DNA of 64,000 nt from assembly GCF_018595685.2 (NCBI RefSeq), contig NZ_CP092334.1, forward strand, positions 1,454,001 to 1,518,000, read 5' to 3'. Each line of letters begins with the position of its first letter. Position 1 is the stretch's first letter. A program made the position numbers and the translations under genes. This DNA comes from Flavihumibacter rivuli. GTDB lineage: Bacteria > Bacteroidota > Bacteroidia > Chitinophagales > Chitinophagaceae. Positions 1-64,000 of this stretch are shown here, in pieces. The notes below the pieces were generated by a model that saw only the letters and a list, made by a program, of their open reading frames with translations, was not told where the DNA came from and made no database searches.

Positions 1-1656
1 ACCCTCACCCCGGTACTGAACGTAAAGCTGACCAGGAAGGTGCACAAACACTCCTGGTTCTACAATAAGACCGAACCCTTCTTCCGTGCTTTGGAGAACG
101 GCTACCGCAGTTCGTTAACTGCGTTTATGCGTGTACGTTGGATCGCCCTCGTATTGATCGCAGTGTGTTTTGCCGTGATCTTTTTCATAGGGCGGCAGCT
201 GCAATCCGAATTGGCGCCACTGGAAGACAGGAGCCAGTTCAGGCTTTCGATCACCGCTCCGGAAGGAACATCCTTCGATTACATGGATGCTTATATCGAC
301 AGGCTCGGGAAGATGGTAATGGATTCCACTCCGGAGAAAAAAGTAATGATCACCGTTACAGCCCCTGGCTTCACCGGTTCGGGTTCTGTAAATACGGGAT
401 TCCTGCGTATGTTGTTGGTTGACCCCGAAGAGAGGCAACGCAGCCAGCAGGAGATCGTTGACATGGTGAACCGGAACCTGCCGAAGTTCAATGAAGGAAG
501 GGCATTCGCCATCCAGGAGCAGACCATTTCGGTTAACCGAAGGGGTGGTTTACCGGTGCAATTCGTCATCCAGAACGTAAACTTTGATAAACTCCGTGAA
601 GTATTGCCCAAGTTCCTGGAGGAGGCCAATAAGAATCCAGTTTTCCAGGGGGTTGATGCAGACCTGAAGTTCAACAAGCCAGAATTAAGGGTGAATGTTG
701 ACCGTCTTAAGGCCAGCCAATTGGGCGTGAGCATTGAAGATGTCTCCTCTACCCTCCAACTGGCATTGAGTAACAGAAGGCTGGGTTATTTTACCAAGGA
801 TGGAAAGCAGTACCAGGTAATTGGACAGTTGGCCAGGAGCGATCGCGACGAACCTACTGACCTCAAATCAGTATATGTTCGCAGCAACCGCGGCGAGATC
901 ATTTCACTGGACAACCTGGTGACTTTTACAGAAGAAACCACCCCGCCTACCATCTACCACTTTAACCGATATAAGTCAGCGACCATTTCCGCAGGACTTG
1001 CACCGGGCAAGACCATTGGCGATGGTATCAAGGAGATGGAAAAGATCGCGGACAAATTACTGGATGATACCTTTACCACTTCATTGTCCGGAAACTCCCG
1101 CGACTTCGCGGAAAGTTCCAGCAATACCAGCTTTGCCTTCCTGTTGGCATTAGGACTTATCTTCCTGATCCTGGCAGCCCAGTTCGAGAGCTTTATTGAT
1201 CCGCTCATTATCATGATCACGGTGCCCCTGGCCCTTGCCGGCGCCATCCTGTCGCTCTGGGCCTTCGACCAAACCCTTAATATCTTCTCACAGATCGGTA
1301 TGATCATGCTTATCGGCCTGGTAACGAAGAACGGTATCCTGATCGTGGAATTTGCCAACCATAAACGGATGGAAGGAATGGGTAAATCAGCATCCGCCAT
1401 TGATGCCGCTGTGATGCGCCTGCGCCCTATCCTGATGACCAGCCTGGCCATGTCACTGGGCGCCCTGCCATTGGCGCTTTCACTGGGTGCTGCTTCCACC
1501 AGCCGTATACCGCTGGGTATCGTGATCGTGGGTGGTATCATGTTCTCATTGGTGCTCACCCTTTACATCATCCCGGCCATGTATTCTTATTTGTCAACAA
1601 GCAAGAAAGCCAAAAGCGAACTGGACGAAGCTGTAACAGTACCAGTATCCGCTTAA
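1..1656 (+). CDS. RND efflux pump inner-membrane subunit (C-terminal part, 5' truncated by window)
   Basis: The frame is open from base 1, so the start lies before the window; the GTG at 40 is internal. The 551 visible residues match the second half of an AcrB/MdtC-type proton-driven exporter: a periplasmic porter and docking region, then a block of membrane segments from about residue 375 to the end. Family-typical stretches are AAQFESFIDPLIIM, GLVTKNGILIVEFAN and RLRPILMTSLAMSLGALPLA. It ends 10 bases before a TolC-like gene, so the two are probably co-transcribed, with the adaptor gene upstream. The substrate cannot be read from this part. Confidence 0.95.
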   Translation, partial: TLTPVLNVKLTRKVHKHSWFYNKTEPFFRALENGYRSSLTAFMRVRWIALVLIAVCFAVIFFIGRQLQSELAPLEDRSQFRLSITAPEGTSFDYMDAYIDRLGKMVMDSTPEKKVMITVTAPGFTGSGSVNTGFLRMLLVDPEERQRSQQEIVDMVNRNLPKFNEGRAFAIQEQTISVNRRGGLPVQFVIQNVNFDKLREVLPKFLEEANKNPVFQGVDADLKFNKPELRVNVDRLKASQLGVSIEDVSSTLQLALSNRRLGYFTKDGKQYQVIGQLARSDRDEPTDLKSVYVRSNRGEIISLDNLVTFTEETTPPTIYHFNRYKSATISAGLAPGKTIGDGIKEMEKIADKLLDDTFTTSLSGNSRDFAESSSNTSFAFLLALGLIFLILAAQFESFIDPLIIMITVPLALAGAILSLWAFDQTLNIFSQIGMIMLIGLVTKNGILIVEFANHKRMEGMGKSASAIDAAVMRLRPILMTSLAMSLGALPLALSLGAASTSRIPLGIVIVGGIMFSLVLTLYIIPAMYSYLSTSKKAKSELDEAVTVPVSA

Positions 1657-1666
1657 ACCAATCAAT

Positions 1667-2986
1667 ATGAGAACCATCAGAGGAATTATTATCATTAGCC
1701 TGGTCAGCCTGGCACAGGTGTCAAAAGCCCAGGAACTGCTGACCCTGGAACAAGCCATTGGAACAGCTTTACAGAATAACTATAATATCCGCCTGAGCAG
1801 GAACGACTCAGCTTCATTTGCTTTGGATAACAGCTATGCCTATGCGGGATTCCTTCCCAGGTTGAATGCCACTGTTACCAAGGTATGGAATGTGAACGCC
1901 CAGAAGCAGGAACTCGCCAATGGAACCAAGCGTGACACATCAGGATTGAAGTCCAACAATATCCAGGCATCCATCAACCTCAACTGGACCCTGTTCGATG
2001 GTTTGAGGATGTTTGCCACCAGGGATAAACTGGCAGAATTGGAACGTTTAGGTGGACTGGGGGTTAAGGAACAGGTGATCAACACTGTTGCCCTGGTAGT
2101 TGCCAACTATTATGGCATCGTGCGCCAAAAACAGCAACTCAAGGCCATCGTTGAACAGAAGAGCATCAGTGAGGAAAGGGTAAAACTTGCAGATAAAAAA
2201 CTTTCAGTGGGATTAGGGGCCAAACCAGAGCTGTTGCAGGCGAAGGTTGACCTGAATGCCTTTATTGCTGCACAATACCAGCAAAATACCCTGATCGCGC
2301 AATTGAAAGAACAGCTTAACCAGTTGATGGGTGTTGAAAAGGAAGCCACCTATGAGGTGATGGATACTATTCCCATCAACCAGGACCTTACCCTTGATGA
2401 GGTAAGGAATAAGCTTGAACTGACCAACCCTACCCTGCTCATTACGCGCAAGAATATTGATATTGCCAAACTTACCCTCAAAGAGCGTAAAGGCGACAGG
2501 TGGCCGGTACTCAATTTCAACTCTGCCTATAACTTCAACAGACTGGTGAACAATACGGTGATCAACAACTTCACCCCCCTGTTCAACCGCAACCTAGGTT
2601 TCAACTACGGATTCAGCCTGAACGTACCGATCCTGAACTTCTTTAATGCCAAGCGCCTCCAGGAACAGGCAGAACTTGATATCAGGTTCCAGCAAATATT
2701 ACTGGACAACCAACGCACCCAGATCAATACGCAGGTAAACAATGCATTCAAGGATTATGAATTGCAGAAACGCAACCTGGTGCTGGAAGAAGAGAATGTA
2801 AAACTGGCCCAGGAAAACGTAATGATCGCGCTGGAAAGGTTCAAGCAAGGTGTGTCTACCTTCATTGAATTGCGGGAAGCCCAATTCAGCCTTGCCGAAG
2901 CAACCAACAGGCTGATCGCCGCACGCTATAATTCCAAGCTGGCAGAAATTGAACTCATGCGCCTGAAGGGAGAAATTGTACGATAA
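1667..2986 (+). CDS. TolC-family outer-membrane efflux channel
   Basis: 439 residues with an N-terminal signal peptide (about residues 1-21, cleavage after SKAQ). Two repeats of long coiled-coil helices alternate with short strands, as in TolC/OprM channels; helical stretches such as LADKKLSVGLGAKPELLQAK and ALERFKQGVSTFIELREAQF are typical of the OEP family. It should form the trimeric exit duct for the RND pump encoded just upstream. A strong hairpin terminator follows at 3018, which closes the operon. Confidence 0.95.
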   Translation: MRTIRGIIIISLVSLAQVSKAQELLTLEQAIGTALQNNYNIRLSRNDSASFALDNSYAYAGFLPRLNATVTKVWNVNAQKQELANGTKRDTSGLKSNNIQASINLNWTLFDGLRMFATRDKLAELERLGGLGVKEQVINTVALVVANYYGIVRQKQQLKAIVEQKSISEERVKLADKKLSVGLGAKPELLQAKVDLNAFIAAQYQQNTLIAQLKEQLNQLMGVEKEATYEVMDTIPINQDLTLDEVRNKLELTNPTLLITRKNIDIAKLTLKERKGDRWPVLNFNSAYNFNRLVNNTVINNFTPLFNRNLGFNYGFSLNVPILNFFNAKRLQEQAELDIRFQQILLDNQRTQINTQVNNAFKDYELQKRNLVLEEENVKLAQENVMIALERFKQGVSTFIELREAQFSLAEATNRLIAARYNSKLAEIELMRLKGEIVR

Positions 2987-3017
2987 CACTCATTCACTAT
3001 ATCACACACATCATGAC

Positions 3018-3049
3018 AGCACCGGTCCACGACCGGTGCTTTGTTTTTT
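3018..3049 (+). terminator. Rho-independent terminator after the efflux operon
   Basis: Perfect 10-bp stem AGCACCGGTC / GACCGGTGCT with loop CAC, followed by TTGTTTTTTA. It lies 32 bases after the TolC-like gene and before purE. Confidence 0.9.
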
Positions 3050-3121
3050 ATGTAGAAGGACGGATTCATAAAAATTCTGTTTTTTTGCAGGATTCTATCT
3101 CCCAGTTTAAAAGCAAACTAC

Positions 3122-3667
3122 ATGAGTACAGCAACAGGCAATACTGCAACTTCCGGACAGGCATTGGTAGGGATCATTATGGGGTCAGATTCAGACCTTC
3201 CCATTATGCAGGCTGCAGCAGATATGCTGAAGGAATTCGGGATCGCCTATGAACTCACAGTAGTTTCTGCACACCGCACGCCCCTAAGGATGGTGGAATA
3301 TGCTACAAAGGCCAGGCAAAGGGGACTGAAGGTGATCATTGCCGGAGCCGGAGGGGCTGCCCACTTGCCGGGCATGGTGGCGTCCCTGACCCCATTACCG
3401 GTGATCGGCGTTCCGGTCAAGTCCTCCAATTCCATAGACGGCTGGGATTCTGTGCTTTCCATCTTGCAAATGCCTAATGGAATCCCGGTTGCCACCGTTG
3501 CCCTGAATGCTGCAAAAAATGCTGGCATCCTGGCTGCTTCCATAATCGGGGCATTCGATAGCAGCATTGGTGATGCAGTGGCCAATTACAAACAAAAACT
3601 GGAACAGGAAGTCCTGGCAAAAGTGGACAAACTGAAAATAGGAGGCCAGCCTAACCAATTCGATTAA
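3122..3667 (+). CDS. purE: N5-carboxyaminoimidazole ribonucleotide mutase
   Basis: 181 residues. PurE moves the carboxylate of N5-CAIR to C4 of the imidazole in de novo purine synthesis. The class I signature is clear: [20 protein letters not shown] near the N-terminus, SAHRTPLRM around residue 50, and [19 protein letters not shown] followed by LPVIGVPV. The N-terminus has about 15 extra residues before the Rossmann-like core. No purK lies beside it here; the gene stands alone, converging on bshC. Confidence 0.97.
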
Positions 3668-3714
3668 GGTCAATTTCCGTTAAAGGAATAGTATTGCTTT
3701 TCGCTGTATCACGG

Positions 3715-5367
3715 TTACCCAATAACCATCACCTGGAACTCCTGCTCCAGTGAGAAGGAATGCTGGTAAACCGCATCGATGAAAGCATTGCCATATTTTG
3801 CATAATAGGGCATGAAATTCTCCACCCTTTCCTGGAGGTTGCCATTGGGGAAAAGCGCCTGCCTGATGGTCAGGATCTGCCTAGATTGGTCAGTGAACTT
3901 CCTTTTCTCTGCCCGGAGCAATTTCTTTTCCAACCCTTCCAACTGCTTAACCATTTTCGATTCCATGGCACCAACATGTGCATTAAGCGTGGCATCAATG
4001 GTTCCGGCGACCTTACGGAGATGATCATAGAAGGCCCTGGTATCCCTTATTTCATTGGTTAGGTGGACCTGCGCCGCACTGTCCCTCTTGACCATTTCAT
4101 CCAGCAGGGATTGTTCATTACGGAAGAAGTCCTTCAGGTCAAAGCCCAGCTTAGTTATCTTCTCCACCCACTTCTGTTCCACCACCAGGAAGGAATTTCG
4201 CAGGACCTGCAAGGGGTAAGGCACCCCATAATGCAGAAAAAGGTCTTTCAACTCCAGCCAATAAGCCAGTTCTCCCCCACCGCCAACAAAGGCAATATTG
4301 GGAAGGATGGTTTCCTGGAATAGCCCCCTCAGGATCACGTTTGGACTGAAACGTTCAGGATGTTGTTCCAATTCATTGATCATTTCTTCCTCACTGAACC
4401 GGATCGGGGTATCTACCACTACAAAACCTGTTTCTGTCTTTTCGATCCGGTTACGGATATTATCCTCCAGATAGAAAAGGTTGATCTCCCTTGGATTGGC
4501 CTGAACCTTATAGCCGGCTGCTAATTTATCAATGGTGCCAGCCACTACATTGGATGGTGTATGGTTGAATAAGTCTTCCCTGAACACCTGCTTCATCTGT
4601 GCTTTTAAAGCCGGATGGTCTGCTATCAAAACAACCAGCCCGAACCTTGCGAAAAGCTTATGTAATAGCTTAAAAGTTGCCGTCTGGATATCAGGACTTT
4701 CCAGGTAGGACTCTTTCAGTAGGGTAACCAGCTCCTTGCCAAATGGCTGCACGCTCAATTCCCCTTCGATCCTGTGGATGAGTTTCTCCAGTCCTTTGGT
4801 TGCCATCCTGCCAACAGCACCGGTCTGGTTGGTTTCCCAAACCAGTTTGTCGCCACTCAGGAACACCTTACCCAGTTCATCCAGATCGGCATCCTCGCTT
4901 CCCATATAGTACAAAGGGACAAATTGCTTGTCCGGGAATATTGAATTGAAATGAGCAGCCAGCTTAATCGCATGCAGGACCTTATAAATGAAATAGAGAT
5001 ACCCTGTAAAGATATTAGGCTGATGTGCGGTTACAACAGTGAATGTATTGGGCAGGAGCAAGGCCCGGATATTGGCAGCAACTTTAGGATCCGCTACTAC
5101 CTGGGTATATTGTTCCTCCAATACCCTTACCAGGGTAGCGCGATCTGTCAGGAACTGCTCACGGGAATGTATAGCCGACGCAACACCTTCCAGGTTAACT
5201 GGGTGTTCATAGAATGCCTGTAAGCCAGGAGACGCTTCAACATAATCGGTCACAATCGTATTGAAACAATTCGTTTGCCCGTAGGTCAGGCAACTACAAT
5301 GGGTTTCAAGGTCCTTCGCATCCCCGGTCATAGTACTAGTATTTGCTGCGGCTGTTTCCTGTGCCAT
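3715..5367 (-). CDS. bshC: Bacillithiol biosynthesis cysteine-adding enzyme BshC
   Basis: 550 residues, typical for BshC, which adds cysteine to glucosaminyl-malate in the last step of bacillithiol synthesis. Family landmarks are VTAHQPNIFTGYLYFIYKVL (near residue 117), the active-site-like MGSEDADLDELGKVFLSGDK (near 160), and LPNIAFVGGGGELAYWLELK (near 350), with a C-terminal coiled coil of about 100 residues. The first 30-40 residues are not typical and the true start may be further inside. The product would act in the cytosol in thiol redox control. bshA and bshB are not in the window. Confidence 0.93.
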   Translation of the reverse strand: MAQETAAANTSTMTGDAKDLETHCSCLTYGQTNCFNTIVTDYVEASPGLQAFYEHPVNLEGVASAIHSREQFLTDRATLVRVLEEQYTQVVADPKVAANIRALLLPNTFTVVTAHQPNIFTGYLYFIYKVLHAIKLAAHFNSIFPDKQFVPLYYMGSEDADLDELGKVFLSGDKLVWETNQTGAVGRMATKGLEKLIHRIEGELSVQPFGKELVTLLKESYLESPDIQTATFKLLHKLFARFGLVVLIADHPALKAQMKQVFREDLFNHTPSNVVAGTIDKLAAGYKVQANPREINLFYLEDNIRNRIEKTETGFVVVDTPIRFSEEEMINELEQHPERFSPNVILRGLFQETILPNIAFVGGGGELAYWLELKDLFLHYGVPYPLQVLRNSFLVVEQKWVEKITKLGFDLKDFFRNEQSLLDEMVKRDSAAQVHLTNEIRDTRAFYDHLRKVAGTIDATLNAHVGAMESKMVKQLEGLEKKLLRAEKRKFTDQSRQILTIRQALFPNGNLQERVENFMPYYAKYGNAFIDAVYQHSFSLEQEFQVMVIG

Positions 5368-5504
5368 AATTTCTTGGATTAAATCGACATACAGGGATTC
5401 CCAAACCTGTCTATTATCCCTACCCTGTTTAACAATTATTCAGGTTTAAAGTTATGAAACCCTCCTCCCTACAAAAACCTAAAAATGAAGACCGGTTCAG
5501 GGAT

Positions 5505-6749
5505 TTAGTTGTATCTCTCGGGATCAAATGGCCGAAGGTCAATGGATGTGGCTTGTTCATTGGCCAATTCCGCCACCAGTTTTCCGGTACCGGCACCAAG
5601 GCTAAGGCCAATCATCGCGTGACCAGTGGCCATAATAAGGTTGTCCACCTTCCTGCTCCTGCCAACATAGGGAAGCCCATCTGCAGAACAGGGCCTGTAC
5701 CCATACCAAACCTGGCCGATGGGAGGAAGGGGTATATCGAACTCCGGCAGGTACCTTTTTACGGCATCCAATATCCCTTTTACCCGGTTGATCCTTGGGG
5801 GTTCCTTGGTGGAAGTGATCTCCATGGTCCCGCCAAACCTTATCTTGTTTCCGTCCATTGGCGTTATGGCTACCCTTCCTTCCATCAGGATAGCTGGATG
5901 ATTAAGTCGGTAGGCCGTATCTTCCATCGTGATCGAATAGCCCCTGCCACCAACCAATGGTAACGAAATATTCAATGAGGCGGCAAGTTCCCTGCTCCAG
6001 GCGCCACTGGCCAGCACCACGATATCTGCATGATGCCCACCTTTTGCAGTTACCACCCTGGTGATCCTGCTCCCCTGCCGTTCAAAACCTTTTACCGCTT
6101 CATTTGACAACAGTTCTACCCCCATGGACCTTAGCTTTGACAACAAGGAGTGCATCATCCGTGCCGGATACATATGGGCATCGCACTTGAAGAACAAAGC
6201 GCCTTTCACATTGACCCTGGTATGGGGTTCCATGGCCTGCACTTGCCCTGCAGTCAATATTTCGGCCTCCAGTCCAAGTTTCACTGCATCCTCACAAAAA
6301 TGATGGGCATGGTCTTCCTTCTCTGCAGTCTGGAAATACTCTAATATCCCTTTGTGTTCATAGGCCATTTCAATACCCTGTGATTTCCAGTCAACATAAC
6401 ATTGCTGGCTCAGTAAACCGAAATCACGGAGAGGGATAGCCGCAGCTTTAACCCGCTCAGGGGTAGCCGCTTTCATGAACTTGAATCCCCAGTCTATCAA
6501 AGGCCAGCTTAAACGGGGTTGAACATAGAATGGGCTTTCTGGATTCAGCATCCATTTCAGTCCCTGCTTCACTATCCCGGGTGTGGCCAGGGGAACAAAA
6601 TGGGAAGGGCTAACATAACCGGCATTGCCATAACTACAGTTGTTCTGCATATCATCCTTATCCACCACCACTACCTCCCAGCCACTTTGCCTGAGGTAGA
6701 GGGCTGCACTTAAGCCTACAATCCCGCCGCCGATCACGATCGCTTTCAT
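5505..6749 (-). CDS. DadA-like FAD-dependent amino-acid oxidoreductase
   Basis: 414 residues from the ATG at 6749; a longer frame reaches 6788, but the FAD-binding Rossmann strand begins directly after this ATG (MKAIVIGGGIVGLSAALYLR, dinucleotide motif GGGIVG). The DAO fold follows, with a C-terminal second FAD segment (YRPCSADGLPYVGRS ... MATGHAMIGLSLGAGTGKLV). The closest described group is the D-amino-acid dehydrogenase DadA, which feeds electrons from D-amino-acid deamination to the respiratory chain. Hydroxyproline or proline-epimer dehydrogenases share this architecture, so the substrate is open. Two dyads lie upstream at 6834-6874. Confidence 0.88.
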   Translation of the reverse strand: MKAIVIGGGIVGLSAALYLRQSGWEVVVVDKDDMQNNCSYGNAGYVSPSHFVPLATPGIVKQGLKWMLNPESPFYVQPRLSWPLIDWGFKFMKAATPERVKAAAIPLRDFGLLSQQCYVDWKSQGIEMAYEHKGILEYFQTAEKEDHAHHFCEDAVKLGLEAEILTAGQVQAMEPHTRVNVKGALFFKCDAHMYPARMMHSLLSKLRSMGVELLSNEAVKGFERQGSRITRVVTAKGGHHADIVVLASGAWSRELAASLNISLPLVGGRGYSITMEDTAYRLNHPAILMEGRVAITPMDGNKIRFGGTMEITSTKEPPRINRVKGILDAVKRYLPEFDIPLPPIGQVWYGYRPCSADGLPYVGRSRKVDNLIMATGHAMIGLSLGAGTGKLVAELANEQATSIDLRPFDPERYN

Positions 6750-6833
6750 GAATACTTTTGATTTTTGGAGTGGACGCAATATACTCAATAAGGCTTAGCC
6801 CAAAAGGCAGGCAGGAAACCAAAATGGAAACAG

Positions 6834-6874
6834 GATAAAGAAGCATCCATTTTATTCTTTATCGAATCATTCGA
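6834..6874. promoter_or_regulatory. Two adjoining dyads upstream of the DadA-like gene
   Basis: First dyad: GATAAAGAA (6834-6842) with its exact complement TTCTTTATC (6855-6863), spacer 12. The second, TCGAATCATTCGA (6862-6874), is a perfect odd palindrome and shares two bases with the first. They lie 85-125 bases upstream of the DadA-like start and 135 bases upstream of the divergent desaturase-like gene. They could be an operator or an mRNA leader hairpin; no regulator is identified. Confidence 0.35.
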
Positions 6875-7008
6875 ATACCTGTCAAAACCCAAGACCATCT
6901 AGTCCTGCTACTGCCTTGATCATGGTCAAAGAATAGTTTCAGAACCCTTCCAATTTACCGTCCGGTGGGTTAAAAATGTATATTTAACCATCAATTGTTG
7001 CACGCCAT

Positions 7009-8280
7009 ATGGAAACCTACGGTAAGATTCTGTTGATTGCCATGCCAGCCTTCCTGGCACTGGTCCTGCTTGAAAAATGGTATGGGTGGAGAAAGGGATT
7101 CGACACTGTCCGCACCATGGACATGATCTCCAGCCTTAGCTCGGGCATCACCAATGTTACCAAGGATGTACTTGGCCTGAGTATTGCCATCATCAGTTAT
7201 GGATGGCTGGTGAAGCATTTGGCCATTATGCAGGTGCCATCCGGCCCGCTAACCTATTTCGTTGCTTTCTTGGCACTTGATTTTGCAGGTTACTGGACAC
7301 ACCGCATCGCGCATGAATACAATTTGTTCTGGAACAACCATATCATCCACCATAGCAGTGAGGAGTTCAACCTGGCCTGTGCGCTCAGGCAAAGCATTTC
7401 CCAGATCGTCAAGATCTTTGCCGTTTTCCTGGTTCCGGCAGCTATATTGGGTGTGCCGGAAAAAGTGATCGCCATTGTGGCCCCCTTGCATTTGTTCGCA
7501 CAATTCTGGTACCATACCCGGCACATCAACAGGATGGGTTTCCTGGAAAAGATCATCGTAACCCCATCGCACCATCGGGTACACCATGCCATTAACCCAC
7601 AATATCTCGACAAGAACTATTCACAGATCTTTATATTCTGGGATAAACTCTTCGGCACCTACCAGGAAGAGCTTCCGGATGTTCCGCCCGTTTATGGAAT
7701 TACCCGTCCAGTCGCCACCTGGAACCCGATCAAGATCAATTTCCAACATCTCTGGTTATTGATCAGGGATGCCTGGCGCACCAGGAATATTAAGGATAAG
7801 TTCCGCATCTGGTTGATGCCCACTGGTTGGCGGCCCGCAGATGTTGCCGAAAAATACCCTGTTTTCAAGATCAATGATGTTTACCATTTTGAAAAATACG
7901 ATCCCAAGGCTTCCCCGGCCTTACAAGCCTGGAGCTGGATACAGATCGGCCTCTGCCTGCTTTTCATCAGCTATCTTTTCGGGAATATTGCCACTATCGG
8001 CACTCCCCTAATGTTCTATTACGGGGCTTATGTTTTCCTGATGGTATATGCTTATACTGAACTGATGGACCGTAGTCCATACGCCTGGGTCTGGGAGACC
8101 TTAAAGAATTGTTTTGGCCTTTACCTGTTGATGCAACAAGGTGACTGGTTCGGGGCTTCTGCACTCATTCCTTTCATTAAGCCAATGCTGGTAGCGTACT
8201 TTATTGGTTCTACCCTCGTAGTGCTGTGGTTTGTAAAGGAAAACGCCAGGGAAGACAAAGCATCCCTGGCGCAAGCATGA
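7009..8280 (+). CDS. Sterol desaturase / fatty acid hydroxylase superfamily membrane protein
   Basis: 423 residues. This di-iron oxygenase family inserts oxygen into lipid substrates. The histidine clusters are present: HRIAHE (about residue 102), NNHIIHHSSEEFN (about 113), HTRHINR (about 170) and SPSHHRVHHAINPQYLDKNY (about 185-200). Hydrophobic segments sit at the N-terminus, around 60-85 and 125-160, and a further block of three or four segments fills the last 120 residues. That C-terminal extension resembles the alkylglycerol monooxygenase/TMEM195 branch more than the short sterol desaturases. The natural lipid is unknown. Confidence 0.9.
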   Translation: METYGKILLIAMPAFLALVLLEKWYGWRKGFDTVRTMDMISSLSSGITNVTKDVLGLSIAIISYGWLVKHLAIMQVPSGPLTYFVAFLALDFAGYWTHRIAHEYNLFWNNHIIHHSSEEFNLACALRQSISQIVKIFAVFLVPAAILGVPEKVIAIVAPLHLFAQFWYHTRHINRMGFLEKIIVTPSHHRVHHAINPQYLDKNYSQIFIFWDKLFGTYQEELPDVPPVYGITRPVATWNPIKINFQHLWLLIRDAWRTRNIKDKFRIWLMPTGWRPADVAEKYPVFKINDVYHFEKYDPKASPALQAWSWIQIGLCLLFISYLFGNIATIGTPLMFYYGAYVFLMVYAYTELMDRSPYAWVWETLKNCFGLYLLMQQGDWFGASALIPFIKPMLVAYFIGSTLVVLWFVKENAREDKASLAQA

Positions 8281-8320
8281 TCATGGGTGTGTAGCGTATA
8301 ATTGAGTATTCTTTTGGACC

Positions 8321-9757
8321 TTACTCCTTTGCATCATAATCCATGAACTTTTTCCGGCCGGGAGGCGGGTAATGGAAATCCGGATCATCCAGTACCAGCA
8401 CCCAATCCTGTCCGACCCCGGTAACAGGCGGTGTGAAGGTCATGGTATCATTGCGATAACTAGACCTTGCACTGCGCATCATTCCTGACTTAGGATCGTA
8501 CCACCAGGCCATTACATTGGAATTTTTCATGAACCGCATATCCACTTTAATGGTGGTGCCCACCGGCATATAGATCATGGCATAGCTATTGTCCTGTCCA
8601 CGGAAGGGGGTGATCAACCTGCCACCACTTCCCTGCCCTTCCACTATCATCAGGGGGTCATACACCCTGCCCACAAAAGGCCTGCTTTCGATCAGGTTCC
8701 TCAGGTAACCCATCTGGAAGGCGCCAGGACGATCCATGGCCTCCTGGTAGGGCCTGTCAACATGGTTAATAGGCACCTGGCGGGTATCATAGAATTGCCA
8801 AACCGCATGATGGCCATAGGTTACCCCGCAAGCCCCTGCAAAGACAGATCGATAGGTTTGCTTGCGCACATCATAATCATCGAAATAACCATTCTTGGGA
8901 TCCCATTTTGGCCATGGATTTACCGGGTGGTCTTCGTAGTTAGGCTCCAGGTCTATGGTTGGCTTGGGAGAAGGCATTTTATAGTCGCGGCGAACCCAAT
9001 CCCAAACCGGCACATCGTGACCGCCACCATGACCGCTTTGTATGGAATTCATGTTCAGCCAGGCTTCTTCATGGATCATCTGGGAAGTGCTTTTTTCGCC
9101 TCCCCAGGTATGGTAGGTAATGAACGCATTGTATCCCGATCCTTCCTGGATACCCCTGGCCATTTCCCTCCAGATTGGTCGCCAATCTTCATTATCCTTC
9201 ATCGGGGGCCTGTCGCCACCTAACACCCAAAGGATATTGGTATGGTGGCGATAGCGGGTTCCCAACCATTTTCCGTACGTATAGGCCTTCTTCTTGTCGA
9301 ATACCACCGGGCCGAGTCCCCAATTGGGGGTCACTTTATCCCCCCAGGTAGGTAATAAGGCCATATACATTTCCTTCTCTGCTGCGTATTGGACAGTAGC
9401 ATCAATGAGTTCAAAATACCTTTCATTGGGTTTATCCGGATCGAGGTCCTTGAAAGGAACAACTGAATATCGGTTCATCTTTCGCAGGCCATCATGCTCC
9501 GTAAGCACTACTGCCTGGATCACGTTAAAACCTTTCTGCTGCCTGTTCTTGATGTATTCCTTTATCTCCTCAAAAGTGAGGCGGTGGAACAGTTCCCAAC
9601 CGGTATCCCCTAACCAGAAGAAAGGCTGGCCATTTTCTTTTACCAGGCTATGGGCATCAGCTCCCACCCTGATCCTGGATAATCGACCGGATTGTGCGTG
9701 ACTGTTGATGGCAGTAAAGGCAACTGCCAGATAGAGAAAGAAGCGGTTTAGTTTCAT
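8321..9757 (-). CDS. GH140-like secreted glycoside hydrolase (DUF4038 plus C-terminal collagen-binding-like domain)
   Basis: 478 residues with a signal peptide (cleavage near residue 21, SHAQ). The DUF4038 barrel starts with [20 protein letters not shown] and continues with [15 protein letters not shown] and [15 protein letters not shown]. The last 90 residues form the small beta domain usually named a putative collagen-binding domain ([17 protein letters not shown] ... WVLVLDD). Characterised relatives in GH140 are apiosidases acting on rhamnogalacturonan II, so a role in plant polysaccharide breakdown is likely, but substrate is inferred. It stands alone, with no SusC/SusD pair nearby. It converges on the desaturase-like gene with a 40-base gap. 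Confidence 0.87.
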
Positions 9758-9854
9758 CAGTATAGGATTTATCAGGGTTTCTGCAGGAAAGTTAAAACAA
9801 TCCCACTAGTCACCGAAGATACAAAAAGGTTAATTTGCCCATTCAAGGAATACC

Positions 9855-10538
9855 ATGCCTGCAACAAAAAAGCTATTGGCGGAACTGAACAAGGAGATGA
9901 GGTCGCATGCCCATCCCGGGCAGGCAAAGGCAATGGCGGCTTACATGAAGGATCATTTCCCCTTCCTTGGGATCAAGCAACCGACCAGGAAAGAAATTTC
10001 CAAACCATTTATCAAGGCTTCCCGGGAATGGGAAGGAATGCAGGTCATTGAACTGGCCAGGTCGCTTTGGGGCATGCCGGAAAGGGAGTTCCATTATGTC
10101 GCCATGGATTTGCTCGAAGCCAACAGAAAAAAATGGGATACGCAGTTCTTCGATTGCTTCCTTTACCTGGCTGGAAAAAACCAGTGGTGGGATTCGATAG
10201 ACACTATCGCATCCAGGTTGATCGGAAAATACCTTTATAGCCATCCTGGTAAGAAACTGGTGCGTCAATGGACAGCAAGTGAGGATATCTGGATGAACAG
10301 GATCGCCCTGCTCTATCAACTTAACTATAAAGAGAAGACAGATACCAAAACATTGTTCACTACTATCCTTAAGGTTAAGCATAAAAAGGATTTCTTTATC
10401 CAGAAGGCTGTCGGCTGGAGCCTCCGGCAATTGTACAGGACAGATCCGGGGACTGTGAAAACCTTTCTGGAATCAGTTGAACTATCCCCTCTGGCAAAGA
10501 GGGAAGCATTGAAGCACGACATGGCATTTGGCCAGTAA
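9855..10538 (+). CDS. AlkD-like DNA alkylation repair protein
   Basis: 227 residues, the usual size for AlkD, a HEAT-like-repeat glycosylase that removes bulky or charged alkylated purines. Family marks are [16 protein letters not shown] (near residue 35), [14 protein letters not shown] (near 80), [17 protein letters not shown] (near 112) with the expected Trp-Asp pair, and [20 protein letters not shown] (near 175). It is a cytosolic, all-helical protein. It ends before the molybdenum hydroxylase genes with no clear functional link to them. Confidence 0.92.
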
Positions 10539-10632
10539 TCCAACCTTTCATCAAAGAACATCGACCAGCCATCAAGTTCCACCCATTTACCCTGTTTTTG
10601 TCGTAAATTCCCTGTCTAGAAATCATTTGCCT

Positions 10633-11106
10633 ATGCCTTCTTATCAACTATCCATCAATGGCAAGAAATACCAGGTGGAAGCAGAACCCAATATGCCATT
10701 ATTATGGGTGATCCGCGACCTGGTGCAACTGACCGGGACAAAGTTTGGTTGCGGTATTGCCCAATGTGGAGCTTGCACGGTACACCTGAATGGTAACCCT
10801 ATACGCTCCTGCTCAACACCAGTCTCTGCGGTGGCCAACAAGCCCATCACCACCATCGAAGGATTGAGTTCCGACAACTCCCATCCGGTGCAACAGGCAT
10901 GGATAGCAGAACAGGTGCCGCAATGTGGCTATTGCCAGAGCGGGCAGATCATGGCAGCCACTGCATTATTGAGTAAAAAGCCCAATCCAACCGATGCAGA
11001 TATTGATGCTGCCATGCAGGGACATATCTGCCGTTGCGGAACCTACCCAAGGATCAGGAAAGCCATTAAAACCGCTGCTGCAATGATGGCGGAAAACACC
11101 AAATAA
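10633..11106 (+). CDS. (2Fe-2S) small subunit of a molybdenum hydroxylase (IorA type)
   Basis: 157 residues from the ATG at 10633; the longer frame to 10528 overlaps the previous gene and adds no conserved sequence. Two iron-sulfur domains are visible: plant-ferredoxin-like [21 protein letters not shown] (positions of the four Cys fit) and the four-helix domain with CGYC and CRCG. It passes electrons from the molybdopterin site of its partner to an acceptor. The catalytic subunit starts 13 bases downstream, and no FAD subunit is present, which is the two-subunit isoquinoline 1-oxidoreductase / aldehyde dehydrogenase layout. Confidence 0.93.
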
Positions 11107-11119
11107 AAAATAAGGATCA

Positions 11120-13297
11120 ATGGAAAAAGCTAACAAACAGTTATCCCGCAGGAACTTCCTGAGGCTAAGCAGCCTTACCGGTGCATCACTGACCATCGGT
11201 TTTTATTTTCCGGCTGTTGCGAAAGATGCCGCCACCATCCTTACAGCAGATGGCGCCCTTGAGAAAGGTATTGAATTAACGGCATGGATTTCCATTGACA
11301 AGAAAGGCCTGGTGACCCTGCTCAGCCATCGTGCTGAAATGGGACAGGGTGCCTTCCAGGCGGTGCCGCAGATGATCGCAGAAGAACTGGAAGTTGACCT
11401 CAATAAGGTAAGGATAGAATTCGCACCCGGCGACCAGGGTAAATATGGCAGCCAGATCACCGGCGGTAGTTCCTCTGTCCGTAATGGCTACAAGATGCTG
11501 CTCAAAACCGGGGCTACAGCAAGGGAAATGCTGGTTGCCGCTGCAGCAGCAAAATGGCAGGCCAGTGCAGCAGATTGCTATGCAGAAGACGGCCATGTCA
11601 TCCATCGCCCCAGTGGAAAGAAACTGAACTATGGTGAGTTGGTGGAAGATGCGGCCAAACTTACACCACCATCCAATGTAAAGCTCAAGGAGCGTAAGCA
11701 ATATAAAGTTATCGGCAAGGCTTTGGCCAGGCAGGACAATCCAGTTAAGGTGAACGGCAAGGCAGAATTTGGCATTGACAAGCGGGTTCCCGGCATGCTC
11801 TTCGCTTCGGTAGAACGCAGCCCCAAGTTCCATGGCAAGGTGAAAAGCTTTGATGACAGGGCAGCACGTGCGGTGAAAGGGGTTAAGGATGTATTCAAGG
11901 TAGAAATGCCTGTATTCTCCTTTACCCGTGAAGGCATTGCCGTGGTGGCAGAATCTACCTGGGCTGCCATGCAGGCAAGAAAGCTCCTTAAAATAGAATG
12001 GGACAACTCAGCATTCGAACACCTTGATACAACGACCTTGTATAACCGAATGAAGGAGGACCTGAACAAACCAGGCAATGCCCAGCGCGCACTGGGAAAT
12101 GCTGCCGCAGCCATTGCGAAGGCAGACAAGAAAGTAGAAGCTGTGTACGAAACTCCCTACGAATCACATAGCGCCATGGAACCGCTCAACTGTACCGCCT
12201 GGTTCCAGGATGATAAGGTTGAGGTTTGGGGTCCCATCCAGGCTCCCGACTGGATCCAGTCTGACCTGTCGACCAGGCTGAATATGCCGGCCGAGAAGGT
12301 GAGGGTGAATATGACCTTCCTGGGTGGTGGTTTTGGCCGTAAGGCATTTACAGACTATACCTACGAAGCTGTTGCCATTTCAAAGGTGATAAAGGCGCCT
12401 GTTCAGGTGGTATGGACCAGGGAGGATGATATGACCCAGGGGCCGTTCCGCCCGGGAATCGTTTACGGCTGCAGTGCAGGCCTGGACAAGGGTGGGCATA
12501 TCAGGGGATTCAATATCAAGCTGGCAGGCCAGAACATGGACCTCCAGAACTCTCCCAATCCTGATAAGACAGATTACAACCGCAGTACAACGGAAGGGCT
12601 TGTAGAAAAATATCTGGAGACCATTCCCCATTATCATTTTTCCGATATACCTACCACCTCACCTATTCCGGTAATGTGGTGGAGGTCGGTTTATTCCTCT
12701 ACCAATGTATTCGCTTTCGAAAGCTTTATGGATGAACTGGCACAAACTGTTGGCAAGGACCCCATCCAGTTCAGGATGGAACACTTGCCCTGGGAGGAAG
12801 AGCGGGTAAAGACCCTGCTGAATACGCTTAAGGAAAAGACAGGCTGGGATAAGCGTGGTAAGAACGAAGGCTGGGGTATGGCCGTATCTGATTGCTTCGC
12901 AAGTTTAACAGCACAGGCCGTAAAGGTTTCCAGGAGGGAAGATGGAGGGGTAAAGATCGACAAGGTGATCACCGTGATCGATTGTGGCTGGTATGTGAAC
13001 CCCGATATCATCAGGGCTCAGGTAGAAGGTGCTATTGTCATGGGACTTGGCGCAGCTGTAACCCACGAAACAACTTTCAGGGATGGCCAGGCAGTGGAGA
13101 CCAACTTCCATCAGTACCGCATGCCCAGGATCAATGAGATGCCCGTTTTGGAGACCCATATCATGGAGAACGACGAGAAACCCGGTGGTGTTGGGGAACC
13201 AGGATTACCCGGTGTGGCACCTGCACTTTGCAATGCCATCTTCGACCTAACAGGGAAGCGTATCCGAAAACTTCCCTTCAAACTGAATGAGGTATAA
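11120..13297 (+). CDS. Molybdopterin-binding large subunit of xanthine-dehydrogenase-family hydroxylase (IorB type)
   Basis: 725 residues. The N-terminus has a twin-arginine signal, SRRNFLRLSSLTGASLTIGF, so the folded enzyme is probably exported to the periplasm. Molybdopterin-binding stretches are AEMGQGAFQAVPQMIAEEL, FLGGGFGRKAF and the C-terminal GGVGEPGLPGVAPAL, whose Glu is the catalytic base in this family. It would hydroxylate an aromatic N-heterocycle or oxidise an aldehyde; the true substrate is unknown. The periplasmic site and the facing cytochrome c gene suggest that electrons go to a c-type cytochrome. Confidence 0.93.
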   Translation: MEKANKQLSRRNFLRLSSLTGASLTIGFYFPAVAKDAATILTADGALEKGIELTAWISIDKKGLVTLLSHRAEMGQGAFQAVPQMIAEELEVDLNKVRIEFAPGDQGKYGSQITGGSSSVRNGYKMLLKTGATAREMLVAAAAAKWQASAADCYAEDGHVIHRPSGKKLNYGELVEDAAKLTPPSNVKLKERKQYKVIGKALARQDNPVKVNGKAEFGIDKRVPGMLFASVERSPKFHGKVKSFDDRAARAVKGVKDVFKVEMPVFSFTREGIAVVAESTWAAMQARKLLKIEWDNSAFEHLDTTTLYNRMKEDLNKPGNAQRALGNAAAAIAKADKKVEAVYETPYESHSAMEPLNCTAWFQDDKVEVWGPIQAPDWIQSDLSTRLNMPAEKVRVNMTFLGGGFGRKAFTDYTYEAVAISKVIKAPVQVVWTREDDMTQGPFRPGIVYGCSAGLDKGGHIRGFNIKLAGQNMDLQNSPNPDKTDYNRSTTEGLVEKYLETIPHYHFSDIPTTSPIPVMWWRSVYSSTNVFAFESFMDELAQTVGKDPIQFRMEHLPWEEERVKTLLNTLKEKTGWDKRGKNEGWGMAVSDCFASLTAQAVKVSRREDGGVKIDKVITVIDCGWYVNPDIIRAQVEGAIVMGLGAAVTHETTFRDGQAVETNFHQYRMPRINEMPVLETHIMENDEKPGGVGEPGLPGVAPALCNAIFDLTGKRIRKLPFKLNEV

Positions 13298-13339
13298 ATT
13301 TTAAAACCCCTACCTGGCCAGGTAGGGGTTTTAAAATTT
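13296..13339. terminator. Perfect 44-bp palindrome, bidirectional terminator
   Basis: Two 22-base arms are exact reverse complements with no spacer; the core is ACCCCTACCTGG / CCAGGTAGGGGT flanked by AAATTTTAAA on each side. The left end overlaps the iorB-type stop codon and the right end touches the stop codon of the cytochrome gene, so one element can end both converging transcripts with U-rich tails. Confidence 0.9.
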
Positions 13340-13758
13340 TATTCAACAGTATGTTTTCTTCTCTCCTTCACTTCTTCCGGCTTGATGGCCGATTTCCATT
13401 TATTGCCCCAGGAATTGGAGATATAGTTGACTACATCAGCGATCTCTGTATCCGATAAATAGGACTGTTCCGGCATCATCACACTATATTTCTTCCCATT
13501 CACCATAATCTCTTCATTCTGTCCACGCAGAATGATATCTACTGCCTTTTTAGGATTCTTCATCAGGTAATCTGACTTGGCCAGTGGCGGATTCAGTCCT
13601 TCCACCCCTTCACCGTTCTCAAGGTGGCAGCTCTGGCAATTATTGGCATAGACTTCCTTGCCCCGCTTGATGCTTTGGGTCTTGGGATCGGCCTGGGATT
13701 GTGCTGTCCAAACAGCTATGGCCAATACAGCAACAAATAGTGTCCGGATGATCTTCAT
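13339..13758 (-). CDS. Small exported mono-haem cytochrome c
   Basis: 139 residues from the ATG at 13758; an upstream ATG at 13800 adds residues before a normal signal peptide (MKIIRTLFVAVLAIAVWTAQ). One haem site, CQSCH, lies near residue 40, and the region YSVMMPEQSYLSDTEIADVV near 105 supplies a likely axial Met. It is a class I, cbb3/CccA-like electron carrier of the periplasm. It converges on the molybdenum hydroxylase genes and may take electrons from that enzyme; this is inference from position only. A TAnnTTTG promoter motif lies at 13782-13789. Confidence 0.92.
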   Translation of the reverse strand: MKIIRTLFVAVLAIAVWTAQSQADPKTQSIKRGKEVYANNCQSCHLENGEGVEGLNPPLAKSDYLMKNPKKAVDIILRGQNEEIMVNGKKYSVMMPEQSYLSDTEIADVVNYISNSWGNKWKSAIKPEEVKERRKHTVE

Positions 13759-13781
13759 GTCAGGTATTTTACAGTAAGTTA

Positions 13782-13789
13782 CAAAATTA
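13782..13789 (-). promoter_or_regulatory. Bacteroidota -7 element before cytochrome c
   Basis: TAATTTTG on the minus strand, matching TAnnTTTG, 24 bases upstream of the chosen ATG; this favours the start at 13758, because the longer frame (ATG at 13800) would begin upstream of the element. No clear -33 TTG was found. Confidence 0.5.
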
Positions 13790-13894
13790 TCGCTTACCAT
13801 TCCCAGGGCATGCCATCCCTTTCCCTATAGACTATTCGCCTATAAAAGTATGTTCTTGCTATTCATGCTCCGCCAGGATTGGGCATAACTACAT

Positions 13895-13930
13895 TAAAAA
13901 AATGCCCTCCCTGACTAAAAGGGAAGGCAT
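13895..13930 (-). terminator. Terminator of the FAD/Fe-S dehydrogenase gene
   Basis: On the minus strand an 11-bp stem with one mismatch (arms at 13902-13912 and 13920-13930), loop of 7, followed by a run of U residues. It lies 34 bases after the stop codon of the gene at 13964. Confidence 0.8.
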
Positions 13931-13963
13931 ATTCAATTAAACTATTCCTTCAAGGAAGAATCA

Positions 13964-16888
13964 TTATTTATTGACCAGCGCTTCGTACAACACCTCTACC
14001 GGGTGCAAGGCCTTCTTTCCTGTACCGTCCTTGATCTGGTGGCGGCAACTGGTTCCGGGCGCTGCAATGATCACTTCTTCCGGCTGCCTGCGTACAGTTG
14101 GGAACAACACCAACTCCCCGATCTTCATCGACAGGTCATAGTGTTCCGCTTCGTAACCAAAGGATCCGGCCATACCGCAACACCCTGATGGGATGGTTGT
14201 CACATTGTAATTCTCAGGGAAGGAAAGCAGGGTTACCGATGGCGCTACTGATGACATGGCCTTCTGCTGGCAATGACCATGCAACTGGATGGAACGCTTC
14301 TCCCTGGTGAAGAGGTCCTTACTGATCTTCCCTTCAGCCATCTCCTTCGCCAGGAATTCATCTACCATGAAAGACCGTTTTGCCAGCCGCCTAGCCGCTT
14401 CGAGAAGGTCATCGCTGGCCAGGTCAACATATTCATCCCTGAAGGTCAGGATAGCTGAAGGCTCAACGCCTAACAGGGGTGACTCATCTGTAATGATATC
14501 CTTCAACAGTGCAATATTCTTATTGGCGATCTGCTGCGCATCCCTGAGCAACCCCTTTGACAGCCAGGCACGACCACTTTCCTCATGCTTCGGGATCACC
14601 ACCTCATAACCCAGTTTCTCCAAAAGCATCACTGCTTTGCTGCCGATCTCCGCGTCATTGAAGTTGGTGAACTCATCGCAGAACAGGTATACTTTCCTTC
14701 CACTCCCGGGTGCAGCATTCTTGCGCCTGTAATTGGCAAACCATTTTTCAAGGGTTGTGGGCGATAAGGTTGGCATGGACCTTTCCGGGGCAAAGCCAAC
14801 GGTTTTTTTCACCATCCTGCTGATCACCGGGTTGGTCATCATAAAATTATACATACCCGGGGCGATGGCACCCAATTTTGCCGAACGGCTGAAACCCGCG
14901 ATCAGCCTGGATCTAATGGGAACGCCATTGGCATCATAATAATGCTGCAGGAACTCTGCCTTCAGTTTGGCCATATCCACATTACTCGGGCATTCGCTCT
15001 TACAACCCTTACAACTCAGGCAGAGATCCATCACTTCATAGATCTCCTTATGGTCAAAACGGTTCAGTTTGTCGGAATGTGTCAGGAACTCACGAAGGAT
15101 ATTGGCCCTTGCACGGGTAGTATCCTTTTCATTACGGGTAGCCATATATGAAGGACACATGGTGCCCCCCGACAAATGTGTTTTGCGGCAATCACCCGAT
15201 CCATTGCATTGCTCTGCATGCTGGAGGATATCCTGGTTATGAAAACGAAAGACCGTTTTGAAGGCTGGCGTTTGCTGGCCAGGGGTATACCGCAACATGG
15301 TGTTCATGGGCGGCGTATCAACGATCTTGTTGGGGTTGAAGATATGATGGGGGTCCCAGGCATTCTTGACCTGCTTCAGCAACTGGTAATTCTTCTCTCC
15401 CACCATCTGCCTGATGAATTCACCCCTCAGCCTGCCATCACCATGCTCACCACTCAAAGACCCCTGGTATTTCTTGACCAGGGTGGCGATCTCTTCCGCT
15501 ATCACCCTGAACAGGCGATTGCCTTCTTCTGTCTTCAAGTTGATGATGGGCCTGAGGTGTAACTCTCCTGAGCCGGCATGGGCATAATGTACGGAGTACA
15601 ATCCATGCTTCTGCAGTATCTCATTGAAATCCCTGATATAGGCAGGCAGGTCCCGCACATCAACTGCAGTATCTTCAATAACAGGTACGGCCTTTTCATC
15701 ACCGGGAAGGTTGCCAAGCAAACCCAGGCCGGCCTTTCTCAGGGTCCATATCTTCTTGGTATCTGGGCCAAACAATAAGGGGAAATGATAACCCAAGCCT
15801 TCCTCCCGCATTTCAGCCTCCACCATTTTGGCGATCGACTCGATCTCTTCCCTGCTTTCACGGGTAAACTCCACCACCAGGATGGCACCCGGATCGCCCT
15901 GTACAAAGAAGCGGTTCTTCCGTTGTTCAATATTGTCCTTGGTACATTCAAGGATATAGTGGTCGATCAGTTCACTTGCACTGGGGCCATACTTCAACGC
16001 AATGAGGTTGGCACGCAGGGATTCGTCGATGGTATTGAAATGAACGCAAAGCAAACCCACTTCCTTTGGAGGAAGGGGAACTACGTTCAGTTTGATCTCA
16101 GTTATGAAGGCCAGTGTTCCTTCGGAACCGGCGATCAGTGAACAGAAATTGAAATCTGGCCCACCTGCTGTGAATGGCGCCATCTCGATCAACAGGTCAA
16201 CTGCATAACCAGTATTCCTTCTTTCTATGCTGGGCTTGGGAAACTCGCGCCTGATCTCTGCCTGGGTTTCGTAATTGCCCAGGAGGCTCCTGACTGTACG
16301 GTAAATATTGGCTTCGAGGGTATCCCCTTCGCATTTGGCATGGAAACTATCCAGGTCAACGGCTCCGAAGGTGGCTTCAGAACCATCACTCAATAAAGCT
16401 TTCACTTCGAGCAGGTGCTCCCTTGTACTCCTGTACACGACAGAGTTGGACCCACAGGAATTATTACCCACCATCCCGCCGATCATAGCGCGATTGGCTG
16501 TGGAGGTCTCAGGCCCGAAATACAACCCGTGAGGCTTGAGGAACATATTCAGTTCGTCACGGATCACACCAGGCTGCACCCTCACCCATTTTTCCTCCGT
16601 ATTCAATTCGAGTATCCCGGTGAAGTGCTTGGACACATCCACTACAATACCATCCCCTACCACCTGTCCTGCCAGCGAAGTGCCCGCAGTCCTGGGGATC
16701 AGTGAGGTTTTATGCTCAAGTGCAAAGGCAATTAACTTCTTAATATCTGCTGTTGTGCGGGGAATGGCAACGGCCAGTGGCATCTCCCTGTATGCAGAGG
16801 CATCCGTCGCATATAGGGTCCTAATGGTGGTATCAAAAAATAAATCACCCTCGAGGGTATCGGCCAGTTGCTGCAACAGTTCCTTCAT
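13964..16888 (-). CDS. D-2-hydroxyacid dehydrogenase, FAD-linked oxidase fused to Fe-S domains (YdiJ/Dld type)
   Basis: 974 residues in one chain. Residues 1-450 form the PCMH-type FAD domain (PRTAGTSLAGQVVGDGIVVD, MVGNNSCGSNSV) with the FAD-oxidase C-terminal domain (HAGSGELHLRPIINL, SGEHGDGRLRGEFI). From about 550 a ferredoxin-like part holds LCLSCKGCKSECPSNVDMAK, and the end carries a CCG-type domain (HGHCQQKAM, PSGCCGMAGSFGYE). Relatives oxidise D-lactate or D-2-hydroxyglutarate and pass electrons to the quinone pool. It lies 42 bases downstream of rimO on the same strand. Confidence 0.92.
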   Translation of the reverse strand: MKELLQQLADTLEGDLFFDTTIRTLYATDASAYREMPLAVAIPRTTADIKKLIAFALEHKTSLIPRTAGTSLAGQVVGDGIVVDVSKHFTGILELNTEEKWVRVQPGVIRDELNMFLKPHGLYFGPETSTANRAMIGGMVGNNSCGSNSVVYRSTREHLLEVKALLSDGSEATFGAVDLDSFHAKCEGDTLEANIYRTVRSLLGNYETQAEIRREFPKPSIERRNTGYAVDLLIEMAPFTAGGPDFNFCSLIAGSEGTLAFITEIKLNVVPLPPKEVGLLCVHFNTIDESLRANLIALKYGPSASELIDHYILECTKDNIEQRKNRFFVQGDPGAILVVEFTRESREEIESIAKMVEAEMREEGLGYHFPLLFGPDTKKIWTLRKAGLGLLGNLPGDEKAVPVIEDTAVDVRDLPAYIRDFNEILQKHGLYSVHYAHAGSGELHLRPIINLKTEEGNRLFRVIAEEIATLVKKYQGSLSGEHGDGRLRGEFIRQMVGEKNYQLLKQVKNAWDPHHIFNPNKIVDTPPMNTMLRYTPGQQTPAFKTVFRFHNQDILQHAEQCNGSGDCRKTHLSGGTMCPSYMATRNEKDTTRARANILREFLTHSDKLNRFDHKEIYEVMDLCLSCKGCKSECPSNVDMAKLKAEFLQHYYDANGVPIRSRLIAGFSRSAKLGAIAPGMYNFMMTNPVISRMVKKTVGFAPERSMPTLSPTTLEKWFANYRRKNAAPGSGRKVYLFCDEFTNFNDAEIGSKAVMLLEKLGYEVVIPKHEESGRAWLSKGLLRDAQQIANKNIALLKDIITDESPLLGVEPSAILTFRDEYVDLASDDLLEAARRLAKRSFMVDEFLAKEMAEGKISKDLFTREKRSIQLHGHCQQKAMSSVAPSVTLLSFPENYNVTTIPSGCCGMAGSFGYEAEHYDLSMKIGELVLFPTVRRQPEEVIIAAPGTSCRHQIKDGTGKKALHPVEVLYEALVNK

Positions 16889-16930
16889 GTTGGTGGACGT
16901 TATGGTCTAATGATCCGGTGAGCAGTAAAA

Positions 16931-18247
16931 TTAACTGTTTTTGACCACTTCGCCTTCCAGGTCATAGTCATAGGCCTTAGTGATCTTAACGTTCACAAAC
17001 TCTCCTACTTTCAATTTATCTGCAGTGTTGATCACGACTTCGTTGTCCACTTCAACACTATCGAATTCGGTTCGGCCAAGGTAACGGCCTGCTTCTTTCT
17101 TATCTACGATCACCTTAAAGGTCTTGCCGATCTTCTCCTGGTTCTTTTCGTAAGAGATCTCCTGCTGGAGTTCCATGATCTCCTGGGCCCTTGCTTCCTT
17201 CTCCGCCTGGGGAATATTGTCTTCCAGGTCATAGGCAGAAGTGTTCTCTTCATGCGAATAGGAGAAGATACCCACCCTGTCGAAGCGCATCCGCTGCAGG
17301 AAGTCTTTCAGCTCTTCTACATCATCCCTTGTTTCACCAGGGAAACCAGCGATCAATGTTGTTCTCAGGCAAATACCCGGCACTTTCTCCCGCGCGGCTG
17401 CAACCAGGTCCTCCATTTCCTCCCTGGTGATCTGGCGCTTCATGGCCTTCAGCATATTATTGGAAGCATGCTGGAGCGGCATGTCGAGGTAATTACAGAT
17501 ATTAGGCCTTTCCCGCATCACATCCAGGATATCGAGGGGGAATTTGGAAGGATAGGCATAATGCAACCTGATCCATTCCAGGCCTTTCACATCGGCCAAC
17601 CTGTTCATCAGTTCAGCCAACTGGCGCTTCTTATAAAGGTCAAGTCCATAATAGGTCAACTCCTGGGCAATCAGCATCACTTCCTTCACGCCCTTCTGCA
17701 CCAGTCCTTCTGCTTCACGAACCAGGTCATCAATGGGCCTGCTCACGTGTCCACCACGCATCAGGGGGATAGCGCAAAAAGAACAGGTACGGTTGCAGCC
17801 TTCCGATATCTTCATGTAGGCATAATGCTTCGGTGTGGCCAGCATTCTTTCGCCCAGCAACTCTGCTTTATAATCGGCCTGCAGTTCCTTCAGGATCAGG
17901 GGTAATTCCATGGTACCAAACCATGCGTCCACTTCAGGGATCTCTTTCTCCAAATCATCTCGGTAACGCTGGCTCAGGCAGCCGGTAACATATACCTTGT
18001 CCAACCTGCCTTTTTGTTTCAGGGCAACCTGGTCAAGGATGGTATTAATGGATTCTTCCTTGGCCTTATCGATAAAACCACAGGTATTCACCACCACAAT
18101 ATTGTGATCGAGTTTGGCATTCTCATGTACCACCGCAATATCATTGGCTTGCAACTGGCCACTGAGGACCTCACTGTCCACCATATTCTTGCTGCACCCC
18201 AGGGTAATGATATTGACCTTATTTTCCTTTAGTGTTCTTGCTTTCAT
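16931..18247 (-). CDS. rimO: Ribosomal protein S12 methylthiotransferase RimO
   Basis: 438 residues. RimO adds a methylthio group to a conserved Asp of ribosomal protein S12, using two 4Fe-4S clusters and SAM. The N-terminal MTTase domain has its three Cys in TLGCSKNMVDSEV, VVNTCGFIDKAKEES and YVTGCLSQRY; the radical-SAM motif is GCNRTCSFCAIPLMRG (CxxxCxxC) near residue 150; a TRAM domain fills the last 60 residues. MiaB is excluded by the SKNMVDSE sequence and the S12-type pattern. A TAnnTTTG element lies just upstream. Confidence 0.96.
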   Translation of the reverse strand: MKARTLKENKVNIITLGCSKNMVDSEVLSGQLQANDIAVVHENAKLDHNIVVVNTCGFIDKAKEESINTILDQVALKQKGRLDKVYVTGCLSQRYRDDLEKEIPEVDAWFGTMELPLILKELQADYKAELLGERMLATPKHYAYMKISEGCNRTCSFCAIPLMRGGHVSRPIDDLVREAEGLVQKGVKEVMLIAQELTYYGLDLYKKRQLAELMNRLADVKGLEWIRLHYAYPSKFPLDILDVMRERPNICNYLDMPLQHASNNMLKAMKRQITREEMEDLVAAAREKVPGICLRTTLIAGFPGETRDDVEELKDFLQRMRFDRVGIFSYSHEENTSAYDLEDNIPQAEKEARAQEIMELQQEISYEKNQEKIGKTFKVIVDKKEAGRYLGRTEFDSVEVDNEVVINTADKLKVGEFVNVKITKAYDYDLEGEVVKNS

Positions 18248-18265
18248 GGCCTAAAAATGAGGGTG

Positions 18266-18273
18266 CAAAGGTA
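18266..18273 (-). promoter_or_regulatory. Bacteroidota -7 element before rimO
   Basis: TACCTTTG on the minus strand, an exact TAnnTTTG match, 19 bases upstream of the rimO ATG. No convincing -33 TTG at the usual distance. Confidence 0.55.
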
Positions 18274-18433
18274 CGGCATTCTGCCCTCTGAAACTGAAAC
18301 CTCCTCACCTTCGCCATTCCCGGGATATTGAATTGTCCCAAAGCTTCCTGTAACCCAGTGATTTTGAAAGAATTATTCTGAAAATCAACTGTTTGGCACA
18401 GTTTTTAGGGGATGGAGGCAAAATCTTCATAGT

Positions 18434-18919
18434 ATGAAAAGATCGATGATGGCGCTGGCCCTGATCCTGAGTGTGGCGCTAACCCTTGAAACCAAAGCCC
18501 AATCCCTGGGATCTGATTACCGTACTGCACTTGGTGTGAAATTCTATCCCGGCGGTATTACAGTTAAACATTTCATCAAAGACAACGCAGCCCTGGAAGG
18601 AATTGCTTATTTCTGGAACCACGGTTTCCGTTTCACAGGTCTCTATGAATTCCATGGGGATATCAACGGTGCCCCCGGGTTGAAATGGTATGTTGGTCCT
18701 GGTGCACATATGGGTTTTTACAACAAGGATTGGAATAGAAACGACCATTATTATGAGGATGGTGACTTTTCATTTGGACTGGATGGTGTATTAGGTTTGG
18801 ATTACAAGATCAAGGGAGCACCGCTCAACCTGAGCCTTGACGTACAACCCTACCTGGAATTGGCCAACGGGACCTATATGGATGCCTGGGGCGGATTTGC
18901 CATCAGGTTTACTTTCTAA
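18434..18919 (+). CDS. Small outer-membrane beta-barrel-like protein, function unknown
   Basis: 161 residues with a signal peptide ending near residue 22 (LETKAQ). The mature chain alternates polar and aromatic residues in short strands (LGVKFYPGGITVKHFI, GIAYFWNHGFRFTGLYEF, LKWYVGPGAHMGFYN) and ends in Phe (FAIRFTF), as expected for an eight-stranded outer-membrane barrel. It is similar in layout to the many OmpA-barrel-like or PorT-like small proteins of Bacteroidota. It is a single gene ended by a terminator at 18938. No function can be assigned. Confidence 0.8.
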   Translation: MKRSMMALALILSVALTLETKAQSLGSDYRTALGVKFYPGGITVKHFIKDNAALEGIAYFWNHGFRFTGLYEFHGDINGAPGLKWYVGPGAHMGFYNKDWNRNDHYYEDGDFSFGLDGVLGLDYKIKGAPLNLSLDVQPYLELANGTYMDAWGGFAIRFTF

Positions 18920-18937
18920 TATTGAACTGAAAGGAAA

Positions 18938-18970
18938 AATAAAAGCGCCGTTTTGGCGCTTTTATTTTTT
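18938..18970. terminator. Bidirectional terminator between the barrel gene and ftsY
   Basis: 12-bp stem AATAAAAGCGCC / GGCGCTTTTATT with loop GTTTT, T-rich on the right and A-rich on the left, placed between two converging genes. Confidence 0.9.
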
Positions 18971-18995
18971 ATGCATCTTCCTGCCTGAAGCAACC

Positions 18996-19961
18996 TCACT
19001 TGCTCTCGAGGCTGAACAAACTATCCACAAATTCGTGCTTATCGAACACCAAAAGGTCTTCCATCTTCTCACCTACCCCAATGAACTTCACAGGGATCTT
19101 GAATTGGTTGGCTATGGCCAATACCACGCCACCCTTTGCCGTACCATCAAGCTTGGTGATGGCCAGCGCACTTACCTCAGTTGCCGCTGTAAAGTGTTTC
19201 GCTTGTTCCAATGCGTTCTGGCCGGTAGAGCCATCCAACACCAATAACACTTCATGGGGGGCATTGGGAATAACCTTCTGAACCACCCTCCTGATCTTGC
19301 TGAGTTCATCCATCAGGTGCGCCTTGTTGTGCAAACGACCTGCAGTATCGATGATGATCACATCTGCGCCCCTTGCCACACCACTTTGAACGGTATCAAA
19401 AGCAACAGCTGCAGGGTCTGATCCCATATCCTGCTTGACAATGGGAACGCCCACCCTTTCGCTCCAGATGGTCAGCTGGTCAACAGCCGCTGCCCTGAAG
19501 GTATCGGCAGCACCCAGTAAAACATCCTTACCAGCCTTCTTGAAATTATAGGCCAGCTTGCCAATGGTGGTGGTCTTACCCACACCATTCACGCCTACTA
19601 CCAGGATCACATAGGGTTTGGCCGGTAATTCGCTGGTAAAGGCATAAGTATTGGATTCAGGGGCATCCACCAATACCCCTTCGATCTCCTCCTGCAACAG
19701 GCGGTTCAGTTCACCTGAGCTAAGGTATTTATCGCGGGCTACCCGCTTTTCAATGCGTTCAATGATCTGTACGGTGGTTTCAATACCCACATCCGCACTG
19801 ACCAAAGCTTCTTCCAGGTCATCCAATAATTCATCGTCCACAGTGCTCTTTCCTGCAACTGCCTTGGTGATCTTGGTCAGGAAACTTTCCTTGGTCTTTT
19901 GCAGACCCTGGTCAAGTGATTCCTTTTCTTTCTTTCCAAAAAGTTTGTCGAAAAAACCCAT
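18996..19961 (-). CDS. ftsY: Signal recognition particle receptor FtsY
   Basis: 321 residues. FtsY is the membrane-associated GTPase that docks SRP-bound ribosomes at the Sec translocon. The N-domain (about 20-95) and G-domain are complete: GVNGVGKTTTIGKLAYNF (P-loop), DTFRAAAVDQL, IIIDTAGRLHNKAHLMDEL and ITKLDGTAKGGVVLAI. The acidic A-domain of enterobacterial FtsY is reduced to about 20 residues, which is common in Bacteroidota. It stands between two terminators. Confidence 0.97.
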   Translation of the reverse strand: MGFFDKLFGKKEKESLDQGLQKTKESFLTKITKAVAGKSTVDDELLDDLEEALVSADVGIETTVQIIERIEKRVARDKYLSSGELNRLLQEEIEGVLVDAPESNTYAFTSELPAKPYVILVVGVNGVGKTTTIGKLAYNFKKAGKDVLLGAADTFRAAAVDQLTIWSERVGVPIVKQDMGSDPAAVAFDTVQSGVARGADVIIIDTAGRLHNKAHLMDELSKIRRVVQKVIPNAPHEVLLVLDGSTGQNALEQAKHFTAATEVSALAITKLDGTAKGGVVLAIANQFKIPVKFIGVGEKMEDLLVFDKHEFVDSLFSLESK

Positions 19962-20023
19962 GTATTAGCCGGTGATTAACAGGTTATGCAATGACGGAAA
20001 ACTATCCGCTCCGTTCGAATGGC

Positions 20024-20031
20024 CAAAAATA
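20024..20031 (-). promoter_or_regulatory. Candidate -7 element before ftsY
   Basis: TATTTTTG on the minus strand fits TAnnTTTG, 63 bases upstream of ftsY. It sits at the end of the terminator of the DUF4295 operon. No -33 partner was found, so support is modest. Confidence 0.4.
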
Positions 20032-20032
20032 C

Positions 20033-20064
20033 AAAAAGCTGTTCCGGAATTCACAGAACAGCTT
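20033..20064 (-). terminator. Terminator of the rpmB-rpmG-DUF4295 operon
   Basis: On the minus strand a 9-bp stem AAGCTGTTC / GAACAGCTT with an 11-base loop, followed by TTTTTG; 24 bases after the DUF4295 stop. Confidence 0.75.
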
Positions 20065-20087
20065 ACTGAGTACTTACCATTACCCAA

Positions 20088-20261
20088 TTATTTTTCGGAC
20101 AAATAATCCTTGATCTTGTCTTTGTGCACGATAGCTTCCTTGAAGGTGTAAGCACCTGTCTTGGGGCTGCGTACAGCCTTGATCACTTTGGTCCAGTTCT
20201 TAGCTTCTGCGGCTGCCTTCTGGTCCTTGGTCTTGATCGCCGTTTTTGCTGCTTTTGCCAT
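20088..20261 (-). CDS. DUF4295 small basic protein
   Basis: 57 residues read directly from the minus strand: starts MAKAAKTAIKTKDQKAAAEA and ends IKDYLSEK. This short lysine- and alanine-rich protein is the DUF4295 family, found in Bacteroidota directly behind rpmG. Its position behind L28 and L33, and its charge, suggest an association with the ribosome, but no function is established. The gene starts 42 bases after rpmG. Confidence 0.9.
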   Translation of the reverse strand: MAKAAKTAIKTKDQKAAAEAKNWTKVIKAVRSPKTGAYTFKEAIVHKDKIKDYLSEK

Positions 20262-20303
20262 TGTATAACAAATTAGTTAGTTAGTAAATCAGGTTAACGC
20301 GCC

Positions 20304-20486
20304 TTACTTGATCTCCTTGTGAACAGTTACCTTCTTCAGGATGGGATTGAACTTCTTCAACTCCAGGCGCTCCGGAGTGTTCTTCTTGTTCTTGGTGGTA
20401 ATGTAACGGCTTGTACCTGGCTGACCGCTGGTCTTGTGCTCAGTACATTCCAGAATCACCTGAACTCTGTTACCTTTCTTTGCCAT
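20304..20486 (-). CDS. rpmG: Large ribosomal subunit protein L33
   Basis: 60 residues. L33 landmarks are [38 protein letters not shown] and [10 protein letters not shown]. The zinc-binding Cys pairs of the C+ type are missing: only one Cys remains, so this is the zinc-independent form. It is the second gene of the rpmB operon, 51 bases after L28. Confidence 0.97.
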
Positions 20487-20537
20487 TGTTAAATCTTTTT
20501 ATTGTTTGCTCCCGTTTAGGCGGGACTGAAGGGTAAT

Positions 20538-20774
20538 TTAGATTTTGTCTCCTTTAGCACGCAGCTCTTTCACTACAGCATACAGACCTCTCTTGTTGAT
20601 GGTCCTCAGACCTTCAGCAGAAATCTTCAAAGTAATCCACTTGTCCTCTTCGGCCAGGTAGAATTTCTTTGTAAGCAAGTTCGGAAGGAACCTGCGCTTG
20701 GTCTTAATATTGGAGTGTGATACGTGGTGACCAGTGATCGGCGTTTTACCCGTAACCTGACATACTCTTGCCAT
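20538..20774 (-). CDS. rpmB: Large ribosomal subunit protein L28
   Basis: 78 residues from the ATG at 20774 ([20 protein letters not shown]), the universal L28 start; the frame extends three codons further to 20783 without support. The C-terminal [14 protein letters not shown] is typical. It is the first gene of a three-gene operon with rpmG and a DUF4295 gene, driven from the promoter at 20796-20825. Confidence 0.97.
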
Positions 20775-20795
20775 GACTGTCAAAATTTAGGACGG

Positions 20796-20825
20796 CAAAG
20801 GTAGGAAAAAGGAAGATAACAGCAA
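20796..20825 (-). promoter_or_regulatory. Promoter of the rpmB operon
   Basis: On the minus strand TTG (20823-20825), 19-base spacer, TACCTTTG (20796-20803). This is a complete Bacteroidota sigma-ABfr-type promoter, 22 bases upstream of the L28 ATG. The rest of the 300-base gap up to ppk holds no gene or motif that I can support. Confidence 0.75.
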
Positions 20826-21074
20826 GAAAAAAAACCAAAAAAGTTTAGCAAAGTCCTGAAATAGTTTTGGAAAGCCTCACTATTACCTCAATCCTGCCCA
20901 TAAAAACTGTCCGATTGGTAAAGTTAAGCTATTTGCCCATCAGCCCTCCCGCCTTCATTTCCGGGAACCTGGCCCACCGGGAATCCCGCAGGAAATCCCA
21001 AATTATTCATTAACAATTACTTAATTTCATGTACAGGCCCCTATGCTGCATTTTTAAGGCAAAATGGGGTGAAA

Positions 21075-23219
21075 ATGGACCATATGGACGGAAAACGCAA
21101 GACCATTGCAAGGGATATCAGTTGGTTATCTTTCAATGCCAGGGTGCTGCAGGAGGCTGCTGACCCTACGGTACCACTCCGGGAACGCATCAAATTCCTC
21201 GGCATTTTCTCCAATAACACAGATGAGTTCTTCCGGGTCAGGGTAGCCACCCTGAAAAGGATGATCGAACTGGTGGGCAAGAAGGCCAAACTCAATATGC
21301 ACCTGGAACAATCACCGGAAAAAATCCTGGACCAGATCCAGATGACGGTCCTGCGCCAGCAAAATGAATTCAACCGCATCTGGGAGCAGATCAGGAAGGA
21401 AATGGAAAAGGAAAAGATCTTCCTGATCAATGAAAAGCAATTGTCAAAAGAGCAGAAAAACTTTGTCAAGCAATATTTCGAGGAAGAGGTCAGGGTCAAC
21501 ACCATCCCCCTGATGATCGAGCAGATCCCCCAGTTTCCTTACCTGAGGGACAAATCCATTTACCTGGCCGTACTCATGACCCGGAAGAATACCGCCTACG
21601 AACAGAAGTATGCCCTGATTGAAGTACCCAGTAAGGCATTGGGGAGGTTTGTGCAATTGCCATCCCCCCATGGTGAACGGCACATCATTTTACTGGAAGA
21701 TATCATCCGCTTCAACCTGCCTTCCATTTTTTCCTTCTTTGGCTACGAGAAATTCGAATCATGGGTCTTCAAAGTAACCAAGGATGCCGAGATCGATATT
21801 GACAATGACGTTTCCACCACTATTATCCAAAAGATCGAAAAAGGGGTAAAGAACCGAAGGAAAGGAAAACCCGTCCGCTTTGTTTACGATAAGGAAATGG
21901 ACCCAAGCCTGCTGGAATACCTGATGCGGAGGTTGAACCTCACCCGGAAGGATAACCTTATACCTGGTGGCCGCATCCACAACTTCAGGCATTTTATGGA
22001 CTTTCCCGATTGCTTCCCCAGGAAATCACAAAGGAAAAAGCCCTTCATGCATCCCCTCCTGGTGAATGTAAACCGGGTAACCGATGTAGTGTTGCAACAG
22101 GATGTGATGCTGAATTTTCCCTACCATTCCTTTAACCCGGTGATCGACCTGCTGAGGGAAGCGGCGATAGACCCCGATGTAGTGTCTATCAAGGTAACTG
22201 CCTACCGGCTTGCTTCCAATTCAAAGGTGGTCAACGCCCTGATCAACGCCGTGCGCAATGGAAAACAGGTGACCGTTATGATGGAACTGAGGGCAAGGTT
22301 TGAGGAAGAAGCCAATATGGAATGGAAAGAAAAGCTGGAAGAAGAAGGTGTTAAGGTGCTGATCGGCATTCCTAACATGAAGGTACATGCGAAATTATGC
22401 ATCATCCGCAAACGCGTAAACAACCGGACCATTCAATATGGGTTTGTCAGTACCGGCAACCTGAATGAGAGTACCGCAAAACTCTACGGTGACCATTGCC
22501 TGCTCACGGCCAACAGGATGATCATGGCCGATATCAACAGGGTATTTCTTTATGTAGAAAAATACAAGACCAATCCGGACATCCTGAAAGGATGCAAGAC
22601 CCTTCTCCCCTGCCCGGGCATACTCCGGAGGGAATTGCTCAGGATGATCAATACCGAAATAAGGGCCGCCAGGAAAAATAAGCCGGCAGCCATTCTGGTG
22701 AAGGTCAATTCCCTATCGGATGAACAACTGGTAGAGAAACTCTATGATGCAGCGAAAGCAGGTGTAAAGGTTGAATTGATCGTCAGGGGTATCTTCTGCA
22801 TGCTTTCGGAAAGCAAGAAATTCAAGGTTCCCGTAAAGGCCATCAGCATCGTGGATGAATACCTGGAGCATGCAAGGGTATTCATTTTCCACAATGGAGG
22901 CAAAGAGAAAGTTTATATATCTTCGGCCGACTGGATGGTCCGCAACCTTGATCACCGGGTGGAGATCACCTGCCCGATCCTGGATGAAGACCTCCAGAAA
23001 GTTTTAAAGAATATCCTGGCCATCCAGTTGAATGATAATGTGAAAGCAAGGAGACTGGACAATGAACTGAGCAATGCTTATATCCGCACCGGTTCAAAGA
23101 AAGTAAGGTCGCAGGTGGATATCTACAACTACCTGCAATCGAAGAAGGGCAATCAACCCAGGGAAGTAGCCATTACAGAAACCCATCTGTCAGAAAACAT
23201 TAATACCGCAGCGAGTTGA
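21075..23219 (+). CDS. ppk1: Polyphosphate kinase 1
   Basis: 714 residues from the ATG at 21075; GTG 21069 and ATG 21084 are also possible. PPK1 polymerises the gamma-phosphate of ATP into polyphosphate. The N-domain starts RDISWLSFNARVLQEAADP. The catalytic half carries the two phospholipase-D-like His segments, NMKVHAKLCIIRKR (near residue 440, autophosphorylated His) and LEHARVFIFHNGG (near 600). It ends in a 4-base overlap with the exopolyphosphatase gene, so synthesis and breakdown of polyphosphate are translated together. Confidence 0.96.
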   Translation: MDHMDGKRKTIARDISWLSFNARVLQEAADPTVPLRERIKFLGIFSNNTDEFFRVRVATLKRMIELVGKKAKLNMHLEQSPEKILDQIQMTVLRQQNEFNRIWEQIRKEMEKEKIFLINEKQLSKEQKNFVKQYFEEEVRVNTIPLMIEQIPQFPYLRDKSIYLAVLMTRKNTAYEQKYALIEVPSKALGRFVQLPSPHGERHIILLEDIIRFNLPSIFSFFGYEKFESWVFKVTKDAEIDIDNDVSTTIIQKIEKGVKNRRKGKPVRFVYDKEMDPSLLEYLMRRLNLTRKDNLIPGGRIHNFRHFMDFPDCFPRKSQRKKPFMHPLLVNVNRVTDVVLQQDVMLNFPYHSFNPVIDLLREAAIDPDVVSIKVTAYRLASNSKVVNALINAVRNGKQVTVMMELRARFEEEANMEWKEKLEEEGVKVLIGIPNMKVHAKLCIIRKRVNNRTIQYGFVSTGNLNESTAKLYGDHCLLTANRMIMADINRVFLYVEKYKTNPDILKGCKTLLPCPGILRRELLRMINTEIRAARKNKPAAILVKVNSLSDEQLVEKLYDAAKAGVKVELIVRGIFCMLSESKKFKVPVKAISIVDEYLEHARVFIFHNGGKEKVYISSADWMVRNLDHRVEITCPILDEDLQKVLKNILAIQLNDNVKARRLDNELSNAYIRTGSKKVRSQVDIYNYLQSKKGNQPREVAITETHLSENINTAAS

Positions 23220-24112
23220 GGTTGGCAGCTATCGATATCGGAAGTAACGCAGCAAGACTGCTGATCACTGAAGTGGTGCAGGAACCTAATGGCAGCACCC
23301 GGTTCAATAAACTCAATCTGGTCAGGGTTCCGCTCAGGCTGGGCTTCGATGTTTTTGAGACCCTCACCATCTCTGAGAAAAAGGTCGACCATATTGTCAG
23401 TACCCTGAAAGCCTACCGCTTACTGATGGATGTGTATGGGGTGGAACATTTCATGGCATGTGCTACTTCGGCCATGCGCGATGCATCCAATTCCAACGCC
23501 ATTATTGAAAAGGTAAAGGCAGAAACCGGGATCACCATTTCGGTGATCAGTGGCGACCAGGAAGCTTCTTTCATTTATGAGAACCATATAGCAGAGAACC
23601 TGGATAAGGACCACTCCTACCTGTATATTGATGTGGGTGGCGGCAGTACGGAGCTGACCTTCTTCAATGACAACCAATTGATCTTTAAAGAATCCTTTAA
23701 TATCGGCACTATCCGCCTCCTCAAAAAACAAGTGCCTGATACCAGGTGGGATGAAATGAAGGAATTTGTGAAGAACAAGACCAAAGGGTTTAAGGAGATC
23801 ACCTGCATTGGTTCCGGTGGTAATATCAACAAAGTCTTCTCCCTGTCCAAGAAAAAGGATGGGAAACCCCTGCCCTTCGAACTACTGAAGGATTACCACA
23901 AGGAACTCAGCAGTTTCAGTGTTGAGGAAAGAATGAAGCTTTATAACCTTCGTGAAGACCGGGCTGATGTTATTGTACCGGCGCTTAGTATATACGTTTC
24001 CGTTATGCGTTGGTCTGACTCAAAGGAGATCTATGTGCCCAAGATAGGTCTTGCGGACGGCCTGATCCATATCCTTCATGAAAAGGTGAAGGGTCGTCGG
24101 GCAAAACAATGA
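23216..24112 (+). CDS. Exopolyphosphatase / guanosine pentaphosphatase family (Ppx/GppA)
   Basis: 298 residues starting with TTG at 23216, inside the ppk stop (TTGA overlap). No ATG exists before the conserved first strand (LAAIDIGSNAARLLITEVV). The ASKHA-type ATPase fold is seen in DIGSN, ACATSAMRDASN, ISGDQEASFIYENH and LYIDVGGGSTELTFF. The chain stops after the two Ppx domains and lacks the C-terminal HD-like domain of E. coli Ppx (about 500 residues). It would remove phosphate from polyphosphate ends or from pppGpp. Confidence 0.93.
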   Translation: MRLAAIDIGSNAARLLITEVVQEPNGSTRFNKLNLVRVPLRLGFDVFETLTISEKKVDHIVSTLKAYRLLMDVYGVEHFMACATSAMRDASNSNAIIEKVKAETGITISVISGDQEASFIYENHIAENLDKDHSYLYIDVGGGSTELTFFNDNQLIFKESFNIGTIRLLKKQVPDTRWDEMKEFVKNKTKGFKEITCIGSGGNINKVFSLSKKKDGKPLPFELLKDYHKELSSFSVEERMKLYNLREDRADVIVPALSIYVSVMRWSDSKEIYVPKIGLADGLIHILHEKVKGRRAKQ

Positions 24113-24218
24113 CCCACCAAAACATTTTAATGATGGCTTTTTTATTTTGGTGGCGGTTATTTCCGACTTTTGGTTTTGCCAATGCCATTATATCCAATCA
24201 CCCAAACAATAAATTTCC

Positions 24219-25034
24219 ATGTCTATCCATAAGGAAGTAAAAAAGGTGACGACCAATACCCTGCAGAAAATGAAGCTGGCAGGAGAAAAGATATCGATGC
24301 TCACCGCTTACGACTATTCCTTCGCCAGGCTCTTTGATGAAGCAGGGATCGATGTGATATTGGTGGGGGATTCGGCCAGTAATGTAATGGCAGGTCATGA
24401 TACCACTGTCCCCATTACCCTTGACCACATGATCTACCATGCCCAATGCGTAGTGCGGGGAATCGACCGTTGCCTGGTGGTGGTGGACCTCCCCTTCGGT
24501 TCCTACCAATCCAACTCCGATATAGCCCTGGCATCTGCCATCCGCATCATGAAGGAAACCGGTGGCCACAGTATCAAACTGGAAGGTGGCGAGGAAGTGG
24601 TGGAAAGTATCCGCAGGATCGTTTCTGCAGGGATACCGGTGATGGGTCACCTGGGACTCACCCCTCAATCCATATACAAGTTCGGCACCTATACAGTAAG
24701 GGCAAAGGAAGAGGCCGAGGCTGAAAAACTGAAAAAGGATGCCCTTATGTTACAGGAGGCAGGCTGCTTTGCCATTGTCCTGGAAAAAATACCGGCCCAA
24801 CTGGCAAAGGAGGTATCAGAAAGTCTCCATATCCCAACCATCGGCATTGGTGCCGGGAAATACTGCGACGGACAAGTATTGGTAATGCATGATATGTTAG
24901 GCATTAATAATGACTTCAATCCCCGTTTCCTTCGCAAATACCTGAACCTGCACGAACAGATCACTTCGGCGGTACGCCATTACATTGACGATGTAAGGAC
25001 CCAGGACTTCCCCAATGAACAGGAACAGTATTGA
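24219..25034 (+). CDS. panB: 3-methyl-2-oxobutanoate hydroxymethyltransferase PanB
   Basis: 271 residues, usual PanB length. The enzyme makes ketopantoate from 2-oxoisovalerate and methylene-tetrahydrofolate, the first committed step to pantothenate and CoA. Motifs: [36 protein letters not shown] with the metal-binding Asp, [44 protein letters not shown] with the catalytic Glu, and [15 protein letters not shown]. It is monocistronic, following the ppx gene after 106 bases that hold a 9-bp inverted repeat. Confidence 0.97.
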
Positions 25035-25192
25035 TGCAGGAATACGGCCATCAATTTTGCAGGTGTATTGGTAATTCAATTCCCTGACCCATTGTTTTAC
25101 CACTGGTGGGGCTGGCCTGAAATGCACTGATTCCAAGGCAATAAGCACCTATCAATTAACAATTCCTGGACCATTTTTGTCTAAGGAAGCCG

Positions 25193-25200
25193 TACATTTG
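25193..25200 (+). promoter_or_regulatory. Candidate -7 element before the ALDH gene
   Basis: TACATTTG, an exact TAnnTTTG match, 22 bases upstream of the ATG at 25223. A TTG at 25177-25179 lies only 13 bases upstream, shorter than usual. Confidence 0.5.
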
Positions 25201-25222
25201 ACAGCTAAAAATTAAGCTTGTC

Positions 25223-26746
25223 ATGGAATTTCTGAAAGCCCTGGGCATCCAACAGCACAATTCCGGAACTTCAACCGGTTCCCAATGGTATGAAACGAAA
25301 GGAGAAACGATTGCTTCTTATTCTCCGGTAGACGGACAACTGATCGGCACCATCCAATCGACCGATAAAGCACATTATGAGAAAGTAGTGGAAACAGCTG
25401 CAAAGGCCTTTGCAGAATGGCGTCTCTGGCCCGCTCCCAGGAGGGGTGAGATCGTTCGCCAGATCGGCGAAGCATTGAGGGCCAAAAAGCAGGAGCTCGG
25501 CCAATTGGTTTCCTATGAAATGGGTAAGAGCCTTCAGGAAGGCCTGGGTGAGGTTCAGGAAATGATCGATATCTGTGATTTTGCAGTAGGCCTGTCGCGC
25601 CAGCTCCATGGCCTGACCATGCATAGTGAGCGCCCCGGGCACCGCATGTATGAACAGTGGCATCCCCTTGGTATTGTGGGCATCATTTCCGCTTTTAATT
25701 TCCCGGTTGCGGTATGGAGCTGGAACACCATGCTGGCATGGGTTTGCGGTGACGTTTGCATCTGGAAGCCATCTGAAAAGACACCTCTTTGCTCTGTGGC
25801 CTGCCAGAATATCATCAATGAAGTATTTGCCAGCAACAATGTACCGGAAGGCGTAAGCTGTGTGATCAATGGCGGTCGCGAAACCGGCGAATGGCTTTCA
25901 ACAGATACCCGTGTTCCATTGATATCCGCGACCGGTTCCACCCGCATGGGTAAGGCCGTTGGTGCAGCTGTAGGTGCGCGCCTTGGCAGGACCATCCTGG
26001 AACTGGGCGGTAACAATGCCATCATCATTTCGAAGGATGCAGACCTGGATATGTCCCTTATCGGTTGTGTATTTGGTGCAGTTGGTACTGCAGGACAGCG
26101 TTGTACCACCACCAGGAGGCTTATCATCCATGAATCAGTATATGAGGCCTTTACCACCAAACTGGTGAATGCATATAAGCAATTGAGGATTGGTAACCCG
26201 CTCGACCAGAACAACCACGTTGGACCCCTGATCGATAAGGATGCCGTTAGGATGTACCTGGAATCCATCGAAAAATGCAAGGCAGAGGGCGGCCGCTTCC
26301 TGGTGGAAGGCGGCGTACTGGAAGGCCCCGGTTATGAAAGCGGTTGCTATGTAAAGCCCTGCATTGCAGAAGCCCAGAACCATTATTCCATTGTACAGCA
26401 TGAAACATTTGCTCCCATCCTTTATGTGATGAAATATTCAACCATTGAAGAGGCAATTGCGTTACAGAATGGTGTACCCCAGGGCCTCTCCTCTGCCATC
26501 ATGACCCTCAACCTCAGGGAAGCCGAAGCCTTCCTGTCGCATGCAGGTAGTGATTGCGGTATTGCCAATGTGAACATAGGAACCAGCGGGGCAGAGATTG
26601 GCGGTGCCTTTGGCGGTGAAAAAGAGACCGGTGGCGGAAGGGAAAGTGGCAGTGATGCTTGGAAGGCCTATATGCGCAGGCAAACCAATACCATCAATTA
26701 TACCACCAAATTGCCTTTGGCCCAGGGAATTAAATTTGATCTCTAA
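25223..26746 (+). CDS. Aldehyde dehydrogenase, ALDH7 (aminoadipate semialdehyde dehydrogenase) type
   Basis: 507 residues. The NAD-dependent ALDH fold is complete: GIISAFNFPVAVWSWN, KPSEKTPL, SATGSTRMGKAV, ILELGGNNAIIIS with the general-base Glu, and GTAGQRCTTTRRLIIHESVY with the catalytic Cys. The sequence around GISCVINGG-like VSCVINGGRETGEWLS, and AFGGEKETGGGRESGSDAWKAYMRRQT near the end, are typical of the antiquitin/ALDH7 branch, which oxidises 2-aminoadipate-6-semialdehyde in lysine breakdown. It stands alone, so the pathway is inferred from the subfamily. Confidence 0.9.
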   Translation: MEFLKALGIQQHNSGTSTGSQWYETKGETIASYSPVDGQLIGTIQSTDKAHYEKVVETAAKAFAEWRLWPAPRRGEIVRQIGEALRAKKQELGQLVSYEMGKSLQEGLGEVQEMIDICDFAVGLSRQLHGLTMHSERPGHRMYEQWHPLGIVGIISAFNFPVAVWSWNTMLAWVCGDVCIWKPSEKTPLCSVACQNIINEVFASNNVPEGVSCVINGGRETGEWLSTDTRVPLISATGSTRMGKAVGAAVGARLGRTILELGGNNAIIISKDADLDMSLIGCVFGAVGTAGQRCTTTRRLIIHESVYEAFTTKLVNAYKQLRIGNPLDQNNHVGPLIDKDAVRMYLESIEKCKAEGGRFLVEGGVLEGPGYESGCYVKPCIAEAQNHYSIVQHETFAPILYVMKYSTIEEAIALQNGVPQGLSSAIMTLNLREAEAFLSHAGSDCGIANVNIGTSGAEIGGAFGGEKETGGGRESGSDAWKAYMRRQTNTINYTTKLPLAQGIKFDL

Positions 26747-26822
26747 TTCGTTAAAATTTATACGGGCGGTAAACGTTATACCAATATTTACCGTCATTTT
26801 GGATACCACAAATTATTTGCGC

Positions 26823-28535
26823 ATGAAGCATTCAATGATCCTGCCCGGTAGTCTGTTGCTGGCCATATTAAGCGTAGGGACCACCTTTGGTCAAGGTACT
26901 GCAGTTAGCAATAAAGAGCTGGCAAAAGGCTGGCACCTGGGCGACAGGGAGAAGGATGGCGTTTACGGCATCAGTCTCGACAAAGCCTATGAATTCGTAA
27001 AAGGCAAGAAAAGCAAGACCATAGTAGTTGCCGTGATCGACTCAGGCATCGACACCTTGCACGAAGACCTCAAGAACATCCTTTGGAGGAACCCCAAGGA
27101 AATACCCGGCAATGGCATTGATGATGACAAGAATGGCTATGTTGATGACATCAACGGCTGGAACTTTCTTGGCGGCAAGGATGGCAAGAATGTGAAGCAG
27201 GACAGCTATGAAGCGGCCAGGGTCTACCATCGGCTGAAGGCCAAATTTGCAGCCCCGGGATTCGACCCCTCCATACTGACCGGTGAGGAAGCTGACCAGT
27301 ATGCCATGTGGGCCAAGGCCAAGGATAAGGTGGAAGGAGATGCCGGTGGTGGCGGTGCTGACCTGGTCTTTATGAAGAAGGCGCTGGAAAACACCATCAA
27401 GAACGACAGCATCCTTCGCCAGGCCATGGGTAAGGAAGTTTTTACAGGCAAGGACCTGGAGGCCTACGCCCCTACTACCTCAGAAGCCCAGAAAGCGAAA
27501 GCGGGTCTCCTCTACCTGTTCAAAGCCAATAATATGCTCGATATGAGCAACAAGGAATTCGTTGATGGATTCTCAGAATATGTTGGCGGCGAAGAAAGGA
27601 AACAGGAAGCAGCCCAAAAAGCCCCGAAAGATTATCGCGGTGAGATCGTAGGCGACAACTATTACGATTTCAACGACCGCTATTATGGTAACAATGATGT
27701 AATGGCCAATACCCCCTTCCACGGAACCCATGTGGCGGGTATCATTGCCGCTGAGCGCAGCAATGGAAAGGGAATGGACGGCGTGGCCGATAATGTGAGG
27801 ATCATGGCCATCCGTGCGGTACCCGATGGCGATGAGCACGACAAGGATATTGCCCTCGCCATCCGTTATGCGGTAGACAATGGCGCCAAAGTGGTGAACA
27901 TGAGCTTCGGTAAAGGTTTCTCCCCCGAAAAGAAATGGGTGGATGAGGCCGTTAAGTATGCAGAATCCAAGGGTGTATTACTGGTGCATGCAGCAGGCAA
28001 CGATGCCCAGAATGTGGATTCTGTTGATAATTTCCCCAATGCATCCCTAACTACCCTGAAAGCCAGGGCAAGCAACTGGATCACCGTTGGGGCCAGCAGT
28101 GATCCCAAGGCAGAGCCGGGCTTCAAGAGCCTGACCGCTTCCTTCTCCAACTATGGCAGGAAAGAAGTGGATGTATTTGCACCAGGCACGAAGATCTACT
28201 CTACCATTCCCGGTGGTAATACCTATGGCAATGCGCAGGGCACCAGTATGGCATCTCCTGTGGTGGCCGGTATCGCAGCTTTCCTGTTGAGCTACTACCC
28301 CAACCTCACTCCCCAGGAAGTGAAAATGGCTATTGAAAAATCAGCTGTTGCACCCAGCGAAAAGGTGAAAAAGCCCGGCTCGGATGATGAGCTGGTAGAC
28401 CTGACCGAACTTTGCCAGTCTGGTGGTTTCGTGAACGCTTATGAAGCAGCCAAGGTTGCTGATATCCTGAGCAAGAAAAAAGTTCCGGTAAAGCAACAAC
28501 CAAAATCAACCTTGCAAAAAGGAAAGAAAGGATGA
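26823..28535 (+). CDS. Secreted subtilisin-like serine protease (S8 family)
   Basis: 570 residues from the ATG at 26823 (MKHSMILPGSLLLAILSVGT, signal peptide to FGQ); the frame runs back to 26598 but overlaps the ALDH gene. The triad is Asp73 (VVAVIDSGID), His300 (FHGTHVAGI) and Ser475 (GTSMASPVV). The Asp-His gap is about 227 residues, against roughly 30 in subtilisin; the insert has NPKEIPGNGIDDDKNGYVDD, a likely Ca-binding stretch common in Bacteroidota S8 enzymes, then a helical charged part. The chain ends in a Lys-rich tail with no PorSS sorting domain visible. Confidence 0.93.
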   Translation: MKHSMILPGSLLLAILSVGTTFGQGTAVSNKELAKGWHLGDREKDGVYGISLDKAYEFVKGKKSKTIVVAVIDSGIDTLHEDLKNILWRNPKEIPGNGIDDDKNGYVDDINGWNFLGGKDGKNVKQDSYEAARVYHRLKAKFAAPGFDPSILTGEEADQYAMWAKAKDKVEGDAGGGGADLVFMKKALENTIKNDSILRQAMGKEVFTGKDLEAYAPTTSEAQKAKAGLLYLFKANNMLDMSNKEFVDGFSEYVGGEERKQEAAQKAPKDYRGEIVGDNYYDFNDRYYGNNDVMANTPFHGTHVAGIIAAERSNGKGMDGVADNVRIMAIRAVPDGDEHDKDIALAIRYAVDNGAKVVNMSFGKGFSPEKKWVDEAVKYAESKGVLLVHAAGNDAQNVDSVDNFPNASLTTLKARASNWITVGASSDPKAEPGFKSLTASFSNYGRKEVDVFAPGTKIYSTIPGGNTYGNAQGTSMASPVVAGIAAFLLSYYPNLTPQEVKMAIEKSAVAPSEKVKKPGSDDELVDLTELCQSGGFVNAYEAAKVADILSKKKVPVKQQPKSTLQKGKKG

Positions 28536-28555
28536 TCCATTCATCATAATCATTT

Positions 28556-28585
28556 AAAAGACCCCGCCAATAGCGGGGTTTTTTA
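28556..28585 (+). terminator. Terminator after the subtilase gene
   Basis: 7-bp GC stem ACCCCGC / GCGGGGT with loop CAATA, flanked by AAAA and TTTTT. Confidence 0.9.
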
Positions 28586-28613
28586 ATAGCTTTAGGCCCT
28601 AAACTTTTTTTCC

Positions 28614-29126
28614 ATGGAACATGAATACAACCTCGTTTACGCGGATTATTATAAAAATTATATCCAGCTGGCTCTTGATGGCGACCTGAAAAAGGCGCTG
28701 AAGAAGAATTCCAAATCATTCCTGGAGTTCCTGGAGTCTATTCCTGCCCAAAAGATCGACTATGCCTATGCAGAAGGCAAATGGACGATCAAGCAACTTT
28801 TACAGCACATCATTGATGCAGAGCGGGTATTTGCTTACAGGGCATTGAGGATAGCCCGCTTCGACGAAACCGCACTGCCTGGCTTCGATGAGAATACCTG
28901 GGCGGAAAAGGCAGATGTATCAGCAAGGGGCTGGCAGGATATGGTGAAAGAGTTCAAGGCCCTTCGCAAGAGCAATCGCGCCATGATCAATGATTTTACG
29001 AAAGAACAGCTAAGTGCAACCGGAACAGCCAGTGGCAACCCCATCAGTTGTGCTGCCATCTGCTTTATCCTGGTAGGGCATGTGGAACACCATATGAACA
29101 TCATCAGGGAAAGGTACCTGTCCTGA
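28614..29126 (+). CDS. DinB-family four-helix protein
   Basis: 170 residues. The DinB/YfiT fold is a four-helix bundle with a metal site of three His: here LLQHIIDAERVFAYRALRIA (first His, near residue 63) and GHVEHHMNIIRERYL (His pair near 158-162). Members include bacillithiol and mycothiol S-transferases and other metal-dependent thiol enzymes, so a link with bshC in this window is possible. The gene is alone between two terminators. This protein is not related to DNA polymerase IV, which carries the same name. Confidence 0.88.
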   Translation: MEHEYNLVYADYYKNYIQLALDGDLKKALKKNSKSFLEFLESIPAQKIDYAYAEGKWTIKQLLQHIIDAERVFAYRALRIARFDETALPGFDENTWAEKADVSARGWQDMVKEFKALRKSNRAMINDFTKEQLSATGTASGNPISCAAICFILVGHVEHHMNIIRERYLS

Positions 29127-29190
29127 TCACGCTAAAAGAAGATTATAATATCAGAATATTCATTTGGGGAATGATCCAAATGGATAGAAA

Positions 29191-29221
29191 AGCAAAAGCC
29201 CCTTTCGGGGCTTTCGTTTTA
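29191..29221. terminator. Bidirectional terminator between the DinB and protease genes
   Basis: 8-bp stem AAAGCCCC / GGGGCTTT with loop TTTC at 29195-29214, T-rich to the right and A-rich to the left, between two converging genes; it touches the stop codon at 29219. Confidence 0.85.
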
Positions 29222-31372
29222 GTTCTTGTTTCCCAATGCAAGGTTGCGTTGGAAAACCATATCGTTGATCACATTCACTGCTTCGTCCAGATAAATATCG
29301 GTACGCAGGTTCTTCTTCCATTGCTTGTACCTTTCCAGTTTATCCTTATCTACGGCAAACTTGTCCTCATCACCCGGAATGGAAGCTACTTCCAGCTCCT
29401 TCGGTAATTTATTTAATGTTTCCAATTGCTTAACTGTAGCATTGATCTTCTTCTTTGACTCCCGGAACTTGTCGATATTCAAAGAATACACTTTGTCGTT
29501 TTGCTCACTCAACCAATCAGTATTGGTCTTGATGAGGTTGAAGGCTTCATTATTGGCTACCCTTGCCTGGCTGTTCTTCCTTACAAGGTTCAGGTCAAAA
29601 GGCGACCTCCAGGCTGTGTAGGGAGCTTTCTGGATCTCATCCCAGGGAAGGGCATCAGGATCATCCTTTTCCCTGAACTTGGCGTTCTCATAAATATCGG
29701 GCAATACCACATCAGAAGAAACCCCTTTCAGCTGCGTAGATCCGCCATTGATGCGATAGAACTTTTGCAGGGTCAGTTTAATGGTGCCCAATTCGCTGTT
29801 GGCAACGAACATACCGGTTTCCTTATCCAATCCAATATTACGCTGAACTGTTCCCTTGCCATAGGTGGTTGTGCTTCCCAGCACCACACCCCTTCCATAA
29901 TCCTGAATAGCGGCAGCAAAGATCTCTGACGCAGAGGCACTGAACTCATTCACCATAACGGCCAAAGGCCCATCATACAAAACCGTCTTATCCCTGTCGC
30001 GAAGCACACTTGGCCTGCCTTCCCTGTCTTTCACCTGTACAATGGGACCTTCTTCAATGAAGAGGCCAGCCATTTGCACCACATCATAAAGGGAACCACC
30101 GCCATTGTTGCGCAGGTCGATCACAATTCCATCTACCTTTTGTTCCTTCAGCTTGATCACTTCACGGGCTACATCCACCGCGCAACGATTGCCTTTCGGG
30201 TTATCGAAATCGGCATAGAACTCGGGCAGGAAGATATAACCTACCTTGCCTTTGCCGTTATCCACAATAGCGCTACGAGCAAAGGTTTCATCCTGTACGA
30301 TCTCATCACGGATAATGCTTACCACCTTTACACTGCCATCTGCTTTCCTTAGGGTGAGTCTTACTTCGGTACCTTTCTTGCCCCGGATGAGCTTCACCGC
30401 ATCTTCTACAGCAAAACCAGCCAGGTCGGTTGGTTCTTCGCCACCCTGGGCCACTTTCAGGATCACATCACCAACAGTGAATTCACCAGATTTCCAGGCC
30501 GGGCTGCCTGTCAATAAGGAAGCGATCTTGATATTGCCTTCTTCCTCACGCAGGGAAGCCCCGATCCCAAAAAACCTTCCACTCATCTGCTCATCGAAAT
30601 AGCGCTTGTCTACCGGCGGGAAGAAAGTGGTATGCGGATCCATGGCATTGGTAATGGTATTCACATACTGGTTGAACCTGTCATCGTCATTGTATTTCAA
30701 CTTCAGGCGATCGAACATCCTGGTGTTCACTTTAGCGACCCTTTCACGGGCTTCTTTTTCCAGTTCCTGCGGGGTCTTCATTACAAAGCCTTCCTTGCCT
30801 TTATTCTTTTCCTGGTTATCAAGCAGCTCAACATAACGTTCCAGCACCTGGTACTTAATGCGCTTTCTCCAGCGCTCCTTCAGGTCGGAAGAATTCTTGG
30901 CAAACTCCAGTTTCTCGGGGTCCAGCACCACGTCTTCATTTGAGGTAAAGTCGAATGGCTTGGCCAGCATTTCCTTCGCAATGGCCTCTGCTTCCAGGAT
31001 CCGTTTCTTGTAGATGGTGGAAACTGCAGGTACAAATTCTACCAATCCGCCTTTGATCTCATCATCAAGGGTGGTTTCATATTTCTTCAGGGCCAGGAGG
31101 TCGGCCTGCTGGAAGATCACTTTCTCCTGGTCAACATTGGCCAGGTATTTCTTGAATATTTCCTTTGAAAATGCATCATTGATATCCTTTGGACTATAAT
31201 GCACCTGCTGGAGAATATCCCCTACATTATGCAATATTTTCTCATATTTCCCTGGGGGCTGTGAACCATCCGTTCCCATGGAGCGGAATCCGATGAAAAG
31301 GGCACAGACCAGGACCAGGACCAACACAGGTAAGCTTCTCTTGCTGAACATATAGTCTAACAGTTTTTGCAT
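29219..31372 (-). CDS. C-terminal processing (tail-specific) protease, S41 family
   Basis: 717 residues, the long Prc type. A signal anchor near the N-terminus (SLPVLVLVLVCALFIG) places it in the periplasm. An N-terminal helical domain (about 40-230) is followed by a PDZ domain (GRFFGIGASLREEEGNIKI ... PTDLAGFAVEDAVKLIRGKK) and the S41 core with VMVNEFSASASEIFAAAIQD (catalytic Ser) and YGKGTVQRNIGL (catalytic Lys). A DUF3340-like C-terminal part closes the chain. It trims or degrades periplasmic proteins from their C-termini. A second ATG at 31351 is a possible true start. Confidence 0.95.
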   Translation of the reverse strand: MQKLLDYMFSKRSLPVLVLVLVCALFIGFRSMGTDGSQPPGKYEKILHNVGDILQQVHYSPKDINDAFSKEIFKKYLANVDQEKVIFQQADLLALKKYETTLDDEIKGGLVEFVPAVSTIYKKRILEAEAIAKEMLAKPFDFTSNEDVVLDPEKLEFAKNSSDLKERWRKRIKYQVLERYVELLDNQEKNKGKEGFVMKTPQELEKEARERVAKVNTRMFDRLKLKYNDDDRFNQYVNTITNAMDPHTTFFPPVDKRYFDEQMSGRFFGIGASLREEEGNIKIASLLTGSPAWKSGEFTVGDVILKVAQGGEEPTDLAGFAVEDAVKLIRGKKGTEVRLTLRKADGSVKVVSIIRDEIVQDETFARSAIVDNGKGKVGYIFLPEFYADFDNPKGNRCAVDVAREVIKLKEQKVDGIVIDLRNNGGGSLYDVVQMAGLFIEEGPIVQVKDREGRPSVLRDRDKTVLYDGPLAVMVNEFSASASEIFAAAIQDYGRGVVLGSTTTYGKGTVQRNIGLDKETGMFVANSELGTIKLTLQKFYRINGGSTQLKGVSSDVVLPDIYENAKFREKDDPDALPWDEIQKAPYTAWRSPFDLNLVRKNSQARVANNEAFNLIKTNTDWLSEQNDKVYSLNIDKFRESKKKINATVKQLETLNKLPKELEVASIPGDEDKFAVDKDKLERYKQWKKNLRTDIYLDEAVNVINDMVFQRNLALGNKN

Positions 31373-31377
31373 TGTAT

Positions 31378-31385
31378 CAAAAATA
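31378..31385 (-). promoter_or_regulatory. Candidate -7 element before the S41 protease
   Basis: TATTTTTG on the minus strand fits TAnnTTTG. It lies only 5 bases from the ATG at 31372, which would give a leaderless mRNA, or fits a start at the internal ATG 31351. Confidence 0.4.
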
Positions 31386-31495
31386 ACGATAAAACATCAC
31401 GGCTTGTTGTTGTAAAAGCTCAATTAACAAGTGATTGTGATGAGCGGGAGACGAGATTTTTTTTAGTGAAAATTTCGTTTTTCAAATTTAGTGTG

Positions 31496-31503
31496 TATTT
31501 TTG
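31496..31503 (+). promoter_or_regulatory. Candidate -7 element before tRNA-His
   Basis: TATTTTTG fits TAnnTTTG and lies 38 bases upstream of the tRNA. No clear -33 TTG. Confidence 0.45.
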
Positions 31504-31540
31504 CCGCCCCTTAGAAACAGTAATGCTTCCAAAGGGATAC

Positions 31541-31618
31541 GGAGGTTGTAGCTCAGTTGGTTAGAGCGTCAGATTGTGGCTCTGAAGGCCGGGGGTTCGA
31601 ATCCCCTCAATCTCCCCA
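31541..31618 (+). tRNA. tRNA-His (anticodon GTG)
   Basis: Folds as a full cloverleaf. Acceptor stem GAGGTTG / CAATCTC, D-stem GCTC/GAGC, anticodon stem TCAGA/TCTGA with loop TTGTGGC and anticodon GTG at 31576-31578, T-arm with loop TTCGAAT. The discriminator is C at 31615 and the base before the acceptor stem is G (31541), giving the G-1:C73 pair that marks tRNA-His. The CCA end is encoded (31616-31618). Confidence 0.97.
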
Positions 31619-31620
31619 GG

Positions 31621-31646
31621 ATCCCTCACCTCGGTGAGGGATTTTT
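31621..31646 (+). terminator. Terminator after tRNA-His
   Basis: 10-bp stem ATCCCTCACC / GGTGAGGGAT with a 2-base formal loop (TC), followed by TTTT. It lies 2 bases after the tRNA and 19 bases before the next ATG. Confidence 0.85.
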
Positions 31647-31664
31647 ACTTTAATCAATTCGCTC

Positions 31665-32270
31665 ATGAACTATTGGCTTTTCCTGATCCCCCTGATCTCT
31701 GCATTTATTGGCTGGTTCACCAATTGGATCGCTATCAAGATGCTTTTCCACCCGAGGGAGCCAAAACGTATCCTGGGAATCACCATACAGGGGATATTTC
31801 CAAAAAGGCAGGCACAGTTCGCTGAAAAACTCGGCAAACTGGTAAGCGATGAATTGCTCTCTTTCAAGGATATCGCCCACAAGATCTCCAACCCGGAGAA
31901 CCTGGACCAACTCCTCCCCTTTATTGATGCCCATATCGACCGGTTCCTGAAAGAAAAACTAAAGGAGTCCATGCCCATGATCAGTATGTTCATTGGGGAG
32001 AAGACCATCAACCAGCTGAAGTCTGTCTTTCTTGAAGAGCTCCGCGATTTGTTCCCGACGCTGATGGAACAGTATATGACAAGGCTCCAGGACCAACTAG
32101 ACCTGGAAAAGATCGTGGTGGAGAAGGTGAAAGGCTTTTCCAGTGACAAACTGGAAGATATCCTCCAGAATATCATGGCCCGGGAATTCCGCTTCGTAGA
32201 GATCATTGGTGGTGTACTGGGCTTCCTGATCGGGCTGGTCCAGATCGCCATTACCTATTTAACCGCCTGA
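31665..32270 (+). CDS. DUF445-family membrane protein
   Basis: 201 residues. One hydrophobic segment opens the chain (MNYWLFLIPLISAFIGWFTN) and another closes it (IIGGVLGFLIGLVQIAITYL), with an amphipathic helical middle. The N-terminal WFTNWIAIKMLFHPREPKRI is the DUF445/YheB signature. It would be a cytosolic-membrane protein with the helical part on one face. Function is unknown. The gene lies directly after the tRNA-His terminator. Confidence 0.85.
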   Translation: MNYWLFLIPLISAFIGWFTNWIAIKMLFHPREPKRILGITIQGIFPKRQAQFAEKLGKLVSDELLSFKDIAHKISNPENLDQLLPFIDAHIDRFLKEKLKESMPMISMFIGEKTINQLKSVFLEELRDLFPTLMEQYMTRLQDQLDLEKIVVEKVKGFSSDKLEDILQNIMAREFRFVEIIGGVLGFLIGLVQIAITYLTA

Positions 32271-32438
32271 CCGGCCACCCCAAAGGCCCCGGACTACCAT
32301 TTATAAAGGCATTCTTCCTTCTATCCGAAGCATTAAACCGAAGGGCCCGGCCATTTGTCTTATACCATTCATCACATTGTCAGCAAATTGTCATGATCCT
32401 TTGCTGAATTTTGCGCCACTCAGAGAAAACATAGAAGA

Positions 32439-35102
32439 ATGCTTAAGAACCTTTTACTAGCCTTATTCGTGCTGATGAACACCAGCCTGATTGCCCAGAT
32501 GCCTGCCGGGGTTTCCGGAAGGGCCGGTGCGATGGGTGGTGGCAACATGAACATCGGCCGATTCTACGGAAAGATCGTTGACGGAAAGACCAACAAGGGC
32601 ATTGAAGCTGCCTCCGTACAATTGATCCAAAGCAAGTTCGACACTCTTACCAAGAAGAGGAAGGATACCATTGTTGCCGGTATGCTCACCGATAAAAGGG
32701 GTGAATTTGCCTTCGAAAGCCTTGCCATTGCAGCCTCCTACAAACTAAAAGTTACCGCCATTGGTTTTAAGGCCATTGAACAAAAAGTGGCTTTTGAGAT
32801 GAAGATGGGCGGCGGTGATATGTCCAGGGCACTGGCCGGTGTAGACAAGGACCTCGGTAATATTGCCATGGAAGCAGACGCACAGGTATTGGAAGGGGTA
32901 ACCGTAACGGCCAACAAGCCCTTGTATAGTGCCAGTATCGACAGGAAAGTGTTCAATGTTGAAAAGAACCTTAACTCTGCCGGTGGAACCGCTGTGGATG
33001 TCATGAAAAATGTGCCTTCCGTGCAGGTAGACCTCGATGGTAATGTAACCCTCAGGAATGCCAGCCCGCAGATATTTGTGGATGGCCGTCCTACTACCCT
33101 GACCCTCGAACAAATCCCTGCCGATGCGATCGCTTCCATTGAAGTGATCACCAACCCTTCTGCCAAGTATGATGCATCCGGTGGTACCTCAGGCATCCTG
33201 AACATCGTATTAAAGAAGAATAAGAAAGTTGGCTATAGCGGAAACCTTCGTGCAGGCATTGATATGCGCGCCAGGCCAAACCTGGGTGGTGATTTTAACG
33301 TCCGCCAGGGCAAGGTGAACCTCTTTGCGAATGCCAACTACGGTATGCGTAAATCCATCTCAAATGGAGAAACAGAACGTACTTCCCTGTTCGATAATCC
33401 CAATACCTTCCTCAAACAATATGACGAAAGTGTGAGCAAGGGCTTTTTCTCCTTTGGAAGGCTTGGGGCGGATTATTTCATTGACAACCGCAATACCCTG
33501 TCAGGATCCATCAACCTGGTAAGGGGTGAATTCAAGCCCTATACCACCAGTGATATCTTCGTTGATACCCTTGCCAGCTCGGGTACAGCTACCTCTAACA
33601 GTATCAGGAACTCCAACACCGTTGGTAGTTTCCGTAACCTGGGAACCACCCTTGGCTTCAAACACAACTTTGCCAAACCGGGTAAGGAACTGACTGCTGA
33701 CCTGAACTTCAACCAAAGCAAGAACGAGAACAACAACAAGATCGTTAACGATATTTATCCGAAATTGGGTTCTGATGAGGGTTACCGCCAGTTTATCCAG
33801 TTGTTGAACGGTGCGGGCACCAACAAGTTCTTCACGGTTCAAACCGATTTCGTTAACCCCTTGTCTGAGAATGCCAAGATCGAAATGGGTCTGCGCGCCC
33901 AGTTCCGTTCTGTTGACAGCCGCAACGATATCTTCCAGCAACTTCCCAACGGCACAATTGTTCCCATCCCACAATTGTCTTCCAAGTATGAGAATACCGA
34001 TAATGTTTATGCGGCTTATACCAGTTTTTCCAATAAGTACAAGAAGTTGGGTTACCAGTTGGGGCTGCGTATAGAGAGTTCGGAATATGAAGGCACGGTG
34101 TATTCAACCAAAACAGATGGTAAGGACAGCATCCAAACCTTCAGCAATAATTTCCCAATCAGTCTCTTCCCCAGTGCGTTCTTTACCTATGACCTGGGTA
34201 ACCAGCAGGATCTCCAGCTGAGCTATACCCGAAGGGTGAACCGGCCCAACTTCTTCCAGCTTTTCCCCTTCACAGATTACTCTGACTCACTAAACCTGAG
34301 CCGTGGTAATCCTAACCTGATCCCTGAGTTCACCAGCTCATTTGAATTGGGTTACCAGAAGATCACGGAAAAGAACAACAGTTTCCTGGCTACCTATTAC
34401 CTCAAATACACGGAGAACCTGATCACCAGGGTTCAACAAAAGGAAAACAATCCGGTTACAGGAGACGAAGTACTGGTGAATACTTATACCAATGCCAACA
34501 GTAGTATTGTTACAGGCCTGGAACTAACCAGTAAGTTCGCAGTGAAAAAGTGGTGGGACCTGACCGGTAACCTGAACCTGTTCACGTCAAAGATCAATAT
34601 TGATGATCCCAGTGTAACCGAACAGGATAATATTTACAGCTACTTCATCAAACTGAACAATACTTTCAAATTACCCAAGAACTTCACGGTTCAATTGAGT
34701 GGTGAATATACGTCCAAGACCATCCTCCCTCCCGGCGGAAGCGGTGGTGGTGGTGGCCGTTTTGGTGGTGGTGGTATGATGTGGGGTGGTCCCGGAAATA
34801 CTGCACAAGGTTATGTACGCCCGAACTATTTCGTGGACCTGTCTGTTCGCTATGAGTTCCTCAAGAACAGGGCCGCTTCCATTACCCTGAGTTGGAGCGA
34901 TATCTTCCGCACCCGTATCAGCGACCAGCATTCCGAATCCCAGTTCTTTATCCAGGATTCAAGGAGGAGAAGGGATCCGCAATTCTTCAGGCTTCAGTTT
35001 GCCTGGAGGTTTGGTAAGTTCGACACTTCCATCTTCAAGCGCAAGAACATCAGGGGCGAAATGCAGAACATGCAGAACATGAACGAAGGTGTTCAATTCT
35101 AA
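32439..35102 (+). CDS. Outer-membrane beta-barrel receptor with carboxypeptidase-D-like domain (TonB-dependent type)
   Basis: 887 residues, signal peptide to about residue 19. A carboxypeptidase-D regulatory-like domain (FYGKIVDGKTNKGIEAASVQ) is followed by a plug-like region (DVMKNVPSVQVDLDGNVTLR, IEVITNPSAKYDASGGTSGIL) and a barrel of the OMP_b-brl_3 type. The middle YTRRVNRPNFFQLFPFTDYSD and last-strand region FFRLQFAWRFGKFD are typical. Near residues 763-785 it has a Gly-rich run. No SusD partner follows, so the cargo is unknown and it may not be a glycan receptor. Confidence 0.9.
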   Translation: MLKNLLLALFVLMNTSLIAQMPAGVSGRAGAMGGGNMNIGRFYGKIVDGKTNKGIEAASVQLIQSKFDTLTKKRKDTIVAGMLTDKRGEFAFESLAIAASYKLKVTAIGFKAIEQKVAFEMKMGGGDMSRALAGVDKDLGNIAMEADAQVLEGVTVTANKPLYSASIDRKVFNVEKNLNSAGGTAVDVMKNVPSVQVDLDGNVTLRNASPQIFVDGRPTTLTLEQIPADAIASIEVITNPSAKYDASGGTSGILNIVLKKNKKVGYSGNLRAGIDMRARPNLGGDFNVRQGKVNLFANANYGMRKSISNGETERTSLFDNPNTFLKQYDESVSKGFFSFGRLGADYFIDNRNTLSGSINLVRGEFKPYTTSDIFVDTLASSGTATSNSIRNSNTVGSFRNLGTTLGFKHNFAKPGKELTADLNFNQSKNENNNKIVNDIYPKLGSDEGYRQFIQLLNGAGTNKFFTVQTDFVNPLSENAKIEMGLRAQFRSVDSRNDIFQQLPNGTIVPIPQLSSKYENTDNVYAAYTSFSNKYKKLGYQLGLRIESSEYEGTVYSTKTDGKDSIQTFSNNFPISLFPSAFFTYDLGNQQDLQLSYTRRVNRPNFFQLFPFTDYSDSLNLSRGNPNLIPEFTSSFELGYQKITEKNNSFLATYYLKYTENLITRVQQKENNPVTGDEVLVNTYTNANSSIVTGLELTSKFAVKKWWDLTGNLNLFTSKINIDDPSVTEQDNIYSYFIKLNNTFKLPKNFTVQLSGEYTSKTILPPGGSGGGGGRFGGGGMMWGGPGNTAQGYVRPNYFVDLSVRYEFLKNRAASITLSWSDIFRTRISDQHSESQFFIQDSRRRRDPQFFRLQFAWRFGKFDTSIFKRKNIRGEMQNMQNMNEGVQF

Positions 35103-35122
35103 TTGACCCCAAAGACATAAAG

Positions 35123-35152
35123 AAAGGCCGGCTTGATGCCGGCCTTTTATTT
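35123..35152. terminator. Terminator after the receptor gene
   Basis: 10-bp stem AAAGGCCGGC / GCCGGCCTTT with loop TTGAT, then TTATTTTC; it lies between converging genes. Confidence 0.9.
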
Positions 35153-35169
35153 TCTTAGGTAGTCAGATG

Positions 35170-35826
35170 TCATCTGGCAGACCGTATTTCCATTTGTGGT
35201 TTGGTGACAACCCTGTAACACTGGATCCCCGCAGATAACAGAAAAACAATCCCCACCAGTATATTCAGGAATTTTTGTCCTGCATTCATTCTCCTCACCA
35301 GCCATTTGCCACCATAAATGAATAGCAACAAGCCTGTCACCGTGCCAATCCCAATACCCAAGGTATAGACATTAAAAGCCAGGGTTGTAGATTGCAATAG
35401 GTGGATACTGAAAAGGTAACTGCTCCAAAGGAACCAGAAAGGGATCTGTACAGGGTTGACGGCACTCATGCTTAATCCCAGGAAAAAACGGTTCATCTTG
35501 TTATCCAGCAGGATATTCATGCGTTCTCCCGGTGCTGCCATAGCTGCCCGGATGCTGCTGATACCCAGGACCAGGAAAAGGACCACTGTCACCCATTCCA
35601 GTATATAAAAGATCCGCTGGTTGGACATGATCCAGTCCACACCTTTGAGCGAAAGACGCACATAAATGATCTCCACCAGGGCTACCCCTGCCGCGAAGGC
35701 CAATGCCCTCCTCGTGTTCTCCTGGACAGCGATCTGCATGGCAGAGATATTCAGTGTCCCCAGGGGAAGGCTCCCCAGGAAGCTGATCAGCATTCCTGCA
35801 CCGAATATCTTGAATAAAGCGATCAT
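35170..35826 (-). CDS. LysE-family amino-acid exporter
   Basis: 218 residues with about six hydrophobic segments. The N-terminal GAGMLISFLGSLPLGTLNISAM carries the family PG-like turn, and the ALAFAAGVALVEIIYVRLSL segment corresponds to the second repeat. LysE/RhtB proteins export amino acids or related small molecules across the inner membrane. The substrate is not clear. It is a single gene, 46 bases downstream of the ATP-grasp operon on the same strand, and could be read through from it. Confidence 0.85.
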   Translation of the reverse strand: MIALFKIFGAGMLISFLGSLPLGTLNISAMQIAVQENTRRALAFAAGVALVEIIYVRLSLKGVDWIMSNQRIFYILEWVTVVLFLVLGISSIRAAMAAPGERMNILLDNKMNRFFLGLSMSAVNPVQIPFWFLWSSYLFSIHLLQSTTLAFNVYTLGIGIGTVTGLLLFIYGGKWLVRRMNAGQKFLNILVGIVFLLSAGIQCYRVVTKPQMEIRSAR

Positions 35827-35872
35827 ATTGGCTATAGCTTGGTTCCCTAACGTTTATCTATAACCGATAATA

Positions 35873-36937
35873 TCAGGGGTACATTTGGGCCACCTTCCGT
35901 TCAAACTCCGTATTGTCGCGGAACATCTTTCTCCCTTCCATGAAGGTCAGGTAAGGTACGCCTTTCTTGTGGTTGAGCCGGCTTACCCGGAAAAGGATGA
36001 ACCAATGCCTGATGATCTCCTTCCAGGCAAAGAACAGGGAGTGCTTAGGATCATACATATGGGTTGGTTCGGATCCGGCCCCATTCAACTCAATGATGGA
36101 GAAATCCCTGCCTTCCCTTAAAGAGGTCCAATCCTTATAGCGAATATCCAGCCTGCCATAATAGAACCCGTCGATCCGCTTACAGATGCCATCAATGGTC
36201 CGCACAAAGGTTGCATCCACCAGATGGGAATCATCAAGGAATTTTGCCCCACGGGCATGGTTGCCATAAGGCACGAGTTCCTTCTTTTCCCCATTGGGCA
36301 ATATGGCTTCCAGACCTTCGCCATACATCCTTTCCAGTACAGGCAATTGAAGGATAAACCGTTTATCGAGCAGGAGCAGTTGACGGATCGTGCTTCTACC
36401 ATCCCCTATCACCCCCAGGAATTCCTTTTGTACAACACCTGTCACATGGCCCATTTCACTTCCCGGATAACGATAATAGAAGATACCTACCTCCCTGGCA
36501 AAAGGAACATACTCCTGCACCAGGAAATCAAGTGGTGAACTTGCTGCATAGACCCGCAATTCATTTTCATTCGCCAGTTTCTTCACCCCCCTTCCCCTGC
36601 CGCCTACATCAGGCTTGCCGATCAATGGATAGTTGAAGCCTCTTTGCTTTACCTCCTCTACCACGGCTTCGGGTGAGCATGGCAGTGGGAAATAGATGGT
36701 CTTCGGATAATATTCTTCAGGAATGATGTCATAGATCGCCTTCTTGGACTCCATCAGGAAACCGCCATAATCAATGGTTGGATTGGAGGCCGAGAAAAAA
36801 AAGAAAGACCTCGCCCTGGCGCAGAGCAGGAACCAGACAGGCAGGATAGGTACATAAACAGTATTGAATGACCAATACTCCCAGTTCAATAGTTTGATAA
36901 AAAACGGGCGGTGTAAAATCCTTTGGCTCCAATTCAT
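35873..36937 (-). CDS. ATP-grasp ligase-like protein of unknown substrate
   Basis: 354 residues. A hydrophobic stretch near the N-terminus (VYVPILPVWFLLCARARSFF) is followed by an ATP-grasp domain: YPLIGKPDVGGRGRGVKKLA (nucleotide-binding loop), FLVQEYVPFAREVGIFYYRY, and GRLDIRYKDWTSLREGRDFS ending in IIELNGAG, the acidic metal-binding strand. ATP-grasp enzymes join a carboxylate to an amine or thiol through an acylphosphate. It overlaps the TANGO2-like gene by 4 bases, so the two are translationally coupled, with a DinB gene in front. The closest named families would be D-ala-D-ala-ligase-like or carboxylate-amine ligases. Confidence 0.82.
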   Translation of the reverse strand: MNWSQRILHRPFFIKLLNWEYWSFNTVYVPILPVWFLLCARARSFFFFSASNPTIDYGGFLMESKKAIYDIIPEEYYPKTIYFPLPCSPEAVVEEVKQRGFNYPLIGKPDVGGRGRGVKKLANENELRVYAASSPLDFLVQEYVPFAREVGIFYYRYPGSEMGHVTGVVQKEFLGVIGDGRSTIRQLLLLDKRFILQLPVLERMYGEGLEAILPNGEKKELVPYGNHARGAKFLDDSHLVDATFVRTIDGICKRIDGFYYGRLDIRYKDWTSLREGRDFSIIELNGAGSEPTHMYDPKHSLFFAWKEIIRHWFILFRVSRLNHKKGVPYLTFMEGRKMFRDNTEFERKVAQMYP

Positions 36938-37665
36938 GAGGGTAATTCCGGAACATTTGAGTATTCCAGTCCGGCCTGGTATTTCTTGTTCTCCTGCAGA
37001 TCGTGATAGATCATCCTTATTGACTGTTCCGTTTTTTCCATGCAGGTAATGCTGACAGTAAGCATTTCCCCATTCCGGTTCATCCGGAGGCCGTTGTACA
37101 GATCCCCATTGCCCCCGAATTGGTGAAAATACTGGATGGCATAGGCATCAGGCATGGGATTATTGCCCAGCCACTCATTGAACCAGGCCCTACGCCTGTC
37201 GATCACCTCCTGGTCATATAGCGTAACTGATGACCAGATTTGGGGAAGCCACGGATCCAGTTCTGTGATATGCTTCTTCTTTCCATCCCAACGATGTTCC
37301 CTTAACAGGCCTTCCTGTAAAAGGATAAGGGTAAAGGGTTCAATATTGTGGAGATCGATACGCTGGTAGGCACCGAACATATCTTCATTGGCTACTACAT
37401 CCAGGAAGATCATGCCCCTGCTCCTTCTGTATGGATAAACTGGTTCATGCTTTACCAATCCCCCGTTCAATAATACAGCCAGGTGTCCGGCTTCATGCAT
37501 GGCAACCCAGGTCCCATGGGCATCCGGGTCACGAGGATATACCAGTTTTACCCCATTCACTTCATAAGAAGTGGGAGGAATAGCTATCCCCCTGATCTTT
37601 TTCTCATCCCTGTTGGAAGTGAGGAAGACCTTATCCCTGAACGGTAAATAGGTTACTGTGCACAT
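36934..37665 (-). CDS. TANGO2 / NRDE-family protein
   Basis: 243 residues. The family signature opens the chain: MCTVTYLPFRDKVFLTSNRDE, with the NRDE motif at residues 18-21, followed by GTWVAMHEAGHLAVLLNGG. Cys2 after the initiator Met is conserved in the family and could serve as an N-terminal nucleophile as in Ntn hydrolases; this is inference. The eukaryotic relative TANGO2 affects lipid and haem handling; the bacterial role is not settled. The gene overlaps the DinB gene upstream by 13 bases and the ATP-grasp gene downstream by 4. Confidence 0.9.
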   Translation of the reverse strand: MCTVTYLPFRDKVFLTSNRDEKKIRGIAIPPTSYEVNGVKLVYPRDPDAHGTWVAMHEAGHLAVLLNGGLVKHEPVYPYRRSRGMIFLDVVANEDMFGAYQRIDLHNIEPFTLILLQEGLLREHRWDGKKKHITELDPWLPQIWSSVTLYDQEVIDRRRAWFNEWLGNNPMPDAYAIQYFHQFGGNGDLYNGLRMNRNGEMLTVSITCMEKTEQSIRMIYHDLQENKKYQAGLEYSNVPELPS

Positions 37666-38153
37666 TGCTTACGATGCTTCATGGTAGAGGAAGCCACACC
37701 AAAACCTTCGGGCAGCTCAATATCGGAAAGTTCAAGTATGCCTACCTTGATCAGCGCCATATGGTGGATGGTATGCTCAAGGTTATAAGCGATCTCCCGT
37801 TCGAAATTGGAATCAATGGTCAGTGCATCATTGGAATCATCATTATAAGATGCCTCCAGTACCAAAGCTTTGTTAGGACGGTTGAGGTCTGTATAGGTGG
37901 CATTCAACAGCTGGAGGGCAAATTCCTTGTCCGTCTCGATCCTCACATCCCTCTTCCTTTTCTCATAGTTCACGCTGCCGGTCTCGTAACCACTGAGCAG
38001 GCAATGGAACATTTCAATGATGTGACGGGTATGTTGGCCAATAGTAGCCCCTGATAGGTGTTTGGATGGCAGGCAATACTTGCTGTTGTCCAGCAATTGA
38101 AGTGTGGCACTCAACTGGCCAAACACATGTTGAACGGCGTTTCGTAATTGCAT
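37653..38153 (-). CDS. DinB-like four-helix protein, first gene of the ATP-grasp operon
   Basis: 166 residues, all-helical. Possible metal ligands are the His residues in GATIGQHTRHIIEMFHCLLS (near 40) and NLEHTIHHMALIKVGI (near 131). The arrangement is that of DinB-superfamily proteins, which include thiol transferases. It is the promoter-proximal member of a three-gene overlapping unit with a TANGO2-like and an ATP-grasp protein. The assignment rests on the His pattern and helical layout only. Confidence 0.75.
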   Translation of the reverse strand: MQLRNAVQHVFGQLSATLQLLDNSKYCLPSKHLSGATIGQHTRHIIEMFHCLLSGYETGSVNYEKRKRDVRIETDKEFALQLLNATYTDLNRPNKALVLEASYNDDSNDALTIDSNFEREIAYNLEHTIHHMALIKVGILELSDIELPEGFGVASSTMKHRKQCAQ

Positions 38154-38265
38154 TACGGATATACTTATGGTTTACTGGCAAGCACAAAAGCACTTAACCA
38201 TTTTCTAATATAAGGTTTTTCAAAAAACGAAAATCAACAGCCCCGGCCAATCCTTGTTCCAGCCA

Positions 38266-38814
38266 TTATTCCTCAGCAAAAACACTTAGCTGGACCGTCA
38301 CTTTATCGGCCATGCTTAGGCTCTTTCCTCCAACACCAAAATCGCGCCGATTCAAGTCAAAACCGCCTTCGAACAGCCAGCCACCCGCCTGTTTTCTTGC
38401 AAAGAATGGAAAGCGAATCGGCTTACTTACCCCCTTAATGGTCAGCAGGCCTGCGAAAATAAAGGTTCCTTCCTTTGATCCAGCCTGAATGGTGGAGGAA
38501 CGGAGGATAATTTTCGGGAATTGGTCAACATCAAAATATTCAGCCTTCCGCAAATGGCCATCCCGCATGGTATTGCCTGTATTGATAGTGGAAGGTTCGA
38601 TCATCGCATTGAAAACAGAATGCTCCGGCCTGCTGGGATCAAAGACAGCCTTGCCAGATAGCCCCTTTATACTGCCATCCACTGTAAACCCAAAATTCCG
38701 GATGCTGAAGGCAACCCTGGACCGGTTCTCCACCAAATTGAATTCCTGTGCCAGGGCCATACTTGCCATGCCACAAAGGAGCGCTACCAGTACACAATTC
38801 CGGGCAAAAGTCAT
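38266..38814 (-). CDS. YceI-family periplasmic lipid-binding-like protein
   Basis: 182 residues, signal peptide to about residue 22 (MALAQ). The YceI lipocalin-like barrel is clear: RVAFSIRNFGFTVDGSIKGL, DPSRPEHSVFNAMIEPSTIN, MRDGHLRKAEYFDVDQFPKI and FDLNRRDFGVGGKS. Known relatives bind polyprenyl (isoprenoid quinone-like) chains and are induced by base or other stress. The gene lies upstream of the YHS-DoxX pair on the same strand with a 118-base gap. Confidence 0.93.
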   Translation of the reverse strand: MTFARNCVLVALLCGMASMALAQEFNLVENRSRVAFSIRNFGFTVDGSIKGLSGKAVFDPSRPEHSVFNAMIEPSTINTGNTMRDGHLRKAEYFDVDQFPKIILRSSTIQAGSKEGTFIFAGLLTIKGVSKPIRFPFFARKQAGGWLFEGGFDLNRRDFGVGGKSLSMADKVTVQLSVFAEE

Positions 38815-38932
38815 CCTGCAAAAACTATTTCCCAGAGCAACAGCTAAAGAACTGATTTTGTTGTTGCTGAATCAGGTAAAAGACTATTCTGAATAGTATT
38901 TGAGAGAGATGGCAGTGGGTTTATTGGATGCT

Positions 38933-39364
38933 TTATTGTGGCAATTGCCTGGCCTTATTTTTTACAAACAACCTGAGATGTTGGAGTAACCGGTACAGTT
39001 TTTCCCTATCCATGATCAATACTATAAATGCGCAAATAAGGGCAATCAATGCATATATGAACAACCAGGGATCCCCGTCAAAGAAAATACCCAGCCTGGT
39101 AAGATGGGCAACCACCGCACCTAACATTAGCCCCGCAACCATCAATGCTCCCCAAATCATAGTACCAGGCACCAATATCAAAACCCCGGCAATCAACTCA
39201 AGTATCCCTAGCCCAATCCTACCCCATGGTTCTACCCCTAACAGGGAAAACAGTTTAACCGATTGCGGGTGGGCAGTAAACTTAAAGAATAAGGTCTGGA
39301 AAAGGATCAGGGCTGCAATAATCCTTGCCGACCAGTTTACCATTTTAAATTGGAGCTTATTCAT
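38933..39364 (-). CDS. DoxX-family membrane protein
   Basis: 143 residues with four hydrophobic segments. WSARIIAALILFQTLFFKFT, the glycine-rich GIGILELIAGVLILV-like stretch and GALMVAGLMLGAVVAHLTRL are typical of DoxX/DoxD-like small inner-membrane proteins, which have been tied to redox and thiosulfate or stress roles. It overlaps the upstream YHS gene by 4 bases (ATGA), so the two are translationally coupled. Confidence 0.85.
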   Translation of the reverse strand: MNKLQFKMVNWSARIIAALILFQTLFFKFTAHPQSVKLFSLLGVEPWGRIGLGILELIAGVLILVPGTMIWGALMVAGLMLGAVVAHLTRLGIFFDGDPWLFIYALIALICAFIVLIMDREKLYRLLQHLRLFVKNKARQLPQ

Positions 39365-39834
39365 AACTTACTTTTCTTGTTGATTATCGAAGTCCAATTG
39401 CGTTCAGCCTGGGCTTTTAAACGGGATTCATCCTTATTCCAACTCACCAGTGTATTATTGAAAAACTTATTGTAAAAAAGGTACAATTTTCCATTGATGA
39501 TCTTGAAAGTCTCCGGGTCTACTGGCACCTTATCCCCGGATTTTCCCATTGCATAAGCACACCATCCCCCGTAGGCAGGAAGGTATTGTTGCGGGGATTT
39601 CCTGAATAATTCCAAATTGCCTGTTGAGGAAAAATAATAGGTAGCCCCATTATAAGAGAGTTTTATGGACCCATCTCCCTTTACTGCCCTGTTTTGTTGT
39701 TGATAGGCAACAGCATCATAACCATCCAGGGCAATGCCATCGTGGAGGTTCAACAATTGAGGGGAAACAGGCTGGGCGTCTGTTTCTTCCAATACCACCA
39801 TGAATAAAGCGAAAAGAAGTAATATATGCTTCAT
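39361..39834 (-). CDS. Exported YHS-domain protein
   Basis: 157 residues, signal peptide to about residue 20 (TDAQ). The YHS core is DGYDAVAYQQQNRAVKGDGS and YNGATYYFSSTGNLELFRKS, then YLPAYGGWCAYAMGKSGDKV with a Cys that is the place of selenocysteine in some relatives; here it is an ordinary Cys codon and no in-frame TGA is needed. The YHS domain is thought to bind metals. The gene is coupled to the DoxX gene and has a TAnnTTTG element 19 bases upstream. Confidence 0.88.
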   Translation of the reverse strand: MKHILLLFALFMVVLEETDAQPVSPQLLNLHDGIALDGYDAVAYQQQNRAVKGDGSIKLSYNGATYYFSSTGNLELFRKSPQQYLPAYGGWCAYAMGKSGDKVPVDPETFKIINGKLYLFYNKFFNNTLVSWNKDESRLKAQAERNWTSIINKKSKL

Positions 39835-39852
39835 GAATCTTGATTATGAAAC

Positions 39853-39860
39853 CAAAGCTA
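39853..39860 (-). promoter_or_regulatory. Bacteroidota -7 element before the YHS-DoxX operon
   Basis: TAGCTTTG on the minus strand, exact TAnnTTTG match, 19 bases upstream of the YHS ATG, in the 54-base gap behind the Crp/Fnr gene. Confidence 0.5.
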
Positions 39861-39888
39861 TTGATGAAGCATAAGTGCGGATGGTCAG

Positions 39889-40584
39889 CTAGCTGACATT
39901 TGCCAGTTTTTGCAGCTCCTTAACGTTATAAACATGGATGAGCCCCTTTTCTATTCTGATCCATTGCATGGTGGCCCAATCATTTAATAGGGTCGTTACA
40001 GTTTGGCGGGAGGACCCGATCAGTTGTGCCATATCCTCGTGGGTCAGGAAATGTTCTATAACCAATTCATTTTCCCCTCCTGGTGATTTTATTGGCATCA
40101 TCAAAAGGAAATTAGCCAGGCGGGAAGGGACATCCCTGCGTAACAGGTTCAAAAGCCTGTTCTCAACCTGCTTCAGCTGATGTCCGACCTGTTTGGAAAA
40201 ACGCAAAGCAATATTGGGTTTCTTTTCCAACAACTTTTCAAAGTCGTGGATATTAAAGGCACATAAACTTACATCAGATTTATAGGCTCGTGCGAACTCG
40301 CCATTCAGGTTGGTCCTTTCAAGGGTAATCTGTCCAAACACTTCACCCTTATAGATGATCTCCTTCACCACTTCCTTGCCGGAATCATCAATATACCCAA
40401 GCTTAATACAGCCTTGTTTCAGGAAATACAATTTATTATGGAAATGGGAATCAAAGTACAAATACTCATCCTTCCTGGCCTCAACAAAGCGATGGATAAT
40501 GTTCAACTCTTCATATTCCTCATCACTGATATGGGACCAGAGATCATAATTCCGGATCAATAGCAGATGTTGATCAACCGTCAT
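39889..40584 (-). CDS. Crp/Fnr-family transcriptional regulator
   Basis: 231 residues. The N-terminal cyclic-nucleotide-binding barrel (YLYFDSHFHNKLYFLKQGCI, IYKGEVFGQITLERTNLNGE) is joined by a long dimer helix to a C-terminal winged helix, where LTHEDMAQLIGSSRQTVTTL is the recognition helix-turn-helix. No Fe-S-type Cys cluster is visible at the N-terminus, so it is not a classical oxygen-sensing FNR. It lies in front of the YHS-DoxX and YceI genes and may regulate them; this is a positional inference. Confidence 0.93.
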   Translation of the reverse strand: MTVDQHLLLIRNYDLWSHISDEEYEELNIIHRFVEARKDEYLYFDSHFHNKLYFLKQGCIKLGYIDDSGKEVVKEIIYKGEVFGQITLERTNLNGEFARAYKSDVSLCAFNIHDFEKLLEKKPNIALRFSKQVGHQLKQVENRLLNLLRRDVPSRLANFLLMMPIKSPGGENELVIEHFLTHEDMAQLIGSSRQTVTTLLNDWATMQWIRIEKGLIHVYNVKELQKLANVS

Positions 40585-40726
40585 CGAGGCTTTATTTGAT
40601 TCAATTTACACCATTTGGCAAAATTCTGCAGAAGTCTAACCCCACCTAAATCCCAATAGTTTCGGTCCTGAACGATTTGTTGTGAATTCCACCAATTCTT
40701 CTAGATTTACAAAAATTATTGATTGC

Positions 40727-41503
40727 ATGCAGGTACCTACTATGGCTGAACTGATGGCAAGCGGCGAGACCCCTGAAGTACTGTTCTGGGTGGGCTGCGC
40801 CGGCAGTTTCGATCAACGTGCCCAAAAAATAACGAAAGCATTTGCCCATATCCTGAATACAGTTGGCGTAAAGTTTGCCATCCTGGGAAAAGAAGAGATG
40901 TGTACGGGCGATCCCGTACGCAGGGCAGGGAATGAATTCATGTTCCAAATGATGGCCTACCAGAATATCCAGATCCTGAATGGCTACGGTATCAAGAAGA
41001 TCGTGACCACCTGTCCCCACTGCTTCAATACCCTTAAGAACGAATACCCTGAATTGGGAGGGACTTATGAAGTTATCCACCACGCCACTTACCTGCAGCA
41101 GCTCATTGATGAGGGCCGCATCAAACTCAAGGATGGCGGCAGTTTCAAGGGAAGGAAGATCACCTTCCACGATAGCTGTTACCTGGGAAGGGCCAATAAT
41201 ATTTATGAAGCACCCCGCAAGGTACTGGAAGCCCTGGATGCAGAACTGGTAGAGATGAAGCGCTGCAGGGCCAATGGCCTTTGCTGTGGTGCGGGTGGTG
41301 CCCAGATGTTCAAGGAGGAAGAAAAAGGAAGCACCCGTGTGAACTGGGAAAGAACCAATGAGGCCCTGGAAACAGGCGCCAGTGTGGTTGCTTCGGCCTG
41401 TCCTTTCTGCAATACCATGATGACCGATGGCATCAAGACCAAAGAGAAGGAAGACAGTGTACAGGTGCTCGATATTGCTGAAATGATCGCCGCGAATCTT
41501 TGA
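40727..41503 (+). CDS. CCG-domain Fe-S protein (heterodisulfide-reductase subunit B / LutA-like)
   Basis: 258 residues from the ATG at 40727; the frame opens at 40682 without conserved sequence. Two CCG-type modules are present: VGCAGSFDQRAQKI with EEMCTGDPVRRAGNEF and TTCPHCFNTLKNEYP, then FHDSCYLGRAN, RANGLCCGAGGAQMFKEEEK and SACPFCNTMMTDG. Such proteins shuttle electrons in lactate, glycolate or other oxidation systems, usually with an FAD or Fe-S partner. No partner is adjacent, although a related domain is fused in the dehydrogenase at 13964. Confidence 0.9.
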   Translation: MQVPTMAELMASGETPEVLFWVGCAGSFDQRAQKITKAFAHILNTVGVKFAILGKEEMCTGDPVRRAGNEFMFQMMAYQNIQILNGYGIKKIVTTCPHCFNTLKNEYPELGGTYEVIHHATYLQQLIDEGRIKLKDGGSFKGRKITFHDSCYLGRANNIYEAPRKVLEALDAELVEMKRCRANGLCCGAGGAQMFKEEEKGSTRVNWERTNEALETGASVVASACPFCNTMMTDGIKTKEKEDSVQVLDIAEMIAANL

Positions 41504-41524
41504 TCAGTATTCCCCATGTATAAA

Positions 41525-41555
41525 ATAAAAAAGGTCCCACCCGGACCTTTTTTTA
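41525..41555. terminator. Bidirectional terminator between the Fe-S protein and antiporter genes
   Basis: 11-bp stem AAAAAAGGTCC / GGACCTTTTTT with loop CACCC; A- and T-rich on either side, between converging genes. Confidence 0.9.
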
Positions 41556-41582
41556 TTGGAAGCCATCACCGGTTGGCCAGTA

Positions 41583-42635
41583 TTAGGGGACCAGCATCAA
41601 CTGCAAATAGGTTAAGAAGATCACGACAAGTACCACACCCTGAAGTATGGTGGTCCTGCCTGTACTCAATGACATCACCAATACAAAAAGGGAGAGGATG
41701 AACAGGACCATCAATTCTGGTGATATGCCCAAAGACAATGGAAGTCCGGTAAACAGGGAAACAAAGGCAACGGCAGGGATCGTCAGGCCCGTTGTTGCAA
41801 GTGCCGACCCAATAGAGAGGTTGAGGCTCTGCTGCAATTGATTGTTTCGTGCAGCCTTGACTGCAGCGATGCCTTCCGGTAATAATATTACCGTTGCAAT
41901 GATCACACCGGCAAGCTCCCTCGGGGCGCCTACTTCATCAATGAATTTCTCCAACTCAGGTGCCAGTGACTCCGCCAGCAAGACCACTACCAGCAGGTTA
42001 ACAGGCAATAAGACCAGGCTCCTGATCGCAGTGCGCTTATCGGGACGTTCATGAATTTCCTGGTTTGCATTACCACTTACGAAATCATCGCGGTGCTTGA
42101 TATTCTGGACAAAAAGGAAAGCTCCATACAATACCAGGGTTATGATGGCTACAAACAACAATTGTTGCCCGTTGTAAAAAGGTCCGGGAATGGATTGCGT
42201 GAAATTGGGAAGGATAAAGGTAAGCACAGAAATAGCGACCAATACCGTGAGCGCAGACCGCACCCCTTGCAAGGAAAAGACCTGGTCGCGGTGTTTCCAG
42301 CCCCCAACCAAAACAGACAAACCCACCAATCCATTTAAAATGATCATGACAGCGGAGAAAACGGTATCCCTGGCCAATCCGGCCTGGTATTGACCACCTT
42401 CGAACATCAGGGAAATAATGATGGACACTTCAATGATGGTCACCGACAAAGCCAGCACCAAAGCACCATAAGGCTCCCCTACCCTTTGCGAAATGATCTC
42501 CGCATGATGGACCGCATCCATTACAGCAGCAAGCAATGCCAATACTGCGAGAACAAGCAGTACCGGAGAATGGAAACTTTGATTCAGGAAAAAAATGATC
42601 CAGGCCAGTATCGGGATGGCAAAATGCTTGATCAT
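41583..42635 (-). CDS. CaCA-family cation/proton antiporter (ChaA type)
   Basis: 350 residues from the ATG at 42635; an upstream start at 42674 adds 13 unconserved residues. About eleven hydrophobic segments. The two alpha-repeat motifs are present: VGEPYGALVLALSVTIIEVS and APRELAGVIIATVILLPEGI, each with the acidic residue for cation binding. ChaA-like antiporters export Ca2+, Na+ or K+ in exchange for protons. A MarR gene lies upstream on the same strand, 75 bases away. Confidence 0.93.
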   Translation of the reverse strand: MIKHFAIPILAWIIFFLNQSFHSPVLLVLAVLALLAAVMDAVHHAEIISQRVGEPYGALVLALSVTIIEVSIIISLMFEGGQYQAGLARDTVFSAVMIILNGLVGLSVLVGGWKHRDQVFSLQGVRSALTVLVAISVLTFILPNFTQSIPGPFYNGQQLLFVAIITLVLYGAFLFVQNIKHRDDFVSGNANQEIHERPDKRTAIRSLVLLPVNLLVVVLLAESLAPELEKFIDEVGAPRELAGVIIATVILLPEGIAAVKAARNNQLQQSLNLSIGSALATTGLTIPAVAFVSLFTGLPLSLGISPELMVLFILSLFVLVMSLSTGRTTILQGVVLVVIFLTYLQLMLVP

Positions 42636-42710
42636 ACGATGGGGGATATTTCTGTATGGAAGTAATATTAACAAAATACCACATACAAAATATCCTATCG
42701 GACCATTTAC

Positions 42711-43352
42711 TCATTCACCCTTACCCTGCATCAGTTCGCTGACCTGAAGGATCTGGTGGCGACGGCTATGGTATTGGTCCAATTTATCCAGCAGCCGGAA
42801 AAGGGTTTGCTGTTCTGAGGGTTGAAGCGCTGCCAGGGCATCTTCCACTTCCGATAAATGCTGGAAGGCTTTCACCAGCTGCTGCCGGCCCTTGGCACTA
42901 ATGGTAATGTAAGAAGAACGGGCATCATCGGGATTCTTCTTCTCCAGGACGAGGCCATCCCTTTTCATCCGCTTCAGGAGCTCACTCCCGGTAGGGATCT
43001 CGATCAGGCATTGTTTCAGGAGTTGGGTCTTGGTAGCCTTAGGGAGGTACAAAAGGGTAGCCAGTACAATGAATTCATCCTCACTCATGCCTGCCGCTTT
43101 CATCTGTGGCTTCGACAGTTGGTGCACAAAGCGTTCCAGCCTTCCCAGCATGATGGCGGACCTCACCGACAACCCCATTCCTTCATACCCTGCAGGGTAT
43201 CCTTGTTCATTGGTCTCAAAAGAAGCTGAGGCCTGCTTGTTCTCCTTTCCAAGCCCGGGCTGTTCCCTGATCAGCCAAACGCCAAAGGCCGTGGCATCAG
43301 GGATACCCCCTTCGGCCAGGTAACGCTGCCATATGTGCTCCATTGCTGACAT
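42711..43352 (-). CDS. MarR-family transcriptional regulator
   Basis: 213 residues, with about 60 extra N-terminal residues before the winged-helix domain. The MarR core includes EFIVLATLLYLPKATKTQLL, IPTGSELLKRMKRDGLVLEK and KNPDDARSSYITISAKGRQQ (wing with conserved DxR). It is divergent from a TonB receptor. The shared 101-base region (to the receptor ATG at 43454) carries two identical 12-bp palindromes that are good candidates for its operators. Confidence 0.92.
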   Translation of the reverse strand: MSAMEHIWQRYLAEGGIPDATAFGVWLIREQPGLGKENKQASASFETNEQGYPAGYEGMGLSVRSAIMLGRLERFVHQLSKPQMKAAGMSEDEFIVLATLLYLPKATKTQLLKQCLIEIPTGSELLKRMKRDGLVLEKKNPDDARSSYITISAKGRQQLVKAFQHLSEVEDALAALQPSEQQTLFRLLDKLDQYHSRRHQILQVSELMQGKGE

Positions 43353-43372
43353 GAGGTAAAAATAGCAATTAA

Positions 43373-43405
43373 TTCAATATTGAAATTTTTTATTTCAATA
43401 TTGAA
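43373..43405. promoter_or_regulatory. Twin palindromic operators (probable MarR sites)
   Basis: TTCAATATTGAA occurs exactly at 43373-43384 and again at 43394-43405. Each copy is a perfect 12-bp palindrome, and their centres are 21 bp apart, two turns of the helix, so two dimers would bind on one face. They lie just in front of the receptor's -7 element and close to the start of the marR-type gene. Confidence 0.75.
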
Positions 43406-43412
43406 CTTTATA

Positions 43413-43420
43413 TAACTTTG
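43413..43420 (+). promoter_or_regulatory. -7 element of the TonB receptor gene
   Basis: TAACTTTG, exact TAnnTTTG match, 34 bases upstream of the ATG at 43454. The upstream half of this promoter coincides with the twin palindromes, so bound regulator should block it. It also rules out the earlier in-frame ATG at 43430 only weakly. Confidence 0.65.
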
Positions 43421-43453
43421 CCTGTTCCTATGTGTAACAAACCAAATTGCATT

Positions 43454-45907
43454 ATGATCAATCGATTATTGAAAAAATGGATGCTTACCCTGGTCGGGAA
43501 TATCCTGACCCTGGCACTGGTTGCCCAGACAGGGAGCATAAGTGGGACCGTGATCGACAAGAATACCCTCCAGCCATTGGCAGGGGTAAGCCTTATCCTG
43601 CAACCCGGCAATACTGGCCAAACCTCATCCGACAAAGGAACCTTCCGATTCGATGGCATCACACCGGGCACCTATTCCATCGCCCTGACCGCCATCGGCT
43701 ACCAGTCGAGGACCTTACCCAACCTGGTGATTACCACGGGAAACGAACAAACCCTAACCATAGAACTTGAAGCCAGTGCCTCTACCCTCACAGGCGTGGT
43801 GGTCAGTGGCAGGAAAAATACAGCCCGTGCCACCAGCCTGGAAAGTCCATTGAGCATCCAGCGGCTGACCACGGAAGACATCAAGGCCAACCCCGGTGGA
43901 AATTTTGACATCAGCAAAGTGATCCAATCCCTTCCCGGCGTTGGCGGTGGTGTTGGCGGCGGCGGCTTCCGCAACGATATCATCATCAGGGGTGGCGCAC
44001 CCAGCGAGAATGTGTTTTACCTGGATGGTATTGAAGTACCCATTATCAACCACTTCAGCACCCAGGGCAGCGGTGGTGGTCCACAAGGTATCCTGAACGT
44101 AAGCTTTATTGAAGATGTAAAGCTGAGCAGTTCGGCTTTTGATGCCCGTTATGATAACGCACTGAGCAGCGTATTCCAGTTCAAACAGAAGAATGGTAAC
44201 AGCAAGAGGCTACAGGGCAATATCCGCCTGAGTGGTACCGAACTGGCAGCCACCTTTGACGGCCCCATCAGCCCTAAAACCACTTTCCTGGCCAGCGCCA
44301 GGAGGTCCTACCTTGATTTCCTCTTCAAAACCCTCGACCTTCCCATCAGGCCCAATTACTGGGATTTCCAGTTCAAGACCACTACGAAACTGAATGATAA
44401 AATGACGCTCAACTTCCTGGGCGTGGGGGCTATTGATGAATTCCGTTTTGCCGCACCCAAGGAAGCAACACCGGAAAAGCTCTATGCCATCAATAGCAGC
44501 CCGATCATCAACCAGTGGACCTATACCATCGGTGCCTCACTGCGTCGCCTGACCGAAAACGGCTATTGGAACCTTTCACTAAGCAGGAACACCCTTGATA
44601 ACCAGTCGGACAAGTATGAGGACAATGAGGATCCCAAACCGAGTGAAAGGACCCTGCTGATCAAAAGCCGGGAAACGGAGAACAAATTTCGCTTCGATGT
44701 GACCAATAACATTAATGGCTGGAAGCTCAGCTATGGTGCTTCACTCCAGTACATCCAGTTCGATAATGAATTCTTCCAGCGCTTCCGTCCCCAGCTGACC
44801 GACGAGAATGGCAATATCATCCAGGAAGCCGAAACCCTGACGAGCCTCACAGATGAATCCTTCCTTCGCTATGGCGCTTTTGTACAGGCCGGCAAAAGGG
44901 TATTGAACGATAGGCTGGCCCTGAGTGCAGGGATCCGCGTGGACGCCAACAACCTGGAAAATGGAGAATCCAATCCCTTCCAGCAGTTCAGCCCGCGCAT
45001 CAGCGCTTCCTATGCCCTTACCGAGAAATGGAATATCAGCGCCAGTTATGGGTTATACTACCGGTTGCCCAGCTATACCCAGCTCTTTTACCAGAACCTG
45101 CTCAATAGTTCTATCATCCTGAATCCCGGAGATTATATCCGCAGCAGCCATTGGGTGGCCGGGCTGGAGTTCCTGCCTAGCAGCACTACGAGGTTTACAC
45201 TGGAAGGCTTCTACAAGAAATACAGCAATTACCCGGTGAGTGTGTTGGATGGCATCAGCCTGGCCAATAAGGGAACAGAGTTTGGGGCGATCGGCAACGA
45301 GCCGGTGACGCAGGATGGAAAGGGCCGGGCCTATGGTTTCGAGTTCTTTGCCCAGCAAAAACTTACCAGGCGATTCTTTGGTATCCTAAGCTATACTTTC
45401 TATCGTTCTGAATTTACGGATATCAGTGACCGTTATATCAGGTCAAGCTGGGACAACCGTCATTTACTGAGCACCACACTCGGGTATAAATTCAACCGCA
45501 ACTGGGAATTGGGATTGAAATTCCGCTACCAGGGAGCAGCCCCCTATACCCCCTTCGATATGCCAGCCAGCCAGTTGAATTACCTGACATTGGGCACCGG
45601 GGTACTGGATTACACCAATACCAATACGTTGGAGTTGCCTGCCTTTCATGCCAGCGATATCCGCATCGATAAAAAATGGAACCTGAGAAGGTTTACCCTT
45701 GACCTCTACCTTGATATCCAGAACTGGTACAATTCACAGAACCCAGGACTACCCCAGTACACCTTCAGGAGAAATGCAGACAATACTGCTTTCGTGACCA
45801 CAGACGGTCAGCCCATCCAGCAGAACGGGAGCAATGCCATACCAGTGATCCTGCCCAATGATGAATCCAGGGTCCTGCCAACGATCGGCTTTATTATTGA
45901 ATTCTAG
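43454..45907 (+). CDS. TonB-dependent outer-membrane receptor
   Basis: 817 residues from the ATG at 43454 (signal peptide to ALVAQ). Order: carboxypeptidase-D-like domain (GSISGTVIDKNTLQPLAGVS), plug with the typical KVIQSLPGVGGGVGGGGFRN and RGGAPSENVFYLDGIEVPII, then a beta-barrel ending in TIGFIIEF with a terminal Phe. A substrate cannot be named; such receptors divergent from MarR regulators may take up small aromatic or metal-linked ligands, but this is speculation. The plug has a GGG-rich loop. Confidence 0.93.
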   Translation: MINRLLKKWMLTLVGNILTLALVAQTGSISGTVIDKNTLQPLAGVSLILQPGNTGQTSSDKGTFRFDGITPGTYSIALTAIGYQSRTLPNLVITTGNEQTLTIELEASASTLTGVVVSGRKNTARATSLESPLSIQRLTTEDIKANPGGNFDISKVIQSLPGVGGGVGGGGFRNDIIIRGGAPSENVFYLDGIEVPIINHFSTQGSGGGPQGILNVSFIEDVKLSSSAFDARYDNALSSVFQFKQKNGNSKRLQGNIRLSGTELAATFDGPISPKTTFLASARRSYLDFLFKTLDLPIRPNYWDFQFKTTTKLNDKMTLNFLGVGAIDEFRFAAPKEATPEKLYAINSSPIINQWTYTIGASLRRLTENGYWNLSLSRNTLDNQSDKYEDNEDPKPSERTLLIKSRETENKFRFDVTNNINGWKLSYGASLQYIQFDNEFFQRFRPQLTDENGNIIQEAETLTSLTDESFLRYGAFVQAGKRVLNDRLALSAGIRVDANNLENGESNPFQQFSPRISASYALTEKWNISASYGLYYRLPSYTQLFYQNLLNSSIILNPGDYIRSSHWVAGLEFLPSSTTRFTLEGFYKKYSNYPVSVLDGISLANKGTEFGAIGNEPVTQDGKGRAYGFEFFAQQKLTRRFFGILSYTFYRSEFTDISDRYIRSSWDNRHLLSTTLGYKFNRNWELGLKFRYQGAAPYTPFDMPASQLNYLTLGTGVLDYTNTNTLELPAFHASDIRIDKKWNLRRFTLDLYLDIQNWYNSQNPGLPQYTFRRNADNTAFVTTDGQPIQQNGSNAIPVILPNDESRVLPTIGFIIEF

Positions 45908-46008
45908 TTGGTAGAAAACGGATTTGAAACAATCTTGAAATGGCCATGATGGACAAGTATGGCACTGATTAAGTAAATTGTCCATCAACTATGGTCCCCC
46001 ATCTATTC

Positions 46009-46902
46009 ATGAGATATTTCCTGGTTGTCATCTTTTTGATGCTCAACCAGGAAATATTTTCACAGGGGAATCACTACCCGCACTTCTATACACTCAATCC
46101 CCGGCAACAAGCTGCATTGGCCATGCTGGAACAATTTGACACCAGTGCCGGGTCAAGGTTTTGGCCAGCAATAAAGCCCGCAGCATTCCTTTCCAACCTT
46201 CGAAGGAATATCATCTATCCATCCATGATCAACCAGGGGGAGAACACCAATTTTTGCTCCTATGCTGCCATCACCCATATTCTCATTACTTACCAGCCCG
46301 ATGTCTACGCTAAAAGTATGATCACGCTATACAGGGAAGGAATAGATACTTTAAATGGGAAGAGGCTTCAGCCAACCAAGAAAGTAAGGGATAATGCAGG
46401 TAGTTTAAAACGTAAGGGCGAACTGGATATCCTTCCTGCCAACCAGCTCTGGTTCCTTACCCTTGCAGACGAATACAGGAGTTACCTTAATTTACTTGAC
46501 CCCTCCTTTGATCCGGGCAACGAAAATGACTTATGGGCCGCCAGCAACTATGGGAAATTCAACAGGATGTTACGCCAGTTAGGCGGCTATCAATTGGAAA
46601 CCGCAGGATCAGACCTGATCAGGCCATGGAAAAATGAATACCTTAATTACCTGTCCAAACAACTTAAAAAAGGAACCGTCATTTTATATGTGAACAACTC
46701 CTACCTGCATGCCAGCAAGTACAGTATTTTCAAACTACGCATGCCCACCCATTTTATTGTCTTATATGATATCCAGCCCGCAGGGGAAATGATCCTGATC
46801 AAATACTGGGATTATGGCTTGAAAACGCAACAACTTATTCCACCGAAGCGCTTAAGAAAACTCATCTTCGGCATCACCACCATTCTACAGGAAGAGCCAT
46901 GA
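46009..46902 (+). CDS. Exported papain-like fold hypothetical protein
   Basis: 297 residues from ATG 46009 (signal peptide MRYFLVVIFLMLNQEIFSQ); an ATG at 45991 is also in frame. I do not recognise a named family. The sequence INQGENTNFCSYAAITHIL resembles the papain oxyanion-hole Gln and catalytic Cys (Gln76, Cys83), and MPTHFIVLYDIQ plus KYWDYG supply a His and Asp (His248, Asp268) in the expected order. This suggests a cysteine peptidase or related papain-like fold. Its stop overlaps the start of the lipoprotein gene by 4 bases. It lies 101 bases after the TonB receptor. Confidence 0.7.
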   Translation: MRYFLVVIFLMLNQEIFSQGNHYPHFYTLNPRQQAALAMLEQFDTSAGSRFWPAIKPAAFLSNLRRNIIYPSMINQGENTNFCSYAAITHILITYQPDVYAKSMITLYREGIDTLNGKRLQPTKKVRDNAGSLKRKGELDILPANQLWFLTLADEYRSYLNLLDPSFDPGNENDLWAASNYGKFNRMLRQLGGYQLETAGSDLIRPWKNEYLNYLSKQLKKGTVILYVNNSYLHASKYSIFKLRMPTHFIVLYDIQPAGEMILIKYWDYGLKTQQLIPPKRLRKLIFGITTILQEEP

Positions 46903-47474
46903 AAATAGCCTATACCATATTATTTGTGGCGTTTTCAATTTCAATGACCATGTCATGTGCTATAGGATCCAAAAGGAAAACAGCCGGGTATTATTTTGAA
47001 AACAAGGAGGCTATAACCCAGGTCAGGAGGTATTATGACGCATTGTACAAGATCCAACCTTTTTCCTTTGGCTTTGCCGATAAGAAATTCAAGCATTATA
47101 CCATTGAAGTTACTACTGATACCATTCGTTATATCTACAATACAGACCAAAGCAGGGATGAAATGTATGCTACCATCCTACAATCTGATTATGACACCAT
47201 CGTTTTAAAGGACATGGCCGAGCAGATGAAAGCAATCAAATGCCTGTGGGTAGACAAATCCTCCTTCTACCTGGATGGGCAAAAAGAAACCGTTACCTTC
47301 CTTTCATTTAAGTCAGTCCTTATTGACAAACCCTTTGTAGAGAATAAGTATTATACATTGGTTTTCTTCGATACGCTCACCACCCACCCGGAGATCAAGG
47401 CCAGGGTAAAACGTGGGGAGTTCCACCAAATTGATGACAAGGTTTTCTTCACCATTGGCAATCGCTTCAGGTAA
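46899..47474 (+). CDS. Lipoprotein of unknown function, coupled to the papain-like gene
   Basis: 191 residues. The N-terminus has a lipoprotein signal (ILFVAFSISMTMSC, Cys20 as the acyl acceptor). The mature part is rich in Lys, Thr and aromatic residues with short beta-like strands; I see no known domain. The start overlaps the preceding stop (ATGA), so the pair is translated together and probably acts together at the periplasmic or outer membrane face. Possible roles are substrate, inhibitor or anchor for the peptidase-like partner. Confidence 0.8.
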   Translation: MKIAYTILFVAFSISMTMSCAIGSKRKTAGYYFENKEAITQVRRYYDALYKIQPFSFGFADKKFKHYTIEVTTDTIRYIYNTDQSRDEMYATILQSDYDTIVLKDMAEQMKAIKCLWVDKSSFYLDGQKETVTFLSFKSVLIDKPFVENKYYTLVFFDTLTTHPEIKARVKRGEFHQIDDKVFFTIGNRFR

Positions 47475-47498
47475 TCAGGATTATTGCACGACAAAATA

Positions 47499-47969
47499 TC
47501 AGATCATTGCCAGCTCCGCTTCCAGTTTATCGAGGTTCTCTTCATTCTTTTCGGTAACAAAGGAGCGCATGCTGGAACAGGTACTCTCATCGAGGAAGAT
47601 CATCTGGTATTGCACCAGGGTCTTCTCCGGAGTGATCTCCTCGAGGTCAACCTGCACCTGGAACCTGGGATGGGAATGATGATTCCAGGCGATCCTGTCA
47701 TAAGGAGCGATATGCACAAACTCACACTCATTCAGGTAGGACTTACCATCCGGGCCATGCATGGTGAATTTCCATTCACCCCCCGGCTTCAGGTCAAAAA
47801 CCTCGATGGAATTGGTAAATCCCCTGGGCCCCCACCAGTTACCCAGATGCCTCGGATCGGTCCAGGCTTTGTACACCTTATCAATTGGTTTGGTGAAAAT
47901 CCGTGTAGTTTTTATGGTTTTTGTGGCCACATTAGGTAAAAGCGCAGGAATTAAATGCATATTGGTCAA
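47499..47969 (-). CDS. SRPBCC / AHSA1-type START-fold protein
   Basis: 156 residues. The fold's typical phrases are RIFTKPIDKVYKAWTDPRHLGNWWGPRGF, FDLKPGGEWKFTMHGPDGKS and DLEEITPEKTLVQYQMIFLD. Such proteins form a helix-grip cavity for hydrophobic ligands, and Aha1-like members act near Hsp90. Residues 1-15 look atypical; the ATG at 47960 is an alternative start. It converges on the lipoprotein gene. A ligand cannot be named. Confidence 0.88.
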   Translation of the reverse strand: MTNMHLIPALLPNVATKTIKTTRIFTKPIDKVYKAWTDPRHLGNWWGPRGFTNSIEVFDLKPGGEWKFTMHGPDGKSYLNECEFVHIAPYDRIAWNHHSHPRFQVQVDLEEITPEKTLVQYQMIFLDESTCSSMRSFVTEKNEENLDKLEAELAMI

Positions 47970-48092
47970 ATTTTGTAGTGATTACTGCTAAAAACAACCC
48001 ATATAAAATTAAATAATATGACTTAAAACTGGCAATCATTTTTTGGGAAAAATTCATTATCTTAAGTTTCAAGACCCCTCAAAACGATTGCT

Positions 48093-48422
48093 ATGGCTAC
48101 CATTGCTGCTATTGACCCAGCTGTTCTGCGTCAATGGATGGAACAGAAACTGGATATTGATACCATTCGCGAATCATTGGCATCCTCAGGGCTTGATGAA
48201 AGCGCCATAGAAGAACACATCAAGGCCTTTAAAAAAGCCCGGAATTCCCGTCGCCAATTCATCGGATTCATTTTATTGTCGGTTGGCGGATTCCTTGGCT
48301 TCATCAGCACGGTCTTTTCCCTGGTCAATCCCATACCGGAGATCTTCAATCTGGTTTTGTACGGGCTCACTTCCATTGCACTGATCATAATTTGTGCGGG
48401 ATTGTATTACATTTTTGAATAA
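48093..48422 (+). CDS. Small membrane protein, function unknown
   Basis: 109 residues. The N-terminal half is helical and charged (LRQWMEQKLDIDTIRESLAS ... EEHIKAFKKARNSRRQ); the C-terminal half has two hydrophobic segments (FIGFILLSVGGFLGFISTVF and LVLYGLTSIALIIICAGLYY). I recognise no family. It would be an inner-membrane protein with a cytosolic head. The gene ends 20 bases before the first copy of the hairpin-repeat array. Confidence 0.75.
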   Translation: MATIAAIDPAVLRQWMEQKLDIDTIRESLASSGLDESAIEEHIKAFKKARNSRRQFIGFILLSVGGFLGFISTVFSLVNPIPEIFNLVLYGLTSIALIIICAGLYYIFE

Positions 48423-48441
48423 GCGTTAACCGAAAACATTT

Positions 48442-49048
48442 CCATCGGGTCCCCTTCGGGAGGCCCTGATGGAGTGAGAGGGTATTGGCGTCGTTCATTG
48501 TAGCCATGCAATTATATGCTGCGCCGCTGTTGCGTGTTATCACCAACAGCCCCTAAACATATACAATCAACAATGTTAGCTGATAAGGTGAATTATCTAA
48601 CCTCATCAGGGTCTCCCGAAGGGGGCCCTTAACCCCAGCGGGGTCTCCCGAAGGGGACCCCGATGTATAAAAGGTGAAATATGTATGCATCCAACAGTTA
48701 ACCTAACCTTCCAACTAACCGTTGGTCATAAGACACAACGGGGGCGATAGGGAGGTTATTAAATCGTCTCTACTAATAGGGGTTTTCTTCTAAAGTCATC
48801 GATGAATTTCTCTCCTACTATTCATCAGGGTCCCCTTCGGGAGACCCTGCTGGGGTGAAGATATAGGTACCATCTAGCCTCTTCGGGAGACCCTGATGGG
48901 GTGAAGATATAGGCGCCATGTAGCCCTTTCGGGAGACCCTGCTGGGGTGAGAAAATATTATCTCCTCAGCGGGGTCTCTCGAAGAGGACCCCGATGGAAA
49001 AAGAATTCGGAGCTATTCATCAGGGTCCTTTTCAGGAGGCCCTGATGG
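48442..49048. repeat. Array of eight imperfect-palindrome hairpin repeats (about 31 bp each)
   Basis: Eight related hairpins lie in the gene-free stretch 48423-49069 at 48442-48472, 48604-48630, 48633-48665, 48823-48857, 48871-48905, 48917-48950, 48965-48997 and 49018-49048. The unit is CATCAGGGTCCCC-TTC-GGGAGACCCTGATG or its complement. Four copies have the CTTCGG or TTTCGG loop on the plus strand, one has TTTTCA, and three are inverted with CGAAG loops. Copies 3 and 7 differ by paired changes that keep the stem. Copies 5 and 6 have a decayed left arm. No gene or ORF of note lies between them. Confidence 0.85.
48838..48949 (+). repeat. 46-bp tandem repeat inside the hairpin array
   Basis: The stretch starting CGGGAGACCCTG recurs exactly 46 bases apart at 48838, 48884 and 48930 (the last copy partial). 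Two full units share GGGGTGAAGATATAGG and differ mainly around GGTACCATCTAG versus GGCGCCATGTAG. It looks like a recent local duplication of one hairpin with its flank. Confidence 0.8.
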
Positions 49049-49069
49049 ATGAGAAAGGGGAAATGCAAA

Positions 49070-50803
49070 CTATAACTGTACCACCAGGGCTTCATAGGGC
49101 CTGAGGTTCACCCATGAGTTTTGTTTCAGGCTTAAATTAGTGCTATTGTAATTAGACAGGATGATCCTGTAGTTACTTAAATCAATCCCTGCATTGGCCT
49201 GTGTATTCTCTTTGCTGAAATTCAACAATACCAGATATCGCTTCCCCTCCCATTCCCGCAGGTAGGCATAGACGTTAGGATTGTCCTTATCCAGCAACCT
49301 GTAGCTTCCATAAACCATGGCGGGATGGGTTTTGCGCATGGCGGTGAGCTTCCGGAAAAAATTCAACGTACTATTAGGATCCTTCTCCTGGGCGGCGGCA
49401 TTGATGGTGGCGGCGTTGGCATTAACCTTGATCCATGGCGTTCCACTGGAGAACCCGGCATTCTTCGAGGCATCCCACTGGAAGGGCGTACGGCCATTGT
49501 CCCTGCTTTCAAACGCAATCCGCTTAAGGTAAGCAGCCAGGTCGCCGCCTGTTTGCTGTAAGCGCTTGTACTCGTTCAGGGTCTGGATATCCCTGTATTC
49601 CTCAATACGGGTGAAACCGGCATTCGTCATAGCCAGTTCATCGCCATTGTAATAGTAAGGTGTACCGCGCATGGTCATGAGGAAGGTGCTCAGCATCTTG
49701 GAAGAAAGGTCCCGGTACTTGGGGTCATCATTCCCGAAGCGGCTCACCAACCGGGCCTGGTCATGGTTAGCCAGGAAGATCGACAACCACCCACGTTCCG
49801 CAAAGGCGCTATCCCAGCGACTGAATACTTCCTTGAAATGCTGCAGGCTATAGCCCTCCATTCTGGCAATATCCACCCCTTCAAAGGCATAGGCCATATG
49901 CAGTTCCTTCCTCCGGGCGTCCACCAGGTTATGGGCGTCCTCAAAGGAATTACCCGCCCCCTCTGCCACCGACATCACATCATATTTGCTCAACACCTCC
50001 TTATACATTTCCTGCAGGTAACCATGGAGGTTACCCTGCATGGCATAATATTTCACGAATTGCTTTTCATAGCCTTTAGGGAATTCCGGCCAGGTGGTGT
50101 CCTTCGCAGCGAACTGGAAGGCATCGAGCCGGAACCCATCAATCCCCTTATCCCCCCAGAACTTCATGATATCATATACTTCCTGACGCAGTTTGGGATT
50201 CTCCCAGTTCAGGTCGGGCTGCTTACGTGAGAAGTAGTGCAGGTAATAAGAATTGGTCAGCGAATCATACATCCAGGCGTCATGGTTTACATCGAACAGG
50301 CTGTAACGGTAAGGGGGTTTACCATCCTCCGCATTCCACCAATGGTAATAGTTGCGAAAGGGATTTGTGCGGGAACTCTTCGCCTGTTTGAACCATTCAT
50401 GCTCATCACTGCTATGGTTCACCACGATATCCATCACCAGCCTGATGCCGCGATCATGCAATCCCTTAAGCAGCGCATCGAAATCGGCCATCGTCCCAAA
50501 TTCCTTCATGATATTGCGGTAATCACTCACATCATAGCCATTATCATCGTTAGGGGAAGTATAGATCGGGTTCAGCCAAACCGCATCCACCCCAAGACTC
50601 TTGATATAATCCAGGCGGGAAATGATGCCTTTCAGGTCACCGATCCCATCACCATCACTGTCCTGGAAGCTACGAGGATATATCTGGTAAACGATGGCTT
50701 CCTTCCACCATTTTTTAGTGGATACTTCTGTTGGCTGGGCATAAGAAAGGTGAAAAGGCAACAGGCAGCTGAGCAGACCGGCAATACGGAACAGTTGTTT
50801 CAT
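49070..50803 (-). CDS. Exported GH13 alpha-glucosidase (oligo-1,6-glucosidase type)
   Basis: 577 residues with a signal peptide (LLSCLLPFHLSYAQ), so probably periplasmic. The GH13 barrel is typical: KEAIVYQIYPRSFQDSDGDG, LDYIKSLGVDAVWLNPIYTS, DIVVNHSSDEHEWF, GFRLDAFQF (nucleophile Asp), VAEGAGNS (acid/base Glu) and FLANHDQARLVSRF (transition-state Asp). The C-terminal small beta domain is present. It should split terminal alpha-1,4 or alpha-1,6 glucosyl links of maltose- or isomaltose-like sugars. No SusCD or transporter is near. The last hairpin repeat lies 22 bases beyond its stop. Confidence 0.94.
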   Translation of the reverse strand: MKQLFRIAGLLSCLLPFHLSYAQPTEVSTKKWWKEAIVYQIYPRSFQDSDGDGIGDLKGIISRLDYIKSLGVDAVWLNPIYTSPNDDNGYDVSDYRNIMKEFGTMADFDALLKGLHDRGIRLVMDIVVNHSSDEHEWFKQAKSSRTNPFRNYYHWWNAEDGKPPYRYSLFDVNHDAWMYDSLTNSYYLHYFSRKQPDLNWENPKLRQEVYDIMKFWGDKGIDGFRLDAFQFAAKDTTWPEFPKGYEKQFVKYYAMQGNLHGYLQEMYKEVLSKYDVMSVAEGAGNSFEDAHNLVDARRKELHMAYAFEGVDIARMEGYSLQHFKEVFSRWDSAFAERGWLSIFLANHDQARLVSRFGNDDPKYRDLSSKMLSTFLMTMRGTPYYYNGDELAMTNAGFTRIEEYRDIQTLNEYKRLQQTGGDLAAYLKRIAFESRDNGRTPFQWDASKNAGFSSGTPWIKVNANAATINAAAQEKDPNSTLNFFRKLTAMRKTHPAMVYGSYRLLDKDNPNVYAYLREWEGKRYLVLLNFSKENTQANAGIDLSNYRIILSNYNSTNLSLKQNSWVNLRPYEALVVQL

Positions 50804-51105
50804 GTTCTGGCAATGGTTAATAAAGGGAAGTTAAGCAATGCTTATGGCTTCAGGAACCGAATACGGTTGCGGTGGGAAAAAGGCAGCAAATGTCCCTCAT
50901 TACCTCAAATTCAATCCAAGCCAAGAAATTGAGCAACATTTCTACCCCAAAAAACGTGAACGCCAAACCTAACATAGGTATCCTGCGAAGGAGATCACCA
51001 TAGGATTCAGGAACCAAGCTCCAGAACTTATGGCCGGATCTACAATACTACTTTGATACCCTTAAGTAAAATCTTGATACCATTATTCCCCTCCTTTTTA
51101 CGCCA
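50804..51105. other. 302-base gap between the GH13 and GH1 genes
   Basis: No gene is supported here. It holds a direct repeat TTGATACC at 51053-51060 and 51074-51081, 21 bp apart, and a minus-strand TAGGTTTG (50964-50971) that fits TAnnTTTG and could be the GH13 promoter with a 160-base leader. Both are weak candidates. Confidence 0.4.
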
Positions 51106-52569
51106 TTACAAAACCCGACCGGCTTTTATAACTTCCCTGTAAAAATCAGCACTAAGCTTGGGGATCCGTTGTAAGGTTTTATAGTCCACATAGTACAGCC
51201 CAAAACGTGTAGCGTAGCCGGAAACCCATTCAAAATTGTCCATCAGGCTCCAATGGAAATATCCCTTAACCGGAATGCCTTCCTCGATAGCCTGCTGCAT
51301 ATTTAACAGGTAATTGCGTAAAAACATGACCCGGTCTGTATCGCATATTCTTCCTTCCTTATCCTGCTCGTCTGCCGCGCCACAACCATTTTCTGTTATG
51401 TAGATTTCCTTAACGCCCCATATTTCCTTCATGTGCCTGGGTCCCCAATACAGGGCCTCCGGACCTACATAGTGCCATGAAGAAGCCATTTTAGGATGAA
51501 CCTTAGTAAATGGTAGCAATTCGTATCCAGGTTTAGCATCCGATGCCATCACATAATGATTCGGCATGTAGACATTTATCCCTGCAAAATCAACAGGCGT
51601 ACCAATTGCTTTCATTTCGGCCTCGGTAAACCGTGGGGCATCCTTTCCTTCCTTTTCCAGAAACTCATTGGTGTATTGGCCTTCAAGCATAACGGTCAGG
51701 TAACCGGCATTCAATTGCCTTGTCGCTTCCTGTGCCGCCTTGATATGCTCTGGTGTTGCAATGGCCGGTACTGCATTGACCATGTTTTCAGCGGGACCTG
51801 CTTTAACACCCGGTGCTGCGGCCTTAATGGCTTGCATGGCCAGTCCATGCGCCAAAACCACATGGTGCCGCACCTGGTTCAGGTCTTTGCGTGAGAGTTT
51901 AAGGCCGGGAGCCAGCAATCCGGTTCCATGCCCCCATTCAACAAAGGTGAACATCTCATTCAGGGTGAAAAAATGCTTAACCCGATCTCCCAACTGACTG
52001 GCAACATAGCCTGCATAAGCTGCAAAATGTTCCGCAATTGATCTGGATTGCCATCCTTTCTCCCGCGCCTGCAATGCCTGGGGAAGGTCCCAATGATACA
52101 GGGTAGCGAAAGGTTGAATACCGTTTTCCAATAAGGTATCCACCAGGCGTTTGTAGAAATCTATCCCTTTCTGGTTGGGGCTACCCTTTCCTTCAGGAAA
52201 GATACGCGGCCAACTAATGGAAAAACGATAAGCATTTGTTCCGAGGGCCTTCATCAAACCCACATCTTCCCGATAGCGGTGGTACATATCTACCGCAACA
52301 TCGGCATTCCAATTGTTCTTGATCTTGCCCGGTGTGTGCGAAAAAATATCCCAGATGGACTTGCCCCTTCCATCCTCATTGACCGCTCCTTCTACCTGGA
52401 ATGCGGCAGTTGCTGTACCCCAGTAGAATTCTCCAGGAAATGGCCGGCTGGGTTGAGGATCTGCTTCTTTAGGGGATGCTGCAATTGCTTCTGCTGCCTT
52501 TACCAGGCCAGACAATCCCAGCCCGGTGGCGCCCAATGCTTTGAGAAGTTTTCTCCTGTTTGATTCCAT
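51106..52569 (-). CDS. Tat-exported GH1 beta-glucosidase
   Basis: 487 residues. The twin-arginine leader is MESNRRKLLKALGATGLGLS (residues 1-20, RRKLLK core), so the folded enzyme is exported. The GH1 barrel starts FYWGTATAAFQVEGAVNEDG. The acid/base Glu lies in TLNEMFTF, where the common NEP is NEM, and the nucleophile in YITENGCG. It should hydrolyse beta-glucosides or similar. It shares its strand with the GH13 gene but is 302 bases away, so they are probably separate units. Confidence 0.94.
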   Translation of the reverse strand: MESNRRKLLKALGATGLGLSGLVKAAEAIAASPKEADPQPSRPFPGEFYWGTATAAFQVEGAVNEDGRGKSIWDIFSHTPGKIKNNWNADVAVDMYHRYREDVGLMKALGTNAYRFSISWPRIFPEGKGSPNQKGIDFYKRLVDTLLENGIQPFATLYHWDLPQALQAREKGWQSRSIAEHFAAYAGYVASQLGDRVKHFFTLNEMFTFVEWGHGTGLLAPGLKLSRKDLNQVRHHVVLAHGLAMQAIKAAAPGVKAGPAENMVNAVPAIATPEHIKAAQEATRQLNAGYLTVMLEGQYTNEFLEKEGKDAPRFTEAEMKAIGTPVDFAGINVYMPNHYVMASDAKPGYELLPFTKVHPKMASSWHYVGPEALYWGPRHMKEIWGVKEIYITENGCGAADEQDKEGRICDTDRVMFLRNYLLNMQQAIEEGIPVKGYFHWSLMDNFEWVSGYATRFGLYYVDYKTLQRIPKLSADFYREVIKAGRVL

Positions 52570-53312
52570 TTTGATAAGATTTCAGGTAATTAGATGTTGA
52601 GTTACCAAAAGGACAAGGACTACATTACATCCTTTGCCTTAAAGGCATCTTCAATGAAATAGTAAAAATGGGAATTTGCCCTAATTGGACTGTACAGCCA
52701 ACTGTGCTATCATCCTTCAAAGTGTTCCATGAGGGGAACAGCAATAAAGCCAGTGCAATGGATATTACTATCATAAGAAAAGGTTTAATGAATACTGCCA
52801 ACGAACAGGCCTTACCAAGGAAATGATTTCAGGGGACGGAAATACACTTGATGCCATTGATCTTTTCGACAATAACTGTAATCAATGGAAACTTAAAACT
52901 AATATATAATAAAACAATAATACAATTCTATCAGGCCATTTTATTTTAAACTTATTTTTCCTGCATAGACCAGTAAGGAGTTAGCCACTATATCTTCCAA
53001 CAGCTCCCTTCGAGCGGAATTGAAAAGAATTTGAGTAATAATCAGTTTAGTGAATGATTTGACAAAAGTGTTCATTGCACCCTAAAAAAGCAAAGATGCC
53101 TACCCCAACTTATACAGTGAACCTAGACCCCAACCTTTCTAGTGGATAAGCAGTAAAGTAGATTATCGGGAAAGAGTATATTTTTAAGTTAAACTGGCTT
53201 TAACGGGTTTGATAGCACTACCAACTTCAGTATTTTCAGTATTGTCACCTTATTTCTTACGATCAAGATTGGTAAACCACACTGATCTACCTTAAACCAA
53301 AGGACCTATCCA
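52570..53312. other. 743-base AT-rich gap without a supported gene
   Basis: No RNA, repeat or convincing reading frame was found. One plus-strand frame from an ATG at 52668 runs about 52 codons to a TGA near 52830 (MGICPNWTVQPTVLSSFKVF to ALPRK), but it has no recognisable domain and no promoter. The second half (52900-53300) is A/T rich and could hold the hydrolase promoter. It may be the eroded remains of a gene. Confidence 0.6.
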
Positions 53313-54185
53313 ATGATATCTGAAGAAATTAGCACTAACCTTGGTTATACGATCAATGCAACTGTTTATAAGGCAAGCCCTGGTGATAAAGTATTGATCA
53401 TTGCTTCAGCTACCGGTGTTAAGCAAGGTTTTTACAAGAAGTTTGCTGATTTTATCTCTTCAAACGGCATTACGGTTATAACATTTGACTATGCAGGAAT
53501 CGGGAAATCCTTAAAGCAGCCCATCAAAAAAGTTCCCGTCAGTGTGAAGGATTGGGGAATGAATGACCTGGAAGCTGTCATTCGGTTCACAAGAAAAACA
53601 TATCCTACTGCTCAGCTCAGCCTGCTGGGCCATAGTATTGGTGGGCAACTGGTGGGATTGGCTCAATCTTCATACGAGCTTAATCAACTGATACTGGTTG
53701 CAGCACAAAGTGGCTATTGGAAATGGTGGAAGGGAACCGATCGTATGAAAATGTGGCTAAACTGGCATATCCTTTTTCCTGTCCTTATAAATACATTTGG
53801 TTATATGCCTTCCAAAAAGATCAGTGGCATGGAAAACCTGCCTAAGCATGTAGCCAGGCAATGGAGTTCCTGGGGGAGAAAGGCCAATTACCTCTTTGAT
53901 GAAATTCCGGCAGACGCATTGCATTACCATAAGATAACCGCCACTATCCTGGCCATTAGTATTGAGAAAGATTTCTACGCCCCTCAGAAAGCGGTCGACT
54001 GGCTATCTGGAAAATACCTTAACGCCCCGGTGAAAAAGCTACATCTAACAGCCGAAGAATATCATTCCAATGAAATTGGGCATTTTGGGATCTTTCGTGA
54101 AAATTTTGCTGAATCTATTTGGAAAATGATCCTGAATGAACTGGAAGGCCTGGTTAGCCAACCTATAGATAATAACAACACATAA
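53313..54185 (+). CDS. Alpha/beta hydrolase (COG4757-like)
   Basis: 290 residues, no signal peptide. The nucleophile elbow is SLLGHSIGGQLVGLAQ (Ser in GHSIG, near residue 109); the acid and base residues fit SIEKDFYAPQKAV and EIGHFGIF in the last 60 residues. The opening YTINATVYKASPGDKVLIIASATGVK and FADFISSNGITVITFDYAGIGKS match the uncharacterised alpha/beta hydrolase group COG4757. Substrate unknown. The gene is AT-richer than its neighbours, like the gap before it, which could point to a later insertion. Confidence 0.88.
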   Translation: MISEEISTNLGYTINATVYKASPGDKVLIIASATGVKQGFYKKFADFISSNGITVITFDYAGIGKSLKQPIKKVPVSVKDWGMNDLEAVIRFTRKTYPTAQLSLLGHSIGGQLVGLAQSSYELNQLILVAAQSGYWKWWKGTDRMKMWLNWHILFPVLINTFGYMPSKKISGMENLPKHVARQWSSWGRKANYLFDEIPADALHYHKITATILAISIEKDFYAPQKAVDWLSGKYLNAPVKKLHLTAEEYHSNEIGHFGIFRENFAESIWKMILNELEGLVSQPIDNNNT

Positions 54186-54339
54186 TTTAAAAAATCAGAT
54201 CCTGTTAAAAATCTGAAAAGTGTAACTCATTATCAGCCCGGATATTGTCACATATATGCCTAATAGTCCCATCATCTTGATATTTCAATACACCTACCAC
54301 CAATAAGCCTTGCTATCTGACCACAAGAGGGAAACTTTT

Positions 54340-54368
54340 TTTGAGAATTCACCTGATACCTACCTTTG
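54340..54368 (+). promoter_or_regulatory. Promoter of the conserved gene at 54373
   Basis: TTG at 54341-54343, 17-base spacer, TACCTTTG at 54361-54368: a complete Bacteroidota promoter. The ATG is only 5 bases beyond, so transcription should start at or near the start codon and the mRNA would be nearly leaderless. Confidence 0.6.
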
Positions 54369-54372
54369 CCCC

Positions 54373-54882
54373 ATGAACCTCGAATACAAACACCTCTTAC
54401 CCGCTGATTTTGCGCCGATGAGCCGTGTATGGGTCTACCAGAGCAACCGCATCTTCGGGATGATGGAAGCCCTGGCGCTGGAACCGATGCTGCAGGAATT
54501 TGTAGAAGGCTGGAACAGCCATGGGGCAAAAGTGAAGGGTTATGCCAACCTGTTTTTCGGGCAATTCATCGTGATCATGGCCGACGAAACGCATACGGAT
54601 GTGAGCGGTTGCAGTACGGATAGCTCAGTTCGGCTGATCAAGCAGATCGAACAGCAATTCAATGTGAACCTCTTCGACAGGCAATTGCTGGCTTTTGTGG
54701 TGAAGGATAAATTGCAGGTCCTGCCATTGGCCCATGTGAAGCATGCAGTGGAGAATGGATTCATTACTGGTGATACACTTTACTTCAATAACCTGGTGGC
54801 AACAAAGGCCGAACTGGAAAACAACTGGATCATCCCGGTAAAGGACAGCTGGCTGAAGAGCAGGCTGGCGATAACAGCTTAA
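54373..54882 (+). CDS. Conserved Bacteroidota protein (often mislabelled ABC transporter ATPase)
   Basis: 169 residues from the ATG at 54373; the frame runs back to 54310 but the promoter lies inside that part. The sequence is highly typical of one Bacteroidota family: MNLEYKHLLPADFAPMSRVW, VKGYANLFFGQFIVIMADET, SGCSTDSSVRLIKQIEQQF and NRQLLAFVVKD-like DRQLLAFVVKDKLQVLPLAH. There is no Walker A, signature or Walker B motif, so the common database label is not supported by the sequence. It looks cytosolic; function unknown. Confidence 0.85.
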   Translation: MNLEYKHLLPADFAPMSRVWVYQSNRIFGMMEALALEPMLQEFVEGWNSHGAKVKGYANLFFGQFIVIMADETHTDVSGCSTDSSVRLIKQIEQQFNVNLFDRQLLAFVVKDKLQVLPLAHVKHAVENGFITGDTLYFNNLVATKAELENNWIIPVKDSWLKSRLAITA

Positions 54883-54888
54883 TTTTTT

Positions 54889-54970
54889 GCCACAAAGACA
54901 CGAAGGCTCGAAGGGACACGAAGGTCATGGAGGCTTCGTGTGTACTTCCTGTCTTAGTGCATTTGTGGCG
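54889..54970. repeat. 82-nt imperfect palindrome, copy 1
   Basis: Starts GCCACAAAGACACGAAGG and ends TTAGTGCATTTGTGGCG; the arms pair over most of their length. It fills the gap between the converging gene at 54373 and the sensor kinase. It matches copy 2 at 57778-57859 at about three quarters of positions without gaps. It resembles the widespread CCACAGAGACACAGAG-type repeats of free-living bacteria. Confidence 0.8.
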
Positions 54971-54977
54971 AAACAAA

Positions 54978-56321
54978 CTAAAACTGCAAACTAAACGCAG
55001 TCCCCTCCCCTTCCACACTCTGCACCTGGATAGTACCCTTATGCAGCATCATGATCTGCTTGCATAAGCTCAGGCCAATCCCACTACCGCTTTTCTTCGT
55101 ACTGAAGAAAGGAATGAAGATCTTATCCAACACCTCTTCCGGCATACCTGCCCCATTATCTGCCACTTTGATCACCGTACGCTTATTGGCATTCTGGAAT
55201 GCAGACAGCACGATCCTCGGCGTAGGCCGGTCCTTCACCGCATCAATGGCATTGACCAGCAGGTTGATCAGCACCTGGTCTACCAGGTTGGTATCGGCTT
55301 CCAGCATCAGCTCAGGATCCTTCAAAACTATCTCCAGCTCAATATTGAGTTGATCCAATTTAGGCTGCATCAGCTGCTGCAGGTTCTGGAAAAGGTCCAG
55401 CACATATACTTTCGACAAATTGAGCGAAGTGATCTTATTCAGGCTGCGATAGGTCTCCGCAAAGCGCAATAACCCTTCACTCCTCCGCTTGATGGTCTCG
55501 ATGCCCACTTCCAGGTCATCAAGTGTGCCGGTATGGTCATTCATTTTATCCATCGATTCATGCAGCCTGTTCTTCAGTGTAGCTGCCAAGGAAGAGATTG
55601 GCGCAACAGAGTTCATGATCTCATGGGTCATCACACTGAGCAATCGCTGCCAGGCCTTCGATTCCGTCTCATCCAAAGCCTCATTCACATTCTGGAAGGC
55701 AATGAGCTTATAAACTTGTGCTTCGGTCTGGAAGACCGAGCAGGACACCAGCACCTTAAAACTACCCTTCTCCAGATGGGCAGTCGCGATCTTCACTTCA
55801 CCGGGCTTGATGCCACTGATCGTTTCGGCCAGTTCCGCATCGCGCCTGGCCAGGGAATTAATGGTTTTGAGGTAAGGGATCTGCAGCATCCGCTTCAATG
55901 ATTCATTCATCCATACCACTTCCCCACTCTTTAGTTCAAAGGAAAGTATCCCGGTATCCACTAATTCAAGGATGCGTTGCAGGTACTGGTACTGGGTCTC
56001 CTTCTCCTTACTGATCACCTTGAAAGTAGTATTGATCTCATTGAAACCCTGTCGAAGCGGTTGAAGGTCTGCTGGTGCAGCCTTCACATCAAAATAGCGG
56101 GAGAAATCGCGGTAATGCACCGACTCCACAAATTGTTGCAGTTCATTGTGTGCCTTCATCTGGAACCGGTAAAAATCATAGGCCAGCCAGGCCAGAAGGG
56201 GGGCCATGATAACAGCATAAATATAATAGCCCTTGATCACCAGCCAGGCAGCAACGCATAGCAGGGCGAACAATGCCAGGATGCGCAGGATGATGCGGCT
56301 TTCAAGACGTTTAAATATCAT
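54978..56321 (-). CDS. NtrY-like sensor histidine kinase
   Basis: 447 residues. Two hydrophobic segments form the N-terminus (LRILALFALLCVAAWLVIKG, YYIYAVIMAPLLAWLAYDFY) with almost no periplasmic loop, so it probably senses an internal or membrane signal. A PAS-like domain (about 112-215) is followed by the H-box LSVMTHEIMNSVAPISSLA with His233, then the N, G1, F and G2 boxes (LLVNAIDAVKD, VADNGAGMPEEVLDKIFIPF, KKSGSGIGLSLCKQIM). It overlaps the regulator gene upstream by 11 bases. Confidence 0.95.
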   Translation of the reverse strand: MIFKRLESRIILRILALFALLCVAAWLVIKGYYIYAVIMAPLLAWLAYDFYRFQMKAHNELQQFVESVHYRDFSRYFDVKAAPADLQPLRQGFNEINTTFKVISKEKETQYQYLQRILELVDTGILSFELKSGEVVWMNESLKRMLQIPYLKTINSLARRDAELAETISGIKPGEVKIATAHLEKGSFKVLVSCSVFQTEAQVYKLIAFQNVNEALDETESKAWQRLLSVMTHEIMNSVAPISSLAATLKNRLHESMDKMNDHTGTLDDLEVGIETIKRRSEGLLRFAETYRSLNKITSLNLSKVYVLDLFQNLQQLMQPKLDQLNIELEIVLKDPELMLEADTNLVDQVLINLLVNAIDAVKDRPTPRIVLSAFQNANKRTVIKVADNGAGMPEEVLDKIFIPFFSTKKSGSGIGLSLCKQIMMLHKGTIQVQSVEGEGTAFSLQF

Positions 56322-57669
56322 ATTTACTGAGTCTGCGGTAAAGGGCTGTCCGGGTCAGGCCCAATTCCCTGGCCGCCCGGGTGATATTGCCATTGTGCTT
56401 GTCGATCACTTTCAGGATGGTATTCTTCTCCAATGCACTGAGTTTGGTCTCATCCTGCTCCTCTGTTCCTCCTGCCGGGAATTCTATGGGCGAGAACAAG
56501 AGGTCCTTTGCTTCCAGCACATCACCATCGAGCATGATCACCGCCCTTTCAATGGTGTATTGCAATTCCCGCACATTACCCGGGAAGGGATAGGTCTCCA
56601 GTTTCTCAATGGCAGTGCGCCCCAGGGAAGGTTCGGGCTTGAGGTATTTATTGCTGTATTGCTTGATGAAATGCCTTGCCAGTAATAGGATATCGCCATC
56701 CCGTTTGCGCAAGGGCGGCACCATGATCTCGACCGTATTGATCCGGTAGATCAGGTCGCGACGAAAACGGGTTTCGTTCGCCAGTTCTGCCAGGGGGACG
56801 TTGGTGGCACAAACCAACCTGATGTCGATAGGAATGGGAATATTGGATCCCAGCCGCGTCACCTGGCGGTTCTGCAGTACACTCAACAATTTCGCCTGCT
56901 GCTGCAGGCTGATATTACCGATCTCATCGAGGAATAAGGTTCCCGCATTGGCCATTTCAAACCGGCCTTCCCTGTCCTCACGGGCATCTGTAAACGCACC
57001 TTTCTTATGGCCGAATAATTCACTTTCAAAAAGGCTTTCGGTCAGGGCTCCAACATCCACTTTTACAAATGGCCTTTCTGCCCGCAGGGAATACTGGTGG
57101 ATGGCCTTGGCGATAAGGTCCTTACCCGTACCATTCTCCCCCAGTATCAGGATATTCGCATCTGTAGGGGCGATCTTCTCGATCTTATAGAGGATATCCT
57201 TCATGGCCTCCGATTCACCCAGTAACTCATTACCGATCACGGATGACTTATCACGGCCAGGAATACCCGAAACATTTTCCGTTTTGCGGTTCAACGCTTC
57301 CTTGATGGTGGCAAGCAACCTTTCGTTATGCCAGGGCTTTACCACAAAATCAGAAGCACCTTCCTTGAGGGAACGAACGGCCAGGTCAACATCACCATAG
57401 GCGGTGATCATGATCACGGCCGCATCTGATTTGAACTCCCGCACTTTACGGAGCCAATAGAGGCCTTCATTACCTGTATTGATGGAACTGTTGAAGTTCA
57501 TGTCCAGCAATATGAGGTCAAACTTCTTTGCTGCAAGCTGGTTGCGCAGGTTCTCAGGGTTCTTTTCCGTTACTACTTCCCTTGCTTCGGTCTTCAGTAA
57601 TAAGCGCACTGCGGTGAGTACATCGGTATCATCGTCAATGATAAGTATGGTTGCGTTCTTCAGGTTCAT
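56311..57669 (-). CDS. NtrC-type sigma-54-dependent response regulator
   Basis: 452 residues. The receiver domain has the acidic pocket ILIIDDDTDV and phosphorylatable Asp56 (LILLDMNFN). The AAA+ core has Walker A GENGTGKDLIAKAI, the sigma-54 contact loop GAFTDARED, and Walker B LFLDEIGNISLQQQ. A Fis-type helix-turn-helix closes it (NITRAARELGLTRTALYRRL). It should open sigma-54 promoters when phosphorylated by the kinase encoded next to it. The likely target is the divergent export operon, whose upstream region has repeated AACTGT motifs. Confidence 0.95.
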   Translation of the reverse strand: MNLKNATILIIDDDTDVLTAVRLLLKTEAREVVTEKNPENLRNQLAAKKFDLILLDMNFNSSINTGNEGLYWLRKVREFKSDAAVIMITAYGDVDLAVRSLKEGASDFVVKPWHNERLLATIKEALNRKTENVSGIPGRDKSSVIGNELLGESEAMKDILYKIEKIAPTDANILILGENGTGKDLIAKAIHQYSLRAERPFVKVDVGALTESLFESELFGHKKGAFTDAREDREGRFEMANAGTLFLDEIGNISLQQQAKLLSVLQNRQVTRLGSNIPIPIDIRLVCATNVPLAELANETRFRRDLIYRINTVEIMVPPLRKRDGDILLLARHFIKQYSNKYLKPEPSLGRTAIEKLETYPFPGNVRELQYTIERAVIMLDGDVLEAKDLLFSPIEFPAGGTEEQDETKLSALEKNTILKVIDKHNGNITRAARELGLTRTALYRRLSKYDI

Positions 57670-57777
57670 GCCTGTGTAGAGTTGAAGGTTTCGTGTTTAG
57701 TTGGTTCGTCGCAAACAGGGAAAGTTGGAAAGGGAAACCTTATGGCAATGATAGGAAATTTTATGTTCTTAAAAGGG

Positions 57778-57859
57778 GCCACTAAGGCACCAAGGCACCA
57801 AGGCTCACAAAGGTCATATGGCCTTCGTGTGTTCTTAGCGCCTTCGTGCCTTGGTGGCC
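57778..57859. repeat. 82-nt imperfect palindrome, copy 2
   Basis: Starts GCCACTAAGGCACCAAGG and ends CCTTCGTGCCTTGGTGGCC, in the same orientation as copy 1. It lies between the response regulator and the divergent exporter. The central AAGGTCAT and CTTCGTGTGT blocks are shared with copy 1. Together the copies bracket the kinase-regulator pair. Confidence 0.8.
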
Positions 57860-57874
57860 CAGTTATTCCATACA

Positions 57875-57992
57875 AAACCGAACAATAACTGTATCGAAAC
57901 CGAACAGTTTTGAACTTGTCTAGAATTCAAAACTAACTGTATTTCAATTGTTTACAATTCTGGCACGGCGTTCCATTACCATTAACTGTTCG
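57875..57992 (+). promoter_or_regulatory. Candidate enhancer region and sigma-54 promoter of the exporter
   Basis: AACTGT or its complement occurs at 57887-57892, 57904-57909 (ACAGTT), 57935-57940 and 57984-57989; the first two form AACTGT-N11-ACAGTT. TAACTGTAT recurs at 57886 and 57934. AAACCGAACA recurs at 57875 and 57897, 22 bp apart. AGTTTTGAA (57906) pairs with TTCAAAACT (57926). TGGCACG at 57961-57967 matches a -24 element, but the expected GC at -12 is not at the right distance. The exporter start is at 58017. Confidence 0.55.
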
Positions 57993-58016
57993 CAAACAGA
58001 AGAAAAACAAATTACC

Positions 58017-59273
58017 GTGGACAGAGTCATCGAAAAAAAGAAATGGACAACCAAGAAGATCCTCACCATTACCGGGATCACGGCTGTAGTTGCACTGGTA
58101 GCCGGCAGTTTCTATTACACCTCCGGCGCCAGCAAACTGAATGTGGATACCGAAAGGATCACGATCAGTGAAGTGAAGAAAGCTGCTTTCCAGGAATTCA
58201 TCCCAGTTAATGGCGTGGTACTGCCCGTGACCACCATTTACCTTGATGCCGTAGAGGGCGGCCGGGTGGAAGAGAAATACGTGGAAGATGGTGCCATGAT
58301 GAAGAAAGGGGAACCCATCCTTAAACTCAGCAATACTGACCTTGAACTAAGCTTATCCAACCAGGAAACACAGGTGTTCAATGTATTGACCCAGATGCAG
58401 ATCTCGAAGAACAATGCTGACCAGAACACCATTACCCGCCTGAACCAGATGGCCGAAGTTGACAATGCACTGAAGGAAGCAGAGCGCCTCTACAAAGTGA
58501 ACAGGCGCCTCTACGACCAGAAGGCCATTGGTTCCCAGGAATTCAAATCCTCTGAAAACCTCTACCATTACCAGGAAAGGAGGAAGTCCCTGACCAATGA
58601 TATCCTCCGTAAGGATTCCATCAGCAGCCGCCAGCAATTAAGCCAAATGGAGCAATCCTACGAAAGGATGCAGAATGCGCTGCAGCTGATGCGCCAGAAA
58701 GTTGGGGACCTGGTAGTGCGTGCACCGGTGGACGGCCAGCTCACTTCATTGGATGCCGAGATCGGTCAATCCAAGAACAAGGGTGAACGCCTGGGCCAGA
58801 TCGATGTCCTGAGCGGATTCAAGGTTCGCGTGGATATTGACGAACACTATATCTCCCGTATCTATAATGGTCTGGTGGGCAGCTTCAATTTTGCCGGTAA
58901 GGACTACATCCTTAAGATCAAGAAGGTATACACGCAGGTAAACAATGGGCGCTTCCAGGTAGATATGGAATTCGAAGGCCAGGTACCGGAAGGCATCCGC
59001 AGGGGCCAGACCCTCCAGATCAGGCTGGCACTGAGTGAAGAGACGCAGGCGGTGCTGTTGCCTAAAGGTGGCTTCTACCAACAAACCGGTGGCAACTGGA
59101 TCTTCAAGGTATCGCAGGATGGTAAGACCGCTTACCGCACCGATATCCAGATCGGCCGCCAGAACCCTGAGTATTATGAAGTACTCCAGGGCTTGCAGCC
59201 GGGCGACAAAGTGGTAACCAGCAGTTACGACAATTATGGCAACATGCAGGAACTCGTCCTGAAAAACAATTAG
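58017..59273 (+). CDS. HlyD/MacA-type periplasmic adaptor of an ABC exporter
   Basis: 418 residues from the GTG at 58017 (VDRVIEKKKWTTKKIL, the usual opening of this family in Bacteroidota); the frame reaches back to 57948 but that part overlaps the regulatory motifs. One membrane segment (ILTITGITAVVALVAGSFYY) anchors the protein. The lipoyl-like half-motifs (GGRVEEKYVEDGAMMKKGEP and LVVRAPVDGQLTSLDAEIGQ) flank a long coiled-coil hairpin. It should link the MacB-like ABC subunits to an outer-membrane channel. Confidence 0.92.
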   Translation: MDRVIEKKKWTTKKILTITGITAVVALVAGSFYYTSGASKLNVDTERITISEVKKAAFQEFIPVNGVVLPVTTIYLDAVEGGRVEEKYVEDGAMMKKGEPILKLSNTDLELSLSNQETQVFNVLTQMQISKNNADQNTITRLNQMAEVDNALKEAERLYKVNRRLYDQKAIGSQEFKSSENLYHYQERRKSLTNDILRKDSISSRQQLSQMEQSYERMQNALQLMRQKVGDLVVRAPVDGQLTSLDAEIGQSKNKGERLGQIDVLSGFKVRVDIDEHYISRIYNGLVGSFNFAGKDYILKIKKVYTQVNNGRFQVDMEFEGQVPEGIRRGQTLQIRLALSEETQAVLLPKGGFYQQTGGNWIFKVSQDGKTAYRTDIQIGRQNPEYYEVLQGLQPGDKVVTSSYDNYGNMQELVLKNN

Positions 59274-59304
59274 ATCAAATACTGATAACCTTTAAACCTT
59301 GATT

Positions 59305-59499
59305 ATGAAAAAGCAAATACTGATGCTGTTGGTGCTCATCCCGCTTTCCGCGCTGATCTCCTCTGCCAACCAGTTTGGAACAAGCTGCAGCATAAACCCA
59401 TCGGTATTGGGTGCAAAACAGGCATCGGTTACTGATTCGGCCAATACGCCCGATCAGGAAACCGATGCTGCACCACTCCTTATTCTACACTCATTTTAA
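59305..59499 (+). CDS. Possible small exported peptide inside the exporter operon
   Basis: 64 residues from the ATG at 59305 (MKKQILMLLVLIPLSALISS, a clear signal-peptide-like start), then a short polar tail ending LLILHSF. It fills the 248-base gap between the adaptor and ATPase genes, which is large for this operon. No family is recognised. It could be a real cargo or accessory peptide or a chance frame; codon use alone does not settle it. Confidence 0.45.
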   Translation: MKKQILMLLVLIPLSALISSANQFGTSCSINPSVLGAKQASVTDSANTPDQETDAAPLLILHSF

Positions 59500-59521
59500 T
59501 CAACCATTACAAATCTTATAT

Positions 59522-60199
59522 ATGATCAAGATCACAGAACTGGAAAAGATCTACCGCACCGAAGAAGTAGAAACGGTTGCGCTCAACAAACTTTCGCTGG
59601 AAGTAAAGGAAGGCGAATTCGTAGCCGTTATGGGCCCTTCCGGCTGCGGCAAATCTACCCTGTTGAATATCCTGGGACTCCTGGATGATCCCGATAAGGG
59701 TAGCTTTATCTTCAATGGTATTGAAGTGGCTAATTTCAATGAACGCCAGCGTGCAGACCTGCGCAAACACAATATCGGCTTCGTTTTCCAAAGCTTTAAC
59801 CTCATAGATGAGCTTACTGTTTTTGAAAACGTTGAACTGCCGCTGATCTATACCGGTGTAAAACCATCGGAAAGGAAAACCCGTGTGGAAGAAGTGCTGG
59901 ACAAGATGCAGATCATGCATCGCCGCAACCATTACCCCCAGCAATTGTCAGGTGGACAGCAGCAACGTGTGGCCGTAGCAAGGGCAGTGGTGAACCGTCC
60001 TAAATTGATCCTGGCCGATGAACCTACAGGTAACCTCGATTCCAGCAATGGTAATGAGGTAATGGAATTGCTCACTGACCTCAATGAGCAGGGCACCACC
60101 ATCGTAATGGTAACCCATAGTGAACACGATGCCAAATACAGTCACCGCATCATCAGGATGCTGGATGGCCAGACCGTGCTGGAAAACCTTATGGTATAA
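59522..60199 (+). CDS. MacB/LolD-type ABC transporter ATPase
   Basis: 225 residues from the ATG at 59522 (MIKITELEKIYRTEEVETVA); the longer frame to 59411 adds unrelated residues that overlap the small gene. Walker A GPSGCGKST (near residue 40), Q-loop GFVFQSFNLIDELTVFENVE, signature LSGGQQQRVAVARA, Walker B LILADEPTGNLD and the H-loop VMVTHSEHDA are all present. It would power the permease encoded after it, with the HlyD protein as its periplasmic partner. Confidence 0.96.
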   Translation: MIKITELEKIYRTEEVETVALNKLSLEVKEGEFVAVMGPSGCGKSTLLNILGLLDDPDKGSFIFNGIEVANFNERQRADLRKHNIGFVFQSFNLIDELTVFENVELPLIYTGVKPSERKTRVEEVLDKMQIMHRRNHYPQQLSGGQQQRVAVARAVVNRPKLILADEPTGNLDSSNGNEVMELLTDLNEQGTTIVMVTHSEHDAKYSHRIIRMLDGQTVLENLMV

Positions 60200-60258
60200 C
60201 CTTTCCCAATTGGTAGTTCCAACGCCTCAGCAATTGTAAAACCATCAAACCTGGTCCC

Positions 60259-62694
60259 ATGATCAAGAATTTCCTGAAGATAGCCTGGCGGAACCTCAAG
60301 AAGAACAAGGTTTATAGTCTCATCAATATTGTCGGGCTGGCAATTGGCCTGGTATGCTTCCTGCTGATCGCATTGTATGTGGTGAATGAACTGAGTTATG
60401 ACCGCTACAATGAAAAGGCAGACCGCATTTACCGTATCCATTCCGATATCCGATTTGGCGGATCGGATATGCGATTGGCTGTAACTGCTGACCCGATGGG
60501 GGAAAGCTTGAAAAAGGATTATCCCCAGGTGGAAGAATATGTCAGGTTCTACAATTCGAATGGCAGTAAACACCTCAAAAAAGGGACGACCTATATCAAT
60601 GAAACTTCTGTAGTACATGCTGACTCCACTTTATTCAATGTTTTCTCCCTGCCGTCAATTGCTGGGGATACAAAGACAGCACTTAACGAGCCCAATACCG
60701 TAGTCATCACCAGGACAGCAGCAGAAAAATACTTCGGCAGCACTGATGTCATAGGTAAAACCATTGAATCAGATGAGAATGGAAGCACCCTTTACAAGGT
60801 CACTGCTGTAATTGAGGATTTACCCAATACTTCACATTTCCAATTCGATTTCTTCTTCTCAATGGACAATGTGGACTATACGTTCGGCAATTTCCTCAGC
60901 CACAATTTCCATACCTACCTGTTGCTGAAACCCGGGGTTGATCCTTCAACTATTGAGAAGAAATTTCCCCAATACCTTGAAAAATATGTCCTGCCCCAAG
61001 CCTCGGCATTCATGAACCTGAAGAGCATGAAGGAGTTTGAGCAATCAGGTAATAAGCTCAATTACAGCCTGATGCCATTGACCCGGATCCACCTCTATTC
61101 AGACCGCCACCCTGAACTGGGCATAAACGGGAATATCCAGTATGTGTACATCTTCGGGGCAGTAGCCCTTTTTATCCTGATCATTGCCTGTATCAATTTC
61201 ATGAACCTTACCACGGCTCGTTCCGCCAACCGTGCTAAGGAAGTAGGGATCCGCAAAGTTATGGGCAGCGAGAAAAAGGCACTGATCGGTCAATTCCTGG
61301 CCGAATCCATTCTCACGGCATTGCTGGCCTTCCTGCTGGCCATCCTACTGACCACCCTCCTATTACCAGCCTTCAACAACCTGGCTAGCAAGGATATTCA
61401 GATCAACGAATTATTGAACTGGAAATGGATGGCCTTCCTGTTCTCCCTCCCCATACTGGTTGGCATCATGGCAGGTTCCTATCCGGCATTCTTCCTGAGT
61501 TCCTTCAAACCCATTGCAGTCCTGAAAGGTAGATGGAGCAATAGTGGAAGTAAAAGTTACCTTAGAAGCACATTGGTAGTGATCCAATTTGCCACTTCCA
61601 TCATCCTGATGATCGGGACAGTGGTGGTATTCCAGCAACTTCATTATATCCGCAATAAGAAACTTGGATTCAACAAGGAACAATTACTGGTCATCAATGG
61701 CACTTATGCCCTTGGTGAAGGCTTGAAAGGTTTCAAGGATGAACTACAGGCCATTCCCGGTGTACATAAAGCAACCATCAGCAATTACCTTCCTGTTGGA
61801 TCCACAGCCAGGAATAGCAACGCCTTCTCTACAGAAGCAGTTATGAAGCAGGATAATGCATTCAACATGCAATCCTGGTTAGTGGACGAAGATTATATTG
61901 AGACCATGGGTATGTCGATGGCCAGGGGCAGGAACTTCTCCAAACAATTTGGAAATGATTCACTAAGCATCATCATCAATGAATCGACTGCCAAAATGCT
62001 GGGCTATGAAGATCCGATCGGTAAAAAAATATATGCTTCCATTTCCAATAGGGATGCTTCCGTACAGGGTTATACCATTATTGGCATAGTAAAGAATTTC
62101 CACTTTGAAAGCCTTCACCAGGAAATCGGTCCACTGGCCCTGGTAATTGGGAAAAGTGACTATAGCATTGTGGTGCGTACTGATAGTAAGAATATTCCCC
62201 AGTTGCTGTCGACCATCGAAAGCAAATGGAAAACCAGGGTTCCCTCCATGCCATTCGAATACCAATTCATGGATGAATCCTTTGACAACATGTACCGGGC
62301 AGAGGCAAGGGTCAGTAAGATAGCCCTGGTATTTGCCAGCCTTGCCATATTCATTGCCTGCATGGGATTGTTTGGACTGGCTACCTATATGGCCGAACAG
62401 CGCACCAAGGAAATTGGCGTCAGGAAAGTACTGGGAGCTTCCGTACAAAATATTGTTGGCCTGCTCTCCAGAGATTTCCTGAAACTGGTTCTGGTGGCCA
62501 CTGTTATTGCTTTCCCAGTCGGCTATTTGCTGATGCACAGGTGGCTGGAAGATTTTGCTTACCGCATCAATATTGGCTGGTGGATTTTCCTGGCCGTAGG
62601 AATACTGGCAGTATTGATAGCCATAGTAACCGTTAGTTTCCAGGCCATAAGGGCAGCCTTGCTTAACCCGGTTAAAAGCCTGAGGACTGAATAA
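60259..62694 (+). CDS. MacB/FtsX-type ABC transporter permease
   Basis: 811 residues, the long type with two FtsX domains. The N-terminal part MIKNFLKIAWRNLKKNKVYS and the hydrophobic IVGLAIGLVCFLLIALYVVN are followed by a periplasmic MacB-like domain, an FtsX block near 290-410 (FINFMNLTTARSANRAKEVGIRKVMGSEKK), a second periplasmic domain, and a second FtsX block at the end (MAEQRTKEIGVRKVLGASVQ). Such permeases extract or push substrates through the envelope. A second similar permease follows after 40 bases. Confidence 0.94.
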   Translation: MIKNFLKIAWRNLKKNKVYSLINIVGLAIGLVCFLLIALYVVNELSYDRYNEKADRIYRIHSDIRFGGSDMRLAVTADPMGESLKKDYPQVEEYVRFYNSNGSKHLKKGTTYINETSVVHADSTLFNVFSLPSIAGDTKTALNEPNTVVITRTAAEKYFGSTDVIGKTIESDENGSTLYKVTAVIEDLPNTSHFQFDFFFSMDNVDYTFGNFLSHNFHTYLLLKPGVDPSTIEKKFPQYLEKYVLPQASAFMNLKSMKEFEQSGNKLNYSLMPLTRIHLYSDRHPELGINGNIQYVYIFGAVALFILIIACINFMNLTTARSANRAKEVGIRKVMGSEKKALIGQFLAESILTALLAFLLAILLTTLLLPAFNNLASKDIQINELLNWKWMAFLFSLPILVGIMAGSYPAFFLSSFKPIAVLKGRWSNSGSKSYLRSTLVVIQFATSIILMIGTVVVFQQLHYIRNKKLGFNKEQLLVINGTYALGEGLKGFKDELQAIPGVHKATISNYLPVGSTARNSNAFSTEAVMKQDNAFNMQSWLVDEDYIETMGMSMARGRNFSKQFGNDSLSIIINESTAKMLGYEDPIGKKIYASISNRDASVQGYTIIGIVKNFHFESLHQEIGPLALVIGKSDYSIVVRTDSKNIPQLLSTIESKWKTRVPSMPFEYQFMDESFDNMYRAEARVSKIALVFASLAIFIACMGLFGLATYMAEQRTKEIGVRKVLGASVQNIVGLLSRDFLKLVLVATVIAFPVGYLLMHRWLEDFAYRINIGWWIFLAVGILAVLIAIVTVSFQAIRAALLNPVKSLRTE

Positions 62695-62734
62695 GATAAG
62701 ATCACTTTCCATAGAACCATTAAACCTTTAACAC

Positions 62735-64000
62735 ATGTTTCTCAACTACCTCAAGATAGCGATCAGGAACCTTCAGCGACACAGGTCCCATGCCTTGCTC
62801 AACATTGCAGGTTTGGCCATTGCCCTCGCAGCCGGGATCATTATTTTCCTGGTCTTGCAGCATGAATTCAGCTATGATCGTTACCACAAGAATGCGGACA
62901 ATGTTTACCAGGTAGTGAAGAGAAGTTTCACCCCGGATGATGAAAGTTTTGAGGTAGCCATGCCCTTCCCGGTTAAAAAGGCCCTTGAGGCGGACTATCC
63001 GGATATCCTGTTCACGCAGGTATTTACCTCTTTCGGGTCACAGATAACAGTAATTGAAAAGAATAACACCATCGGTAAGAAGTTCCTGGAAGGCAATGGC
63101 ATCTATTTCTCAGAGTCCAGCCTGCCCAAGGTCTTTGATATGAATTTCCTCGCCGGTTCACCAGCCATCCTGGAAGAGCCGGGAAAAGCGGTGATCAGCC
63201 AGGAATGGGCAGAAAAATATTTCGGGACATGGAAAGAGGCATTGGGCAGGAAGCTCAAGTTGAATAATTCCATAGATGTGGAAATAGCAGCCGTCATTGC
63301 TAATCCACCCGTGAACAGTGACTTCCAGTTCAGGTTATTGCCTTCTTATAAGACCTTTGTCGCCAATAAGGATAATTACGGATTTACCGATGACCTTGAA
63401 AGTTGGGGAGCGTCAACAAGCAACCACCAGGTCTATGCCTTGTTCCCTGAAGGGAAAACAGAAGCAGTCATGAACAAAGCCCTGGCTGCGTTCAGCAAAA
63501 GGCATTATGAGCCGGAGGCTATCCATAAGAATGATTATTTCCTTCACCCGCTGAAAAATGTTCATTTTGACACCCGTTTCTCCAATAATGGTGATCACAT
63601 CAGCAGTAAGGCGTCCCTCTATACCCTTGCCTTTATCGGTATCCTTATCATCCTGATGGCTTGTATCAACTTCATTAACCTCTCCACCGCACTGGCTGTG
63701 AAGCGCAGCAAGGAAGTAGGGATCAGGAAGGTGATGGGCAGCAGCAGGGGACAACTGGTAGCCCAGGTCCTGATAGAAACCGGGCTCATCGTTGCAGGAG
63801 CGGCCATCCTGGCTATCCTCCTCGCCTGGATCAGCCTGCCCTACCTGAAATACATCACTGATATCCAAAACAACCTTTCCCTCTTCAACAAAGGAAGCAT
63901 TGCCTTTATCCTATTGATCATCATCGCCACTACCCTTCTTTCCGGGATGTATCCCGCAACAGTACTGGCAAGGTTCCAACCGGTTGAAGCCATTAAAAAC
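62735..64000 (+). CDS. Second MacB/FtsX-type permease (3' end beyond window)
   Basis: Open from the ATG at 62735 to the last base, 422 codons with no stop. It starts MFLNYLKIAIRNLQRHRSHA and LLNIAGLAIALAAGIIIFLV, and has the FtsX-type segment FINLSTALAVKRSKEVGIRK VMGSSRG-like near residue 315 and a later hydrophobic pair. It is homologous to the preceding permease but not a copy. The two probably form a heteromeric or paired exporter with the ATPase at 59522. The C-terminal half is outside this window. Confidence 0.93.
   Translation, partial: MFLNYLKIAIRNLQRHRSHALLNIAGLAIALAAGIIIFLVLQHEFSYDRYHKNADNVYQVVKRSFTPDDESFEVAMPFPVKKALEADYPDILFTQVFTSFGSQITVIEKNNTIGKKFLEGNGIYFSESSLPKVFDMNFLAGSPAILEEPGKAVISQEWAEKYFGTWKEALGRKLKLNNSIDVEIAAVIANPPVNSDFQFRLLPSYKTFVANKDNYGFTDDLESWGASTSNHQVYALFPEGKTEAVMNKALAAFSKRHYEPEAIHKNDYFLHPLKNVHFDTRFSNNGDHISSKASLYTLAFIGILIILMACINFINLSTALAVKRSKEVGIRKVMGSSRGQLVAQVLIETGLIVAGAAILAILLAWISLPYLKYITDIQNNLSLFNKGSIAFILLIIIATTLLSGMYPATVLARFQPVEAIKN

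Follow-up and report, generated by a model that had tools for sequence, protein, structure and literature searches.

Systems that couple REP, BIME or REPIN repeats to a RAYT gene (TnpA_REP) are best known from Proteobacteria, going by excerpts of four reports (PMC2817692, PMC8049555, PMC3733652, PMC3116915). In these best-known populations the hairpin foot bears GTAG as a guide, and REP repeats are believed to spread through genomes by means of a transposase that acts on single-stranded DNA. A second point of comparison is TnpA_Y1 subclass 2.6, found mostly in Bacteroidetes. As described, this subclass has NH[LIV]H, WQ, and YIH[QN]NP motifs and is flanked by atypical secondary structures without GT[AG]G, while the motif YIHYNP is assigned to subclasses 2.2 and 2.8 (PMC6006769). 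Non-autonomous repeats of Bacteroidota also include the MITEs of Porphyromonas and Cardinium, one of them with an internal minisatellite (excerpts of PMC4596501 and PMC9769881). The element analyzed here was not reported in any of the matches listed for the open-licence literature on MITEs/palindromes and RAYT/REPIN, Bacteroidetes, and Chitinophagaceae, and Chitinophaga combined with “repetitive extragenic palindromic” returned no open-licence paper.

We analyzed a window of 64,000 nucleotides of Flavihumibacter rivuli (contig NZ_CP092334.1, positions 1,454,001 to 1,518,000), in which a mosaic array of hairpins lies within an intergenic gap of 647 bp (48423..49069, no strand assigned) between two converging ORFs. 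These stand tail to tail, a 109-aa ORF ending at 48422 (+ strand) and a 577-aa ORF ending at 49070 (- strand), and the ORFs touching the gap measure 53 aa at most. Two ORFs beside the array, at 49070-50803 and 51106-52569, presumably encode an alpha-amylase-like (GH13) and a beta-glucosidase-like (GH1) protein. The array probably represents a single location within a REP/BIME (REPIN-like) population, whose hairpins A and B would be moved by a Y1 HUH transposase (RAYT). It fits a BIME/REPIN-like mosaic because A and B are associated with a RAYT gene and share their design with hairpins at related RAYT loci. The link of A/B to RAYT is the strongest part of this explanation, and the way in which a further hairpin, E, moves is the weakest. 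What this Bacteroidota genome shows is a dense, high-copy, non-random REP/BIME-type mosaic of two hairpin types.

The initial annotation had listed eight imperfect palindromes in a gene-free stretch, and all eight are present as copies of hairpin E, with cores between 48447 and 49042, three on the + strand and five on the - strand. Copy 1 (48447..48466, -) is followed by hairpin B (48527..48549, -), a REP of the RAYT-associated A/B pair that was absent from the earlier list, and by copy 2 (48609..48628, +). Next comes a composite unit of the form E+/A+/E- (48629..48860, +), which is repeated around the genome; copy 3 (48641..48660, +) marks its left end, copy 4 (48828..48847, -) its right end, and between them lies hairpin A (48719..48741, +), 23 nt long with a one-nucleotide bulge. 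Three 46-bp tandem copies (48832..48969, +) span copies 5 (48874..48893, -) and 6 (48920..48939, -), which have largely lost one arm and show 5 and 4 mismatches, respectively, to the 20-mer consensus. The array closes with copy 7 (48972..48991, +), which has a CTC/GAG stem variant, and copy 8 (49023..49042, -), with 4 mismatches to that consensus. Within the window, E is confined to the array, as had been claimed: a 22-mer pattern at up to 6 mismatches has no match elsewhere. A 20-mer pattern has one 5-mismatch match outside the array, at 20988, and a 19-mer pattern has several scattered matches at 5 to 6 mismatches, at the level of chance.

Both hairpins are abundant in the genome as a whole. 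We found 323 matches to E and, at up to 3 mismatches, 111 to A, and the repeats exceed chance, since reversed-pattern controls gave 0 in every own-genome pattern search, including these two. Counts of 340 and 395 for E include palindromes counted twice; therefore, we use 323 genome-wide and 299 in the fetched DNA. Places of A are given for the first 100 of the 111 matches, and 22 listed places of E fall outside the 52 fetched stretches. The copies are mainly extragenic: no A place (0 of 119, list not deduplicated) and only 9 of the 299 E places lie in ORFs of at least 200 aa, 5 of those 9 having 5 mismatches, whereas such ORFs make up 67% of the fetched DNA. E is thus a high-copy, extragenic palindrome of 20 to 40 bp, that is, a REP in the broad sense. 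With its compensatory stem changes and its copies in both orientations, it bears out the suggestion that the repeat is a REP-like family. REP/BIME/REPIN systems likewise consist of short palindromes that lie outside genes, number in the hundreds, and form inverted pairs, mosaics, and tandem arrays.

On one strand, the core of E reads GGGTC-T-CCC-GNA-GGG-GACCC, with outer arms CAKCR and YGATG. Its statistics derive from 299 distinct places with at most 5 mismatches in 52 own-genome stretches (379,751 bases including the window); 31 of these places have 5 mismatches, and some of them are surely chance matches. The bulged T is kept in 291 places and the loop is GNA in 276 (GAA in 132, GCA in 88, GGA in 35, and GTA in 21). 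Three stem positions exchange one pair for another across the 299 places, namely A-T (157) for G-C (98), C-G (258) for T-A (22), and C-G (261) for T-A (25). The second of these is the change between CCC/GGG in copy 3 and CTC/GAG in copy 7 that had been noted at the outset, which is real and recurs among other members of the family. Double changes at positions 7/13 and 8/12 agree with a pairing in which the T is bulged and GNA forms a triloop, and not with a UUCG/CGNA tetraloop; folding of single sequences favors the tetraloop register. Among 133 distinct 30-mers, double changes number 95, above all 300 shuffles (mean 61, maximum 76), and the paired fraction of 0.765 barely exceeds the shuffled values (0.748, maximum 0.763), the shuffles not keeping the relatedness of the copies. 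A register with T-G wobble pairing was rejected: its paired fraction (0.829) is below that of shuffles (0.841), and the double changes fit the bulged-T/GNA register.

These features bear on the possibility that E is a structured RNA with UUCG hairpins that acts as a terminator, attenuator, or mRNA stabilizer at gene 3' ends. The window array does lie between two converging gene ends, one strand of the window copies carries C(TTCG)G, and divergent gaps hold the fewest copies (17 of 97 for A and 46 of 269 for E, placed between called genes, the E list not deduplicated). However, copies occur between genes in all four relative orientations, and the loop described in the initial annotation stands only in part: TTCG fits 7 of the 8 window copies, but across the family the middle base of the GNA loop is free, so UUCG holds for one loop type only and is not a conserved feature of E. 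Moreover, 48380-49120 contains no terminator-like site, against 1.0 in shuffles, and Rfam returned only chance matches to miRNAs and sRNAs, far below their gathering scores. Given the GNA loop, its free middle base, and the absence of a terminator-like site, the UUCG RNA reading originally proposed is unsupported, and we regard an RNA role of this kind as unlikely. GNA triloops closed by C-G are exceptionally stable in DNA, and the presence in E of such a triloop and a bulged T, rather than a UUCG tetraloop, favors a role on single-stranded DNA.

A search of the genome with the array recovered, besides the hairpins, a conserved segment some 230 bp long. The recurring unit is accordingly larger than had been annotated: a composite, 232 bp in the window, in which E is joined by another type of hairpin (A/B) that has a recognizable RAYT partner. 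It consists of E+, A 80 bp further on, and E- about 105 bp beyond that. Hairpin A (CCGTTGGTCATAAGACACAACGG) is unrelated to E. B differs from A by compensatory changes at 2/22 (C-G to T-A) and 9/14 (C-G to G-C) and has the same one-nucleotide bulge; the fetched own-genome DNA holds 109 copies of A and 29 of B. The proportion of paired cells in A/B is 0.92 (49 distinct sequences), compared with a mean of 0.87 and a maximum of 0.90 in shuffles, so that the stem is kept by compensatory change in A/B as it is in E. The order E+ A+ E- accounts for 55 of the 109 A copies, the others standing in other orders, beside B, or alone, and the distance from E to A is 78 to 81 in 65 of 67 adjacent pairs. Since the 52 stretches were picked for holding A or composite copies, these order statistics describe that set. 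Inverted REP pairs and modular arrays, the hallmarks of BIMEs and REPINs, are present. Unlike described REP/BIME/REPIN populations, this one combines two unrelated hairpin families at a recurring spacing and separates its inverted E copies by a spacer of about 186 bp. RNAalifold on the composite unit gave no convincing additional structure. Separately, four units (L036:10212-10458, L036:9772-10020, L037:8829-9074, and L038:2497-2737) have GGCGCGGCC as the left arm of E and an intact right arm, and a tandem array of 98-bp units with eight E hairpins adjoins composite units at L036:2571-3260.

The hairpin feet also set this population apart. Those of E are CAKC and GATG, without the unpaired tag of the GTAG or CGTC REP superfamilies, and A likewise has neither tag at its 5' foot. 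A GTAG does come after A in the composite consensus, where it stands 3' of the hairpin and is read on the complementary strand; next to A in the array around the RAYT gene described below, it is absent.

Near-identical composite copies are dispersed in the genome. Those at 448 kb and 2.745 Mb, 2.3 Mb apart, share 98.6% identity over 276 bp, and in the fetched stretches 15 matches between different loci reach 93% identity or more across 140 bp or more; some of the dispersal may be recent. Alternatively, the composite could simply be a MITE, belonging to an insertion sequence of the DDE or IS200 type and ending in E hairpins as terminal inverted repeats. MITEs are insertion-sequence derivatives, often with target duplications. 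The near-identical dispersed copies and the position of E as inverted ends of the 232-bp unit agree with such an origin. Yet E and A also occur separately and in many orders. Three dispersed pairs were displayed and two aligned cleanly; their break points lie at or near the hairpin feet but differ, and, unlike in MITEs, no target duplication was seen in these two. In addition, a PF01797 profile search of the genome had no match, leaving no Y1/IS200-type transposase by Pfam. A MITE in the ordinary sense is therefore an improbable description of the composite.

The REP/RAYT explanation, by contrast with a MITE, gains from a gene associated with A and B. A RAYT protein from a congener and the NCBIfam RAYT model (NF047646) both point to the same two genes in this genome, and both score below the NF047646 cut-off. 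One of them (G000:C1:2305222-2305656), about 800 kb from the array, has an E value of 3.7e-21 and a score of 76.9 against the curated cut-off of 80, and the congener protein detects it only at an E value of 0.002. It contains an NHIH motif, one in-frame TGA, which falls just before the Q, and YIHYNP. A search of solved structures with the RAYT piece found no relative. On both sides of the gene, within the array that surrounds it, B- hairpins alternate with A+ hairpins. A REPtron arrangement, that is, a RAYT gene flanked by the same REP, thus exists for A/B, resembling the RAYT genes that lie among their REPs in known systems, although here the RAYT carries a stop. For E there is no such arrangement: it is lacking in the array around this gene and, at up to 3 mismatches, in L099-L142.

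Relatives of this RAYT suggest a common hairpin design. The part after the stop has matches in 70 of 119 genomes including its own, the best other at 65% identity; of three intact relatives, two pass the curated cut-off of 80 (81.1 and 82.1) and the third scores 70. Hairpins of the form G[TC]nnGT[GC]-loop-complement occur at 20 of the 29 related RAYT loci kept from this search, all in other genomes; the count is descriptive, since the design was drawn up after viewing the same loci. The RAYT-flanking hairpins of relatives vary by compensatory change. Such hairpins are absent from 19 window pieces and from 29 other loci, the latter comprising 26 congener loci (some overlapping) and 3 own loci, most of which hold another RAYT type. 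The stricter GTTGGT form is found at 9 of 30 loci, including our own, and not once in 121 kb of other loci. A GGC/GCC tag lies within 7 nt of 42 of 63 design hairpins (random expectation, 17%). The remaining 9 of the 29 related loci have no design hairpin, two of them (L126 and L131) with similar stems outside the pattern, and A and B of this genome differ from the design of the relatives by their extra bulged base. Because A and B flank the RAYT gene, related RAYT loci share the hairpin design, and the controls have none, A and B fit as the putative cognate REPs of this RAYT.

As in subclass 2.6, at least as excerpted from PMC6006769, this system has an NHIH and a YIHxNP motif, flanking hairpins without a 5' GT[AG]G, and copies elsewhere in the genome. 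In contrast to what that excerpt describes, a sequence rule is visible here (a G[TC]nnGT[GC] stem, often with the GGC/GCC tag), the gene is interrupted, its Y motif is YIHYNP, and the A/B stems have a one-nucleotide bulge. Four relatives (L120, L130, L134, and L142) agree with it in both the HUH and the Y motif; the residue after W, read in three relatives, gives WH in L120, WQ in L122, and WY in L128. Membership of the own RAYT and its relatives in subclass 2.6 is therefore no more than plausible, since the relatives fit the motifs in part and YIHYNP is listed for other subclasses. The congener RAYT loci that we read are flanked by different palindromes. In four congeners (L094, L095, L096, and L097) these are CACCCGTCGGGTG and related sequences, and the neighbors of RAYT there are, we assume, gamma-glutamyltranspeptidase-like and M14 carboxypeptidase-like genes.

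Taken as a mechanism, the REP/RAYT explanation would run as follows. On single-stranded DNA, hairpins A and B would be recognized by the Y1 HUH transposase, which would cut and copy the hairpin pair into new intergenic sites; the arrangement around the RAYT gene suggests that this protein moved A/B. Because A lies between two oppositely oriented copies of E, the 232-bp composite could fold into one long hairpin and be dispersed as a whole, and local arrays would then expand via tandem duplication. E would travel with A or use another RAYT; its mover may be a lost RAYT, the own RAYT acting on the composite, or hitchhiking. As the own RAYT gene has one in-frame stop, the population may be orphaned in the sequenced genome, which would make it an example of REPs left without their transposase. 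A bolder and tentative version, which we consider possible rather than probable, joins two claims: E is an independent hairpin family, with over 300 matches in one species, that lacks a transposase of its own and spreads by bracketing A, as a hitchhiker on a RAYT-driven population; and A/B exemplify a REP code, G[TC]nnGT[GC] plus GGC/GCC, that is widespread in Bacteroidota and is recognized by subclass-2.6-like RAYTs in place of GTAG. The guide code of this atypical RAYT group becomes directly testable with purified protein.

Outside this genome, the repeats are rare. The initial annotation had proposed a search for the unit in the complete genome and in related Chitinophagaceae genomes; the unit is multicopy in its own genome, but the hairpin is not common to relatives. 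E has one match each in 2 of 393 other genomes of the family, a shorter E pattern has one two-mismatch match each in 2 of 14 congeners and none in the other 12, and 2 of 148 relatives have one match each to A, at three mismatches. Pattern controls outside the own genome are not always 0 (one each in G043 and G106 for A, and also in G008 for E). Neither E nor A occurs as a family in any of the 14 congeners, and the A match in congener G014 has no E hairpin within the 200 bases read. An exact scan for the A core in a genome contig set of 84,980 species, from which own records were possibly left out, gave two matches, in Atribacteria and Betaproteobacteria MAGs; we took both as chance because the 250 surrounding bases contain no E hairpin. 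Viral contigs, plasmids, and phages have no match to the A core, and no DNA match from a congener spans the window gap, so no empty site could be compared. Given these restricted matches, the repeat population is a lineage-specific amplification, present in one species among the genomes searched. The idea that E and A are host sites for chromosome architecture or protein binding, amplified because they are useful and not because they are mobile, agrees with the higher conservation of hairpins than of spacers (0.95-0.98 versus 0.79-0.91 in 53 full-length composites, taken from the window and the initial 31 stretches and aligned in one orientation per place), but this distribution and the association of A/B with RAYT make it very unlikely.

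The second RAYT-like gene of this genome (L115:2447-3106, G000:C1:785446-786105) encodes 219 aa with an HFH motif (NF047646 E value, 5.6e-8) and lies upstream of ORFs resembling ribosomal proteins. It is preceded by a palindrome of 42 nt together with an 11-bp tandem array (GTCTCCGACCC). Read by eye, this palindromic array is a different one, and the palindrome has GGGTC/GACCC arms in common with E, possibly by chance.
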